A stretch of 50,514 nucleotides of DNA from Candidatus Gastranaerophilales bacterium. GTDB taxonomy: Bacteria; Cyanobacteriota; Vampirovibrionia; Gastranaerophilales; Gastranaerophilaceae. The position numbers and the translations under genes were made by a program. Shown here piece after piece: positions 1-50,514 of this stretch. Under the pieces are notes generated by a model. It was given only the letters and a program-made list of their open reading frames with translations. It made no database searches and was not told where the DNA came from. Every line of letters begins with the position of its first letter. Position 1 is the stretch's first letter. The DNA is taken from contig CALUYV010000003.1 in assembly GCA_944325095.1 (NCBI GenBank), forward strand, positions 1 to 50,514, written 5' to 3'.

Positions 1-2906
1 GTTAAATCTTCTTCGTTATTTTGGGTTTTACCGGTGTTTTGAATGTTGTTTTCTTCAGTTGTTTCAGTTTCTTCGGTTTGATTTGCTTCGTTGTTTTGGG
101 TTGTTTTGTCAGTATTTTGAACATCGTTTTCTTGTTCATCATTTTCAACTGTTTCATTATCTGCTGTTAAATCTTCTTCGTTATTTTCAACTGCTTCATT
201 ATCAGTTGTTAAATTTTCTTCAATGTTTTGAGTGTCGTTCACCGGAGTATCGGAAGTTGTTTCTTCAGTTGTTTCAACATCTTCCGTATTTGCTGCAAAA
301 CCTGTTGCTGCATAATCTGTTAGAGTTTGAGCAAAAGAAGTTTCGGTTTCCTGCTGCGGAGTTTCTTGATTTACAACATTATTTATTGCTCCGGCAAGTG
401 TTGAATTATCGGTTTCGGTTTGAGTTTCTGCTTCACCTTCCGGATTTGCTGTATTATTTACTGCATCAGAAATAGGGCTGCTGTCTGTTTCAGCACTCTG
501 GGCTTCCGCATTTGCCTGATTGTTGTTCTGGTCAGGTTTTTCGCTTTCTTCTGCCTGTGTATTTGCATCTGAGATATTTAAAACATTTACATTAAGTACA
601 GATTGAGCTTCTGTCATTGTTGTTATGGCAGAACCTATTGCTGAATTTGCAACGGCAGATACCGCTTTGCCTGCTGTACCCGTAGCGGCTGCTGTTGTAC
701 CTGTGATAATTTCAAGATTGCCTTTTGTTTGCAGTGCTGCACCAACGCCCATAAGGAATAAGCCTTGTGCAATTGTGAACATGTTTGATGCAAGAAGTAC
801 GCCGTAATTAAAGGTTGCTATTCCGTTGAATTTATCCATCAAGCCGAGTGCCTGCGTTGCAACACCTGTATTTATAGCATCTGTTGCATCTTGTTTTGTT
901 GTATCGTTTTGTACTGTTAACTGGTTGTTGCTTTTATTTAAGACACCGAGGGTTTTAATACCTTTTGCTGTTGCAATTTCTCCGGCTTCTGTTGCCTGTA
1001 TAAGATCATTGCTTATTGTGCCTCTTTCTTCTCCGAGAGATTGAATATTTTTTGCAATTTCAACTTTTCTGCTTTTCAGATTTGCCTGTTCTGCTTTTTC
1101 AGCCGCTTCTTCCGGAGTAATATCTTCGCTGACATTTTCTTCCTGATTTGAATTTTCAGCAACAATAGAATCCGCAACTGCAAATGCTCCAAGTACGGTA
1201 TTTGCAGCCTGTACAGATTTTTCAAATTCGCTTTGTCCGTTTTTGACTATGCTGCCGTCTTCTGTCAGAGGCTGAGGCTGAGTTTGTGTTTCTTCTGTTT
1301 CTGAAACATTTTGAGTATCTATTTGAGTTGTGTCTTCATCCTGAGATTCTGCCTGCAGTCTTTCAAGTTCCTGAAGGAAGGATTCTGTATCCTGTTCGTT
1401 GCCTGTTAATTTTTCGTTAAGAGATTCAACTTCTTTGTTTATTGTTGTCATTTCTCGTTTTGCAACTTTTAATTCTTTTTTCATTGTCATGTTATCTGAA
1501 TTAACAGTGCCGGTTTTGTCAATATCTATGGCACTTGAATTTAAAGTTTTTTGAGTTGCCTGTAATGATTCTTTTATTCCGTATTTAACAGCAGGTTTTT
1601 CTTCTTGAGTATTATTTTGTTCGTTTTGTTTGTTTTCTTCTGAAGTTTCATCATTTGCTGCATCTTCCGGAGAGGTTTGAGTTTCTTCGGTTTCTAAGGT
1701 TTCTGTACCTGTTGTTTCTTCAACTATATCTTTTGTTTCTTCTTCGCTTTCTTCGGTATAAGTTGTGTAGTTTGTTGCAAAATCAATTGTTTCGGCATAT
1801 TCAATTCCGGTTGATTCAACTGCTGTTGTTTCGTTGCTGGTATCTAATTCTTCGCCTTTTTGTACCGCAAGTTCACCGATATCTTCGTTTGTCATACCGC
1901 TTAATGCCATGGAAACAAGACCGCTGTTATCAAAACTTGTTCCTGTGTATGCGTAAGGCAGGGTATATACATTGTAATTTTTGGTAATAGTGTTTAATGT
2001 TCTGCCTGAATAAATGGTGTCTTTTGCGATTTGGCTTGTATTAGTAATTTCAATATTCAAACTGTCAAGTTCGCTCAGGAAATCGTCCAGGTCGTTTTTC
2101 CCTGAATTCATTGAAAGTTTTGTTTCTATATTGTTATTTTTTAACAGTTTTGATAAATCTTTGAATTTGCTTTCTTCTGTTGCTGTAATCTTGCCGTTTT
2201 CTTTCTTGCTTTTCAAATTTTCCCATTGGTCTGTAAGACTTTTGAATTCTTTTACAGCCTGCACAAAATTGTTTTCTTCTTTATCTTTTATCTGGGTTGC
2301 TTTCTGGGCAATTGTATCGTATTTTTCTTTCTTTTCTTCAACTTTTTCTGCTGCTTTTTCTGCTTTTTGAATGTTCTTTTTTGCGGTTGCCTGCAATACA
2401 TCAAGTGAATCTGTATTTGCGAAAGTATCTTCCTGTGTCGGATCTTCAGAATCGGAATCAAGTGTCAACACATAGTTTGTTATATCAAGCTGCTGTTGTC
2501 CGTGTGCCCAGGCAACAACATCTTCCGGTATTAAAACACCGTTTTTTTCCATTGCAAGAATTTCATCTGCAGTATAACCTGCCCACTGCGGGTCTTTTAT
2601 AGGGCAGTTATTTGCCATTTTATGAAATGTTGCATATATTTTTCCGCTGAGTTTTTGCGCCAGCATCCGTTGTGCATATTCAACAAAGAATGTATCATAA
2701 CTGCTCAAATCTGCTGCTGATAAAGGTTTTTTTGCTCCGTCTTCTCTGTTTCCGCCTACACCGTTCAGGTTGTTTGCTTTTAATTGGATTGCAAGTTCAA
2801 TGACCTCTTCCGAATATTCATTAACAAGATCTTCGTCAATTGTAACATCGGTAGTGCTGCAAATATTGCCGGTTAAAAATGGTATATGATTGCTTACTTT
2901 TGCCAT
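1..2906 (-). CDS. Very large acidic repeat-containing protein, unknown function (3' end outside window)
   Basis: A minus-strand reading frame stays open from an ATG at 2906 to the left edge, so at least 968 codons are visible and the stop lies outside. An AAAGGA ribosome site lies about 12 nt before the ATG. The first ~160 residues look globular (start MAKVSNHIPFLTGN, several Trp and Tyr). Next comes a Lys/Glu/Ala-rich stretch likely to form coiled coil (KAEKAAEKVEEKKEKYD). Long Glu/Thr/Gln/Asn-rich low-complexity segments follow, interrupted by one glycine/alanine-rich hydrophobic stretch (around LLASNMFTIAQGLFLMGVG, encoded near 690-800) that could insert in a membrane. The tail carries near-identical acidic repeats. 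No signal peptide is obvious and I do not recognise the family. Plus-strand frames inside this region are shadows. A surface or secreted role is only a guess from composition. Confidence 0.85.
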   Translation of the reverse strand, partial: MAKVSNHIPFLTGNICSTTDVTIDEDLVNEYSEEVIELAIQLKANNLNGVGGNREDGAKKPLSAADLSSYDTFFVEYAQRMLAQKLSGKIYATFHKMANNCPIKDPQWAGYTADEILAMEKNGVLIPEDVVAWAHGQQQLDITNYVLTLDSDSEDPTQEDTFANTDSLDVLQATAKKNIQKAEKAAEKVEEKKEKYDTIAQKATQIKDKEENNFVQAVKEFKSLTDQWENLKSKKENGKITATEESKFKDLSKLLKNNNIETKLSMNSGKNDLDDFLSELDSLNIEITNTSQIAKDTIYSGRTLNTITKNYNVYTLPYAYTGTSFDNSGLVSMALSGMTNEDIGELAVQKGEELDTSNETTAVESTGIEYAETIDFATNYTTYTEESEEETKDIVEETTGTETLETEETQTSPEDAANDETSEENKQNEQNNTQEEKPAVKYGIKESLQATQKTLNSSAIDIDKTGTVNSDNMTMKKELKVAKREMTTINKEVESLNEKLTGNEQDTESFLQELERLQAESQDEDTTQIDTQNVSETEETQTQPQPLTEDGSIVKNGQSEFEKSVQAANTVLGAFAVADSIVAENSNQEENVSEDITPEEAAEKAEQANLKSRKVEIAKNIQSLGEERGTISNDLIQATEAGEIATAKGIKTLGVLNKSNNQLTVQNDTTKQDATDAINTGVATQALGLMDKFNGIATFNYGVLLASNMFTIAQGLFLMGVGAALQTKGNLEIITGTTAAATGTAGKAVSAVANSAIGSAITTMTEAQSVLNVNVLNISDANTQAEESEKPDQNNNQANAEAQSAETDSSPISDAVNNTANPEGEAETQTETDNSTLAGAINNVVNQETPQQETETSFAQTLTDYAATGFAANTEDVETTEETTSDTPVNDTQNIEENLTTDNEAVENNEEDLTADNETVENDEQENDVQNTDKTTQNNEANQTEETETTEENNIQNTGKTQNNEEDL
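142..225 (-). repeat. Two tandem 42-bp coding repeats
   Basis: Units at 142-183 and 184-225 differ at only a few bases and encode 14-residue acidic repeats of the form E-x-V-E-N-N/D-E-x... with the block EEDLTADNE or ENLTTDNE. A 22-bp exact copy of part of the unit recurs at 1-22 (compare 166-187), so the array continues toward the gene's unseen 3' end. Confidence 0.8.
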
Positions 2907-3036
2907 ATTCCCTGTAATCCTTTTAATTACTACATGTTTTTTATCGGTTAAATTGCTGTTAATCTTTAAATTATACGTTTTTTTATTGAAATAAATTTAC
3001 AAAAGTTTACATAAAGTGCTGTGAATTTTCTATTTT

Positions 3037-3065
3037 TTGACATTTCGTAATATTTGTAATATCAT
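3037..3065 (+). promoter_or_regulatory. Sigma-70-type promoter of the TPR gene
   Basis: A perfect -35 box TTGACA (3037-3042), a 17-bp spacer and a -10 box TATCAT (3060-3065) lie upstream of the TPR protein gene. The predicted transcript would begin near 3072, giving a leader of about 36 nt. Confidence 0.65.
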
Positions 3066-3074
3066 CCTTTTATC

Positions 3075-3092
3075 TTGTAATCTCTATTACAA
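3075..3092. promoter_or_regulatory. Inverted repeat in the TPR gene leader
   Basis: TTGTAAT and ATTACAA, separated by CTCT, form a perfect 7-bp inverted repeat just downstream of the predicted transcription start. A third TTGTAAT copy lies at 3054-3060, overlapping the -10 region. It could be a repressor operator or a small leader hairpin; only the symmetry is seen. Confidence 0.4.
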
Positions 3093-3107
3093 TATTTGGA
3101 ATTGTTT

Positions 3108-4316
3108 ATGAAAAGTAAAGTTTTTACATCAATAATAGTTTTAAGTTTAATGGTAAGTTTCACTTCTTGCTTTTGTTCTCCGTGTTATGCTGCAAGGCTT
3201 ACGAGAAAACAGAAAAAAGAACGTGCTCTGTTGGATGTAGCTAAAACCAGTTTTGAAGATAAGCAGTATGATACTGCGATTGAGTATTATACTAAAGCAA
3301 TCCGTGTTAATCCTGACAATGCCGATACTTATGCCAAACGAGGCAATGCTGAATATCTGCTCGGCAAATATAAAGAAGCTGTTACTGATTATTCAAAGGC
3401 AATTGAACTTGATCCGAAAAGAGAAAATCTTTATTACAACCGCGGAATTGCAAAATCAAATTTGAATGATTACGAAGAAGTTGTAGAAGATTACACCAAA
3501 GAAATTGAAATAAATCCCGAAAATGTTAATGCTTATCTAAACAGGGGAACAACAAAAGTTATATTAAAAGAATATGATAAAGCGATTGATGACTTTAATA
3601 AAGCAATTGAACTGGATGAGAAAAATGAACTTGCTTATTTCAATCGTGGAATTGCAAAACGTTATCTTGGTGATTACAACGGCGCAATCGAAGATTATAG
3701 CAAACTCATTTCTATAAATCCTGAGTATATTGAAGCATATAATAACAGAGGAGCGGCTAAATTCTATTTGAAAAAATATGCCGAAGCTGTTGAAGATTAT
3801 TCAAAAGTTATAGATTTAGATAAAAATTTCAACAGAGCATATTACAATCGGGGCATAGCCAAACTCGGACTTAAAAAATATGAGGATGCAATTCTTGATT
3901 TTACCAAAGAATTGGAAATAAATCCTAAAAACGATGTTGCATATTATGAAAGAGCACTTGCAGAGGTTACTCTTGAACATTATAATTCGGCAATAGAAGA
4001 TTATACAAAAGCAATTGAAATAAACGGAAACAATCCGGATTATTATTATGCCAGAGGCACTGTGATAAGTAAATCGGATGGTGATTTAAAGGCTGCCGAA
4101 AAAGATTTGACAAAAGCCATTGAACTTGATAGTAACGATGCTGAAAAATATCTTACCCGGGCAATAATATATTGCAAAATGGAACTTTATCTGCCTGCTA
4201 TTGATGATTTGAATATTGTTTTGAAGATGGATCCTGATAATACTCAGGCGCATGATTTGCGTTCTTATGCCATAACATCTCAAACTGCCGCAGAAAAGAA
4301 AGAAAAAGCAAAATAA
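3108..4316 (+). CDS. Secreted or membrane-anchored TPR-repeat protein
   Basis: 402 aa from the ATG at 3108; a TTG at 3096 in the same frame is less likely because the ATG gives a cleaner signal peptide. Residues 1-30 are a Sec signal sequence (MKSKVFTSIIVLSLMV...), with possible cleavage after CYA or a weak lipobox ending at TSC. The rest is ten consecutive 34-residue tetratricopeptide repeats with the usual pattern (for example NRGIAKxxLxxYxxAIxDYxKAIEINP). TPR arrays bind peptides and scaffold complexes, here presumably in the periplasm or at the envelope; no partner is indicated by context. Repeats are near-canonical, making this a confident TPR call, but the exact role is unknown. The gene has its own promoter and stands alone. 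Confidence 0.9.
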   Translation: MKSKVFTSIIVLSLMVSFTSCFCSPCYAARLTRKQKKERALLDVAKTSFEDKQYDTAIEYYTKAIRVNPDNADTYAKRGNAEYLLGKYKEAVTDYSKAIELDPKRENLYYNRGIAKSNLNDYEEVVEDYTKEIEINPENVNAYLNRGTTKVILKEYDKAIDDFNKAIELDEKNELAYFNRGIAKRYLGDYNGAIEDYSKLISINPEYIEAYNNRGAAKFYLKKYAEAVEDYSKVIDLDKNFNRAYYNRGIAKLGLKKYEDAILDFTKELEINPKNDVAYYERALAEVTLEHYNSAIEDYTKAIEINGNNPDYYYARGTVISKSDGDLKAAEKDLTKAIELDSNDAEKYLTRAIIYCKMELYLPAIDDLNIVLKMDPDNTQAHDLRSYAITSQTAAEKKEKAK

Positions 4317-4384
4317 TTCAATTATTGAAACTATTTATTTTTCTTAAAAATATGATATAATCTGCATTGAAGGAGATTTTAGAT

Positions 4385-5788
4385 ATGGATATCAGGATAG
4401 TTGAAAATGCTAATCAAATTGATTGCGATGTATTAATTGTTAACAAATTTCAGGATGAATTGACATCAAATGATTTAATCAACAGATACGCTCCGGATAC
4501 TTTCAGAGGCGATGTCGGAGAAATCTTTTTAATTCATACAAGAGCAGAACAGCCTGCAAAGTATGTTTTGGCTGTCGGTTTCGGCAATGAAGATAATATT
4601 GATAATGATGTAATTCGTAAAGCAATTACACGGGCAGTAAAAAAATGTATTGAACTGAAAGCGCAGACTATTGCGTTCGATATCAGTACAAATGTTGCGT
4701 TCGGTGTGCCTACGGTTCTTGCAACTTCAATTGCTAATTATACTTTTGATAAATATAAAACCAAAAAAGATCACAAAATTTCTACGGTTTTCATATCAAA
4801 GGTTTCAAGTGATATTGAAGTTGTGGATGTGGCTTTGAAAGGTCTTGAACTTGCAAGAAATCTTGCAAATGAGCCGGCTGCTTATGCAACTCCTAAAAAA
4901 CTTGCCGAAATTGCCCAGAAAATTGAAGGCATCGAAACCGATATTTACGATGAAAAAGAAATCAAAAAAATGGGTATGAATGCTTATCTTGCCGTTGCAA
5001 AAGGAAGTGATAACCCGGCAAGATTTATTCATATGAAATATGTTCCGCAAAATCCGGTCAAAAGAATTGCAATTATCGGAAAAGGATTGTGTTTTGATAG
5101 CGGCGGGCTGGATTTGAAACCGGCATCATCAATGCTTACCATGCGCAATGATATGGCTGGTGCTGCCTGTATTATAGGTATTATGAGCGTTATCGACAAG
5201 ATTAAGCCGGATGTTGAAATCCACGGTTTGATTGCTGCCTGCGAAAATATGCCGTCTGGCAAATCTTATAAACCGGGTGATATTTTAACGGCAAGAAACG
5301 GAAAAACAATTGAGGTCGATAACACCGATGCGGAAGGCAGATTGACACTTGCGGATGTACTGTGTTATGCATGTGATCTGGAAGTAGATGAAGTAATTGA
5401 TATTGCAACTCTTACAGGTGCTTGTGTCGTTGCTTTAGGCGATACCGTATCAGGTATTATGGGGAATAATCGTGAATTTGTTAAAACATTAACAAAAACA
5501 GCACTGTATTCGGGTGAAAAATTCTGGCAGCTGCCTATGCTGCAGGATTACAGAGAAAATCTAAACAGTGATATTGCAGATATTAAAAATACAGGCTCCC
5601 GTTTCGGCGGTGCTTCTTCTGCCGGCATGTTCTTAAAAGAATTTGTAACGGATAATGTTAAATGGGCGCATATAGATATTGCAGGAACTGCTTTTCTGGA
5701 TAAGCCTCGTAACGGTTATTGCAAAGGGGCTACAGGTGCCGGATATTTAACCCTGTTGAATTATCTCGGTCTGCACCAGAACTTTTAA
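4385..5788 (+). CDS. pepA: Leucyl aminopeptidase (M17 family)
   Basis: 467 aa from the ATG at 4385, chosen because AAGGAGA (4370-4376) is correctly spaced before it; an in-frame TTG at 4367 is rejected. M17 enzymes release N-terminal amino acids from peptides using two metal ions in a cytosolic hexamer. The metal and active-site blocks are present: GKGLCFDSGGLDLKP, with the catalytic lysine and Asp ligands, and the family signature NTDAEGRLTLADVL with Asp and Glu ligands. The C-terminal block SRFGGASSAGMFLKEF and the motif WAHIDIAGTA are also conserved. Length is normal (about 470-500 aa). A TATAAT at 4356-4361 may be its -10 box, and a strong terminator follows, so it is probably monocistronic. 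Confidence 0.95.
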   Translation: MDIRIVENANQIDCDVLIVNKFQDELTSNDLINRYAPDTFRGDVGEIFLIHTRAEQPAKYVLAVGFGNEDNIDNDVIRKAITRAVKKCIELKAQTIAFDISTNVAFGVPTVLATSIANYTFDKYKTKKDHKISTVFISKVSSDIEVVDVALKGLELARNLANEPAAYATPKKLAEIAQKIEGIETDIYDEKEIKKMGMNAYLAVAKGSDNPARFIHMKYVPQNPVKRIAIIGKGLCFDSGGLDLKPASSMLTMRNDMAGAACIIGIMSVIDKIKPDVEIHGLIAACENMPSGKSYKPGDILTARNGKTIEVDNTDAEGRLTLADVLCYACDLEVDEVIDIATLTGACVVALGDTVSGIMGNNREFVKTLTKTALYSGEKFWQLPMLQDYRENLNSDIADIKNTGSRFGGASSAGMFLKEFVTDNVKWAHIDIAGTAFLDKPRNGYCKGATGAGYLTLLNYLGLHQNF

Positions 5789-5793
5789 TATTT

Positions 5794-5826
5794 AAAAAGG
5801 GGGTTCAAAACGAATCCCCTTTTTTT
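5794..5826 (+). terminator. Rho-independent terminator after pepA
   Basis: An 8-bp hairpin (GGGGGTTC / GAATCCCC with one G-U pair, loop AAAAC) is preceded by five A and followed by a run of T. Confidence 0.9.
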
Positions 5827-5863
5827 CATATATTTGTATGTGTAAATTTTTCTGCATAATAAT

Positions 5864-5869
5864 TAGAAT
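5864..5869 (+). promoter_or_regulatory. -10-like box placed for a leaderless transcript
   Basis: TAGAAT ends exactly 6 nt before the ATG at 5876, and no Shine-Dalgarno is present. If used, transcription would start at or next to the ATG. The -35 region (TGTAAA at 17-bp spacing) is weak. Confidence 0.4.
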
Positions 5870-5875
5870 ATTTTT

Positions 5876-6583
5876 ATGAATGATTTTATAAAAAATATCA
5901 AATATTTTATTCTGTCATTAAAAGAGAAATCTTTGCTGCGAAAACTTAAAGATTCTACAAGGCAAAGTTATACAAATAATGATACCAAAAATGTTATGAT
6001 AAAAGGTGCATCTCTCACCATAAACAGCAAAACACTCCAGACTATAGCGCAGGTAAAAGAAAATGTTACCTCGATTATTCAAAAAACTAACGGAGAGCCT
6101 GATGCACTTATTGATTATATAAAAGCAGCGAAAACCCCTGTGTATAAAATTAAAAATGCTGATAAAATTCTTAATTTTATAAATGAAGAAGAAGGTTTGA
6201 TTACCGAAAAAGAAGGTTTTGATGCTTTAATACTTTCTGTTTCAACGGGGCAGGGAATAAAATTTAAAACGGCACCGATGTTTGTTATGCGGGAAGGGAT
6301 AATAGAAAAATATTATATGCTGCATCATTTTTATTGCTGGTATTCTTTAAAATCCGGCCTGCCGGGTTTTGATTATAAGTCCAGAAAAATGTTCAAGCAA
6401 TATCTGGTTAACGGTTCTGACGATTTCACCGCTAAACTTTCAATGGCTCAAATACTTTCTTTGCAGGAGGCAATTGCCAGAGATCAAGAAGCTACGGCTT
6501 ATGTGCTTGAATATACCAAGCAAATTGAAGGTTCTCAAAATGTTATGGATAAAATTAAAAACGAAGGCAGTGCAAATATTTGA
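5876..6583 (+). CDS. Unknown protein, 235 aa
   Basis: I do not recognise this protein. It begins MNDFIKNIKYFILSLKEKSLLRKL, an amphipathic basic start rather than a clear signal peptide. The body is of mixed charge; a central segment is rich in aromatic residues (EKYYMLHHFYCWYSLKSGLPGFDY, roughly residues 145-168). The C-terminus is helical and polar. There is no Shine-Dalgarno, and a -10-like box lies 6 nt upstream. It sits alone between the pepA terminator and the SD-led gene at 6694. Codon use looks like the neighbours, so it is probably a genuine lineage-specific gene. Confidence 0.75.
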   Translation: MNDFIKNIKYFILSLKEKSLLRKLKDSTRQSYTNNDTKNVMIKGASLTINSKTLQTIAQVKENVTSIIQKTNGEPDALIDYIKAAKTPVYKIKNADKILNFINEEEGLITEKEGFDALILSVSTGQGIKFKTAPMFVMREGIIEKYYMLHHFYCWYSLKSGLPGFDYKSRKMFKQYLVNGSDDFTAKLSMAQILSLQEAIARDQEATAYVLEYTKQIEGSQNVMDKIKNEGSANI

Positions 6584-6693
6584 AATTTCTCCTGTAATAT
6601 CTCTTGCATTTAAAATCTCTTTATTATAAAATCAGTTCGGAAAATTATTATATGGTCGTTTAGTTAGTGGATATTTAAAAAGGAGGTCTTGCT

Positions 6694-7149
6694 ATGATTA
6701 GCAGAATTAACGGCGGTGTGAATTTTACGGCAGCTGTCATTCGTAATGCAGCGTTTCAGGAAGGGGTAAAACAGGCAAAACAAGATGCCCGTACTGATTA
6801 TCGTTCTAATGCAAATGAATTTGTTAATGCTGTAAAATACCTTGAAAATGACGGAACAGATGATGTTTATGAAGTAGTAAAAGATGATAAAAGAAAAAAC
6901 AATTATCTACTTTTGAAAAATGGTGAATATGAAAGAAATGCCGATTTTCCAAAACCCGGTCACAGCGTAATGGATTTGTTTAAACAATACCTTTTGAGTA
7001 AAAATGTTTCTGTTGCCAGACCTTTTACTCCTGCAGGAGATGTAAGGTATGAACTTACAAACCTCCATGATAATCTGGAAAATGTTCGTGAAAAGGTCAG
7101 AAAAATTGAAAGTGATGAAATCGAAATGAAAATTGATACACTAATGTAG
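6694..7149 (+). CDS. Unknown small protein, 151 aa
   Basis: A strong AAAAGGAGGT (about 6678-6687) precedes the ATG. The protein begins MISRINGGVNFTAAVIRN, followed by a charged, mostly helical chain ending in a likely coiled coil (NLHDNLENVREKVRKIESDEIEMKID). There is no signal peptide, membrane segment or recognised domain. The short N-terminal hydrophobic motif VNFTA recalls the N-termini of other unknowns in this window. A perfect 13-bp stem-loop follows the stop. Expression is probably robust given the SD, but the function is not inferable. Confidence 0.8.
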   Translation: MISRINGGVNFTAAVIRNAAFQEGVKQAKQDARTDYRSNANEFVNAVKYLENDGTDDVYEVVKDDKRKNNYLLLKNGEYERNADFPKPGHSVMDLFKQYLLSKNVSVARPFTPAGDVRYELTNLHDNLENVREKVRKIESDEIEMKIDTLM

Positions 7150-7160
7150 AACATACATAA

Positions 7161-7189
7161 GCAGGCGGAGCAAGAATTGCTCCGCCTGC
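7161..7189 (+). terminator. Perfect 13-bp stem-loop, terminator-like but without a T-run
   Basis: GCAGGCGGAGCAA and its exact complement flank the loop GAA, 11 nt after the stop of the 151-aa gene. Downstream sequence is mixed (GTGTATTATCTTCC), so it may act as a terminator with a poor tail or as a 3'-end stabiliser. Confidence 0.6.
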
Positions 7190-7289
7190 GTGTATTATCT
7201 TCCTCAATAAAACTTCAGTAATTCTGTAATATTTTATTTTTTCATGGTAGTATTATTTATAGGAAAGGTCAATTGAGGAGAATTGTAGA

Positions 7290-7571
7290 ATGATTACGGT
7301 TAAAGATGTTGAACATGTTGCAAAATTAGCAAGACTTGAACTGACAGAAGATGAAAAAGTTCTTTATACAAAACAATTAGGTGATGTGTTAAAATATGTT
7401 GATCAAATGAATGAAGTTGATACCTCACATGTAAAACCGATGACTCAGGTTATTGATTTTGTTAATGTTATGAGAGAAGATGTGCCGGTTCAGGAAATAT
7501 CAAAAGAGGATTTAATGTCTAATGCTCCGGATGAAGAAAACGGTTTCTTCAAGGTTCCAAAAATTAATTAA
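7290..7571 (+). CDS. gatC: Aspartyl/glutamyl-tRNA amidotransferase subunit C
   Basis: 93 aa, the normal GatC length. GatC stabilises the GatAB heterodimer that converts Glu-tRNA(Gln), and often Asp-tRNA(Asn), to the amidated form. Recognisable features are the N-terminal block VEHVAKLARLELTEDE, the middle KYVDQMNEVDTSHVKPM and the C-terminal DVPVQEISKEDLMSNAP. GAGGAG (about 7274-7279) is the ribosome site. gatA and gatB are not adjacent; pyrG follows after 53 nt and may be co-transcribed. Presence of GatC implies indirect charging of tRNA(Gln) in this organism (family knowledge). Confidence 0.93.
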   Translation: MITVKDVEHVAKLARLELTEDEKVLYTKQLGDVLKYVDQMNEVDTSHVKPMTQVIDFVNVMREDVPVQEISKEDLMSNAPDEENGFFKVPKIN

Positions 7572-7579
7572 GATAATAA

Positions 7580-9226
<1,647 letters not shown>

Positions 9227-9238
9227 ATTTTGATGCGT

Positions 9239-10141
9239 TTATCTTCGTTTACCCCGTTCGAAATTCCCGGAAACTTTGCTTATATGTCTTGCGCTATATA
9301 CATCTTCTTTTTGGCGCAGCGGCAGCAGTTTAATCTTGTCTTTGATTTCAAGATGTTTTAAAATATCTCTTCGCTGGCTTGAAAGACTTGGAGTTGCTGA
9401 TAGTGATCTTTCATAATAATCATAAGTTAATGTTTTGTAATTTTTTAATTTGTCCAATTTCCCTTCGGCAATAAGTGTTTTTATTATTTGTTTAATTTCA
9501 CTCGGGTAAAATGCTCTGGTTAAATCTATCGGGAAAGTTGTTTTATTCCCGCTGAGTTTGTATGCTTCTGTTAGTGCATCCAGAGCTTCTGATACGTGGA
9601 AATTTACTCCGGTTTCTTTAATAATTATTGCTGCTGTTTCAGGGTCGGAGCATTTTCCGATTGCTTCAACGATTCCGGGGTTTTGTTTATTTATATAATT
9701 TATTGCATTTAATTCTTTTATTGCTGCTGCTTTCGAGCCGTTTTCAGGTAACTTGATATTTTCGGCTGCGGATTTCAGAAATTTTAAAACATTTTGTTGT
9801 TCTTTTCCGGTCATTGAAGATGTTGCTTCAAGAAAATCTTTCATCATCTCGGGAGTTAGACGCATTCCTTTTTCTTTGCCAGCCGCAAGCAGTTCTTTTA
9901 ATATATCAACTTTAGAAAGTTCAGAGTCATATTCTGAGAACATTTTTGAAAGTTCGGAGATTTCTTTTTGGCTAAAACGATTAACCCCATTGACTGTTTC
10001 TAATTCCATATATTTTGGCAGCATTTGCAGTTCTCTTGCATCTCTTGCTATTTGCTCTGCCGTTTTCTGAAGTTTTGCCCGTTTTACAAGTCCTAATGAA
10101 TTTGCATAAGCATTTGACATAATTTTGTTGAGATTAACCAT
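9239..10141 (-). CDS. Unknown helical protein, 300 aa
   Basis: I do not recognise this protein. It begins MVNLNKIMSNAYANSLGLVKRAKLQKTAEQIARDA and appears almost entirely alpha-helical and soluble, rich in Lys, Glu and Leu, with no membrane segment and no clear signal sequence. AAGAAGG lies 5 nt before the ATG. The stop lies only 12 bp from the convergent pyrG stop, with no terminator between, so the two transcripts probably overlap. A divergent promoter region of 177 bp separates it from the sugar transporter. Probably a lineage-specific gene. Confidence 0.75.
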   Translation of the reverse strand: MVNLNKIMSNAYANSLGLVKRAKLQKTAEQIARDARELQMLPKYMELETVNGVNRFSQKEISELSKMFSEYDSELSKVDILKELLAAGKEKGMRLTPEMMKDFLEATSSMTGKEQQNVLKFLKSAAENIKLPENGSKAAAIKELNAINYINKQNPGIVEAIGKCSDPETAAIIIKETGVNFHVSEALDALTEAYKLSGNKTTFPIDLTRAFYPSEIKQIIKTLIAEGKLDKLKNYKTLTYDYYERSLSATPSLSSQRRDILKHLEIKDKIKLLPLRQKEDVYSARHISKVSGNFERGKRR

Positions 10142-10256
10142 AAAACCTTCTTTCTTTTTTTACCTGTATATTTTATATAAGGAATTTTTTTTATAAAATT
10201 TGCTAATTTGTTACAAAAAGTTAACTCTTATAACAAATTGAAAACAGGATTTTAAC

Positions 10257-10285
10257 TTGATTTTAATTGTTGTTAATACTATGAT
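10257..10285 (+). promoter_or_regulatory. Sigma-70-type promoter of the MFS transporter
   Basis: TTGATT (10257-10262), a 17-bp spacer and TATGAT (10280-10285) predict a start near 10292, about 27 nt before the ATG at 10319. Confidence 0.6.
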
Positions 10286-10318
10286 TACATAAGGAGCGGT
10301 TTATGAGAGGAGATTTTT

Positions 10319-11680
10319 ATGTCTGATAGTGTTGAGTTAAAAAATTTTACGACGGTAAATTTTCTAAATTTTGCCTTGGGTTTTCTGGGATTGCAATTTG
10401 CCTGGCAAATGCGGATTGCGCTATCAGAACCTGTAACTTCGAGTTTAGGAGCATCTCCTCTGTTATATAGTTTAATCTGGCTTGCCGGGCCATTTTCGGG
10501 TATGGTTGTACAGCCGATTATCGGCGTGTTAAGCGACAATACAAAATCCAGATTTGGCAGAAGACGTCCATATTTGCTTATGGGTGCATTGATTACTGCT
10601 GTTGCTCTTTGGCTGTTCCCGCATTCAGCAGGAATATCTGATATTATCGGCAAAATTTTTCATGTTCATATGCCGGTTTGGGGCGGGTTATTTATTGCAG
10701 CAATTTTAATATGGATTATTGATGCCTGCATAAATATTGCGCAGGGTCCTTACAGGTCTTTAATTCCTGATATTGTGCCGCCGTCGCAGCACGCTCATGC
10801 AAATTCATATATCAGTCTGGCAATAGGTCTTGGTTCAGTCATTGCTATGGCGGTTGCTCCGACTTTGAAATTTGTGTTTAATTATCAGATGTCTATTTCC
10901 GCTCAATTTATAATGGCAGGTTTAGCGTTTGCACTTGCTATGATTTGGACTTGTTTAACCATTAAAGAAAAGAGTTCTTTAAATTCAGCCGAAGCTGATG
11001 TAAATACAAAAGAGGAGATTCAGAAGCAGTCATTCTGGGATTCTTTAAAAGACTTTTTCTTGTTATCTCCGGAAGTTAAGAAAATTTGTACTATGCAGTT
11101 TTTTACCTGGATTGGCATGATGTGTCTTTTGATATATTTTACCGCCTTTGCGATTCATACGGTTTACGGTATTCCGGATGATACAACAATAGAAATAGAA
11201 CAGGCTTTAAAAGATACTGCTCAGAATTACGCTTTAATTGGTCTTGCAATCTTTAATCTCATTTGTTTTTTGATTGCGGTTCCGATTGGTACTCTTGCCC
11301 ATAAATTCGGCAATAAGAAAGTTCATATAATTTCTTTATCCTCAATGATTCTGGCATATCTTGGACTGGCATTATTCTGTCATAATTCAATTGCTGTGTT
11401 ATGTTTTATGGCTTTATCCGGTATCGGCTGGGCAAGTGTTTCGGCACTTCCGTTTGCTATGCTTTCAAAATATATCAAACCGGGAACAGAAGGTTCAGTT
11501 ATGGGAATTTTTAATATATTTATCGCAGGTCCGCAGGTATTTGTCTGTACTCTTGTCGGCTGGATTATAAATATGGCGGCAATCAATGGCGGTATTAATC
11601 ACCATTACGAATATTCTTTTTATATTGGTGCCGTTTGTCTGCTGCTTGCTGTTCTGGCAACATTCTCAATAAAAGAATAA
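10319..11680 (+). CDS. MFS sugar transporter, SLC45/GPH-like
   Basis: 453 aa with about 12 hydrophobic segments. The N-terminal half carries QFAWQMRIAL and the loop 2-3 signature DNTKSRFGRRRPYLLMGA, typical of the SLC45/glycoside-pentoside-hexuronide:cation symporter branch of the major facilitator superfamily. Members import sucrose, maltose or other glycosides with H+ or Na+. A central cytoplasmic loop (around residues 218-245) separates the two six-helix bundles. GAGGAGA (about 10307-10313) is well placed for the ATG at 10319. The substrate cannot be told from sequence; no glycosidase lies next to it. It is monocistronic, with its own promoter and terminator. Confidence 0.88.
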   Translation: MSDSVELKNFTTVNFLNFALGFLGLQFAWQMRIALSEPVTSSLGASPLLYSLIWLAGPFSGMVVQPIIGVLSDNTKSRFGRRRPYLLMGALITAVALWLFPHSAGISDIIGKIFHVHMPVWGGLFIAAILIWIIDACINIAQGPYRSLIPDIVPPSQHAHANSYISLAIGLGSVIAMAVAPTLKFVFNYQMSISAQFIMAGLAFALAMIWTCLTIKEKSSLNSAEADVNTKEEIQKQSFWDSLKDFFLLSPEVKKICTMQFFTWIGMMCLLIYFTAFAIHTVYGIPDDTTIEIEQALKDTAQNYALIGLAIFNLICFLIAVPIGTLAHKFGNKKVHIISLSSMILAYLGLALFCHNSIAVLCFMALSGIGWASVSALPFAMLSKYIKPGTEGSVMGIFNIFIAGPQVFVCTLVGWIINMAAINGGINHHYEYSFYIGAVCLLLAVLATFSIKE

Positions 11681-11706
11681 ATTAAAGATATAATAAATCC
11701 ACAGTG

Positions 11707-11735
11707 AAAAGACCTTATTTTATAAGGTCTTTTTT
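11707..11735 (+). terminator. Rho-independent terminator after the MFS gene
   Basis: AAAAGACCTTA and TAAGGTCTTTT pair around a short T-rich loop, followed by further T residues. Confidence 0.9.
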
Positions 11736-11854
11736 GTAACAAAATATTAAAAATTTTTATAAAATTCGCAAAAAGTATCAAAAATATGTTTTAAAAAGAA
11801 TGTGTAATATTATACAAAAAGGTAGTATCTTTCTAACAAAAAGGAGTGTGTGTT

Positions 11855-12112
11855 ATGTTAAATGTGTCCGGTTTAAATGATACTGGCAAAAATGTTATTG
11901 CCCCGAATAGAAAACCCCAAACCCCGTATGATGCAATTGTTAAAAAAGTCCGGCAGCAACGTGCAATGGCCGAATTAAAAGAAATTGAAGCAATCCAACA
12001 AAAACCGAAAGAAGAAAGAACTTTTGCGGAAAATGTTAAACTGGCGTCATATCAACTGGATAGGACTCTGGCAGCATTAGATGAAATTCCAACCGTTATT
12101 TATGTCGCATAA
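11855..12112 (+). CDS. Unknown small protein, 85 aa
   Basis: The start is the ATG at 11855, 8 nt after AAGGAG (11841-11846); the in-frame GTG at 11846 overlaps the SD itself and is unlikely. The protein begins MLNVSGLNDTGKNVIAPNRK, a polar, possibly disordered stretch. It continues as a Lys/Glu/Gln-rich helix (VKKVRQQRAMAELKEIEAIQQKPKEER) and ends YVA. There is no membrane segment or known domain. A TATTAT-type box lies upstream (around 11810), and a hairpin follows the stop. The strong SD suggests an abundant protein; the role is unknown. Confidence 0.75.
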   Translation: MLNVSGLNDTGKNVIAPNRKPQTPYDAIVKKVRQQRAMAELKEIEAIQQKPKEERTFAENVKLASYQLDRTLAALDEIPTVIYVA

Positions 12113-12122
12113 ACATTGTCAT

Positions 12123-12151
12123 CAGGCAGGGAATCAATGATTTTCTGCCTG
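12123..12151. terminator. Hairpin between convergent genes
   Basis: CAGGCAG (12123-12129) and CTGCCTG (12145-12151) flank a partly paired interior; a T-rich stretch (12154-12166) follows on the plus strand. It probably terminates the 85-aa gene before recF. Confidence 0.6.
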
Positions 12152-12166
12152 TGATTTTATCTTTTT

Positions 12167-13279
12167 TTAGATACAGGTGCCGTTATCAATTTTATATATT
12201 TGAACATCTTTTAAAAATTCATCTTCAAAAAGAATTGTATCTACGGAAGTGATAATAGTCTGAGTTTGCGGATTGATAGATTTTAGCAGATAGTTTTGTC
12301 TGATGTCGTCAAGTTCTGCCAGTACATCATCAAGCAGCAGCACCGGTTCTTCTCCTGTTTTTTGCGTAATTATATCAAGTTCGGATAACTTCAATGAAAG
12401 GACAATGGTTCTTTGCTGACCCTGTGATGCAAATTTTGTTGCCTCTTGATTATTGATATAAAAAATTATGTCATCTCTGTGCGGGCCGACGCAGGATTGG
12501 CAGCGGCGGATTTCTTCATCCATTCTTTCTGTTAAGGACAAATGAAATTTGTCTTTTATTTGTTCTATATCTTCGGTTTCTGAATTTGCGCCGAGAAAAC
12601 TGCAGTCATACATAATTGAAAGGTTTTCGGTTTCGCTGATTGTTTTGTGTTTTGAAAGTGCTATTTTTTCAATTTCTTTAAGGTATTTTTTTCTGATATA
12701 GATAAGATTGCTTCCCGTTATTGATAATTGGTCGTTATATACATCAAGCAAATCTTTATCCATAGTGCCTGCTTTTGCGCAGGCTTTAAGAAAGTTATTT
12801 TTTTGAATGCGAATTTTTTCGTATTTAGTGAGTCTGTCGTCATACGCAGGATAAATTTGTGAAATCGCTCTGTCAAGCCAATCTCTTCTGTCCTGCGGGG
12901 TGCCTCTCAGTAACAGCAGGTCGGAAGAGGCAAAAAGAACTGTTTTTAAAACTGATTTGAAGTCTTTTATTGTTGATTTAACATTATTGAGTTTTGCTTC
13001 CCTTTTTTTATCTTGCGTATAGTTGTATGACATTGAAATATCAGTGTTTGCTTTAATAATATCGGCCTCAATCCTGAAATAATCTTTTTCAAAATTAATA
13101 AGTTCTGTTATATTTGATGTTCTCGGGGTTTTGAGTGTTGACAGGAAGCAGATGCTTTCCAGAATGTTTGTTTTCCCCTGAGCATTTTTTCCTATGATAA
13201 GAACTTTCATTTTGTCAAAGTTCAAAAAAAGGTCTGTGCAGTTTCTGTAATTTGTTAATTTCAAATCAGTTAATTTCAT
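12167..13279 (-). CDS. recF: DNA replication/repair protein RecF
   Basis: 370 aa from the ATG at 13279, the usual RecF start (MKLTDLKLTNYRNC); an in-frame TTG at 13297 is less likely. RecF is an SMC-like ATPase that, with RecO and RecR, loads RecA at single-strand gaps. Visible are Walker A GKNAQGKTNILES (about residues 31-43), the RecF block LLLRGTPQDRRDWLDRAI, the signature region FASQGQQRTIVLSLKLSE and Walker B LLLDDVLAELDDIR. In many bacteria recF lies beside dnaA and dnaN; here it is isolated and about 31 kb from dnaA. There is no SD; TATAAT lies exactly 6 nt upstream of the ATG. Confidence 0.95.
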   Translation of the reverse strand: MKLTDLKLTNYRNCTDLFLNFDKMKVLIIGKNAQGKTNILESICFLSTLKTPRTSNITELINFEKDYFRIEADIIKANTDISMSYNYTQDKKREAKLNNVKSTIKDFKSVLKTVLFASSDLLLLRGTPQDRRDWLDRAISQIYPAYDDRLTKYEKIRIQKNNFLKACAKAGTMDKDLLDVYNDQLSITGSNLIYIRKKYLKEIEKIALSKHKTISETENLSIMYDCSFLGANSETEDIEQIKDKFHLSLTERMDEEIRRCQSCVGPHRDDIIFYINNQEATKFASQGQQRTIVLSLKLSELDIITQKTGEEPVLLLDDVLAELDDIRQNYLLKSINPQTQTIITSVDTILFEDEFLKDVQIYKIDNGTCI

Positions 13280-13285
13280 AAAAAG

Positions 13286-13291
13286 ATTATA
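13286..13291 (-). promoter_or_regulatory. -10 box placed for a leaderless recF transcript
   Basis: Read on the minus strand, a perfect TATAAT is followed by 6 nt (CTTTTT) and the recF ATG. The corresponding -35 region is weak. The divergent promoter at 13320-13348 serves the opposite strand. Confidence 0.5.
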
Positions 13292-13319
13292 CTTCAAACA
13301 AAGGATTTTTATTGATATA

Positions 13320-13348
13320 TAGACATTATTGGAAATTTATTGTATAAT
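13320..13348 (+). promoter_or_regulatory. Promoter of the 83-aa/pilT operon
   Basis: TAGACA (one mismatch to TTGACA), a 17-bp spacer and a perfect TATAAT (13343-13348) predict a start near 13355, about 36 nt before the ATG at 13391. Confidence 0.7.
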
Positions 13349-13390
13349 CAAGTATATTAAGTAAGTAGAACAAGAAGGGCTTTATTAGAT

Positions 13391-13642
13391 ATGTTACCGG
13401 TTATAACAGAAGATATTGCGACGACTGCATTCGCAGAAATATTTGAAGATATGCCTGCATGGCGAAAGAGAATGATACATTATATCAAAGATGAAAATCC
13501 GGAAATTAATTCGGCAATTATTGAAGCAGCCAACAAAACCAATCTTGATCCAAAAGCGGTTGCGCTTGGCGCATATATGGTTTATCTGCTGATAGAAATG
13601 GCTGCGGATGATAGTGATGCTATTATGAAATATACAGAATAG
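13391..13642 (+). CDS. Unknown protein upstream of pilT, 83 aa
   Basis: First gene after a strong promoter, with AAGGG upstream of the ATG. The short acidic protein begins MLPVITEDIATTAFAEIFEDMPAW and ends YLLIEMAADDSDAIMKYTE. It contains one moderately hydrophobic segment (AVALGAYMVYLLIEMAA) that could be a buried helix or a membrane helix. I do not recognise the family. Only 15 bp separate it from pilT, so the two are surely co-transcribed, and a link to pilus retraction or its regulation is a reasonable inference. Confidence 0.75.
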   Translation: MLPVITEDIATTAFAEIFEDMPAWRKRMIHYIKDENPEINSAIIEAANKTNLDPKAVALGAYMVYLLIEMAADDSDAIMKYTE

Positions 13643-13657
13643 GTTGGAGATTATAAT

Positions 13658-14725
13658 ATGGTTATTGAAGATTTATTAAATGAGTTAAAAGAAAGAGGCG
13701 GCTCCGATTTACATATATCCAGCCAATTGCCACCTGTCGGACGTATAGATGGTAAGTTGGTTCGTTTTGATTATGAGCCTTTGACAGCAGAAGATGTAGA
13801 ACAACTTTTGTTCCCTATGCTTTCAAATGAACAAAGACGTCGTCTTGAACAGGAGTGGGAACTCGATTTCTCATACGGTGTAGAAGGAATCGGCCGTTTC
13901 AGGGTTAACTTTTATAAAGATAAAGGTGCTTATGCAGCTGCATTCAGAACGATTGCAACAACTGCACCTCAACTCGAAGATTTAGGCATGCCGCCAATTG
14001 TTACAACAATAGCGGAAAAGCCAAGAGGTCTTATTCTTGTAACAGGGCCTACCGGTTCCGGTAAATCTACAACTCTTGCTGCTATGATTGACTATATCAA
14101 CAGAACTCGGGCAGAACATATTTTGACAATTGAGGACCCTGTCGAATTTGTCCATTCTTCCAAAAACTCTATTATTCACCAGAGAGAGTTGGGTATGGAT
14201 ACAAGATCATTTGCAAATGCTCTGAAGTCTGCTTTACGTGAAGACCCTGATATTATTCTGGTCGGTGAAATGCGTGACCATGAAACTATCGCTCTTGCAT
14301 TGACTGCAGCAGAAACAGGTCACCTTGTGTTCGGAACACTTCACACCTCTTCTGCGGCACAAACCATTGACCGTATTATTGACGTATTTCCGGAAGGTCA
14401 GCAGCAGCAAATTCGTGTTCAGTTGGCGAACTCTCTTGTTGCGGTATTTTCACAAACACTGCTTCCAAGACGTCAGCCTGATGGTTCTAAAAAAGGCCGT
14501 ATTATGGCTCAGGAAATCATGGTTGTTACACCGGCTATTGCGAACCTGATTCGTGAAGCAAAAGCGGCTCAGATTTATTCTACAATTCAAACAAGTTCCG
14601 GTTCCGGTATGCAGACTCTTGAATCTGCTCTTGCTGATTTATTCAAAAAAGGTCTGGTTACAATTGAAGATGCTGTTTCAAAATCTTCAAAACCGGCAGA
14701 ATTAAAGCGATTAATTCAAGGCTAG
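13658..14725 (+). CDS. pilT: Type IV pilus retraction ATPase PilT
   Basis: 355 aa, normal for PilT. This cytoplasmic hexameric ATPase depolymerises type IV pili and powers twitching and DNA uptake. In order: the N-terminal PilT block GSDLHISSQLPPVGRIDGKL, Walker A GPTGSGKSTTLAAMIDY (about residues 129-145), the Asp box TIEDPVEFVH, Walker B EDPDIILVGEMRD, and the His box TGHLVFGTLHTSSA followed by DRIIDVFP and QQQIR. The preserved HTSSA and GEMRD blocks favour PilT over the assembly ATPase PilB, as does the short length. It lies between an 83-aa unknown and a membrane protein; other pilus genes are not in view. Confidence 0.95.
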   Translation: MVIEDLLNELKERGGSDLHISSQLPPVGRIDGKLVRFDYEPLTAEDVEQLLFPMLSNEQRRRLEQEWELDFSYGVEGIGRFRVNFYKDKGAYAAAFRTIATTAPQLEDLGMPPIVTTIAEKPRGLILVTGPTGSGKSTTLAAMIDYINRTRAEHILTIEDPVEFVHSSKNSIIHQRELGMDTRSFANALKSALREDPDIILVGEMRDHETIALALTAAETGHLVFGTLHTSSAAQTIDRIIDVFPEGQQQQIRVQLANSLVAVFSQTLLPRRQPDGSKKGRIMAQEIMVVTPAIANLIREAKAAQIYSTIQTSSGSGMQTLESALADLFKKGLVTIEDAVSKSSKPAELKRLIQG

Positions 14726-14756
14726 TTACTCACAGTTAAAATTATAAGGAGGTTTT

Positions 14757-15584
14757 ATGGCTTCAATGATAGATGCATACCGTGATGCATTTAGCGAGGA
14801 TTTTGCGTATTTAAAATTTGTATTATTTGCAATTCCGGTATATTTTGTTTTTCATTTTTATTCTATCGGACAAATTGCAATGTTCAATACTTTTGCACCT
14901 ATCCTTGGAATACTGATATTCGGGCTGTTTACACAGGCGATATATAATGTAAAAGCAAACAGAAAAGAAGTTTTGACAATTAATCCTATTGAATTTATCT
15001 TTGGTTTAATAAAGACTCTTGTGGTTATGGTGCCGAATCTTTTGATTTTTGGTACTATAGGTTATTATGTGACCAGATATAATTTCCCTGTTCAAGGAGT
15101 TCCGCATTTCAATGATATTTTCCATATTATTGTTTGGTTTATTTGCGGTTCTATCATTTTAACTTCATATCTTGCATTTGCAAAATTCCAGTCAATAAAA
15201 CAGGGATTTAATTATAAAGTTATTTTTGAATCATGTGCTGATGTATTTTTACAATTGTTATTTATGATTCCTCAGTTAGCGATTGTAAACCTGCTGCTTG
15301 TCGGGCCGGTTGCGTATTTATATTTCTTTTTCAAGGTTCCGTTTGAGCACTGGACTTTTGCGGCATACTGCTCTTGTGTATTTGTTATAAATATTTCCGT
15401 ACTGGGTAATTATTTTGCACAAATCTCAACAGAGCATGTAAAAGGTGATGATTCAGAATATCAGTTTAATACATCATTTGGCGATGTAACAGGCGATTCG
15501 GTTGATGTGAATTTCCAGCGCAATGTTATGAATACCATTGTTAATAATATTAAAAAAGATAATAACTTTAATAACAAGAAATAA
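14757..15584 (+). CDS. Unknown polytopic membrane protein, 275 aa
   Basis: AAGGAGG lies 4 nt before the ATG, and the gene follows pilT by 31 bp, so it is probably in the same operon. About six hydrophobic segments are visible (for example LKFVLFAIPVYFVFHFYSIG near residue 20, VMVPNLLIFGTIGYYV near 92, IVWFICGSIILTSYLAFA near 128, and two long ones between 160 and 222). The C-terminal ~50 residues are polar and Asn-rich (NTIVNNIKKDNNFNNKK). It resembles the general layout of the 312-aa protein at 17880 (helices, soluble tail), but no sequence identity is evident by eye. Function is unknown; the neighbour hints at envelope or pilus biology. Confidence 0.8.
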   Translation: MASMIDAYRDAFSEDFAYLKFVLFAIPVYFVFHFYSIGQIAMFNTFAPILGILIFGLFTQAIYNVKANRKEVLTINPIEFIFGLIKTLVVMVPNLLIFGTIGYYVTRYNFPVQGVPHFNDIFHIIVWFICGSIILTSYLAFAKFQSIKQGFNYKVIFESCADVFLQLLFMIPQLAIVNLLLVGPVAYLYFFFKVPFEHWTFAAYCSCVFVINISVLGNYFAQISTEHVKGDDSEYQFNTSFGDVTGDSVDVNFQRNVMNTIVNNIKKDNNFNNKK

Positions 15585-15601
15585 ATTTTGTAAATCCATT
15601 T

Positions 15602-15637
15602 AAAAAGAGGTTTCATAATAAAATGAAACCTCTTTTT
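15602..15637. terminator. Bidirectional terminator
   Basis: A perfect 15-bp stem (AAAAAGAGGTTTCAT / ATGAAACCTCTTTTT) with loop AATAAA carries T-runs on both strands. It serves both the membrane protein gene and the convergent uvrB. Confidence 0.92.
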
Positions 15638-17626
15638 TTAATCTTTCATTTCTCTGAGTTTTTTTAATTGATCTCTAATCTGGGCAGCTCTTTCAAAATC
15701 AAGGATTTTTGCTGCTTTGTGCATATCTTTTTCGAGTTTGTCAATGAGTTTTGGAAGATCTTTCTTTTCTATTCCGAGGTCTATCATTTCTTCTGCAACA
15801 ATATCTTCTAAATCTCTGTAACTTGCAACAAGTGATAGCAGATTGTTTTCAATCGGTTTTTTAATTGTCTGCGGGATTATGTTGTATTTTTTGTTAAATT
15901 CAATCTGGAGTTTGCGCCGACGTTCTGTTTCTTTAATTGCTTTTTCCATTGATTCCGTGATTTTGTCGGCATACATAATGACTTCCCCGCAGGCATTTCT
16001 TGCTGCACGTCCTATCGTCTGGATTAAACTTGTATCAGACCGCAAAAAGCCTTCTTTATCCGCATCCATAATTGCGACAAGCGAAACTTCAGGGATATCA
16101 AGTCCTTCTCTCAGCAAGTTTACTCCGATTAGGACATCAAATTCTCCGAGCCGCAAATCTCTCAAAATTTCTACTCTTTCAATTGATTTTATTTCACTGT
16201 GCAGATATCGTACCCGTATTCCTTCCTGTATAAAAAAGTCCGTCAAATCTTCGGCCATCCGTTTGGTTAGTGTTGTTATCAGGATACGTTCATCTTTTTG
16301 CGCACGTTTTTTTATTTCGTTTTTCAAGTCCGGAATTTGCGAATCAATAGGACGCACTGATATTTTAGGGTCTAAAAGTCCTGTCGGGCGGATAATCTGT
16401 TCAACAATCTGCTGTGAGTTGTTTCTTTCAAATTCTGCAGGTGTTGCTGATATATAGATTTTTTGTCCGACTTTTTTATAAAATTCTTCATTTGTCAAAG
16501 GTCTGTTATCTTTTGCACAAGGCAGCCTGAAACCGTAATCAACAAGGACACTTTTTCTTGCGGCATCACCGTGGCTCATACCTTTGATTTGAGGAAGAGT
16601 AACATGCGATTCATCAATAACGGTCAAAAAATCCTTTGGAAAATAATCCAGAAGTGTTGCAGGTGCTGAACCTTTCGGGCGTCTTTCGATTATTCTGGAG
16701 TAGTTTTCAATTCCTGTACAATACCCCATTTCCTTAATCATTTCTATATCGTATTTGACTCTTTGTTCAAGCCGCTGTGCTTCTAACAGTTTATTTTCAT
16801 TGTTGAGTTCAACAAGTCTTTGCTGAAGTTCCTGCTTAATTAAATCTATTGTTTCATCAACATTATCATCATCTGACAGATAATGTACAGCAGGATATAT
16901 TACAACGGATTTCGGGGTTTCTATTATCTCTCCTGAAACATTGTCAATTTTTACGATTTTTTCAATCTCATCTCCCCAGAAATAAAATCTCGTGATTATT
17001 TTTTCATAAGCGGGCATAATTTCGACAATATCCCCTCTTGCCCTGAAAGTTGAACATTTTAATTCTAAATCATTTCTTTCATATCTTACACTGACAAAAT
17101 ATTTAAGCAGGTCATCTCTGTCTATGTTATCCCCTACTTTTATTTCAGCAGAACCTTTGAAGTAGTTTTCCGGAAGTCCCAGACCGTATATGCAGCTGAC
17201 TGAAGATACAACAATGACATCATTTCTTTCATACAGGCTTCTTGTTGTATTGTGGCGCAGTCTGTCTATTTCTTCATTTATTGAAGAGGATTTTTCTATA
17301 TAGGTGTCTGTTCGCGGAATGTAGGCTTCCGGCTGATAATAGTCATAATAACTTATGAAGTATTCAACCGCATTATCAGGGAACAGTTCTTTAAATTCGT
17401 TGTATAACTGGGCGGCAAGAGTTTTGTTATGCGCAATTATAAGTGTCGGTTTTTGTATTTGTTCTATAACATTTGCGATTGTAAAAGTTTTCCCCGATCC
17501 GGTTATTCCAAGAAGAGTTTGTGTGTCATATCCTTTTATTAAGCCGTCTGTTAACTGTTCTATTGCTTTTGGCTGATCTCCTGCGGGTCTGTATTTAGAG
17601 TGTATTTTAAATTTCCGGTATTCCAT
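15638..17626 (-). CDS. uvrB: Excinuclease ABC subunit B
   Basis: 662 aa, full length. UvrB is the damage-verification helicase of nucleotide excision repair, working with UvrA and UvrC. Present are Walker A LLGITGSGKTFTIANV (about residues 38-53), the beta-hairpin YYDYYQPEAYIPRTDTYIEK that inserts between strands, Walker B TVIDESHVTLPQ, helicase block GVNLLREGLDIPEVSLVAI with QTIGRAARN, and the C-terminal UVR domain (LEKDMHKAAKILDFERAAQIRD) that contacts UvrC. The start at 17626 has no SD; TAAAAT lies 7 nt upstream, again compatible with a very short or absent leader. Confidence 0.97.
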   Translation of the reverse strand: MEYRKFKIHSKYRPAGDQPKAIEQLTDGLIKGYDTQTLLGITGSGKTFTIANVIEQIQKPTLIIAHNKTLAAQLYNEFKELFPDNAVEYFISYYDYYQPEAYIPRTDTYIEKSSSINEEIDRLRHNTTRSLYERNDVIVVSSVSCIYGLGLPENYFKGSAEIKVGDNIDRDDLLKYFVSVRYERNDLELKCSTFRARGDIVEIMPAYEKIITRFYFWGDEIEKIVKIDNVSGEIIETPKSVVIYPAVHYLSDDDNVDETIDLIKQELQQRLVELNNENKLLEAQRLEQRVKYDIEMIKEMGYCTGIENYSRIIERRPKGSAPATLLDYFPKDFLTVIDESHVTLPQIKGMSHGDAARKSVLVDYGFRLPCAKDNRPLTNEEFYKKVGQKIYISATPAEFERNNSQQIVEQIIRPTGLLDPKISVRPIDSQIPDLKNEIKKRAQKDERILITTLTKRMAEDLTDFFIQEGIRVRYLHSEIKSIERVEILRDLRLGEFDVLIGVNLLREGLDIPEVSLVAIMDADKEGFLRSDTSLIQTIGRAARNACGEVIMYADKITESMEKAIKETERRRKLQIEFNKKYNIIPQTIKKPIENNLLSLVASYRDLEDIVAEEMIDLGIEKKDLPKLIDKLEKDMHKAAKILDFERAAQIRDQLKKLREMKD

Positions 17627-17769
17627 ATCAGATATTTTAATACAAAATAGTTTTTCTTGTATTCTATTTTTGATTTTGTAATGTAACCTTTTGTAAATTT
17701 CATTAAAGTTTTTTTCGATTTAACCGATATGTGTATTATGTACAATTTATATTGCGAGGTGTAGATATT

Positions 17770-17847
17770 ATGATTATTAGAATTGCCAGAATTATCAGAC
17801 AAATTTTCGGTTTTCCTAAATTTGTGAAAGAATATGTAAGATACTAG
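17770..17847 (+). CDS. Possible 25-aa cationic peptide
   Basis: A 26-codon ORF (ATG 17770, TAG 17845-17847) lies in the 253-bp gap between uvrB and the membrane protein. GAGGTG (17756-17761) lies 8 nt before the ATG, a convincing ribosome site. The peptide begins MIIRIARIIRQIFGF and ends VKEYVRY; it alternates Ile/Phe with Arg/Lys and would form an amphipathic cationic helix. It precedes the membrane protein by 32 bp and could be its leader peptide, a small membrane peptide or a toxin-like peptide. It could also be chance, although the SD argues against that. Confidence 0.5.
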   Translation: MIIRIARIIRQIFGFPKFVKEYVRY

Positions 17848-17879
17848 ATTAGATAAGAATTTTTTAGAAAGGATTGGTT

Positions 17880-18818
17880 ATGGAGAAAGTATTAGAAAAG
17901 TTTAAAGCACTATATCAGGGTGAAGAGCGGCTTAAGCGGCACAGTATGCTTTTGCTGCTGCTTTTAATCCCTTCAATAGCGGCAGGAATATCAGGTGTTA
18001 TTGATAAAGAGGTTCCGAAAGAAATCCTTATTCCAGCACTGCTTCTTATGTTAATATTTATGCTTTTATCAATTATTCCGGGAATCTTTTATTTAGGGTT
18101 CTGGGTTGATTTCAGCAGAAGCAGAATAATGTCAAAAGTCGGGCTGCCTAAATTGACTTTAGGTTCGTTTGTAAAAGGTTTAAAGGTATTGCCTTTATTT
18201 ATTGTCTGGGGCTTATATGGTTTAATTATTGGCGGTATTATTCTTATTATACCTGTTATTCCGCTTATTTCCCTTATATCCTCCGGAAATCAGGGTGATA
18301 TTGGTGTAGTCGGCAGTATTATTCTGTTTTTTATATTATTTATAATTTTGTATTTGTTAGTATTAATTCTATATTTAATTTTGGCACCGTTTTTCAACTA
18401 TATATACCTGTCTTTTATTGAAGATTTTGTATATAGACCGGAATATTTTAACCCGATGACACTTGTTTATTATATGAAAATGGTGTTTAAAGACACAATG
18501 CTTGTAATGCTGAAGTTTTTACTGGCTGCAATTATTATAAATACGGTTGTTCAAATTGTATTGGCACTTGTAATAGTATTTGCATCAATTGCAGCAGGTG
18601 TCTGCGGTGCAATGTCATCAGGAGATTCTGAAAATATTATTACACCGGTTACATTAATAATACTTCTGCCTGCCACTACACTGGCAACTATGGTGCAGTA
18701 TTATGTATGTGCAATGATAGGACTTGCTTCTTCGGATGCTTATGTAGATATTTATAAAGAACAAATAAGGCTGCCGGATCCTGCAGAAAATAATAACAGC
18801 GAAACGACAGAAGAATAA
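17880..18818 (+). CDS. Unknown polytopic membrane protein, 312 aa
   Basis: The start is the ATG at 17880, with AAAGGA (17868-17873) 6 nt upstream; an in-frame TTG at 17874 is rejected. After a short basic N-terminus come about six long, Ile/Leu-rich membrane segments (for example MLLLLLLIPSIAAGISGV, a Gly/Ile/Pro-rich pair around residues 105-130, and FILFIILYLLVLILYLILAPFF near 158). A conserved-looking loop EDFVYRPEYFNPMTLVYYMKMVFKD lies between helices. The overall pattern is reminiscent of DUF4013-type membrane proteins, a tentative match from memory. The tail is acidic. A terminator follows. Function is unknown. Confidence 0.82.
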   Translation: MEKVLEKFKALYQGEERLKRHSMLLLLLLIPSIAAGISGVIDKEVPKEILIPALLLMLIFMLLSIIPGIFYLGFWVDFSRSRIMSKVGLPKLTLGSFVKGLKVLPLFIVWGLYGLIIGGIILIIPVIPLISLISSGNQGDIGVVGSIILFFILFIILYLLVLILYLILAPFFNYIYLSFIEDFVYRPEYFNPMTLVYYMKMVFKDTMLVMLKFLLAAIIINTVVQIVLALVIVFASIAAGVCGAMSSGDSENIITPVTLIILLPATTLATMVQYYVCAMIGLASSDAYVDIYKEQIRLPDPAENNNSETTEE

Positions 18819-18843
18819 TCTTTATTTCCCCTTAAGTTTTATC

Positions 18844-18872
18844 CCCGGAAACAATGTTTTCCGGGATTTTTT
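18844..18872 (+). terminator. Rho-independent terminator
   Basis: CCCGGAAA and TTTCCGGG form an 8-bp stem with a 6-nt loop, followed by eight T. It ends the membrane protein gene just before the convergent stop at 18872. Confidence 0.88.
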
Positions 18873-19294
18873 TATCTGTTATTGGACAGCGCAAGCACTG
18901 TTCTTATAAAAACCTGCTTATCTCTGTCTGAATATTTTTCCATATTGTATTTTGAAGATTTTGTTTTTACATTAAAATATTTTTCAATCATACCTGTCTG
19001 CTCTTCTGCGGTGAACTCTTCCCAGTATGGAGTTTTTCGTATTTTGCTGATGATTTCTGTTTCAAGATCTTCAAGTTTGCTTTTTTTGAGGTTTTGTTCT
19101 TTTTCTTCAGTTTCTTCCAATATATTTGGAATGGCAACAGGTGTCTGAATTGAGGTGTTTTTCTGCTCAATTTTATCTTCAACCGGTTTTGAGATAAATT
19201 TAATATCTTTTTCTTCTAATTTCTGCTCGATTATCTCTTTCTGGTAAATATCTCTGTTTTCAAGTTTATTTTTAAATCTCTCCGCAAGTCCCAT
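18872..19294 (-). CDS. Unknown charged partner of the TadZ-like ATPase, 140 aa
   Basis: Lies 26 bp downstream of the TadZ-like gene on the same strand, so it is very likely co-transcribed. The protein begins MGLAERFKNKLENRDIYQKEIIEQKL. Its first ~80 residues are Lys/Glu-rich and probably disordered or coiled coil; the last ~60 residues look more folded (TPYWEEFTAEEQTGMIEKYF ... VFIRTVLALSNNR). There is no membrane segment and no recognised domain. An adaptor role with the ATPase is a guess based on operon structure. Confidence 0.78.
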   Translation of the reverse strand: MGLAERFKNKLENRDIYQKEIIEQKLEEKDIKFISKPVEDKIEQKNTSIQTPVAIPNILEETEEKEQNLKKSKLEDLETEIISKIRKTPYWEEFTAEEQTGMIEKYFNVKTKSSKYNMEKYSDRDKQVFIRTVLALSNNR

Positions 19295-19320
19295 TTTTCC
19301 CCCGAAATTTTTGTAAATTG

Positions 19321-20496
19321 TTACTGTTTTAAAATGTTTTCAAATTTCATTATCATATTTTGTTTGTACAGATTATCCGAAATTTTTTGTGCCAGTTCTT
19401 TATAACTCTGTGCAATATTTGTTGAACCGTTCAGGATACTGACCGGAATCCCTTTGTTTATAGCTGTCATAATTGCAAAATAATTGTTCGGTATTTTCCA
19501 GTAAATTTCTTTTGAAAGCACTTTTTCTACATCAGATTCTTTTATTTCATCATTTTCCATATACCGGTTAACGACAATTTGAGTTTTTTCTCTGTCGTAT
19601 CCGAGTTTTTCAAATAATTCAAGGCATCTTTGAGTGTTTCTTAATGCCGGCAGATTTGCAACTGTCACAAGCAGTATCAAATCGGAATTGTCAAGTGTTG
19701 TGATGTTTTTTGCATTGAAACTTGATTCCGCATCCACAATAATATATGAAAAAGTTTCTTTCAGTGTGTTAAACAGTTTTGTGATTTGTTTCGGCTGAAT
19801 GTTATCTGCCTGTTTGAAATACGGCGGATCAGCCAGTATATATAAGTTTGTGTTTTTGTATCTTTCCAGTGTGCTTAATAAAAAGGTTTCATTTATTTTT
19901 TCAATATTTTCAAGCATATATGAAATATTAAAAGACGGTTTGAGGTCTAAAAATGTTGTTATATCACCCATTTGAAAGTTCATATCAATGAGAGCTACAT
20001 TTTCTTTTGTTATTTTTGAAAGTTCAAGTGCAAGATTTGTGGCAAGAGATGTTTTCCCGATGCCTCCTTTATTTGAAAAAACGGAAATGATTTTGCATTT
20101 GTTAACTTTTTTGGGTTGTTCAAACCGGGTAATTATTTTGTTAAAGGCTTCAAAAAATTCATTTTTAATAATCGGAACAGGGATAAATTCTCTTGCTCCT
20201 GCCCGCATAATTTGAATAATCAAATCGACAGACGGGCTGTCTGCCAGAGCAAGGACTTTGCAATTTGCGCATCCGGAGGTTACTTTTAAAATTAAATCCA
20301 GTTTTTCCTGTTTATTTACAGATAAATCGACAATAAAAATCGTTTTCCCCGGAGTGTTTGATAAGATTTCCAGTATTTCAGAGTAACTGCCCGCAGATTC
20401 AAGCAATTCGACATTGTCAAACTCACTGATAAACAGTTTTAATACCTGTTCTGTAGAGTATTCATCAGAAAGAATTAGTGTGGAAATCTTTTGCAT
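19321..20496 (-). CDS. TadZ/CpaE-like ParA-type ATPase with receiver-like domain
   Basis: 391 aa from the ATG at 20496; a GTG two codons upstream (20502) is also possible. Residues ~1-125 resemble a response-regulator receiver fold (for example LILSDEYSTEQVLKLFI, IFIVDLSV, GAREFIPVPI), as in CpaE/TadZ. From ~135 follows a ParA/MinD ATPase: the deviant Walker A SNKGGIGKTSLATNLA with the signature lysine, NFQMGDITTFLDLKP, and YIIVDAESSFNA for Walker B. TadZ proteins localise the Tad/Flp-type pilus machinery at a cell pole. No other tad genes are in view, but pilT is 6 kb away. Its promoter is at 20517-20545. Confidence 0.85.
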   Translation of the reverse strand: MQKISTLILSDEYSTEQVLKLFISEFDNVELLESAGSYSEILEILSNTPGKTIFIVDLSVNKQEKLDLILKVTSGCANCKVLALADSPSVDLIIQIMRAGAREFIPVPIIKNEFFEAFNKIITRFEQPKKVNKCKIISVFSNKGGIGKTSLATNLALELSKITKENVALIDMNFQMGDITTFLDLKPSFNISYMLENIEKINETFLLSTLERYKNTNLYILADPPYFKQADNIQPKQITKLFNTLKETFSYIIVDAESSFNAKNITTLDNSDLILLVTVANLPALRNTQRCLELFEKLGYDREKTQIVVNRYMENDEIKESDVEKVLSKEIYWKIPNNYFAIMTAINKGIPVSILNGSTNIAQSYKELAQKISDNLYKQNMIMKFENILKQ

Positions 20497-20516
20497 AAAC
20501 ACTTACCTCTATTGTG

Positions 20517-20545
20517 ATTATAGCATGTATCCCGGGGTTGTGCAA
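20517..20545 (-). promoter_or_regulatory. Promoter of the TadZ-like operon
   Basis: On the minus strand TTGCAC (20545-20540), a 17-bp spacer and a perfect TATAAT (20522-20517) lie just upstream of the TadZ-like gene. GAGGT follows as the ribosome site in a leader of roughly 14 nt. Confidence 0.75.
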
Positions 20546-20556
20546 TTGTAAAATAT

Positions 20557-20732
20557 AAAAAGCCCGATACAGGTGGATTTTGTTACCTGCTTGGCTCGCA
20601 GGTGGGTGAGAACCCTGACTAATCCGTTTCCCGCTGGCGATATAAATATCGGCGGGTATACTTCAATGCCAACGGAGTTAACTCTCCCTATTTATATAAA
20701 TGTAGGAACAAAATTAACACCCGTACGGACTT
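20557..20732 (-). ncRNA. Structured RNA of about 176 nt, 6S RNA-like
   Basis: The two ends form a long closing stem: AAGUCCG-UAC-GGGUG and UUUUGUU at the 5' side pair with AACAAAA, CACCUGUA and CGGGCUU at the 3' side, with small internal loops. Just inside the 3' arm is a separate 6-bp hairpin (ACCUGC / GCAGGU, loop GAGCCAA). The centre holds a stem (CCCGC-CGAUAU / AUAUCG-CCA-GCGGG). A rod with a small hairpin on the 3' side of a central bubble and a length near 180 nt matches the general plan of 6S RNA (SsrS), which binds RNA polymerase holoenzyme. A promoter sits exactly upstream and a T-run follows. The strand is set by these. No database match was possible, so another RNA class remains open. 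Confidence 0.55.
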
Positions 20733-20738
20733 ATATAT

Positions 20739-20767
20739 AGTTTAACATGTTTTTTCAGGTATTGCAA
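20739..20767 (-). promoter_or_regulatory. Promoter of the structured RNA
   Basis: Minus-strand TTGCAA (20767-20762), 17-bp spacer, TAAACT (20744-20739); 7 nt later is the A at 20732 that opens the RNA's closing stem. The -35 box directly abuts the stop codon of the 697-aa gene. Confidence 0.55.
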
Positions 20768-22861
20768 TTACCCGAGTGATGCCAGTGTTTCATTTATATA
20801 TTTTTCGGTCATATCTGCTTCTGCAAGAGCCTGATTTGCCGGAGTTAAGTCAGGGCCTGTTATTTTGGCAGGTTCAGGACTTGGAATATAGTGTCTTTCA
20901 GGTGCCGGTTTTTTGAATTTGTTATTATTATCCGGCTGAACTTTGCATTCAGGTGACGGGATGTATGTTCTGATTACAGGTTTTTGTCCGTTTGCAGCCA
21001 TTTTTATAAGGTTTGTATCGCTTTTGTAATCTTGAGGGTTTCTATGTAATGGCTGCTGTATCGGCTGTGCCGGCTGCTGTCCTTTGAATGTCTGCTCCTG
21101 AGTATTTTGTGCGGTTGTTTCATTTTGCGGAGTTTCTTCTTCCTCATCAAGTACGGAATGCGTAGGACGTCCGAATATCTTGTGGGTAGCCGTTGTTGTT
21201 AATTTTACAAGGAACGGAGTTACTACCGCCATCGGGATTAAGAATCTCATTGGAACACCGATAAGGTTTTTGTTTGCTATTCTTCTTAGCCAGTTCATAT
21301 TAAATTTATTTTTTGATCTGTAAAATGCATTTGATTCATTACCAGTATTTATGAAACATCCGATTTTTTGCAGAAGTTTGGTTATAGGGTTTTTAATATT
21401 TTTAGTTCCGAGATATTCTCTGTTTAATTCTTTTACTGCCTGTTTCCATTCTTTTTTGCTGTTAAATTCTTTAGCAAGAGTTCTTGCATCGAGTGCTTTT
21501 TTTGCTTCTCTGTACGCTTCAACTTCTTTGGCATCTTTTAATCCTGCATATTTAAATCCGCCGACTTTGTGCATTGCCAGAATTCCGGCTGTCATACCGA
21601 TAAAGTAAGTGAAGTCATTTACGCAGCGTTCCATAAAGGTTTTTACACGTTCGCCTTTTGCTTTAATTGTGTTATATAAAATGTCGGCTAAGATACCTGC
21701 TTGAAGTGCAACACCTAATTTACCGCCTGCAAATCTGTTAGTACCGCCTTCTAATATCCAGCTTAATGCTTTCGGGAGCATTCTGCCGAGTGTTGTTTTA
21801 TTGCCTTTTCCTAATGTAACTTTGAATTTGTTTAAATATTCGCTGAATTGTACCCTTCTTCCGAAAAGGTGTGATCTTACTTTTCCGAAAGTTGTTGTAT
21901 TGTTTCTCCAGAGGGAAACATGTTTCAGGTGCGGATCTTTTGAAGCGTTTTCAAACATATCCATAATTTTTTGAGGATTATCAATGAATTTGCCTTTTAA
22001 TGCTTCAAATTCTGCTTTTCCGCTTAAACCGAGTTTTTTTGCTTTTATATCAACTGCCATTTCTTTTAACTGGTTCAAGTCGGTAATGTTTTCTATTTGC
22101 TGGCACAATGCTTTATCTGCACCTAATAATTCAATTTCTTTTCTCTGAATTTTTAGTGCTCTGTTAAGTGCTGTTTCGCCTTTTAAACTTTCTTTGAATG
22201 CGTTAATCTCGTTCTGCGGCATGCCGTATTGTTCAAGTTTTTGTATATAATCTACTTTTCCGCCGAAGCCCATACCGAGAATTGAATATTTGTCATTATC
22301 AACAATAGGTTTCAGGAACGATTCCAGAACCTGCTCAGCATCCATACATAAGAACCCTAAAGGCCCTTTTGCCGGGGCTTTTACATAAGACCATTCCGGT
22401 CTGGTTGAATGGTGCATAAGAGAGTTAACTATTTTACTTTTTGTGGATAATTTTTCAAGTTGATTTTTTGTAAAATCTATTGTTGATTGAAGTGCTCTTC
22501 CGACCCAGGTTTTTTCACAGAATTTGTCACCGAGATTTCCCAGTTTGCCATAGATTGTATTTGCATATTCTCCGCCGCTTTTGTAGTTTAATTTCTCCAT
22601 ACCCTGAGAGATTCCGTACCATGCAGCGGTACCGAGTGCTGCAACCGCAAGAGGGTTGTTATCCTGTGAGGCTCTTGCTCTGTTGGCAAGATATGAATTA
22701 TCAACGGATTGTTTTATTGCTTCTTTATCAACATTTCCGCCCTGCATTGCAGTTTGGTTTGTGTATTGATACTGCGGAACTGCTCCGTTTTGCTGGAAAT
22801 TTATATTCTTCCTGTTTTCTAACACCGGAATATTGACACCATTAATAGATTGACTTGACAT
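20768..22861 (-). CDS. Large unknown protein, 697 aa, with C-terminal YIPSPE repeats
   Basis: I do not recognise this family. The N-terminus is polar and Gln/Asn-rich (MSSQSINGVNIPVLENRKN...). Two moderately hydrophobic patches (NPLAVAALGTAAWYGIS near residue 70 and FTYFIGMTAGILAMH near 415) and another near 560 (GVPMRFLIPMAVVTPFLVKL) may associate with membrane. The middle is helical and basic. After residue ~590 the chain is disordered and Pro/Gln-rich, with an FKG motif (QTFKGQQ) and two copies of YIPSPE about 32 residues apart, which look like short linear binding motifs. AAGGAA precedes the ATG with long spacing. The RNA gene lies directly downstream. Confidence 0.8.
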   Translation of the reverse strand: MSSQSINGVNIPVLENRKNINFQQNGAVPQYQYTNQTAMQGGNVDKEAIKQSVDNSYLANRARASQDNNPLAVAALGTAAWYGISQGMEKLNYKSGGEYANTIYGKLGNLGDKFCEKTWVGRALQSTIDFTKNQLEKLSTKSKIVNSLMHHSTRPEWSYVKAPAKGPLGFLCMDAEQVLESFLKPIVDNDKYSILGMGFGGKVDYIQKLEQYGMPQNEINAFKESLKGETALNRALKIQRKEIELLGADKALCQQIENITDLNQLKEMAVDIKAKKLGLSGKAEFEALKGKFIDNPQKIMDMFENASKDPHLKHVSLWRNNTTTFGKVRSHLFGRRVQFSEYLNKFKVTLGKGNKTTLGRMLPKALSWILEGGTNRFAGGKLGVALQAGILADILYNTIKAKGERVKTFMERCVNDFTYFIGMTAGILAMHKVGGFKYAGLKDAKEVEAYREAKKALDARTLAKEFNSKKEWKQAVKELNREYLGTKNIKNPITKLLQKIGCFINTGNESNAFYRSKNKFNMNWLRRIANKNLIGVPMRFLIPMAVVTPFLVKLTTTATHKIFGRPTHSVLDEEEETPQNETTAQNTQEQTFKGQQPAQPIQQPLHRNPQDYKSDTNLIKMAANGQKPVIRTYIPSPECKVQPDNNNKFKKPAPERHYIPSPEPAKITGPDLTPANQALAEADMTEKYINETLASLG

Positions 22862-22971
22862 AAATAAATATTTCCTTTTCCCTACATTATTATAAAAACA
22901 TGTGAATTTGAAAAGTTGCTAAATGTTAAAAAATATTAACAAAATTCTAATCCGTTTTTATTTGTTTTAAC

Positions 22972-23000
22972 TTGACCTCGTTTTAATAAAGTGTAATAAT
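22972..23000 (+). promoter_or_regulatory. Promoter of the ABC permease genes, leaderless arrangement
   Basis: TTGACC (22972-22977), a 17-bp spacer and AATAAT (22995-23000) are followed by 6 nt and the ATG at 23007. The transcript is predicted to begin at the start codon itself. Confidence 0.6.
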
Positions 23001-23006
23001 TTGTTT

Positions 23007-23879
23007 ATGTTTAAGTATTATGGAAAAATTGCGCCGTATTTGTTTTTATTGCCTGCATGTGTAGTTCTGGTAATATTTTTCTTTATTCCGTTTTTTCAGA
23101 CTATTGTTTTAAGTTTTCAGGATTATTCAAATAATATTTATAATCCTGACTGGAGCGGGATAGCAAATTATATTGAAATATTTAAAAATCCTGTTTTTTA
23201 TAAAGTTATGCTGAATACTTTTATTTATCTTATTGCGGCAGTTCCTGTTCTGGCTGTTGTTCCGCTGTTTCTTGCAATTTTGATAAATCAAAAAATCAGA
23301 GGCATTACATTATATAAAATTCTTATTTATCTTCCGGTTATTGTTTCTATTGTAGTTGCAGCGATTGCTTTCAAGTGGCTGTATGCTGATCAGGGCGTGT
23401 TGAATTATATATTAAATGTTTTGCATATAAAATCTATCGGCTGGCTGACTGATTCAAACTATGCAATATATTCAGTTATTATTTTAACGATATGGAAAGG
23501 TATCGGTTATTATATGATGATTTATCTGGCTGCTTTGATGAGTGTGCCAAAAGAGTTGTATGAGGCCTGTGATATTGACGGTGCCGGTTTTTTACGCAAA
23601 CATCTTACTGTTACGGTTCCGCATATTATGCCTGTTATTGCTCTTGTTACAACAATCAGTTCAATTTCTGCCATGAAAATTTTTGCGGAAATTTATGTTA
23701 TGACAAAAGGCGGGCCGTTAAATTCAACAAAGACAATCGTTTATTATATTTATGAAAAAGCCTTTGAAAATCTTGAGTTGGGATATGCTTCCGCAATGTC
23801 GGTTATTTTGCTTGTTGTTGTTATGGTGTTTTCAATGATTAATATTTTCTGTTTTGAAAGGAATAAGTATCAACTATGA
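23007..23879 (+). CDS. ABC sugar transporter permease, MalF/UgpA type
   Basis: 290 aa from the ATG at 23007 (an in-frame TTG at 23001 is possible). It has about six membrane helices, starting with APYLFLLPACVVLVIFFFIPFF, typical of carbohydrate-uptake CUT1 permeases. The cytoplasmic EAA loop is clear: KELYEACDIDGAGFLRKHLTVTVPHIMPV, where the ATPase docks. There is no SD; the promoter suggests leaderless translation. The stop overlaps the next permease's start (ATGA). The solute-binding protein and ATPase are absent here, so they must be elsewhere, perhaps shared with other systems. The substrate is undetermined. Confidence 0.9.
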   Translation: MFKYYGKIAPYLFLLPACVVLVIFFFIPFFQTIVLSFQDYSNNIYNPDWSGIANYIEIFKNPVFYKVMLNTFIYLIAAVPVLAVVPLFLAILINQKIRGITLYKILIYLPVIVSIVVAAIAFKWLYADQGVLNYILNVLHIKSIGWLTDSNYAIYSVIILTIWKGIGYYMMIYLAALMSVPKELYEACDIDGAGFLRKHLTVTVPHIMPVIALVTTISSISAMKIFAEIYVMTKGGPLNSTKTIVYYIYEKAFENLELGYASAMSVILLVVVMVFSMINIFCFERNKYQL

Positions 23880-24721
23880 TTAAAAAAATGTTGAAAAGTG
23901 TTTCTATTCATTCGGTATTGATTTTTACATCATTATTATCAATATTCCCTTTTATATGGCTTTTATCGACATCTTTAAAGGGTAACAGTGAAAACATATT
24001 TGCGTATCCGCCGGCTATTATTCCTAAAGAATTTACTTTTGCAAATTACACAGGTGTATGGCACAGAGTTGATTTAATGAGATATTTTATAAACAGTATG
24101 GTTGTAGCAGGCGGAACAGTTTTGCTGAATTTGATTTTATCTGCTCTTGCCGGTTATCCTCTTGCAAGAATGGAATTTAAAGGGAAAAAGATTGCATTTT
24201 TTGCTATACTGGCAACAATAATGGTTCCGTTTCAGGCAATAATGCTTCCTGTTTATCTTATAACATTAAAACTTCGTCTTGTTGACGGGGTAAGTGATGC
24301 TGCGGGGTTTGTTGGCTTAATTATGCCGTTTGCGGTTAATGCTTTTGGTATTTTTCTTATGCGTCAGGCATTTATGGCGATTCCGAGAGAAATGGAAGAG
24401 GCTGCTATTGTTGACGGATGCAATGTTTTTCAGGTGTTCTGGAAAGTCCTGCTCCCTATGGTTAAGCCATCGCTTGCCGTTCTTGCGATATTTACATTTA
24501 TCGGCTCGTGGGGGGAATTTTTATGGCCGAGTATAATTTTAACAAAAGAATCAATGTTTACACTTCCTGTCGGTATTAACAATTTACAGGGTATGTTTTC
24601 TTCTAACTGGAGGTATATTGCTGCAGGTTCTATAATATCCACAATCCCGATTATTATATTTTTCCTTGCAATGCAGAAGTATTTTATTGCCGGCGAAAAC
24701 GAAGGTGCCGTTAAGGGGTAA
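23876..24721 (+). CDS. ABC sugar transporter permease, MalG/UgpE type
   Basis: 281 aa. Partner of the preceding permease; the start overlaps its stop by 4 bp (ATGA), giving translational coupling. About six helices follow the N-terminal IHSVLIFTSLLSIFPFIWLLSTSLKG typical of MalG. The conserved FANYTGVW, the hydrophobic core and the EAA loop EMEEAAIVDGCNVFQVFWKVLLPMVKPSL are present. The C-terminus ends at FLAMQKYFIAGENEGAVKG, where the usual MalG-family ending QRYFVxGLxxGAVKG is recognisable. Together the two form the heterodimeric membrane channel of a CUT1 importer. Confidence 0.92.
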   Translation: MIKKMLKSVSIHSVLIFTSLLSIFPFIWLLSTSLKGNSENIFAYPPAIIPKEFTFANYTGVWHRVDLMRYFINSMVVAGGTVLLNLILSALAGYPLARMEFKGKKIAFFAILATIMVPFQAIMLPVYLITLKLRLVDGVSDAAGFVGLIMPFAVNAFGIFLMRQAFMAIPREMEEAAIVDGCNVFQVFWKVLLPMVKPSLAVLAIFTFIGSWGEFLWPSIILTKESMFTLPVGINNLQGMFSSNWRYIAAGSIISTIPIIIFFLAMQKYFIAGENEGAVKG

Positions 24722-24791
24722 AGAAAATCATATAAAAAATGTATAGATAAATTTCCCATTATTGATTAATATCTTTATAAAGGGGAGAATT

Positions 24792-25820
24792 ATGGGCACA
24801 TTAACTATACGGGAAAAATTAGAAAAACGGGAATTGGAATATTTGAGTGAATTTGCGACAAAGTCTGTTAATTCAAAAGGAAGAAAAATTCCTGAAGAAC
24901 AGTCCGATTTGCGCACAGATTTCCAGCGTGATAGGGATAGAATATTGCATTCAAAGGCTTTCAGACGGTTGAAACACAAAACTCAGGTGTTTTTATCTCC
25001 GTTTGATGACCATTTCAGAACCCGTTTAACTCACACTCTGGAAGTTTCGCAAATTGCCAGAACGATATCGAGGGCACTGGATTTGAATGAAGATTTAACA
25101 GAAGCAATTGCTCTCGGGCACGATTTGGGGCATACCCCTTTCGGACATTGCGGCGAAAGTGTGCTGGATGAATTGAATGAAGAGGGGTTTCACCATAACC
25201 TTCAAAGTGTTCGTGTTGTTGAGGTTCTTGAAAAATTAAACCTGTGTCAGGAAACCATTGACGGTATAAGAACCCACTCCTGGGGGTACACTCCGACAAC
25301 CCCTGAAGGTAAAGTTGTTCAACTGGCAGATAAAATTGCTTATATAAACCACGATATAGAAGATTCAATAAGAGCCGGTGTAATTTCCCAGAGTGATTTG
25401 CCAAAAGACTGTATTGAGTATTTTTCTCCAAGGCAGAGCAGACGCTTAAATAAAATGATTACTGAAATTGTTAATAACTCCATTGGCAAATCTGAGATTT
25501 CCATGAGTGAAGAAGCCTGGGGTTATACTACAAAACTCAGAACCTGGATGTTTGAAAATGTTTACAGTGAAAAATCTACTGCTAAAGTTGAAGAGAAAAA
25601 AGCAAAACGGGTAATAAGAGAGTTGTTTTTCCTGTATTATGATACATTGAAGCCGATTTGTTCCGAGGATAAGACTGTCCGTATTGTTACGGATTATATT
25701 TCCGGCATGACAGACCGGTATGCAATTGAAAGATTTAAGCATAATTTTGTTCCGGTCGGGCTGAAATGCGGAGTGGGTGAAGATAATTTGTTTAAACTCG
25801 TGAACGAAACTCCGTATTGA
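24792..25820 (+). CDS. dgt: dGTP triphosphohydrolase-like HD-domain protein
   Basis: 342 aa from the ATG at 24792, 4 nt after AGGGGAG (24781-24787); an upstream in-frame TTG (24762) is rejected. These enzymes hydrolyse dGTP or other dNTPs to the nucleoside and triphosphate. The N-terminal DLRTDFQRDRDRILHSKAFRRLKHKTQVF and the metal site H...HD...D are present: RLTHTLEVSQIAR, ALGHDLGHTPFGHCGE and DKIAYINHDIEDSIR. The shorter length than E. coli Dgt (about 505 aa) fits the type 2 (dGTPase-like) subfamily, whose dNTP preference varies. It may be co-transcribed with the Xer gene 31 bp downstream. Confidence 0.9.
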   Translation: MGTLTIREKLEKRELEYLSEFATKSVNSKGRKIPEEQSDLRTDFQRDRDRILHSKAFRRLKHKTQVFLSPFDDHFRTRLTHTLEVSQIARTISRALDLNEDLTEAIALGHDLGHTPFGHCGESVLDELNEEGFHHNLQSVRVVEVLEKLNLCQETIDGIRTHSWGYTPTTPEGKVVQLADKIAYINHDIEDSIRAGVISQSDLPKDCIEYFSPRQSRRLNKMITEIVNNSIGKSEISMSEEAWGYTTKLRTWMFENVYSEKSTAKVEEKKAKRVIRELFFLYYDTLKPICSEDKTVRIVTDYISGMTDRYAIERFKHNFVPVGLKCGVGEDNLFKLVNETPY

Positions 25821-25851
25821 TTTTCGTATTAAAAGAGGTGAAGTCTGTTTT

Positions 25852-26727
25852 ATGAATATTCAATTCATTTCAGAATATTTAGAATATCTGGAGATTGAAA
25901 AAGGGCTTTCTCCAAACACCCTGGAAGCCTATAAACGGGATTTGACTTTTTTTATTGATTTTTGCACATCGAGAAACGAAAATGAAATTACCGATATAAA
26001 ACGAAATGATATAACATCTTATCTTATGAAACTCAAGGAAGAACATTATACATCAGCCAGTGTTACAAGAAAACTTGCTTCGCTGCGCGGGTTTTTCAAA
26101 TGGTTCTGCGCAAATGAATACGGTTCCAACAACCCTGTTCAGACTCTTGAGCAGCCTAAACTGCCGAAGCATCTGCCAAAGGTTATGACAGTTGAAGATT
26201 TAAATAGTATTATCAATTCAAATCTTGATGTTCTTCAATCTCTTGTGGTTGAATTGCTGTACGGCTGCGGATTGCGGGTTTCCGAACTCGTTAACTTAAA
26301 TATGAATGATATAGATATAAAATCAAAATATGTGCGCTGCTGCGGCAAAGGCTCAAAGGAACGGCTTATTCCTTTTGGTGAAAAAGCAAAAGAGGCATTG
26401 AAAAAATATTTTAAATCCAGAGATTTGATTGTATTACAAAACCATCTGGAAAAAAATAAAAAGTTATTGCTGAAAACTAACGGTAAATCTCTCACCCGTC
26501 AGGATGTGTATAATTTTATAAGAAAGCAGGGCGAAAAGATTAATAAACATATTACTCCTCATACTCTGCGGCATAGTTTTGCTACTCATCTGCTTGAAAA
26601 CGGTGCGGATTTGAGAGTTGTTCAGGAACTTTTGGGTCATAGTGATGTTTCTACAACCCAGTTATATACCCATATAACAAAGAAACGGCTTAAAGAAGTA
26701 TATTTTGCAATAAACAATGACTCGTGA
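25852..26727 (+). CDS. xerD: Tyrosine recombinase, XerC/XerD type
   Basis: 291 aa. Xer recombinases resolve chromosome dimers at dif near division. The N-terminal SAM-like domain (FISEYLEYLEIEKGLSPNTLEAYKRDL) precedes the catalytic domain. All active-site residues are visible: Arg in YGCGLRVSEL, Lys in GKGSKERLIPFG, the HxxR of TPHTLRHSFATHLLE, His in LGHSDVSTTQ and the nucleophile Tyr in LYTHI. The ending TKKRLKEVY favours the housekeeping Xer group over phage integrases. XerC versus XerD cannot be decided by eye, and the organism may use a single enzyme. AAGAGGTG precedes the ATG at somewhat long spacing. Confidence 0.9.
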   Translation: MNIQFISEYLEYLEIEKGLSPNTLEAYKRDLTFFIDFCTSRNENEITDIKRNDITSYLMKLKEEHYTSASVTRKLASLRGFFKWFCANEYGSNNPVQTLEQPKLPKHLPKVMTVEDLNSIINSNLDVLQSLVVELLYGCGLRVSELVNLNMNDIDIKSKYVRCCGKGSKERLIPFGEKAKEALKKYFKSRDLIVLQNHLEKNKKLLLKTNGKSLTRQDVYNFIRKQGEKINKHITPHTLRHSFATHLLENGADLRVVQELLGHSDVSTTQLYTHITKKRLKEVYFAINNDS

Positions 26728-26739
26728 TAATATGAAATT

Positions 26740-27459
26740 ATGCTAAAGGTTTTTATATCAGGGCTGGAAAAACAGACGGGTAAAACTATTGTTACTGCGG
26801 GACTTGCAGCAACAATGCAAAGTCTGTCTTATTCTACCGCAGTTTATAAGCCTATCCAGACAAATGCCGAAACTCTCCACGGGTTTAAAACATCTCCTGA
26901 TTTAACCGTTATTAAAAAATTTGATCCGAATATTTCAACGGATTCCACTTATGTATTGAAAAGTCCGGCTCCGCCTTTTATAAGTTCCTATGAAGATAAT
27001 GTGAAAATTGATGTAAATAATATTTATAATGATTTTCTGGCATCTGATAAAAATTCCGATTGTCTTATCGTTGAAGGCGCAAACAGTATAGCGGCACCTA
27101 TTGCAGAGCATTTTACTGAAATTAATCTTGTGAAGGCTTTGAATATCCCGCTTGTTCTTGTAATAAATCCTAAAATGATTTCTATTGAAAGGGCAATAAC
27201 CGGTATAAATTATATTCAATCATATAAATGCAGGTTTCTCGGTGTGATATTGAATAAATACGATGAGAATTCTGAAAATCTTGAAGAAAAGTATTACCCG
27301 CAGATATTGAAAGAGTTTGTTCCGGTGAAAATTTTGGGAGTTATTCCGGATTATGACAAAATACCGAGTTTTTCTCCGGAGTTACTGATTTCTGATGTCT
27401 TAAACCATGTTAATATTGAAGAAATTTTCGGGCTGAAAATAGCAAAATTAAATAATTAA
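26740..27459 (+). CDS. bioD: Dethiobiotin synthetase-like ATPase (BioD family)
   Basis: 239 aa. BioD closes the ureido ring of dethiobiotin from DAPA, CO2 and ATP. The P-loop reads GLEKQTGKTIVTAGLA (usual GTDTGVGKT), followed by YKPIQTN, SPAPPFISS (usual PAAPHLA) and LIVEGANSIAAPI (usual VEGAGG), so the fold and order match BioD. The P-loop differs from the standard form and no other biotin gene is near, so it could instead be a BioD-like domain protein of other function, such as the N-terminal domain type found in phosphotransacetylases. It starts 12 bp after the Xer stop without an SD, probably read in the same transcript. Confidence 0.7.
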   Translation: MLKVFISGLEKQTGKTIVTAGLAATMQSLSYSTAVYKPIQTNAETLHGFKTSPDLTVIKKFDPNISTDSTYVLKSPAPPFISSYEDNVKIDVNNIYNDFLASDKNSDCLIVEGANSIAAPIAEHFTEINLVKALNIPLVLVINPKMISIERAITGINYIQSYKCRFLGVILNKYDENSENLEEKYYPQILKEFVPVKILGVIPDYDKIPSFSPELLISDVLNHVNIEEIFGLKIAKLNN

Positions 27460-27572
27460 TCCATATTTCACCCTGTTGAGTGATAGTCCTTTAATCAAAG
27501 TCTGCTATTTTCATCTTTTTAAATGATGTCTATTTTTAAGGATATTATAAAATTATAATGTGAAAGGAAACT

Positions 27573-27620
27573 GATGGGGCAGGTAAATGGAAGAAAATTT
27601 CAGTTTTGCATCATACAATA
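27573..27620 (+). CDS. Possible 15-aa leader ORF overlapping the sigma factor start
   Basis: ATG 27573 follows AAAGGA by 5 nt, a better ribosome site than that of the sigma gene. The frame encodes MGQVNGRKFQFCIIQ and stops at 27618-27620, inside the sigma factor coding region in another frame. It could set the translation level of the sigma factor. The overlap is seen; the role is inference. Confidence 0.35.
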
Positions 27621-28411
27621 ACATAAAAAGACTATCAGAAGCCGAATTATCTCAGTTGTGGGAGCAATATCTAGCCGACAAGTCTAATAAAAAATTCAGA
27701 GATGAGATTATTGTGCAGTATATTTACCTCGTCCGTTATGCTGTAAGCAGAATTAAAGTTTCTCTGCCGGTTACTATTTCGATAGAAGATATTACCGGAT
27801 ACGGTGTGGAAGGTCTGATAAATGCCGTTGAAAGATTTTCTCCGCTGAAAAATGCAAGGTTTGAAACTTATGCGCTCATTCGTATCAGAGGAGCGATTCT
27901 TGATAAAATTCGTTCTCAGGACTTTTTGCCGCGCAGTGTCAGAAAAAAAATTAAAGAAATAAAACAGGCGGCAGAGGTTCTAAAACAAAATTTAGGCAGA
28001 ACTCCGACTTCAGGCGAAATTGCCGAGTATCTGGATATGGAAGTTGATAAAGTTAATGCCATTATTTCGGAAGATGTTACTATTACATCTATTTATGACA
28101 AAAAAGGTTCATCCGATGACAGTATGGAAATTATTGATACTATTGAGGATTCCAATAAATTAAATCCTCAGGAAAGAATGGAAGAAAAAAATGTAAAATC
28201 CGATTTGCAAAGAGCATTGCAAAGACTTCCGGAAAGAGAAAGAGTATTGATGGTTCTTTACTATCAGGAAAATATGACGATGAAAGAAATCGGCGAAACT
28301 CTTGAGATGTCTGAATCCAGAATTTGCCAGCTCCATGCTCAGGCAATTATGAAGTTGAAAAACATTCTCAGCGAAAACAGAACGGCAAGACTCCAGCAGT
28401 CTATTGTTTAA
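27587..28411 (+). CDS. RNA polymerase sigma factor, FliA/WhiG type
   Basis: 274 aa. Group 3 sigma factors direct RNA polymerase to alternative promoters (motility in many bacteria, sporulation or development in others). Region 2 is clear: EDITGYGVEGLINAVERF, ARFETYALIRIRGAILDKIRSQDFLPRSVR, the last block being diagnostic for FliA/WhiG. Region 3 (GRTPTSGEIAEYLDMEVDKV) and region 4 (LPERERVLMVLYYQENMTMKEIGETLEMSESRICQLHAQAIMKL) follow. TATAAT (27554-27559) lies upstream without a good -35. The ATG lies inside a small leader ORF. The 3' end overlaps by 11 bp the convergent MotB-like gene. No flagellar genes are in the window, so the regulon is open. Confidence 0.9.
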   Translation: MEENFSFASYNNIKRLSEAELSQLWEQYLADKSNKKFRDEIIVQYIYLVRYAVSRIKVSLPVTISIEDITGYGVEGLINAVERFSPLKNARFETYALIRIRGAILDKIRSQDFLPRSVRKKIKEIKQAAEVLKQNLGRTPTSGEIAEYLDMEVDKVNAIISEDVTITSIYDKKGSSDDSMEIIDTIEDSNKLNPQERMEEKNVKSDLQRALQRLPERERVLMVLYYQENMTMKEIGETLEMSESRICQLHAQAIMKLKNILSENRTARLQQSIV

Positions 28412-28967
28412 ACTTATTTTCGTAATTAAATATTATAAAATCTATCCGCTCTGTCATATCGGTTTCACCCTTTTTGAAAAACGGGATTATTTCTCCGAAT
28501 CCGTTTGCTCTTATTTTGTCAGGCGGGATTTTTTCTGATATAAGGTAGTTTGCTATGTTGTCTGCTCTTACGACAGATAATTCCCAGTTTGTTTTGTAAT
28601 CAGAAGTTTTAAATGAATCTGCTGCTGTGCTGCTTTCTATCAGGCAGGGTTTGTTTATAATTTTCAAAACTTTTGCAATTATATTTAAAATATCGAAAGA
28701 TGCAGGATTTAGTTTATCTTTTCCTTCATCATAAAATGTGCAGCTGTTTATGCTCACAACCAGCCCCATCGGTATGATTGTATATATTATATTTTCAAAA
28801 CTGTTCAGGTTTTCTTTGAAAAATCTTTCTATTTCGGTATTTGACTTATAGTTATAATCAGTCAAACTTGCCTGTATTTTCAGATTTTGCGGATAAATTC
28901 CTTCTGCAATACTCTGAATTTCGAGTATTGAAAATGCTGTTAGAATTATTGCTGCTTTTTTTATCAA
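28401..28967 (-). CDS. OmpA/MotB-like peptidoglycan-binding protein with signal peptide
   Basis: 188 aa from a TTG at 28967. The first ~22 residues (MIKKAAIILTAFSILEIQSIAE) form a signal sequence, not a MotB-style proton-channel helix. The OmpA-like domain resembles MotB's C-terminus: GLVVSINSCTFYDEGKDKLNPASFDILNIIAKVLK, then TNWELSVVRADNIANYLI and IRANGFGEIIPFF. The usual DxxH-type 'EGHTD' segment reads IESSTAADSF, so some peptidoglycan-contact residues differ. It converges on and overlaps the sigma factor by 11 bp. Exported to the periplasm, it probably anchors something to the cell wall. The start sits just after a hairpin that includes its ribosome site. Confidence 0.82.
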   Translation of the reverse strand: MIKKAAIILTAFSILEIQSIAEGIYPQNLKIQASLTDYNYKSNTEIERFFKENLNSFENIIYTIIPMGLVVSINSCTFYDEGKDKLNPASFDILNIIAKVLKIINKPCLIESSTAADSFKTSDYKTNWELSVVRADNIANYLISEKIPPDKIRANGFGEIIPFFKKGETDMTERIDFIIFNYENKFKQ

Positions 28968-28968
28968 A

Positions 28969-28998
28969 ATGACAATCCTCTTATATGAAGATTGTCAT
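28969..28998 (-). promoter_or_regulatory. Hairpin enclosing the ribosome site of the MotB-like gene
   Basis: ATGACAATC and GATTGTCAT form a 9-bp inverted repeat with a 12-nt loop. On the minus strand the loop and 3' arm contain AAGAGGA, the only SD for the TTG start 2 nt downstream. It may throttle translation; it may also serve as a weak terminator for the upstream M16 gene. Confidence 0.5.
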
Positions 28999-29031
28999 TT
29001 AAACATTTTAAAACGGCTATTAGTCACCAAG

Positions 29032-30249
29032 TTAAGGTTTTGTAATAACGATAACATATTTTTCATCGTTGAAATATTTTTTCGCACAATTTAATATCTG
29101 TTCTGCTGTAACTTTTTGCACCAGATTTTTCATTGTTTCCGTGTAATCGAAATCAAAACCGATTACTCCGTATTTTGCATAAGAGCATGCCTGCTGAATG
29201 TTTGTTTCTTCAAGGAATGCACATTTGCCGATTAGATTGTTTTTTGCATCGGCCAGTTCTTTTTCTGAAACCGGATATGTTTTTATTTTATTGATTTCCT
29301 CTTCAAACCCTTTCAATGAAACTTCAATATTTTTTGCCTCAGTAGCAATATAAATCATGAAATTTCCCGCAAGTTTGTATGTTTCGTAAGAACTTCTTAC
29401 TACATAAGCCAATCCTTTTTTATCTCTTAATTCAAGAAATAATCTCGATGATAACCCGCTTGCGCCTAAGATTATATTTAAAAGAATCAAAGCCGGATAA
29501 TCTTCTTCTCCGTATGTCGGAACCTGCCAGCCTTTTATTATATGAGCCTGATTAAGGTCGGATTTGATATTTTCTGCGTGTTTTATACCTGTTAATACAG
29601 GACGGTCAATATTATAATCTCCTTCGATTGAGTCCGGTAAAGTTCCGATAGTTTCTTCTATTTGAGGCATTATTTCATCTTTTTTATTAGCCCCGACAAT
29701 GGCAAGAACTTTTTTGCTGTTGTTTAAAATAGTATGATAAGCATCAATGACATCTTGTTTGGTAATTTTATCAAGATTTTCAAGGATTTTTGTCATTGAA
29801 TTTCCGTAATAGTGGTTTTCAAACATTGTACGGCAGTATAAATCCATTGTTGCCGTTTTCGGAGAGTCAAGTTCTGCAGTGATTTCGCCGGTTAATTTGA
29901 TTTTTTCCTTTTCAAATTCTTCAAATGTGGAATTTGTAATAATTTCATTCAGAAGTTCAACTGCTTTAGAAAAATCTTCATTTAAACATACAAATTTAAA
30001 CCTTAAATAATTCGGGAACAACTCACAGGATAAATCAATTGCATATTTTTCAAATTCATTTGCCAACTGCTCGGAGTTATATTTTTTTGTACCCTGAAGC
30101 AGGAGTCTGGCAACAAGAGAATACACTCCCGGAATTTTCTCGGCATTATTCACCGATAAATTCAAACACAGTGCCATTCTTGGTGTATCTTTATTTTCTT
30201 TATAAATGTAGTTTATGTTATTCTTTAATTTTGAAATTTCTTTATCCAT
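29032..30249 (-). CDS. M16-family peptidase-like protein lacking the zinc motif
   Basis: 405 aa from the ATG at 30249, preceded by AGAGAGGTT; longer in-frame starts (to 30354) would run into the comM promoter and are rejected. The two-lobed M16 fold is recognisable: the C-terminal half has GASGLSSRLFLELRDKKGLAYVVRSS and the closing strand-helix pattern. The catalytic HxxEH is missing: where active enzymes read GxxHFLEHMLFKGT, this reads GVYSLVARLLLQGTKKY, so the zinc ligands are gone. Many M16 systems pair an active and an inactive subunit; no active partner is next to it. It is more likely a regulatory or structural subunit than a protease. Confidence 0.88.
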   Translation of the reverse strand: MDKEISKLKNNINYIYKENKDTPRMALCLNLSVNNAEKIPGVYSLVARLLLQGTKKYNSEQLANEFEKYAIDLSCELFPNYLRFKFVCLNEDFSKAVELLNEIITNSTFEEFEKEKIKLTGEITAELDSPKTATMDLYCRTMFENHYYGNSMTKILENLDKITKQDVIDAYHTILNNSKKVLAIVGANKKDEIMPQIEETIGTLPDSIEGDYNIDRPVLTGIKHAENIKSDLNQAHIIKGWQVPTYGEEDYPALILLNIILGASGLSSRLFLELRDKKGLAYVVRSSYETYKLAGNFMIYIATEAKNIEVSLKGFEEEINKIKTYPVSEKELADAKNNLIGKCAFLEETNIQQACSYAKYGVIGFDFDYTETMKNLVQKVTAEQILNCAKKYFNDEKYVIVITKP

Positions 30250-30294
30250 TTTTAACCTCTCTCCACTCGAAAATTTTACCATAATGTTATCGAA

Positions 30295-30323
30295 AAGACA
30301 AATTAACCTGCTTATGTTATACT
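30295..30323 (+). promoter_or_regulatory. Promoter of comM, leaderless arrangement
   Basis: AAGACA (30295-30300), a 17-bp spacer and TATACT (30318-30323) are followed by exactly 6 nt and the comM ATG at 30330. No Shine-Dalgarno exists. Confidence 0.55.
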
Positions 30324-30329
30324 TGCCGT

Positions 30330-31874
30330 ATGGTAAATACTGTAAAAACAACAACGGTAATAGGTCTTAACGCATACATTGTTTCTGTTGAAACGGATGT
30401 AGTTAATTCTCTGCCGGCAATTTCTATTGTTGGACTGCCGGATGCTTCTGTTAATGAAGCGCGTGACAGGGTTAAATCAGCAATAAAAAATTCCGGTTAT
30501 ACTTTTCCTGCCAAAAAAGTTGTAATAAACCTTGCGCCTGCTGATTTGAAAAAAGCCGGTACAAGTTTTGATTTGCCGATTGCTGTCGGAATTTTAACAG
30601 AAGAAGAGGTTTTGGAAAGTGAAAAACTACAGGATTATGCTTTTATAGGCGAATTATCTCTTGACGGTTCTATTCGCGGAGTTTCAGGTGTTTTGCCTCT
30701 TGTTCTGGGGTTAAGCGAAGCAGGCATAAAAAATGTCATTGTTCCGAAAGCCAATGTAAATGAAGCTGCTCTTTGTGTCGGAATAAATGTATATGGTGCA
30801 GAGCATTTAACACAGGTTGTAAACCATTTTACCGACAATCCGATAACCAAAACTACTGTTGATGTCCACCGGTATTTGAGTGAGCAGACAATTCAGAATT
30901 ATCCGTACGATTTTAAGGATGTTAAAGGTCAGAAAAAGGCAAAAAAAGCACTGGAGATTGCAGCAGCAGGCGGGCATAATATTTTGATGATAGGTTCGCC
31001 AGGGTCAGGCAAAACCCTTATGGCAAAATGTTTTGCATCTATTCTTCCACCGCTGGAATTATCTGAGGCTCTTGAACTTACAAAGATTTATAGTGTTTGC
31101 GGTTTGTTATCGGATGATGAGCCGCTTATGGCAAAACGACCTTTCAGAACCGTTCACCACACGGCATCTGCAAATGGTATTATCGGCGGCGGAAGCACCC
31201 CGAAACCCGGTGAAATTACTCTTGCAAACAGAGGGGTTTTGTTTTTGGATGAAATGGTTGAATTTCCCCGTCAGGTTCTCGAGGTTTTGAGGCAGCCGCT
31301 TGAAGACGGTGAAATTGTTATTTCCAGGGCAAAACATTCAATCAAATATCCTGCAAAATTTATACTTCTCGGGGCAATGAATCCGTGTCCGTGCGGGTAT
31401 TTGGGTGATAAAGAAAAACAGTGTACTTGTTCTGATTTTCAAATAAGCCGTTATCTTGCAAAATTATCAGGGCCTTTGCTTGACAGGATTGATATTCAGG
31501 TTGATGTTCCTCGTCTTACTCCTGAAGAACTGCTTAATTCTTCCCCTGCCGAAGAAGATTCCGCTGCAATAAGAGCGAGAGTGATAAAAGCAAGACAGAT
31601 ACAGTCAGACAGGTATAAAAATGAGAATATTTTGACTAATGCGGAATTAAATTCGGAATTAATCAAAAAATATTGCAAACTGGATGCCAGATCTCAGGAA
31701 TTATTAAAGATAGCGATTGTAAAATACCAGTTATCCGGCAGGCGGTATGACAGGGTTTTAAAACTTGCAAGAACTATTGCCGATATTGACGGAAGTGAAA
31801 ATATTGAGCAAATTCATCTTATGCAGGCTCTTCAATTCAAAGTATTTAACGCTGAAACTTTCGGTAAGGGCTGA
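30330..31874 (+). CDS. comM: ComM/YifB-type AAA+ ATPase (Mg-chelatase family)
   Basis: 514 aa. In naturally transformable bacteria ComM is a hexameric helicase that promotes branch migration when incoming DNA recombines. The N-terminal domain (AISIVGLPDASVNEARDRV, GTSFDLPIAVGIL) is followed by the AAA+ module: Walker A GSPGSGKTLMAKCFASILPP (about 216-235), Walker B GVLFLDEMVEF, and the insert MNPCPCGYLGD...CTCS, whose cysteines probably bind zinc; then SGPLLDRIDIQVDVPR. It is full length. Translation probably starts on a leaderless mRNA. Together with pilT it raises the possibility of DNA uptake, which is inference. Confidence 0.92.
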   Translation: MVNTVKTTTVIGLNAYIVSVETDVVNSLPAISIVGLPDASVNEARDRVKSAIKNSGYTFPAKKVVINLAPADLKKAGTSFDLPIAVGILTEEEVLESEKLQDYAFIGELSLDGSIRGVSGVLPLVLGLSEAGIKNVIVPKANVNEAALCVGINVYGAEHLTQVVNHFTDNPITKTTVDVHRYLSEQTIQNYPYDFKDVKGQKKAKKALEIAAAGGHNILMIGSPGSGKTLMAKCFASILPPLELSEALELTKIYSVCGLLSDDEPLMAKRPFRTVHHTASANGIIGGGSTPKPGEITLANRGVLFLDEMVEFPRQVLEVLRQPLEDGEIVISRAKHSIKYPAKFILLGAMNPCPCGYLGDKEKQCTCSDFQISRYLAKLSGPLLDRIDIQVDVPRLTPEELLNSSPAEEDSAAIRARVIKARQIQSDRYKNENILTNAELNSELIKKYCKLDARSQELLKIAIVKYQLSGRRYDRVLKLARTIADIDGSENIEQIHLMQALQFKVFNAETFGKG

Positions 31875-31875
31875 T

Positions 31876-33216
31876 TTAGTACAATTGTGAAATATCAAGA
31901 TTAATCAAATGTTTTGATTGTTCATAAATTGTGTTTTTAAAATCTCTTATATATTTCGGGCTCAGACCTATTTTGTAGAATATTCCCTGTTTATACAACT
32001 CAATCAGCCTGTTAACATATTTCTGGCAGTTTTGCGGGGTTTCCGGTTTTCTTTGCATTTGTTTGACAAATTCAATATTTTTCCGGTTTGAATTTTCCCG
32101 TGTTGTTGCACCGCCAAAATTTGCCATAATGTCAGCTCCTCCGCATGAACGGGGCAGGATATGTTCAACAGATGCAAGCGACGGCCAAATCAGCCGGTGT
32201 CCGATTTTTTCCGGCGATTCGGAAAGCAATTTCATAAAATAAGCGGAGGTGCTTTCGTTGGATGTCGGCAGTTTTGAGGCCGTTTTAAAAATCAATCCCT
32301 GCAAATTTTTGTCCGGCAAATCTTCAATGATTTTTAATAAATCATAGATAAAGGCTTTTCTTGAGAAAGATACAATGATTTCATCTTTATTTAGTCTTGC
32401 CTGTGCTGCAGTCATTAAGTCGTTCAATCTTTCGTTCCTTTTTAAAACAGATTTACGCAATATCAATTTTAAAAATTCAAGAACTTCTTTTTGATGGTCG
32501 AGTGTTTTTGCGTTAGTTGTGTTTGAAAACCTTTTTGATTCTTTGAGCAGTTTTCTCATTACTTTTTTTTCTTTAATATTTGGAGTATTGGCTATATCTG
32601 CGGCGATTTTTTCGAGTCTGTATTTAAATTCGTAAGAGGAGAACGGAATTAAAACAGGTCGTTCATTTAATTTTTTCTCTGTATTTTCCATCAAAAATTT
32701 GAATTTGCTGTTATATTCCTCCGGAAGAGTTTTAAATATTTCTGATAATTCGTGGAAGATAGGAGCCTGTTGTTTTCTTAATTGTCTGCAGTAAACGGGT
32801 TTTAATTCTTCCAGAATTTGTTTTATTGTCCAGTCCGGATGTATTTTTGAACGTTCTTTTAGTATTGTATAAATCTTCAGTTCAACTCCGGTCAGACTTT
32901 CTTCATAGGGTTGAAGAGTTTTTATAACTTCCGATGATTTTTTAAAAAACAAACGGGATTTTATCCACCGGTTTAAAACTTTCGGGTCAATCATTGTGAT
33001 TCCGCTGTACATACATGGAAGTTTGTATGAAAATAGAACTCTTAACTTTGAAGAGTTTTGAATGCCAAGAAATGTCACCGGATGTATGTGCGGGATGTTA
33101 TTGAGATTCTGCAGTGTTTTTGCAAACTCAAAATTACCGCAGTTTTTATTGTTTTGCGTTTTTTGTGCAGTCATATTGCAGTTGTAAGTAGTTAGTTGTA
33201 CAGGCTGGATTTTCAT
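31876..33216 (-). CDS. Unknown protein with an HNH-nuclease-like motif, 446 aa
   Basis: The first ~330 residues are not recognised; they are helical and basic after an N-terminus MKIQPVQLTTYNCN. At residues ~351-380 the sequence EHILPRSCGGADIMANF...ENSNRKN matches the HNH pattern (E/D-H-I-x-P-x-S-x-G-G ... N ... N-x-x-K): a catalytic His, a following Asn and the terminal Asn/His-position residue. Zinc-binding cysteine pairs are absent, which is common in many HNH proteins. The rest ends with a helical tail. There is no SD; a TATTAA box lies 7 nt upstream of the ATG. Only 1 bp separates its stop from the convergent comM stop. Confidence 0.72.
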   Translation of the reverse strand: MKIQPVQLTTYNCNMTAQKTQNNKNCGNFEFAKTLQNLNNIPHIHPVTFLGIQNSSKLRVLFSYKLPCMYSGITMIDPKVLNRWIKSRLFFKKSSEVIKTLQPYEESLTGVELKIYTILKERSKIHPDWTIKQILEELKPVYCRQLRKQQAPIFHELSEIFKTLPEEYNSKFKFLMENTEKKLNERPVLIPFSSYEFKYRLEKIAADIANTPNIKEKKVMRKLLKESKRFSNTTNAKTLDHQKEVLEFLKLILRKSVLKRNERLNDLMTAAQARLNKDEIIVSFSRKAFIYDLLKIIEDLPDKNLQGLIFKTASKLPTSNESTSAYFMKLLSESPEKIGHRLIWPSLASVEHILPRSCGGADIMANFGGATTRENSNRKNIEFVKQMQRKPETPQNCQKYVNRLIELYKQGIFYKIGLSPKYIRDFKNTIYEQSKHLINLDISQLY

Positions 33217-33412
33217 ATTTCTATTAATATTTTAACTTATTTTTTAAGATTATTAAAGTGGGTAAATTTTTATATTATAAATTAGCCACTGTGCTAATTG
33301 ATGTTCCCTTGTCACTTTGCTACGCTTTTTTAATCAGTTCGGATCCGCCGGATTTTTATTTTTTGCGGAGAGGAATTTTTATCAGCATTTATGAAAGAGT
33401 TGCAAAAATAGG

Positions 33413-34393
33413 ATGAGTTTGAAATTAGACGAAAAAAGATTGGAAAATCCGGAACCCGGAACTTTAAATCCGGCAGAGAATACAAAATTTATGAATATAT
33501 GTTTTGCATCCGGAGAGAGTTATGTACAGCATTTATGCGCAGCATTAAAGTCTATCTTTTTAAATAAAAATCCGGAAGAGGAGTTTAATATAACCATTCT
33601 TTCAAAAGACATTTCCGAAAAAAATAAGAAATATATTTCTTCTCTTGCCGGTATCGGGTCAAAAGTTAATTTTATTGATGTTGATGAAGAAAAACTCAAA
33701 GATTCCTGTGTAATAACTTCTGATGTCCGGCATATAAATTCTTTGGCAACATATTACAGGTTTCTTCTTACGGATTTTGTAAAAGAAGATAAGGTGCTTT
33801 ATTTGGATTGTGATTTAATTGTTAAAAAACCGCTTTGGAATTTATACAATACGAATATTGAAGATTGTTATGCGGCAGGAGTGACGGATTCTTTTGAAAA
33901 AGAAAATTGTGAAAGACTCGGGTTGAAAAAATATATTAATGCAGGGGTTTTACTTGTTAACCTTGCACTCTGGCGGAAAGATAATATAAAAGACAAACTT
34001 ATAAACTGGAGTATTTCGAACAAAGATAAGATTGTCTGGGCAGATCAGGATGTTATAAATGCCGTGTTGCAGGATAACATTAAATATCTGGATAAAACTT
34101 GTAATGCTCAGGTTTCAGAGTGCGGTTTCGGAACAACAGGCGAGTTTAACAAAATTGCAGAGGATGCCGTAATTGTTCATTATGTCGGTGAAAGAAAACC
34201 ATGGCAGAATAATCGTTTCAATTTAAGTTCTTATTATTATCGTTATCTGTTAAAAACAAAATTTGCATACAAATTTTATCTGCTTTTGTTATCTGAAATT
34301 TTCAGTATAAAAAATGAAATTACCGGAGGCAGAAAATATATTACTGTCAGAATTTTGGGATTGCAAATAAAAATCAGAAAGGAGAAAAAATGA
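33413..34393 (+). CDS. Glycosyltransferase family 8 protein
   Basis: 326 aa as given, but GT8 proteins normally begin at MNICFASGESYVQHL, which is the ATG at 33491 (300 aa); residues 1-26 of the longer form (RLENPEPGTLNPAEN) look like translated intergenic repeat. GT8 enzymes transfer galactose or glucose from UDP-sugars in LPS-type glycans. Present are the DxD metal site YLDCDLIV, NAGVLLVNLALW, WADQDVINAVL and HYVGERKPW. The C-terminus has the motif ITVRILGLQIKIRKEKK, similar to short FG/LG motifs in the fusion protein downstream. The stop overlaps rfbF by 4 bp, opening the glycan operon. Confidence 0.88.
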   Translation: MSLKLDEKRLENPEPGTLNPAENTKFMNICFASGESYVQHLCAALKSIFLNKNPEEEFNITILSKDISEKNKKYISSLAGIGSKVNFIDVDEEKLKDSCVITSDVRHINSLATYYRFLLTDFVKEDKVLYLDCDLIVKKPLWNLYNTNIEDCYAAGVTDSFEKENCERLGLKKYINAGVLLVNLALWRKDNIKDKLINWSISNKDKIVWADQDVINAVLQDNIKYLDKTCNAQVSECGFGTTGEFNKIAEDAVIVHYVGERKPWQNNRFNLSSYYYRYLLKTKFAYKFYLLLLSEIFSIKNEITGGRKYITVRILGLQIKIRKEKK

Positions 34394-35211
34394 AAGTTTT
34401 GATTCTTGCGGGCGGTCTTGGAACAAGGCTCGGTGAAGAAACTGTTATAAAACCGAAGCCTATGGTAGAAATCGGCGGATATCCGATATTGTGGCATATA
34501 ATGAAAATTTATTCATATTACGGTTTTAATGATTTTATTATTTTAACCGGCTACAAGTCACATGTTATCAAAGATTATTTTTTGAATTATTACCATAGAT
34601 ATTCTGATATAACCATTGATATGCAAAATAATTTTGTTGATTTGCATATAATGCGGACAGAACCGTGGAAGGTGACAATGCTTTATACGGGGCAAAATGC
34701 TATGACCGGTGCAAGAATTAAAAAAGCGCAGGAATATGTCGGAGATGAACCGTTTATGCTGACATACGGCGACGGCGTCAGTGATGTTAATATAGATAAT
34801 CTTTTTACCGCACATAGAAAATCCGGCAAATTGATGACAATGACGGCGGTACAGCCTTCCGGCAGATTTGGTGCTCTTGAAATTGATTCAAATAATTTCG
34901 TAACTGCTTTTCGGGAAAAGCCTAAAGGTGACGGAGCGTGGATTAATGGCGGATTTTTTGTTTGTGAGCCGGAAGTTTTTGATTATATTGAATCGAATAA
35001 TGATGATGAGGTTTTTGAAAAAACTCCGCTTGAAAAACTTGCGCTTGACGGTCAGTTGAACGCCTTTAAACATGAAGGTTTCTGGCGGCCTATGGATACA
35101 TTAAAAGATAAAATCGAGTTAAATAATTACTGGGAGAATAATAATGCTCCATGGAAAGTCTGGGACAGACAAAAAGTACAACTTTTAAACGTAATCGGCA
35201 GGGCTTCATAA
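34390..35211 (+). CDS. rfbF: Glucose-1-phosphate cytidylyltransferase
   Basis: 273 aa. It couples CTP and glucose-1-phosphate to CDP-glucose, the first committed step toward CDP-6-deoxy and 3,6-dideoxyhexoses. The nucleotide-binding N-terminus LAGGLGTRLGEETVIKPKPMVEIGG is diagnostic, and HIMKIYSYYGFNDFI, the TYGDGVSDVNI Mg-binding Asp, SGRFGALEI, REKPKGDGAWINGGFFV and GFWRPMDTLKDK are all typical of RfbF. The start overlaps the GT8 stop (ATGA) and the stop overlaps the next start (TAATG), so expression is coupled. CTP comes from pyrG. Confidence 0.96.
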   Translation: MKVLILAGGLGTRLGEETVIKPKPMVEIGGYPILWHIMKIYSYYGFNDFIILTGYKSHVIKDYFLNYYHRYSDITIDMQNNFVDLHIMRTEPWKVTMLYTGQNAMTGARIKKAQEYVGDEPFMLTYGDGVSDVNIDNLFTAHRKSGKLMTMTAVQPSGRFGALEIDSNNFVTAFREKPKGDGAWINGGFFVCEPEVFDYIESNNDDEVFEKTPLEKLALDGQLNAFKHEGFWRPMDTLKDKIELNNYWENNNAPWKVWDRQKVQLLNVIGRAS

Positions 35212-36125
35212 TGGATAAAAGAATATTGATGACAGGCGGAAGCGGATTTATCGGACAATCTTTGATTGAAAAACTCATTTCTGCGGGATATGAAGTTCAT
35301 TCAATTGTCCATTCTTCTCTTTTGCCGGAGCAAAAAGGACTTGTTCAGTATAAACTGGATTTATTCAATCCTGAAATGATGAATAATTTTCTCAAGACAA
35401 AAAGATTTAAAAATTTGATTCATCTGGCATGGTATGTCGGCAGCGGCTGTCATATTGATAATGCGAATCTGGATTGGTCTATTGCAACTTTAAACCTTGT
35501 GAAATCTTTTATTGCAAACGGCGGTGAAAAGTTTGCCGGTGCCGGTTCGGTTTCAGAGTATGACTATAAATACGGGTATTTTCTTGAAGATGTCACCCCG
35601 TCTGATACAAAAACAATGTACGGAGTTTGTAAAAATTCCGTTTACAGAGTTTTGAATGTTTATTGCAGGCAGAATAATTGCGTTTTTAAATGGCTCAGGA
35701 TTTTTAATCTTTACGGTAAAAACGAAAAGGACAGAAGATTGATGCCGTGTGTCATTAATTCGTGTCTGAAGGGTGAAGATATTAAAGTCAGCAATTGTTT
35801 AAAATTTCAGGATTATTTGTATTTGGATGATACTGTTGACGGAATTATAAAAATCTGGGAAAGCGATATTCAGGGAGCTGTAAATATATGTTCCGGAAAA
35901 CCTGTCCAGTTAAGAGAAATTGTAAATAAAATTGTTGAGTTTACAGGATTTAAAGGGAATGTTTTGTGGGGAGCAATACCTTCTGCTTTTGAAGAAAATT
36001 TAACTGTCGGCAACTGCGATAAGTTAAAATCTTTAGACTGGGAGCCGAAGTATTCACTTGATGAAGGTTTGAAACAAACTATAGATTGGTGGCGTGATAA
36101 ACAAAAGGAGAGTATAAATGTCTGA
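35211..36125 (+). CDS. NAD(P)-dependent sugar-nucleotide reductase/epimerase (extended SDR)
   Basis: 304 aa from the ATG at 35211, whose A is shared with the rfbF stop (TAATG); a longer frame from 35151 is only overlap. The nucleotide loop is MTGGSGFIGQSLIEKL, and the catalytic Tyr-Lys pair is in MYGVCKNSVYRV. RIFNLYGKNEKDRRLMP and QDYLYLDDTVDGI follow the extended SDR pattern. Between rfbF and rfbG the best guess is a CDP-4-keto-6-deoxyhexose reductase or CDP-abequose/paratose synthase type (RfbJ/RfbS-like), but the product sugar cannot be set without knowing whether RfbH is elsewhere. It overlaps rfbG by 8 bp. Confidence 0.85.
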   Translation: MDKRILMTGGSGFIGQSLIEKLISAGYEVHSIVHSSLLPEQKGLVQYKLDLFNPEMMNNFLKTKRFKNLIHLAWYVGSGCHIDNANLDWSIATLNLVKSFIANGGEKFAGAGSVSEYDYKYGYFLEDVTPSDTKTMYGVCKNSVYRVLNVYCRQNNCVFKWLRIFNLYGKNEKDRRLMPCVINSCLKGEDIKVSNCLKFQDYLYLDDTVDGIIKIWESDIQGAVNICSGKPVQLREIVNKIVEFTGFKGNVLWGAIPSAFEENLTVGNCDKLKSLDWEPKYSLDEGLKQTIDWWRDKQKESINV

Positions 36126-37284
36126 ATTTAATAATGTTTATAAAGGTAAAACAGTTCTGGTTACAGGACATACCGGCTTTAAGGGCAGCTGGCTTTCTAT
36201 CTGGCTTACTATGCTCGGGGCTAAAGTTGTAGGTTATGCACTTGAGCCTAATTCGCCGAAAGACAATTACAACGCATCATGTTTGAAAAATCATCTGTAT
36301 GCGGATGTAACAGGCGATATCAGGGACAGCCGGAATCTTGAAACAGTTATTGCAAAATATAAACCGGAAATAATTTTCCATCTGGCTGCTCAAGCACTTG
36401 TCCGCACCGGTTATAAGAATCCTAAATTTACTTATGAAACAAATGTTTTGGGTTCTTTAAACATTCTCGAAGCCGCCAGAAAGTTTGATTTTATAAGAAC
36501 TGTTGTTATGATAACATCTGATAAATGTTATGAAAATATTGAGCAAATCTGGGCATACAAAGAAACGGACAGAATGGGCGGTTATGATCCGTATTCATCA
36601 TCAAAAGGATGTGCAGAACTTTTAATATCTTCATATCGTAATTCGTATTTCAATCCTAAAAAGTATTCCGAACACAAAGTTGCTCTTGCCTCTGCACGGG
36701 CGGGTAATGTCATAGGCGGCGGCGACTGGTCGGAAAACAGGTTAATTCCTGATTGTATTAGATTTATTGAAGAAGGTAAGGCTATAGAGATAAGAAATCC
36801 TGATGCAACACGACCGTGGGAGCATGTATTAGAACCCCTGAGCGGGTATTTGCGGCTTGGACAAAAACTTATTGAAGAGCCTCAAAATTATTCCGAACCT
36901 TTTAATTTCGGTTCTCCGCTTGAATGTAACAAAACCGTCCGTGAGGTTGTCGAATATTTGGTTCAATATTACGGAAAAGGTGAAATTCTGGATGTCTCTG
37001 GGACTGAAACCCTGCATGAAAATACATTATTAAATGTTGATGTTACAAAGGCTTATAAAAAACTCCGGTGGAAAGCAATGCTCAGTCTGCCTGAAGCTAT
37101 AGAATTTACTGTTGACTGGTATAAAGAAGCACTCAAAAATCAAGATATGTTTGAATTTTGTAAGAAACAAATTCAGGCGCATATAAATAAAGGCTATCTG
37201 TGGGAGAGAGATTGTACACATAATATAAGGAGAAATAATGGAAAACAAATCACCGCGGGTGTCGGTTGTAATGTCGGTGTATAA
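36118..37284 (+). CDS. rfbG: CDP-glucose 4,6-dehydratase
   Basis: 388 aa. It converts CDP-glucose to CDP-4-keto-6-deoxyglucose. The NAD loop GHTGFKGSWLSIWL, FHLAAQALVRTGYKNP, the catalytic YDPYSSSKGCAELL (YxxxK), ARAGNVIGGGDWSENRLIPD and TRPWEHVLEPLSGYL are diagnostic for RfbG. AAGGAG precedes the ATG. The family usually ends near residue 355-360 (…FTVDWYKE..); here the frame runs on for about 30 residues and overlaps the next gene by 47 bp. The extra tail (…NNGKQITAGVGCNVGV) reads the downstream gene's start in another frame, so it is probably a lost or displaced stop. Confidence 0.95.
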   Translation: MSEFNNVYKGKTVLVTGHTGFKGSWLSIWLTMLGAKVVGYALEPNSPKDNYNASCLKNHLYADVTGDIRDSRNLETVIAKYKPEIIFHLAAQALVRTGYKNPKFTYETNVLGSLNILEAARKFDFIRTVVMITSDKCYENIEQIWAYKETDRMGGYDPYSSSKGCAELLISSYRNSYFNPKKYSEHKVALASARAGNVIGGGDWSENRLIPDCIRFIEEGKAIEIRNPDATRPWEHVLEPLSGYLRLGQKLIEEPQNYSEPFNFGSPLECNKTVREVVEYLVQYYGKGEILDVSGTETLHENTLLNVDVTKAYKKLRWKAMLSLPEAIEFTVDWYKEALKNQDMFEFCKKQIQAHINKGYLWERDCTHNIRRNNGKQITAGVGCNVGV

Positions 37285-39931
37285 CAGAGCAGAATATGCA
37301 AAAGAAGCGATTGAATCTGTTTTAAATCAAACATTTACGGATTTTGAATTTATAATTTTTGATAACGGTTCAACTGACAGTTCTAGTGAGGTTATCAAAA
37401 GTTTTGCGCAAGCCGATAATCGTATTATTTTTATAAAAAATAAAAAGAACATCAATTATACCGAAAATCTTGTCAGAGGTTTTGATATGGCAAGAGGTGA
37501 GTATATAGCAAGAATGGATGATGATGATATTTCGCAGCCTGAAAGGTTTGAACAGCAGGTTAAATATCTTGATTCTAATCCGCAGGTTGCAGTATTAGGG
37601 TCTTTTATAAAAGTTTTTGGCGATTCCGGAATGAAATCCTGGATTGATATTTCGGATTCCGATGAACTTGAAGTTGCATTGAATTTCTTTAATCCTATTT
37701 GCCATCCGGCTGTGATGATAAGGAAATCTTTTTTAACGGCAAATAATCTTAAATATAATTTGAAAGAGTTGTATGCCGAGGATTACTGTTTGTGGAAAGA
37801 TGTTGTTTTGCACGGCGGTAAAATTGCAAATTTACCTGAGCCTCTTTTAAATTACAGATATCATGCAAAAAGTTCAACAAAAACATCAAGAATATCAAAA
37901 ATCCAGAATGCTTCGGCGGAAAGAACCCGGCATATTCTTTTAAAAAGATTTTATAATTCGGATAAGCAGGTAGCAAAACTCAGGAAGTCTGTATTCAAAT
38001 ACCCTTTCGGATACAATAATAAAAAGAGAATAAGCAATATTCTGGAAACAATGAAACAATATCCGCACCTTGTTTCATCAACCGGAATTGAAAAATTTAA
38101 AAACCGTTATCTCGGGACAAATGTTGTTATGGATATTATGTTTTCCGCAAGTAATGAATTTGTGCCGCATCTTGCAACTGCAATTACTTCAATCCTGATA
38201 AATTCTCTTCCGTTTGAGAGTTTTCGTTTTTATATTTTGGATGGCGGTATTTCTCAAGAAAATAAACTTAAAATCAATTTATGCAAGCAAATTAAGAATT
38301 TTGAAATTGAATATATAGCAATTGATAATGCAGTTTTTGCAAATTGTCCGAAAACTCCTGATTGCGGTCATATTTCAAAACAGACATATTACAGATATTT
38401 GATTCCTAAATTCAAACCGGAACTTGATAAATGTCTTTATTTTGATTGCGATATTGTTGTGGAAGACAGTCTGCAATCTCTTTGGAATACTGATATGGGT
38501 GATAATTATGCTGCTGCGGTTGAAGAATTATACGACGGTTCATCTGATGATGCTGTGAAACTGGGGCTTAATGCCACATTCAATGCCGGAGTTTTATTGA
38601 TTAATATAAAGAAATGGGCAGAGGATGATATTTCTGATAAATTGTTCGAAAACACAGCAATTTTGCAGAAAAAAGGTTTGCTAAAATGGATGGATCAGGA
38701 TGTTTTGAATTTTACATTCCGGAATAAAGTAAAATTTGTCAATCCGGAATTTAATCTTCAATGGAATACAACTGCTGCTGAAAATTGTACAAAATATACA
38801 GAGCAGGAAAGGTTGTTTGCTTATTCTCATCCGGTAATTATTCATTTTAATTCTTTTTCAAAACCGTGGAACAAAACATGCGAACATCCGTTGTGGAAAA
38901 GATATTATTATTACAGAAAATATTCACCATTTCACGGAATTTATAAAAAATATATTTTAAGGAAATTATCAAAAGAATTTCTCAATATATTCTATCGTAA
39001 AAAATATAGAGGAAATACAGTAAAAACAAAGATATTCGGGGTAACAGTCTTTAAAACGATTAGAAAAGATTTTTACAGTACAAATAAAATTTTTGGTATG
39101 ACTGTATCCAGAAAATTTTTGGCGCATGAATTTTGGAATTTGTCAGCCGATAAATTTAATCGGCTGGAGAAAAGATTAAAATCTCTGGAAAATAAAATTG
39201 CAATTCCTGATAAACGGATTGAACGATATGAGATATTAAAAAACAGGTATAATCTTTTGGAACGTGTCGGAACATCAGATACTTCAGTGTTTTATCAAAT
39301 ATTTGTTGATGAAAATTACAAATATGATATCAATTTTGAGCCTGAAATTATATTGGATCTCGGTGCAAATACCGGATATTCTGCTGTTTATTTTGCAGAA
39401 AAATATCCGAAGGCAAAAATATACTGTCTTGAACCCGACATAGAAAATTATAATATCCTTGTTGAAAATACTAAAAAATATCCGAATATAAACTGTTTAT
39501 GCGGAGCATTATTCAACAAAAACTGTATTTTGCATGTTGTTGATAAAGGCCGCGGTTTCTGGGGCTTTTCGGTTTGCGAGGAAGAAGATTACAATGCAGA
39601 ATCGACTTCCGGCTATACTTTTGAAACTCTGCTTGATATCTGGGGATTGAATAATAAAATTCTTGATATTGTAAAAATGGATATAGAAGGTTCGGAAAAA
39701 GAAGTGTTTTCTTCTTGCTGCTGCTGGCTTCAAAATACACGGTTATTGTTTATTGAAGTGCATGACAGATTTAGAGCCGGCTGTTCAAAATCCGTTTTAA
39801 GTAAAATCCTTGAATATGATTTTAATATGGATGTAAAAGGGGATAATATTATTTTTGAAAATAATTGTGTAAGTAAAACACTAGCCGGTGAAGAAATAAC
39901 AGAAGAAAAATTAATGCCAATCAACAGGTAA
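37238..39931 (+). CDS. Three-domain fusion: GT2 glycosyltransferase, GT8 glycosyltransferase, FkbM methyltransferase
   Basis: 897 aa, with AAGGAG before the ATG. Residues ~7-215 are a GT2 domain (VSVVMSVYNRAEYAKEAIESVLNQT, DNGSTDSS, the DxD MDDDD at 93-97). Residues ~296-560 are a GT8 domain (IMFSASNEFVPHLATAI, YFDCDIVV with DxD at 403-405, NAGVLLINIKKW, WMDQDVLNF, HFNSFSKPW). A linker (~590-690) holds two KIFG(V/M)TV motifs and a coiled coil. Residues ~704-870 are an FkbM-type SAM methyltransferase (ILDLGANTGYSA, YCLEPDIENY, VKMDIEGSE). It probably adds two sugars and an O-methyl cap to the glycan made with the CDP-sugar. Last gene of the operon, followed by a strong terminator. Confidence 0.93.
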   Translation: MENKSPRVSVVMSVYNRAEYAKEAIESVLNQTFTDFEFIIFDNGSTDSSSEVIKSFAQADNRIIFIKNKKNINYTENLVRGFDMARGEYIARMDDDDISQPERFEQQVKYLDSNPQVAVLGSFIKVFGDSGMKSWIDISDSDELEVALNFFNPICHPAVMIRKSFLTANNLKYNLKELYAEDYCLWKDVVLHGGKIANLPEPLLNYRYHAKSSTKTSRISKIQNASAERTRHILLKRFYNSDKQVAKLRKSVFKYPFGYNNKKRISNILETMKQYPHLVSSTGIEKFKNRYLGTNVVMDIMFSASNEFVPHLATAITSILINSLPFESFRFYILDGGISQENKLKINLCKQIKNFEIEYIAIDNAVFANCPKTPDCGHISKQTYYRYLIPKFKPELDKCLYFDCDIVVEDSLQSLWNTDMGDNYAAAVEELYDGSSDDAVKLGLNATFNAGVLLINIKKWAEDDISDKLFENTAILQKKGLLKWMDQDVLNFTFRNKVKFVNPEFNLQWNTTAAENCTKYTEQERLFAYSHPVIIHFNSFSKPWNKTCEHPLWKRYYYYRKYSPFHGIYKKYILRKLSKEFLNIFYRKKYRGNTVKTKIFGVTVFKTIRKDFYSTNKIFGMTVSRKFLAHEFWNLSADKFNRLEKRLKSLENKIAIPDKRIERYEILKNRYNLLERVGTSDTSVFYQIFVDENYKYDINFEPEIILDLGANTGYSAVYFAEKYPKAKIYCLEPDIENYNILVENTKKYPNINCLCGALFNKNCILHVVDKGRGFWGFSVCEEEDYNAESTSGYTFETLLDIWGLNNKILDIVKMDIEGSEKEVFSSCCCWLQNTRLLFIEVHDRFRAGCSKSVLSKILEYDFNMDVKGDNIIFENNCVSKTLAGEEITEEKLMPINR

Positions 39932-39952
39932 AAGTTTTCTGTAGGCCCTGAT

Positions 39953-39986
39953 AAAAAAGCACTATCTTTACAGATAGTGCTTTTTT
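39953..39986. terminator. Terminator between the glycan operon and ftsH
   Basis: A perfect stem (AAAAAAGCACTATCT / AGATAGTGCTTTTTT), loop TTAC, with T-runs on both strands; it can stop both convergent transcripts. Confidence 0.93.
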
Positions 39987-40007
39987 ATATTTTTGTTTTA
40001 ATCAAAT

Positions 40008-41915
40008 TTATGATAATCTTTCCTGTTTTACGGATTCCATAATCTGTTCAAATTCTTTATCATCAATGGTTTCTTTTTCCAGAAGTTCTTTTGATATTTT
40101 TTCAAGCATATCTCTGTTTTCGGTTAACAGTCGTTTAGCCAGTTCATATCTTTCATCAACGATAGATTTTATTTCCTGATCGATTTCATAGGCAACCTGT
40201 TCTGAGTAATCTCTTTGATGTCCGAAATCTCTGCCCATGAATACATTTTCCTGATTTTTCCCGTAAGCCATAGTTCCGAGTCTTTCTGACATACCCCAGG
40301 CTGTAACCATTTTTCTTGCGATATCTGTTACATTTATGAGGTCTTGAGAAGCACCTGTACTTACATTATCTTTTCCGTAAACAATTTCTTCCGCAGCCCT
40401 TCCGCCGAGAGATACCGTAATTTTCGCAAGTAATTTTGCTTTACTTACATGTACAGTTTCATCTTTCGGTCTTGTCCAGGTTACTCCGAGTGCCATTCCG
40501 CGCGGAATAATTGAAACTTTATGTAATTCGTTTGCGTCAGGAAGCAGTTTGTCAATCAATGCGTGTCCGACTTCATGGTATGAAGTTAATTCTTTATCCG
40601 CATCTGTCAGAACTTTGCTTCGTTTTTCAATGCCTGCAATTACACGGTCGATTGATTTGTCGATATCATCCATTGTAATCAGTGATTCTCCGTTTCTTGC
40701 GGCAAGAAGTGCAGATTCATTTAAAAGGTTCTGAAGATCTGCGCCGGTAAATCCCGGAGTTCTTTTTGCAAGAACTTTTAAATCCACATCTTTATCGAGT
40801 TTTTTATTTTTTGCATGAACTTCAAGTATTTGCTCTCTGCCTTTAACATCCGGTGCGTTGATATATATTTGTCTGTCAAATCTGCCGGGTCTTAAAAGTG
40901 CGTTATCCAAAATGTCAGGCCTGTTTGTTGCAGCAATTACGATTATATTTGTATTAACATCAAAACCATCCATTTCAACAAGAAGCTGGTTAAGTGTTTG
41001 TTCTCTTTCATCGTGTCCGCCGCCTAAACCTGCACCTCTCTGACGGCCTACGGCATCAATTTCATCAATAAAAATTATACAAGGCTGGTGTTTTTTTGCC
41101 TGTTCAAACAAATCTCTCACACGGCTTGCTCCGACACCGACAAACATTTCAACAAAGTCGGAGCCTGAAATTGAGAAGAACGGAACATTCGCTTCTCCGG
41201 CAACGGCTTTTGCCATCAATGTTTTACCGGTTCCCGGAGGCCCGACCAGCAAAACTCCTTTCGGAATTTTAGCTCCGAGTTTCATATATTTTTCACCGTT
41301 TTTAAGAAAGTCAACTATTTCTTCAAGTTCTTTTTTCTCTTCATCAATACCGGCAACATCATTAAATGTTGTTTTTACCTTGCTGTCAAGGAGCATCTTT
41401 GCTTTGCTTTTGCCAAATGACATTGCCTGAGAACCGCCTGCTTGAATTGCTTTTATCATCATTGCAAGGGTGATAATACCGAATGTTATTATTAAAAATG
41501 TTCCGATACTGCCTGCCATTTGATTTGTTTCAGCCGCTTTTTTTACGGTGATATCCGCTCCGGATGCGTTTAATTTAACCATAAGTTCGCTGTCATCATC
41601 CGGTATTTGCACTCTGTACTGTTTTATCGGAAAACGCGAAGTGCTGCTGTCTATCGGAAGCAGAGGGGATACTGTGTCTTTTTGAGTTTTATCGGCTGTT
41701 GCGATATCGTCCGGTTGATATTTAGGTATCGCAATAATTTTATCTTCGTATTTTTCTATTTTGGCAAATTCTTTATTTTCCAGTTTTTGGAGAAAATTAG
41801 TATAGGATATTTCCGAGGTATCAGTTGTCGGACCGCTCATAAAAATTGTTGATAAAAACACCATAACAACAATTGCTAATATAACGTACATACCCATTGA
41901 TTGACTTTTTTTCAT
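40008..41915 (-). CDS. ftsH: ATP-dependent zinc metalloprotease FtsH
   Basis: 635 aa. A membrane-anchored hexameric AAA+ protease that degrades misfolded membrane proteins and some regulators. The N-terminal helix ([20 protein letters not shown]), a periplasmic domain and the second helix ([21 protein letters not shown] near 138-158) precede the ATPase: [33 protein letters not shown], and the second region of homology [19 protein letters not shown]. The zinc site is HEVGH in [14 protein letters not shown], with the third ligand in [15 protein letters not shown] lies before the ATG. A promoter is at 41969-41997. Confidence 0.97.
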
Positions 41916-41968
41916 ATATAATAACCTTTCAGAATAAAAATAATATATTTGCTCTCGCTCGTATAAAA

Positions 41969-41997
41969 ATTATAACTTAAACACTTTAAAAAGTGAA
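41969..41997 (-). promoter_or_regulatory. Promoter of ftsH
   Basis: On the minus strand TTCACT (41997-41992), a 17-bp spacer and a perfect TATAAT (41974-41969). The predicted leader is about 47 nt and contains the SD AAAGG. Confidence 0.6.
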
Positions 41998-42025
41998 CAT
42001 TTTTTATATTTTACAGCCCTGTATT

Positions 42026-43333
42026 TTATTTGAATATAATAACAGCAAGAATAGCCGCAATAATAATCGGTATATTGTAGAATACAAAGGTTGGTACACA
42101 TGTATCCCAGATATGATTATGCTGGTTATCAGCATTTAATCCTGCAGTAGGCCCCAGAGTGGTGTCTGAAGCAGGAGAGCCTGCATCCCCGAGTGCCGCA
42201 GCGGCAGCAAGTGTGATTATCATTGACGGTATGCTGAATCCTAATTTTACGAATATCGGAATATACAAAACCGCAAGTATCGGGATTGTGCCGAAGGAGG
42301 TTCCAATGCCCATTGTTATAAATAATCCGACAAAAAGCATCAGGCATACCGCTATAATTTTGCTTGTCATAAACGGTGTAACCATTGTGATAAGCGCATC
42401 AACTCCGCCTGTTTCTTTCATTACATTTGCAAATCCTGCGGCAACAAGCATTACAAATGCAACATATCCCATCAATCCGACACCTTCATTCATCAGTTTA
42501 TCCATTTTATCATGGTCAATTGCTCTGAACCCGAAAATTACGGTCAATCCGACAAGAGCACCGAGCGGCAGGGAATTTGTCCACAATTGTATAACAAGTG
42601 TTAAAATGGCTGCAGCAATTGTTATATAGTGGCTTTTTGTTAGTTTCAAATCTTCTTTTTTATCTGTTTGTTTTACTTCTATATCTTTATAAATTCTCGG
42701 TTTTCTGTAAGCAATAAATATCGCAGCAAGATAACCGATGAGCATTCCGAGTCCGATAATCCAGGTGTATTTCCATATATCGCTTTTTAGTATATGCACT
42801 CCGTTAGATACAAAGTTTTCTGCAATCAACCCCTGAAATATCAGTCCGAAACCTGCAGGAATTACTATATAAGGTGCTTTCAAGCCGAAAGCAAGAGCGC
42901 ATGCTACGGCTCTTCTATCAATTTTTAAATGATTCATTACCGCTAATAAAGGCGGTATGAGTATCGGAATAAAGGCAATATGCACTGGAATTAAATTCTG
43001 GGAAAGAATTGCAATCCCTGTTAATATAAAAATTAATAGATATTTTTTTGATTTAATTGTCAGTGCAATTTTTTTTGACAGCAATTGAGCAAGTCCGGTG
43101 TGTGTCATTGAAGCTGCGAAAGCCCCGAGCAGAATGTAACTGAGTGCAGTTTCGGAATTTCCTCCCATTCCGTTTATAAATACATTCATTACTTTTTCTA
43201 TATCCATGTGGCCGGAAAGACCTCCGATGACAGAGGATACAATAAGAGCAAGCAGTACATTAACTCTGCATAAGCATAATACACACAGAAGCGTAACCGA
43301 AATTATTATAGGGTTTGTTATAAATGTTATCAT
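42026..43333 (-). CDS. NhaC/YuiF-type sodium-proton antiporter family transporter
   Basis: 435 aa with about 11-12 hydrophobic segments. The opening (NPIIISVTLLCVLCLCRVNVLLALIVSSVIGGLSG) and later LIPVHIAFIPILIPPLL, GLKAPYIVIPAGFGLIFQGL and the C-terminal AAAAALGDAGSPASDTTLGPTAGLN match the Na+/H+ antiporter superfamily branch that includes YuiF (suggested amino-acid transporter), rather than classical NhaA. Substrate could be Na+, or histidine or another amino acid. GGAAC upstream is a weak SD. It lies 17 bp downstream of the membrane-anchored unknown and is probably co-transcribed with it. Confidence 0.87.
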   Translation of the reverse strand: MITFITNPIIISVTLLCVLCLCRVNVLLALIVSSVIGGLSGHMDIEKVMNVFINGMGGNSETALSYILLGAFAASMTHTGLAQLLSKKIALTIKSKKYLLIFILTGIAILSQNLIPVHIAFIPILIPPLLAVMNHLKIDRRAVACALAFGLKAPYIVIPAGFGLIFQGLIAENFVSNGVHILKSDIWKYTWIIGLGMLIGYLAAIFIAYRKPRIYKDIEVKQTDKKEDLKLTKSHYITIAAAILTLVIQLWTNSLPLGALVGLTVIFGFRAIDHDKMDKLMNEGVGLMGYVAFVMLVAAGFANVMKETGGVDALITMVTPFMTSKIIAVCLMLFVGLFITMGIGTSFGTIPILAVLYIPIFVKLGFSIPSMIITLAAAAALGDAGSPASDTTLGPTAGLNADNQHNHIWDTCVPTFVFYNIPIIIAAILAVIIFK

Positions 43334-43350
43334 TTTTCTGTTCCGAAATT

Positions 43351-44058
43351 TTATTTGATATGAATGTTATAGCATGGAAATGCTTTGCTGCATCCTTCTA
43401 TTCTTTGCAGTGTTATTTCAACAGGAGCAAAAACTTTGAATTGATTTGAAAAATCTTCAATCTGCATTTTTTTGCTGTCGTTCGGAATTATATAATACTT
43501 ATAAAAGGTGTCGTCTGTATCATTTATAATAATGTATTTATTATTTTTTGAGAATTTTAAGTTCATATCGCCTTTTTTAAGATCGGAAACTTTTATTACC
43601 GTATTGTCTTTAAATAATTTTTTGATTTCGTCAATTGTTAATTTTCCGGTAACAAAATTTATTCCGTTAAATGAAACTTTATAAATTTCAAAAACTTTAG
43701 GGAAGTACGAATATAAATTTTTATCCTGCAAAAATTCCTGACTGCCTTCACCCAGCCAGAAATCATCTTTTTTTACCTGCATATTGCCGGTTGAAAGATG
43801 ATATACGGTATAACCGCCGTTGCCTTCCGGATAACCGAGCTGGAGTATAATATCATCTTTTGATTCGAGATCATCAACATGGCGTATGTATTCATGCCAT
43901 TCTCGTTTATTCATATTGTATGTCCATAAATACTGACCGATTCTTGGCATATTTGATTTATCCGAAATTTCTTCGTCTTTGCTTCCTAAAAGCAAACTCA
44001 AGAAAAATACTACCATTATCAGTATAGCAATAATTGCAAAGATGTATCGTTTTTTCAT
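43351..44058 (-). CDS. Membrane-anchored unknown protein, 235 aa
   Basis: An N-terminal hydrophobic helix (YIFAIIAILIMVVFFLSLLLG, residues ~5-25) follows two lysines, so the protein is a signal-anchored or secreted protein without a lipobox. The remaining ~200 residues are soluble, with many aromatics (LWTYNMNKREWHEYI) and a Cys pair near the C-terminus (EGCSKAFPCYNIHIK) that may form a disulfide. I do not recognise the domain. GAGG lies about 10 nt before the ATG. The gene is followed closely by the YuiF-like transporter. A 16-bp palindrome lies 23 bp upstream of its start and may be its operator. Confidence 0.8.
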   Translation of the reverse strand: MKKRYIFAIIAILIMVVFFLSLLLGSKDEEISDKSNMPRIGQYLWTYNMNKREWHEYIRHVDDLESKDDIILQLGYPEGNGGYTVYHLSTGNMQVKKDDFWLGEGSQEFLQDKNLYSYFPKVFEIYKVSFNGINFVTGKLTIDEIKKLFKDNTVIKVSDLKKGDMNLKFSKNNKYIIINDTDDTFYKYYIIPNDSKKMQIEDFSNQFKVFAPVEITLQRIEGCSKAFPCYNIHIK

Positions 44059-44080
44059 TTATTCAGCCTCATTTAATTGC

Positions 44081-44096
44081 ATTGTATATATACAAT
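44081..44096. promoter_or_regulatory. Perfect 16-bp palindrome
   Basis: ATTGTATATATACAAT lies 23 bp upstream of the membrane-anchored unknown and 229 bp upstream of dnaA. It is a candidate operator for a dimeric regulator; AT-richness means chance is possible. Confidence 0.4.
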
Positions 44097-44238
44097 ACCA
44101 CAACCGGTTAGTGTTTGTAAATTTCCGGGAGGTGTTTTTTTTATAAAAATCTTAGCCATTCAGATAATAGTTTTTTATTGTTGATGAGGTTTAATATAAA
44201 TAATCTTTTTCATACTTCCAGCTATTCTTAATTCCAAC

Positions 44239-44263
44239 GAGTCTCATTTGAGACTCTTTTTTT
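44239..44263 (+). terminator. Orphan terminator upstream of dnaA
   Basis: GAGTCT and AGACTC (extendable to 8 bp) flank a small loop and are followed by seven T on the plus strand. No plus-strand gene lies between 39931 and here, so it may end a small RNA or insulate dnaA. Confidence 0.8.
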
Positions 44264-44312
44264 ATTAGTTTATATTTGTTTATATATAATTTATTTCATA
44301 AATTTTTTAAGA

Positions 44313-44318
44313 TATTAT
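44313..44318 (+). promoter_or_regulatory. -10 box placed for a leaderless dnaA transcript
   Basis: TATTAT is followed by exactly 6 nt (ATTTAC) and the dnaA ATG at 44325. No SD is present and the -35 region is weak. Confidence 0.45.
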
Positions 44319-44324
44319 ATTTAC

Positions 44325-45752
44325 ATGGATATTACGGATGTTAATGTTATTTGGGATAAAGTAAAGGCTGATCTTGAGGAGAATTTACCCGAACATGTCT
44401 ATAACAACTGGGTAACGCCTCTTGCGGCGGTTGATTGTGAAAACAATACTCTTGTGTTGTATTCTCCGCATTCTATGGCTGTTGATATTTTAAAAAAGAG
44501 CTGGTCTAAGATCTTAAAAAACTCTGTAGTGAAAATCCTTGGAGAAAATGCTTCTTATTCGCTCAGTTACGATCCTGAGTATGCAAAAAGTTATATAAAA
44601 ACCCAGAAAGAAGAACTAAAAAAACAAAAAGCCGGACAATCAAAAGAAGAGCGCACTGCAGAAGATGCCAGAGCCGCCCTTGCAAAAATGCAATCCAGTG
44701 CTAATTTGAATTTGAATTTGAAGTTTGAAAATTTTGTCGTCGGGGAAAATTCAAAATTCGCCTATAATATTGCTTATACTGTTGCAAATAATCCGTCAAA
44801 ACAGTTCAATCCGTTATTTATATACGGAGCCTCCGGTCTTGGGAAAACGCATCTGCTTCAGGCAATAGGGCATTATATAATATTCAACAAGCCCGAGTTG
44901 TCTGTTCGTTATGTAAGGATGGAAGAATACTTTAACGAAATGATGCGCTGTTATAAACTCAATGAGGCACCGGGTGCTAAGAAAAAACAATACTGTGATA
45001 ATGCCGCAATGAGAAAATTTCATCAAAAATTCAGCAATATAGATATTTTATTGATGGATGATATTCAGTTTTTGGAATCAAAACATAAGACAATGGAAGA
45101 TTTTTTCTCAACATTTGAGGCTTTATATACAAATAACAAGCAGATTGTTATAGCATCTGACAGAGAGCCGAAGGATATTCCGACTCTTGATAAAAGGCTT
45201 CGCACCCGTTTTGAAATGGGTATTGTTGTAGATATTCTTCCGCCTGATTTTAAAACACGATATGAGATAGTAAAAGCGTACGCTAAAGAATTGGATGTAG
45301 CCGCAGAAGATGATGTGTTTAAGTTTATTGCGGAAAATTTTGATAACAATGTGCGGGAATTAAAAGGTGCATTCAATAAAGTCAGTGCGTTTGCAGGATT
45401 TTCAGATATAAGTGTAATTACTTTGGATGTAGCACAGCAGGTATTGAAAAACTCAATTAAGAAAAATGAATTGACTATTGATATGGTTGCCGGTGCCGCA
45501 GCCGGATATTTCGGAGTAAGTGTTAAAGATCTGAAAGGTACAGCAAGGCAGCAAAAGATTTCTAATGCAAGACAGATTACGGCATATTTGGCACGGGAAA
45601 TTCTTTCATTAAGTTATGAATCAATTGCGGATTATCTTGAGAAAAAGCATACAACAATTCTTTATTCCTGTGAAACTGTCGGGGAAAAAATAAAGGTTAA
45701 TTCTGATTTTGCACAGACCGTTCAGGAGATAAAATCTAAGATAAAAAAATAA
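44325..45752 (+). CDS. dnaA: Chromosomal replication initiator DnaA
   Basis: 475 aa. DnaA binds DnaA boxes at oriC and opens the duplex. Domain I (VIWDKVKADLEENLPEHVYNNWVTPL), a charged linker, then the AAA+ domain: Walker A GASGLGKTHLLQAIGHYI, Walker B LLMDDIQFLESK with AYLAR-type helix region later, sensor ASDREPKDI and RLRTRFEMG arginine region. An insertion (GAKKKQYCDNAAMR, ~residues 218-231) precedes Walker B. In domain IV the signature, usually GGRDHTTV, reads LEKKHTTI, so residues that contact the DnaA box differ. It is followed by ruvA rather than dnaN; no clustered canonical boxes are seen upstream. Confidence 0.95.
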   Translation: MDITDVNVIWDKVKADLEENLPEHVYNNWVTPLAAVDCENNTLVLYSPHSMAVDILKKSWSKILKNSVVKILGENASYSLSYDPEYAKSYIKTQKEELKKQKAGQSKEERTAEDARAALAKMQSSANLNLNLKFENFVVGENSKFAYNIAYTVANNPSKQFNPLFIYGASGLGKTHLLQAIGHYIIFNKPELSVRYVRMEEYFNEMMRCYKLNEAPGAKKKQYCDNAAMRKFHQKFSNIDILLMDDIQFLESKHKTMEDFFSTFEALYTNNKQIVIASDREPKDIPTLDKRLRTRFEMGIVVDILPPDFKTRYEIVKAYAKELDVAAEDDVFKFIAENFDNNVRELKGAFNKVSAFAGFSDISVITLDVAQQVLKNSIKKNELTIDMVAGAAAGYFGVSVKDLKGTARQQKISNARQITAYLAREILSLSYESIADYLEKKHTTILYSCETVGEKIKVNSDFAQTVQEIKSKIKK

Positions 45753-45765
45753 GGATATTAAAACT

Positions 45766-46389
45766 ATGTATGATTATATAAAAGGAGAACTTGCCGGCTG
45801 CAGTTCTACAAAAAAAGGATGTTTTGCAACAATAGAAACAGGCGGTATCGGATATCTGATAGAAATTGTCGGCAGGGACTTTGCAAATCTGCCGGAAATT
45901 AATTCAGATTTAAAACTTTATACCGTATTGAATCATAAGGAAGATAAAATGTCGCTCTGCGGATTTTTAAAGCGTGAGGATCGTGATATTTTTAATATAT
46001 TTACATCCGTTTCCGGTGTCGGTTTAAAAATGGCTTTAACTCTTATTAATTCTTTTGATGTTGCGACGCTTGTCGGGCTTGTTTTAGAAGGAAATTATAA
46101 AGAATTAACAAAAGCGAAAGGGGTCGGGCCTAAACTGGCACAGAAGATTATTCTTGAATTAAAGGACAAATTGACAAATTACGGACAGGTGGAAATTTCA
46201 GCCCCGTCTGTGTATATTTCGTCAAGTTGTACTTCTCAAAATGTAGAAGATGCGCTTCAGGTTTTGTATTCTCTAGGGTATAGCAAAGATGAAGTTTCTT
46301 CTGTTATCGGCAAAGTTCTCCAAACAACGGGTGCTGATGCTCATGCAGAGGATATTTTAAAAGAGGCTCTGCGGCTGTTGTCGTTATAA
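45766..46389 (+). CDS. ruvA: Holliday junction branch migration protein RuvA
   Basis: 207 aa, normal length. RuvA tetramers clamp Holliday junctions and load the RuvB motor. The N-terminal OB fold (MYDYIKGELAG... ETGGIGYLIEIVG), the paired helix-hairpin-helix motifs (FTSVSGVGLKMALTLI and LTKAKGVGPKLAQKIILELKDKL) and the C-terminal RuvB-binding domain (VEDALQVLYSLGYSKDEV) are all visible. AAGGAT overlapping the dnaA stop is its ribosome site; 13 bp separate the genes, so dnaA and ruvA form an operon. Its stop lies 5 bp from the convergent nuclease gene. Confidence 0.95.
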   Translation: MYDYIKGELAGCSSTKKGCFATIETGGIGYLIEIVGRDFANLPEINSDLKLYTVLNHKEDKMSLCGFLKREDRDIFNIFTSVSGVGLKMALTLINSFDVATLVGLVLEGNYKELTKAKGVGPKLAQKIILELKDKLTNYGQVEISAPSVYISSSCTSQNVEDALQVLYSLGYSKDEVSSVIGKVLQTTGADAHAEDILKEALRLLSL

Positions 46390-46394
46390 AATTT

Positions 46395-47036
46395 TTAGAT
46401 GTCTGTTTGCGGGCAGAATTTTGCGTATTCGCAGAATTTGCATCCTTCAGGGCAGCATTTGAAAAGAGTATCGCTGCTGATTGTGCGGCAGGCATTTGAT
46501 AAAAGTTTTGTATATTCTTCTTTTAATTTCTGATTGTATTCAATAACATGGTTTTTTGAATTTTTTACATCAATATATACAAAAGCCAGCGGCATTTTAT
46601 TTTCCAGCAGTACATCAAGGCAAAGCAGGTATATCATAGTTTGATAGTCATATTCCGGATTTTTAGGCAGTGTACCTGTTTTATAATCCAGTATGTAATA
46701 TCTTTCTTCGTCTTTCACTACAGCATCCAATCTTCCGCCGACCCAGTAATCACCGGCTTTGCAGGTTAGGGAGTATTCTGATTTCAGGCATGTTTTTTGA
46801 AAGAACGGATTATTTAATAATGAAAGCCAGAGTTCTTTTTCAGATTCAGTCAGTGCGGATTCTATTCTTGAGATATTTATTTTTTGCAGATAATAGTTTG
46901 CAAGTGCGTGAATCTTTTTCCCCTGTTCAAATTTGAGAAAAGATGCCGGAACATTTATTTGTTCTACAAATTTGTAGTAATATTTTTTCGGGCAGGTTTG
47001 ATATGTTTTGAGCATATTTGGAGAAAAACTATTCAT
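46395..47036 (-). CDS. PD-(D/E)XK nuclease with probable Fe-S cluster (AddB/Cas4-like)
   Basis: 213 aa. The fold is the RecB/AddB/Cas4 nuclease type. The catalytic core is GGRLDAVV followed by YYILDYKTG (D...D-x-K). One Cys near the N-terminus (KTYQTCPKKYYYKF) and a C-terminal cluster (CCPEGCKFCEYAKFC) together give the four Cys that hold a 4Fe-4S cluster in AddB and Cas4. The ATG lies inside the end of the upstream helicase gene (8-bp overlap), so the two are translationally coupled and likely form one complex for DNA end processing. No cas genes or CRISPR are nearby, so a Cas4 role is unlikely. Confidence 0.88.
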   Translation of the reverse strand: MNSFSPNMLKTYQTCPKKYYYKFVEQINVPASFLKFEQGKKIHALANYYLQKINISRIESALTESEKELWLSLLNNPFFQKTCLKSEYSLTCKAGDYWVGGRLDAVVKDEERYYILDYKTGTLPKNPEYDYQTMIYLLCLDVLLENKMPLAFVYIDVKNSKNHVIEYNQKLKEEYTKLLSNACRTISSDTLFKCCPEGCKFCEYAKFCPQTDI

Positions 47037-50000
47037 GAATTGATATCACCTCCGGTAAAGTCTTGAAAATGCTGCAAGGCTCCTGTTTCTGTTCTTTGTT
47101 GAATTTGTTTTTTACGGTTTCGGAAGAGGTTATAAAGAGTTTGTTTTTTGCTCTTGTAATTGCAACATACAAAAGTCTGAGGTTTTCTGATAAAATTTCC
47201 TGTTTTAATTCATATTGAGTTTTAGGTCTATATTCAGGATTTAATTTCTTTACATCTTCAATAAATTCGGAGGATTTAAGGTTTATTGAATTTATGGAAA
47301 GAGGCAGATTTTTTTCTGTCATTTCCGGCATAAAAACGAGGTTAAATTCATCGCCTTTTGATTTGTGCATTGTCATTATTTGAATTTTTCCGGCAAGATA
47401 TTGTTTATTATCTTCATCTTCTTCGGAGAAAAATTTAAATCCGCTGAGGTTCGGCTTTTTTGCAAGTTCGGCAAGTCTGTTAACGGTATATTCAAGAGAA
47501 TTATTTTTTATGCAGATTCTTTTTACGAGAGTTGAAATAAGATAAATATTGGATTTTTCGATTTCGCTTTTAAAATAATTCATTCCTGTTTTTAAAACTA
47601 TCTCATCCGGTGTTAAATAACACAAAGATACAAAATAGTTCATTTCCCAGTAAAATCTTTCAAGTTCAAAGTTATCAATAGTATCCGTGTTTATACAAAT
47701 GAAAGGCGATAAATATTTTCTTATTTCGCTGTCAAGTCCGCGTTTGTAGAATCCGGCATCTGCAAGTGTTTCATAACAACCGGCTGTAATTTCGTTATTA
47801 AACGGATCAAGTATCATTTTCATTACAGCAAAGATAACTTTGAAAACTGTTTTTTGCTCAAGGCATTGATTTCTCGTAATTACTTTAAATCCGCTGTTTT
47901 CAATGAGATTTTGCCAGGCTGCAACCTGATAGTTGTTTCTCAAAAGGATTCCGACAGTATAATCAGGATTTTTGGAAAGAGTTGTTTTTATTGAATTTAG
48001 AACAAAATTTTTCTCATCAATACTGTTTTTAAAAATCTCTGCGCAGACAGCCGGAGATTTGTCCGGAGGCTCAGGATTTTTCCCTTGAACAGGCTGCATA
48101 TACATTTCAAAAAACGCATTTTTACTTTCCGGATTTGCAAGAGTATTTTTTACGAGTTTATTGGCAAATGTCCAGACATCTTTTGTGCATCTTTGAGAAC
48201 AGTTCATGCTTACATTATAATTTTCGGTTATAAACTTTCTGAAACCTTCAACATCAGCATTTGAAAAAGTTGCAGTGATTGATTGGTTTACATCTCCGCA
48301 TCGTATTACATTATTGTATTTTCCGGACAGCAGAGTAATCAATTCCTGCTGGACTTTCGAGGAATCCTGTGCTTCATCTTCTATTATATATTCGCAGATG
48401 TTTTGATAGTATTCTAAAATATCCGGATTTTCTTTGAGCAGACGGACGGAACCCGTCAGCATGTCATCATAATCAATCAGGTTAAATTCTTTCAGGCTTT
48501 GCTGGTATAGTTTGTAATACAGTTCAAAGTTTTTAAGTCTTTTATCGGTTATTACTCCTGCAAAATTTCCTCCGCCGATTTTGAATACCGAGACTCCGCG
48601 GTCAAATTCTTCCGCTGTTTTTTGTTCAAGATGCAGTTTTGCTGCAATTTCTTTTAATATTCGGCTTCTTTGTGCATCATCGCAAATTTCAAAATCTCCG
48701 GACAGTCCGAGCCTCTCAAAATTCCCGTTTTCTTTCAGTATCCTTAGCGCAAGCCCATGGATAGTGCTGATATTCGGCAGTTTTGCAGAGTTTTTTCTTA
48801 TATTTTTTATTCGTTCTCTGAAATTTCTTGCAGCTGAATCCATATAAGTCAGTACAAATATTTTCTCCGGATTAACTTTGTTTTCCAGAAGTTTGATAAT
48901 GAGAGCCAGCAAAATGGTTGTTTTTCCGGCTCCCGGGACTGCAGAAATGCCCATATATCCTTGCTTATAATCAAGTACGGGTTTCTGGTCATCTCTGGGG
49001 ATTATTTTGAATTGTTTTTTCTCTTCTTCTTTATCCTGTTCGCTATCTTCTTTAACTACAATATAATTTTCAATTCCTCCGTAATTTTCGACTCCGTTTG
49101 AATCAAATAAACTGGAGCAGCAGAAATTTTTAACTTCCGTTCCGAGAGTTAATTTTCTCAATACTCTTGCGTTTTTATCTTTTGAAAGATTTATATTGTC
49201 CTCTATGGTGTATTCTTTTTTGTACCAGTCTTTTTGGAATACCCAGGCGTTATATAAAGGGCCCGTATCGCTTTTTATCCAGCCCGAGTTTGAAATATCA
49301 AGCCAGAAACGATATTTTGATTTTATATGATTATCAATAATTTTTTGGGGAGTAGAAACAACTATATCATTCTTTTCAATATTGAGAACAGAATATGGAT
49401 TTTCTGCAATGATAGAGTTTTCTACCTGTAAAATTATATCAATTTTTCTTTTGTTAAATTCTTTGCCGAATACATTTTCAAAATCCGTCAACTGTTTTAT
49501 AAAAAAGTTAAATTTATTAATTTCTTCTTTTGTGCAGGGTTTTTGGGATAGAACTTCATTATATATCATAATGACAAGTTCCGAAATTTTAAATTCTGTT
49601 TCAGACGCAAGGTTTAAAACTTCCAGAAAATTTTTATATTTGTTATTGTATTCTTCATCTTTAAATTCATAATCCGGAAGTTTTTTGTTTGTATCAAAGT
49701 AATCGAAAATAGATTCACAGTATTTTATCGGAATTTGCAGGATTTCTGACAGTAATATCTTTATATCCTGGGATGTTAGTGTTTTTTTCAACTCTGTAGT
49801 CATTTTCAGAATTGTTATTGCGGCTTTGACCAGTTTATTCTGGATTAGTTTTTCGCTGCCAGAGAGGTAGAGCAGGTTTATATTTTTTTTTAGATTTTCT
49901 CTGAGTGAAAATTTCAGCATGTCATCTATCACGGGAGAAACAATTGATATCTGGCATGGTTTGACTTTGTTTTGCAGGAGATTGTTTATTTTATTTGTAA

Positions 50001-50514
50001 CAGCGTCTATCATTGCGGAACGTTTTGCAAAAGATTCATGTGTAAAACTTTTCAGGGTGTTTGTTTCATTATCCATGACATTTTTATACAGTTCGTTTGC
50101 CGTGAGCGAGATTTCAACGGGTTCTTTTGCCGTAATTGTTTCTCCGGCGAAAATATTTTTAAGTTTTTGATAATTGTTTTTATCTGCGCTTAAATAGCCG
50201 CATCTTGAAGAACCGAGTTTGTCAATAGCGATATAGCAGTCTTTTAACTGTTTTGATAAATATTCAATAAAATCAAGACAGATAGGAGTGCATTCGTCTG
50301 CATCATCAATGATTAAATATTTGATATCCTTAAAATAATCGGTATTTTTATAAACATAGTTGAAAAGCAGGCATTGTCTTAAGTAATCAAAATCTCTTAA
50401 TTCCAGAGTCTTTTTTAATAGCTTTTTTATTGCCAGATTTGCATCATCAGAAAATCCTTCTTTTAATATTTTTGCTCTTTCATCGACTTCTGATTGTGAC
50501 AAATTATTCTGGAC
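47029..50514 (-). CDS. Giant SF1 (UvrD/AddA-type) helicase, 5' end outside window
   Basis: The frame is open to the right edge, so the true start lies outside; the TTG at 50502 is only internal. At least 1161 codons are visible. Residue numbers count from that TTG. The C-terminal half is a complete UvrD-type motor: Walker A GISAVPGAGKTT (518-529), Walker B YIIEDEAQDSS, RCGDVNQSITATF, GILLRNNYQ, IMTMHKSKGDEFNLVF and LLYVAITRAKNKLFIT. The N-terminal part resembles a second, decayed helicase: a Walker B-like YLIIDDADE (62-70) and a motif V-like DIVVSTPQKIID near 378. It overlaps the nuclease gene by 8 bp, suggesting an AddAB-like helicase-nuclease. Confidence 0.9.
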   Translation of the reverse strand, partial: VQNNLSQSEVDERAKILKEGFSDDANLAIKKLLKKTLELRDFDYLRQCLLFNYVYKNTDYFKDIKYLIIDDADECTPICLDFIEYLSKQLKDCYIAIDKLGSSRCGYLSADKNNYQKLKNIFAGETITAKEPVEISLTANELYKNVMDNETNTLKSFTHESFAKRSAMIDAVTNKINNLLQNKVKPCQISIVSPVIDDMLKFSLRENLKKNINLLYLSGSEKLIQNKLVKAAITILKMTTELKKTLTSQDIKILLSEILQIPIKYCESIFDYFDTNKKLPDYEFKDEEYNNKYKNFLEVLNLASETEFKISELVIMIYNEVLSQKPCTKEEINKFNFFIKQLTDFENVFGKEFNKRKIDIILQVENSIIAENPYSVLNIEKNDIVVSTPQKIIDNHIKSKYRFWLDISNSGWIKSDTGPLYNAWVFQKDWYKKEYTIEDNINLSKDKNARVLRKLTLGTEVKNFCCSSLFDSNGVENYGGIENYIVVKEDSEQDKEEEKKQFKIIPRDDQKPVLDYKQGYMGISAVPGAGKTTILLALIIKLLENKVNPEKIFVLTYMDSAARNFRERIKNIRKNSAKLPNISTIHGLALRILKENGNFERLGLSGDFEICDDAQRSRILKEIAAKLHLEQKTAEEFDRGVSVFKIGGGNFAGVITDKRLKNFELYYKLYQQSLKEFNLIDYDDMLTGSVRLLKENPDILEYYQNICEYIIEDEAQDSSKVQQELITLLSGKYNNVIRCGDVNQSITATFSNADVEGFRKFITENYNVSMNCSQRCTKDVWTFANKLVKNTLANPESKNAFFEMYMQPVQGKNPEPPDKSPAVCAEIFKNSIDEKNFVLNSIKTTLSKNPDYTVGILLRNNYQVAAWQNLIENSGFKVITRNQCLEQKTVFKVIFAVMKMILDPFNNEITAGCYETLADAGFYKRGLDSEIRKYLSPFICINTDTIDNFELERFYWEMNYFVSLCYLTPDEIVLKTGMNYFKSEIEKSNIYLISTLVKRICIKNNSLEYTVNRLAELAKKPNLSGFKFFSEEDEDNKQYLAGKIQIMTMHKSKGDEFNLVFMPEMTEKNLPLSINSINLKSSEFIEDVKKLNPEYRPKTQYELKQEILSENLRLLYVAITRAKNKLFITSSETVKNKFNKEQKQEPCSIFKTLPEVISIHE

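Follow-up and report, generated by a model that had tools for sequence, protein, structure and literature searches.

The window, by which we mean the whole 50,514-nucleotide stretch of DNA analysed (positions 1–50514 of contig C3; 35% GC), comes from a 1.79-Mb genome in 113 contigs that belongs to the Gastranaerophilales, gut bacteria that are non-photosynthetic relatives of the cyanobacteria. Its dnaA is 90, 89, and 87% identical to its closest relatives in named genomes, which are from uncultured bacteria. Several genes of the window that lack a Shine–Dalgarno sequence (SD) have a −10-like hexamer directly upstream of the start codon (Table 1). A sequence-only reading had picked out five of them with the hexamer ending exactly 6 nt before ATG (dnaA, recF, comM, a MalF-like permease gene, and the gene at 5876), had added uvrB with a spacing of 7 nt, and had proposed leaderless transcription alongside SD-led genes. 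Read off the window sequence, every one of these hexamers, including that of uvrB, sits at the position and spacing claimed. The permease gene, a sugar ABC permease with a PF00528 match, is the weak case; its hexamer, 6-nt gap, and ATG are present, but AATAAT does not fit TANNNT. The product of the gene at 5876 had no match in NCBIfam and Pfam profile searches, and the single sites at this gene and at the permease gene may be chance matches. The list had also overlooked bioD, where an extended −10 element lies at the same distance from ATG. The upstream gene (25852–26727) ends in TGA, which doubles as the TGn of this element and would give bioD an internal leaderless promoter right at that stop codon. 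In all, the window has 14 SD-less ATG starts, and in 5 of them TANNNT ends exactly 6 nt upstream, where ~0.6 would be expected from the genomic background rate.

Table 1. Candidate promoter elements and the genes that follow them in the window
Feature	Position	Strand	Remarks
−10-like hexamer TAGAAT	5864–5869	+	6 nt before ATG 5876
Gene 5876, 235 aa	5876–6583	+	no family match
recF CDS	12167–13279	−	TIGR00611 recF, 300 bits
recF −10 hexamer TATAAT	13286–13291	−	6 nt before ATG 13279
uvrB CDS	15638–17626	−	NF003673, 1026 bits
uvrB −10 hexamer TAAAAT	17634–17639	−	7 nt before ATG 17626
Permease TTGACC, 17 bp, AATAAT (22995–23000)	22972–23000	+	ATG 23007; weak case
bioD extended −10 TGATAATAT	26725–26733	+	6 nt before ATG 26740
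bioD (dethiobiotin synthase) CDS	26740–27459	+	TIGR00347, 99.2 bits
comM −10 hexamer TATACT	30318–30323	+	6 nt before ATG 30330
comM (YifB family Mg chelatase-like AAA ATPase) CDS	30330–31874	+	TIGR00368, 646 bits
dnaA −10 hexamer TATTAT	44313–44318	+	6 nt before ATG 44325
dnaA CDS	44325–45752	+	TIGR00362 DnaA, 427.8 bits

A −10 hexamer is enriched 6 nt before ATG in SD-less genes

A simple coding-potential script, run on stretches of the genome that add up to 1.44 Mb, called 1112 genes. We kept the 551 genes with an unambiguous ATG, defined as the first candidate start after an in-frame stop with no further ATG, GTG, or TTG in frame within 45 nt. An SD was scored as present when GGAG, GAGG, AGGA, or AAGG matched 5 to 20 nt upstream, which divided the set into 195 SD-less and 356 SD genes. 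Among the SD-less genes, TANNNT ended exactly 6 nt before ATG in 53 of 195, compared with 8.35 expected (the mean TANNNT count over the other positions of the same 195 genes; binomial p = 1.5e-27), and the adjoining spacings held 12 sites at 7 nt and 3 at 5 nt. The genome-wide −10 enrichment at ATG minus 12 to minus 7 that the sequence-only reading had anticipated, and whose absence it had counted against itself, is present, about six-fold in size and limited to SD-less genes; in SD genes there was no TANNNT peak at 6 nt (12/356 versus 15.7 expected). A first-order Markov null on the same sequences gave 9.1 ± 3.0 sites, with a maximum of 22 in 1000 draws, versus 52 observed, and the rearranged, composition-matched pattern ATNNNT had no peak. 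There was also no peak at 6 nt for GTG and TTG starts, which include few SD-less genes (5 GTG and 25 TTG). The excess at 6 nt amounts to ~8% of all unambiguous ATG genes, and chance alone would account for ~8 of the 53 sites.

The candidates avoid the interior of operons. A codirectional gene ends no more than 30 nt upstream of 15% of them versus 37% of other genes (Fisher p = 7e-4), and this scarcity, an indirect test from gene order, fits with their being the first genes of transcripts. Family searches identified among them dnaA, recF, comM (YifB family), uvrB, bioD, lepA, mutS2, and a FliI/YscN-type ATPase, and further der, smpB, engB (YsxC), dxr, kdsA, ribF, proB, comF-like, gatD-like, and other genes. 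In a separate observation, two adjacent PF08780 (nucleotidyltransferase substrate-binding) genes at L003:2504-3652 (minus strand) each have a near-identical putative leaderless promoter, reading TATGCTAATATCAA, then ACT or GTT, then ATG, which suggests that promoter and gene were duplicated together.

The sites have the form of an extended −10 promoter

When 60 candidates were aligned on the hexamer, the consensus was an extended −10 element, TnTGnTATAAT, with a weak TTG at 17 bp and a T before ATG. Counting from the hexamer, T is found at −3 in 67% and G at −2 in 52%, so that TGn lies directly upstream of the hexamer as in extended −10 promoters of the sigma-70/SigA type; the −10 of dnaA in the window is without TGn. 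Within the hexamer, positions 1, 2, and 6 were fixed by the choice of candidates and carry no evidence, and positions 4 and 5 are A in 72 and 78%. The base just before ATG is T in 75%. The −35 region is weak, with TTG at 17 bp in 10 of the 60 and at least four matches to TTGACA in 13 of the 60.

The TGn was not part of the candidate choice, and in SD-less genes the longer pattern TGnTANNNT has 21 occurrences at 6 nt, 4 at 7 nt, and none at 0–5 or 8–10 nt. In SD genes, the same pattern is spread broadly, about 17–39 nt upstream of ATG. The genome thus appears to place one kind of promoter at two distances from the start codon. In a sigma-70 promoter, the −10 hexamer is normally separated from +1 by 6 nt, so the A of ATG is the expected first transcribed base, and for dnaA we infer a transcription start at the first base of the ATG listed in Table 1.

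Spacing is conserved in dnaA, recF, and comM orthologs

Within the window's own family, 41 of 44 dnaA orthologs have TANNNT exactly 6 nt upstream of ATG, and in close relatives the hexamer reads TATTAT or TATCAT. The three exceptions (L126–L128) are all from genus g3, whose dnaA start region aligns differently from that of the other family genomes examined, perhaps because of an N-terminal extension or another start codon. The hexamer is at 6 nt in all 30 comM orthologs and in 25 of 30 recF orthologs, with 3 more recF orthologs at 7 nt. The spacing is constant and the spacer sequence varies, with 28 (dnaA), 24 (comM), and 20 (recF) distinct spacers; the aligned comM sites carry much information at the hexamer, little across the spacer, and much again at the base preceding ATG. 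Orthologs of all three genes align from residue 1 in nearly all cases. In the few orthologs seen from other families, individual genes do not retain the leaderless arrangement.

Two further upstream elements were noted. In dnaA, TTATATATAATTTATTT (44280–44296), ~30–45 nt upstream of ATG, is nearly invariant in the close relatives L021–L023 and L085; it could be a second promoter or an AT-rich element. A second TATAAT ~30 nt upstream of the dnaA ATG is invariant in the window's species group, so dnaA may have two promoters there. In recF, many genomes (L174–L196) have a AGTCTATA-like element and a ATCATATATTTG-like block ~25–50 nt upstream of ATG, ahead of the −10, which are possibly an operator or an unusual −35.

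We considered whether the TA-rich hexamer might instead be a translational element, such as an A/U-rich S1 site or an unstructured start region, within an ordinary leader. Bacterial SD-less genes are often A/U-rich around the start, and S1 sites are hard to tell apart from promoters (Nakagawa et al., PMC5397173). However, an S1 site needs no exact spacing, whereas the peak here is one position wide (53, 12, and 3 sites at 6, 7, and 5 nt), the sites carry the promoter marks TGn and TTG at 17 bp, a pattern of matched composition has no peak, and orthologs hold the spacing while the spacer sequence changes, all of which make this account very improbable. We were also concerned that start codons assigned from sequence alone could be wrong, and that the true starts lie further downstream, in which case a promoter at −12 to −7 would merely give a short leader for the later start. 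The test set contains no other in-frame ATG, GTG, or TTG within 45 nt, and nearly all dnaA, recF, and comM orthologs align from their first residue, so that a general misplacement of starts has only a slim chance of being right. Chance matches in an AT-rich genome (35% GC) are ruled out as a genome-wide account, and have a negligible probability for the original five sites, since TANNNT, common as it is (~8 of 195 expected at any position), was observed 53 times against a Markov maximum of 22, and the spacing is conserved in orthologs.

The signal is strongest in one family

Raw counts of TATAAT–gap–ATG that ignore gene context separate the gaps poorly (68 at gap 6 and 61–65 at gaps 4, 7, and 13), so only TGNTATAAT was clean enough for counts across genomes. 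We therefore compared TGNTATAATN6ATG with the same pattern having 9 nt. In the window's own family (f1 by kinship labels, which we take from the order name to be Gastranaerophilaceae), the 6-nt and 9-nt patterns numbered 2194:421, with the same direction in all 95 genomes. The signal fades outside this family. The 22 genomes from other families of the order gave 128:60 (f6 36:5, f7 16:4, f3 61:29, and f5 7:4, with the opposite direction in f2, 3:8, and f4, 5:10), family f8 of the class, with five genomes, gave 18:9, and 131 genomes from the rest of the phylum gave 279:220. None of these totals, that of the window's family included, is made up of independent counts, because the genomes are related and sites are common to several of them. 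The pattern is bound to TATAAT, and any lineage whose −10 sequence differs from this is possibly undercounted. In SD-less genes of four relatives, each sampled over 170–200 kb and thus too small for a firm genome-level test, TANNNT stood at 6 nt in 4/18 (G060; p = 0.009), 2/18 (G013), 3/33 (G126), and 1/7 (G090).

Discussion

We consider it about 93% probable that a sizeable minority of genes in this genome, roughly 8–10% of those with unambiguous starts, is transcribed from the A of AUG via extended −10 promoters. In the proposed mechanism, the housekeeping sigma factor would recognise the promoters of the leaderless gene set, which are of the extended −10 type (TnTGnTATAAT with a weak −35). 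Their −10 would end 6, sometimes 7, nt before AUG, and RNA polymerase would initiate at the A of AUG, the start indicated by promoter geometry, to yield an mRNA without a leader. The ribosome (70S, or 30S with initiator tRNA) would then take the 5′-terminal AUG without SD pairing, and the remaining genes would have the identical promoter element ~17–39 nt upstream, followed by a leader and an SD. Both the leaderless translation and the sigma factor in this scheme are predicted from sequence, and any single gene may have a leader of 1–3 nt or an extra upstream promoter.

It is also conceivable, if rather unlikely, that leaderless promoters spread in the Gastranaerophilaceae as a derived, gene-specific programme and are not an ancestral remnant. 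Selection would then hold a fixed replication, recombination, and ribosome-maintenance set (dnaA, recF, and comM, and perhaps uvrB, mutS2, lepA, der, engB, and smpB) under a mode of translation separable from that of SD-led genes. The leaderless signal falls on the same genes across genera, so genome data alone can address why particular genes, dnaA foremost, stay leaderless, and can also ask whether the leaderless mode was gained, or only lost, in evolution. In practical terms, anyone predicting gene starts or designing reporters for these gut bacteria, which are abundant but hard to culture, must take leaderless starts into account.

The 2011 survey of leaderless genes by Zheng et al. is said to be older than the Gastranaerophilales genomes. 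In the parts of it drawn on here, TA-led (leaderless) genes occur in many bacterial phyla and make up 2–46% of genes by phylum, with TANNNT ~10 bp upstream of the start in SD-less genes and SD-led genes alongside, as in our genome (PMC3160421). Cyanobacteria are absent from the relevant passage of its Table 2, and many cyanobacterial genomes are described there as using neither signal (PMC3160421). Reports of high leaderless fractions in Cyanobacteria are cited in a passage of Nakagawa et al. 2017 (PMC5397173), so that, as far as these passages go, the cyanobacterial record is mixed. The family in which our signal peaks belongs to the same phylum as the photosynthetic cyanobacteria, where the earlier survey, in those passages, found little. 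Leaderless genes being known across bacteria, the Gastranaerophilales are a new lineage for a known phenomenon, and the points of interest are its lineage-specific spread and gene-specific conservation. A literature search, with most subscription papers outside its scope, returned none linking "leaderless" with Gastranaerophilales, Melainabacteria, or Vampirovibrio; the mechanism is already known, and there appears to be no earlier description of its presence in this family, of its strength there, or of its conservation on particular genes.

In mycobacteria, RNA sequencing has mapped the 5′ ends, and GUG as well as AUG serves as a start. This leaderless use of GUG differs from the genome studied here, which has no peak at its few GTG and TTG starts. 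According to the portions of two mycobacterial studies relevant here, the systems are otherwise alike in their TANNNT promoter and intermixed SD-led genes, with mycobacterial transcription beginning at the start codon (PMC3898074, PMC4633059). In Deinococcus-Thermus, reporters showed that leaderless mRNA is driven by a −10 element lying a few bp ahead of the ORF and boosted by a −35 region, and a domain-wide motif scan (Fig. S7) is given by phylum (Zhong et al. 2025, PMC12340547). The Gastranaerophilales resemble this system in having the −10 adjoin the ORF, in our case as judged from sequence alone, and differ from it in the share of genes involved (about 8–10% compared with ~30% of ORFs in Deinococcus-Thermus) and in the prominence of the extended TGn −10 element (PMC12340547).
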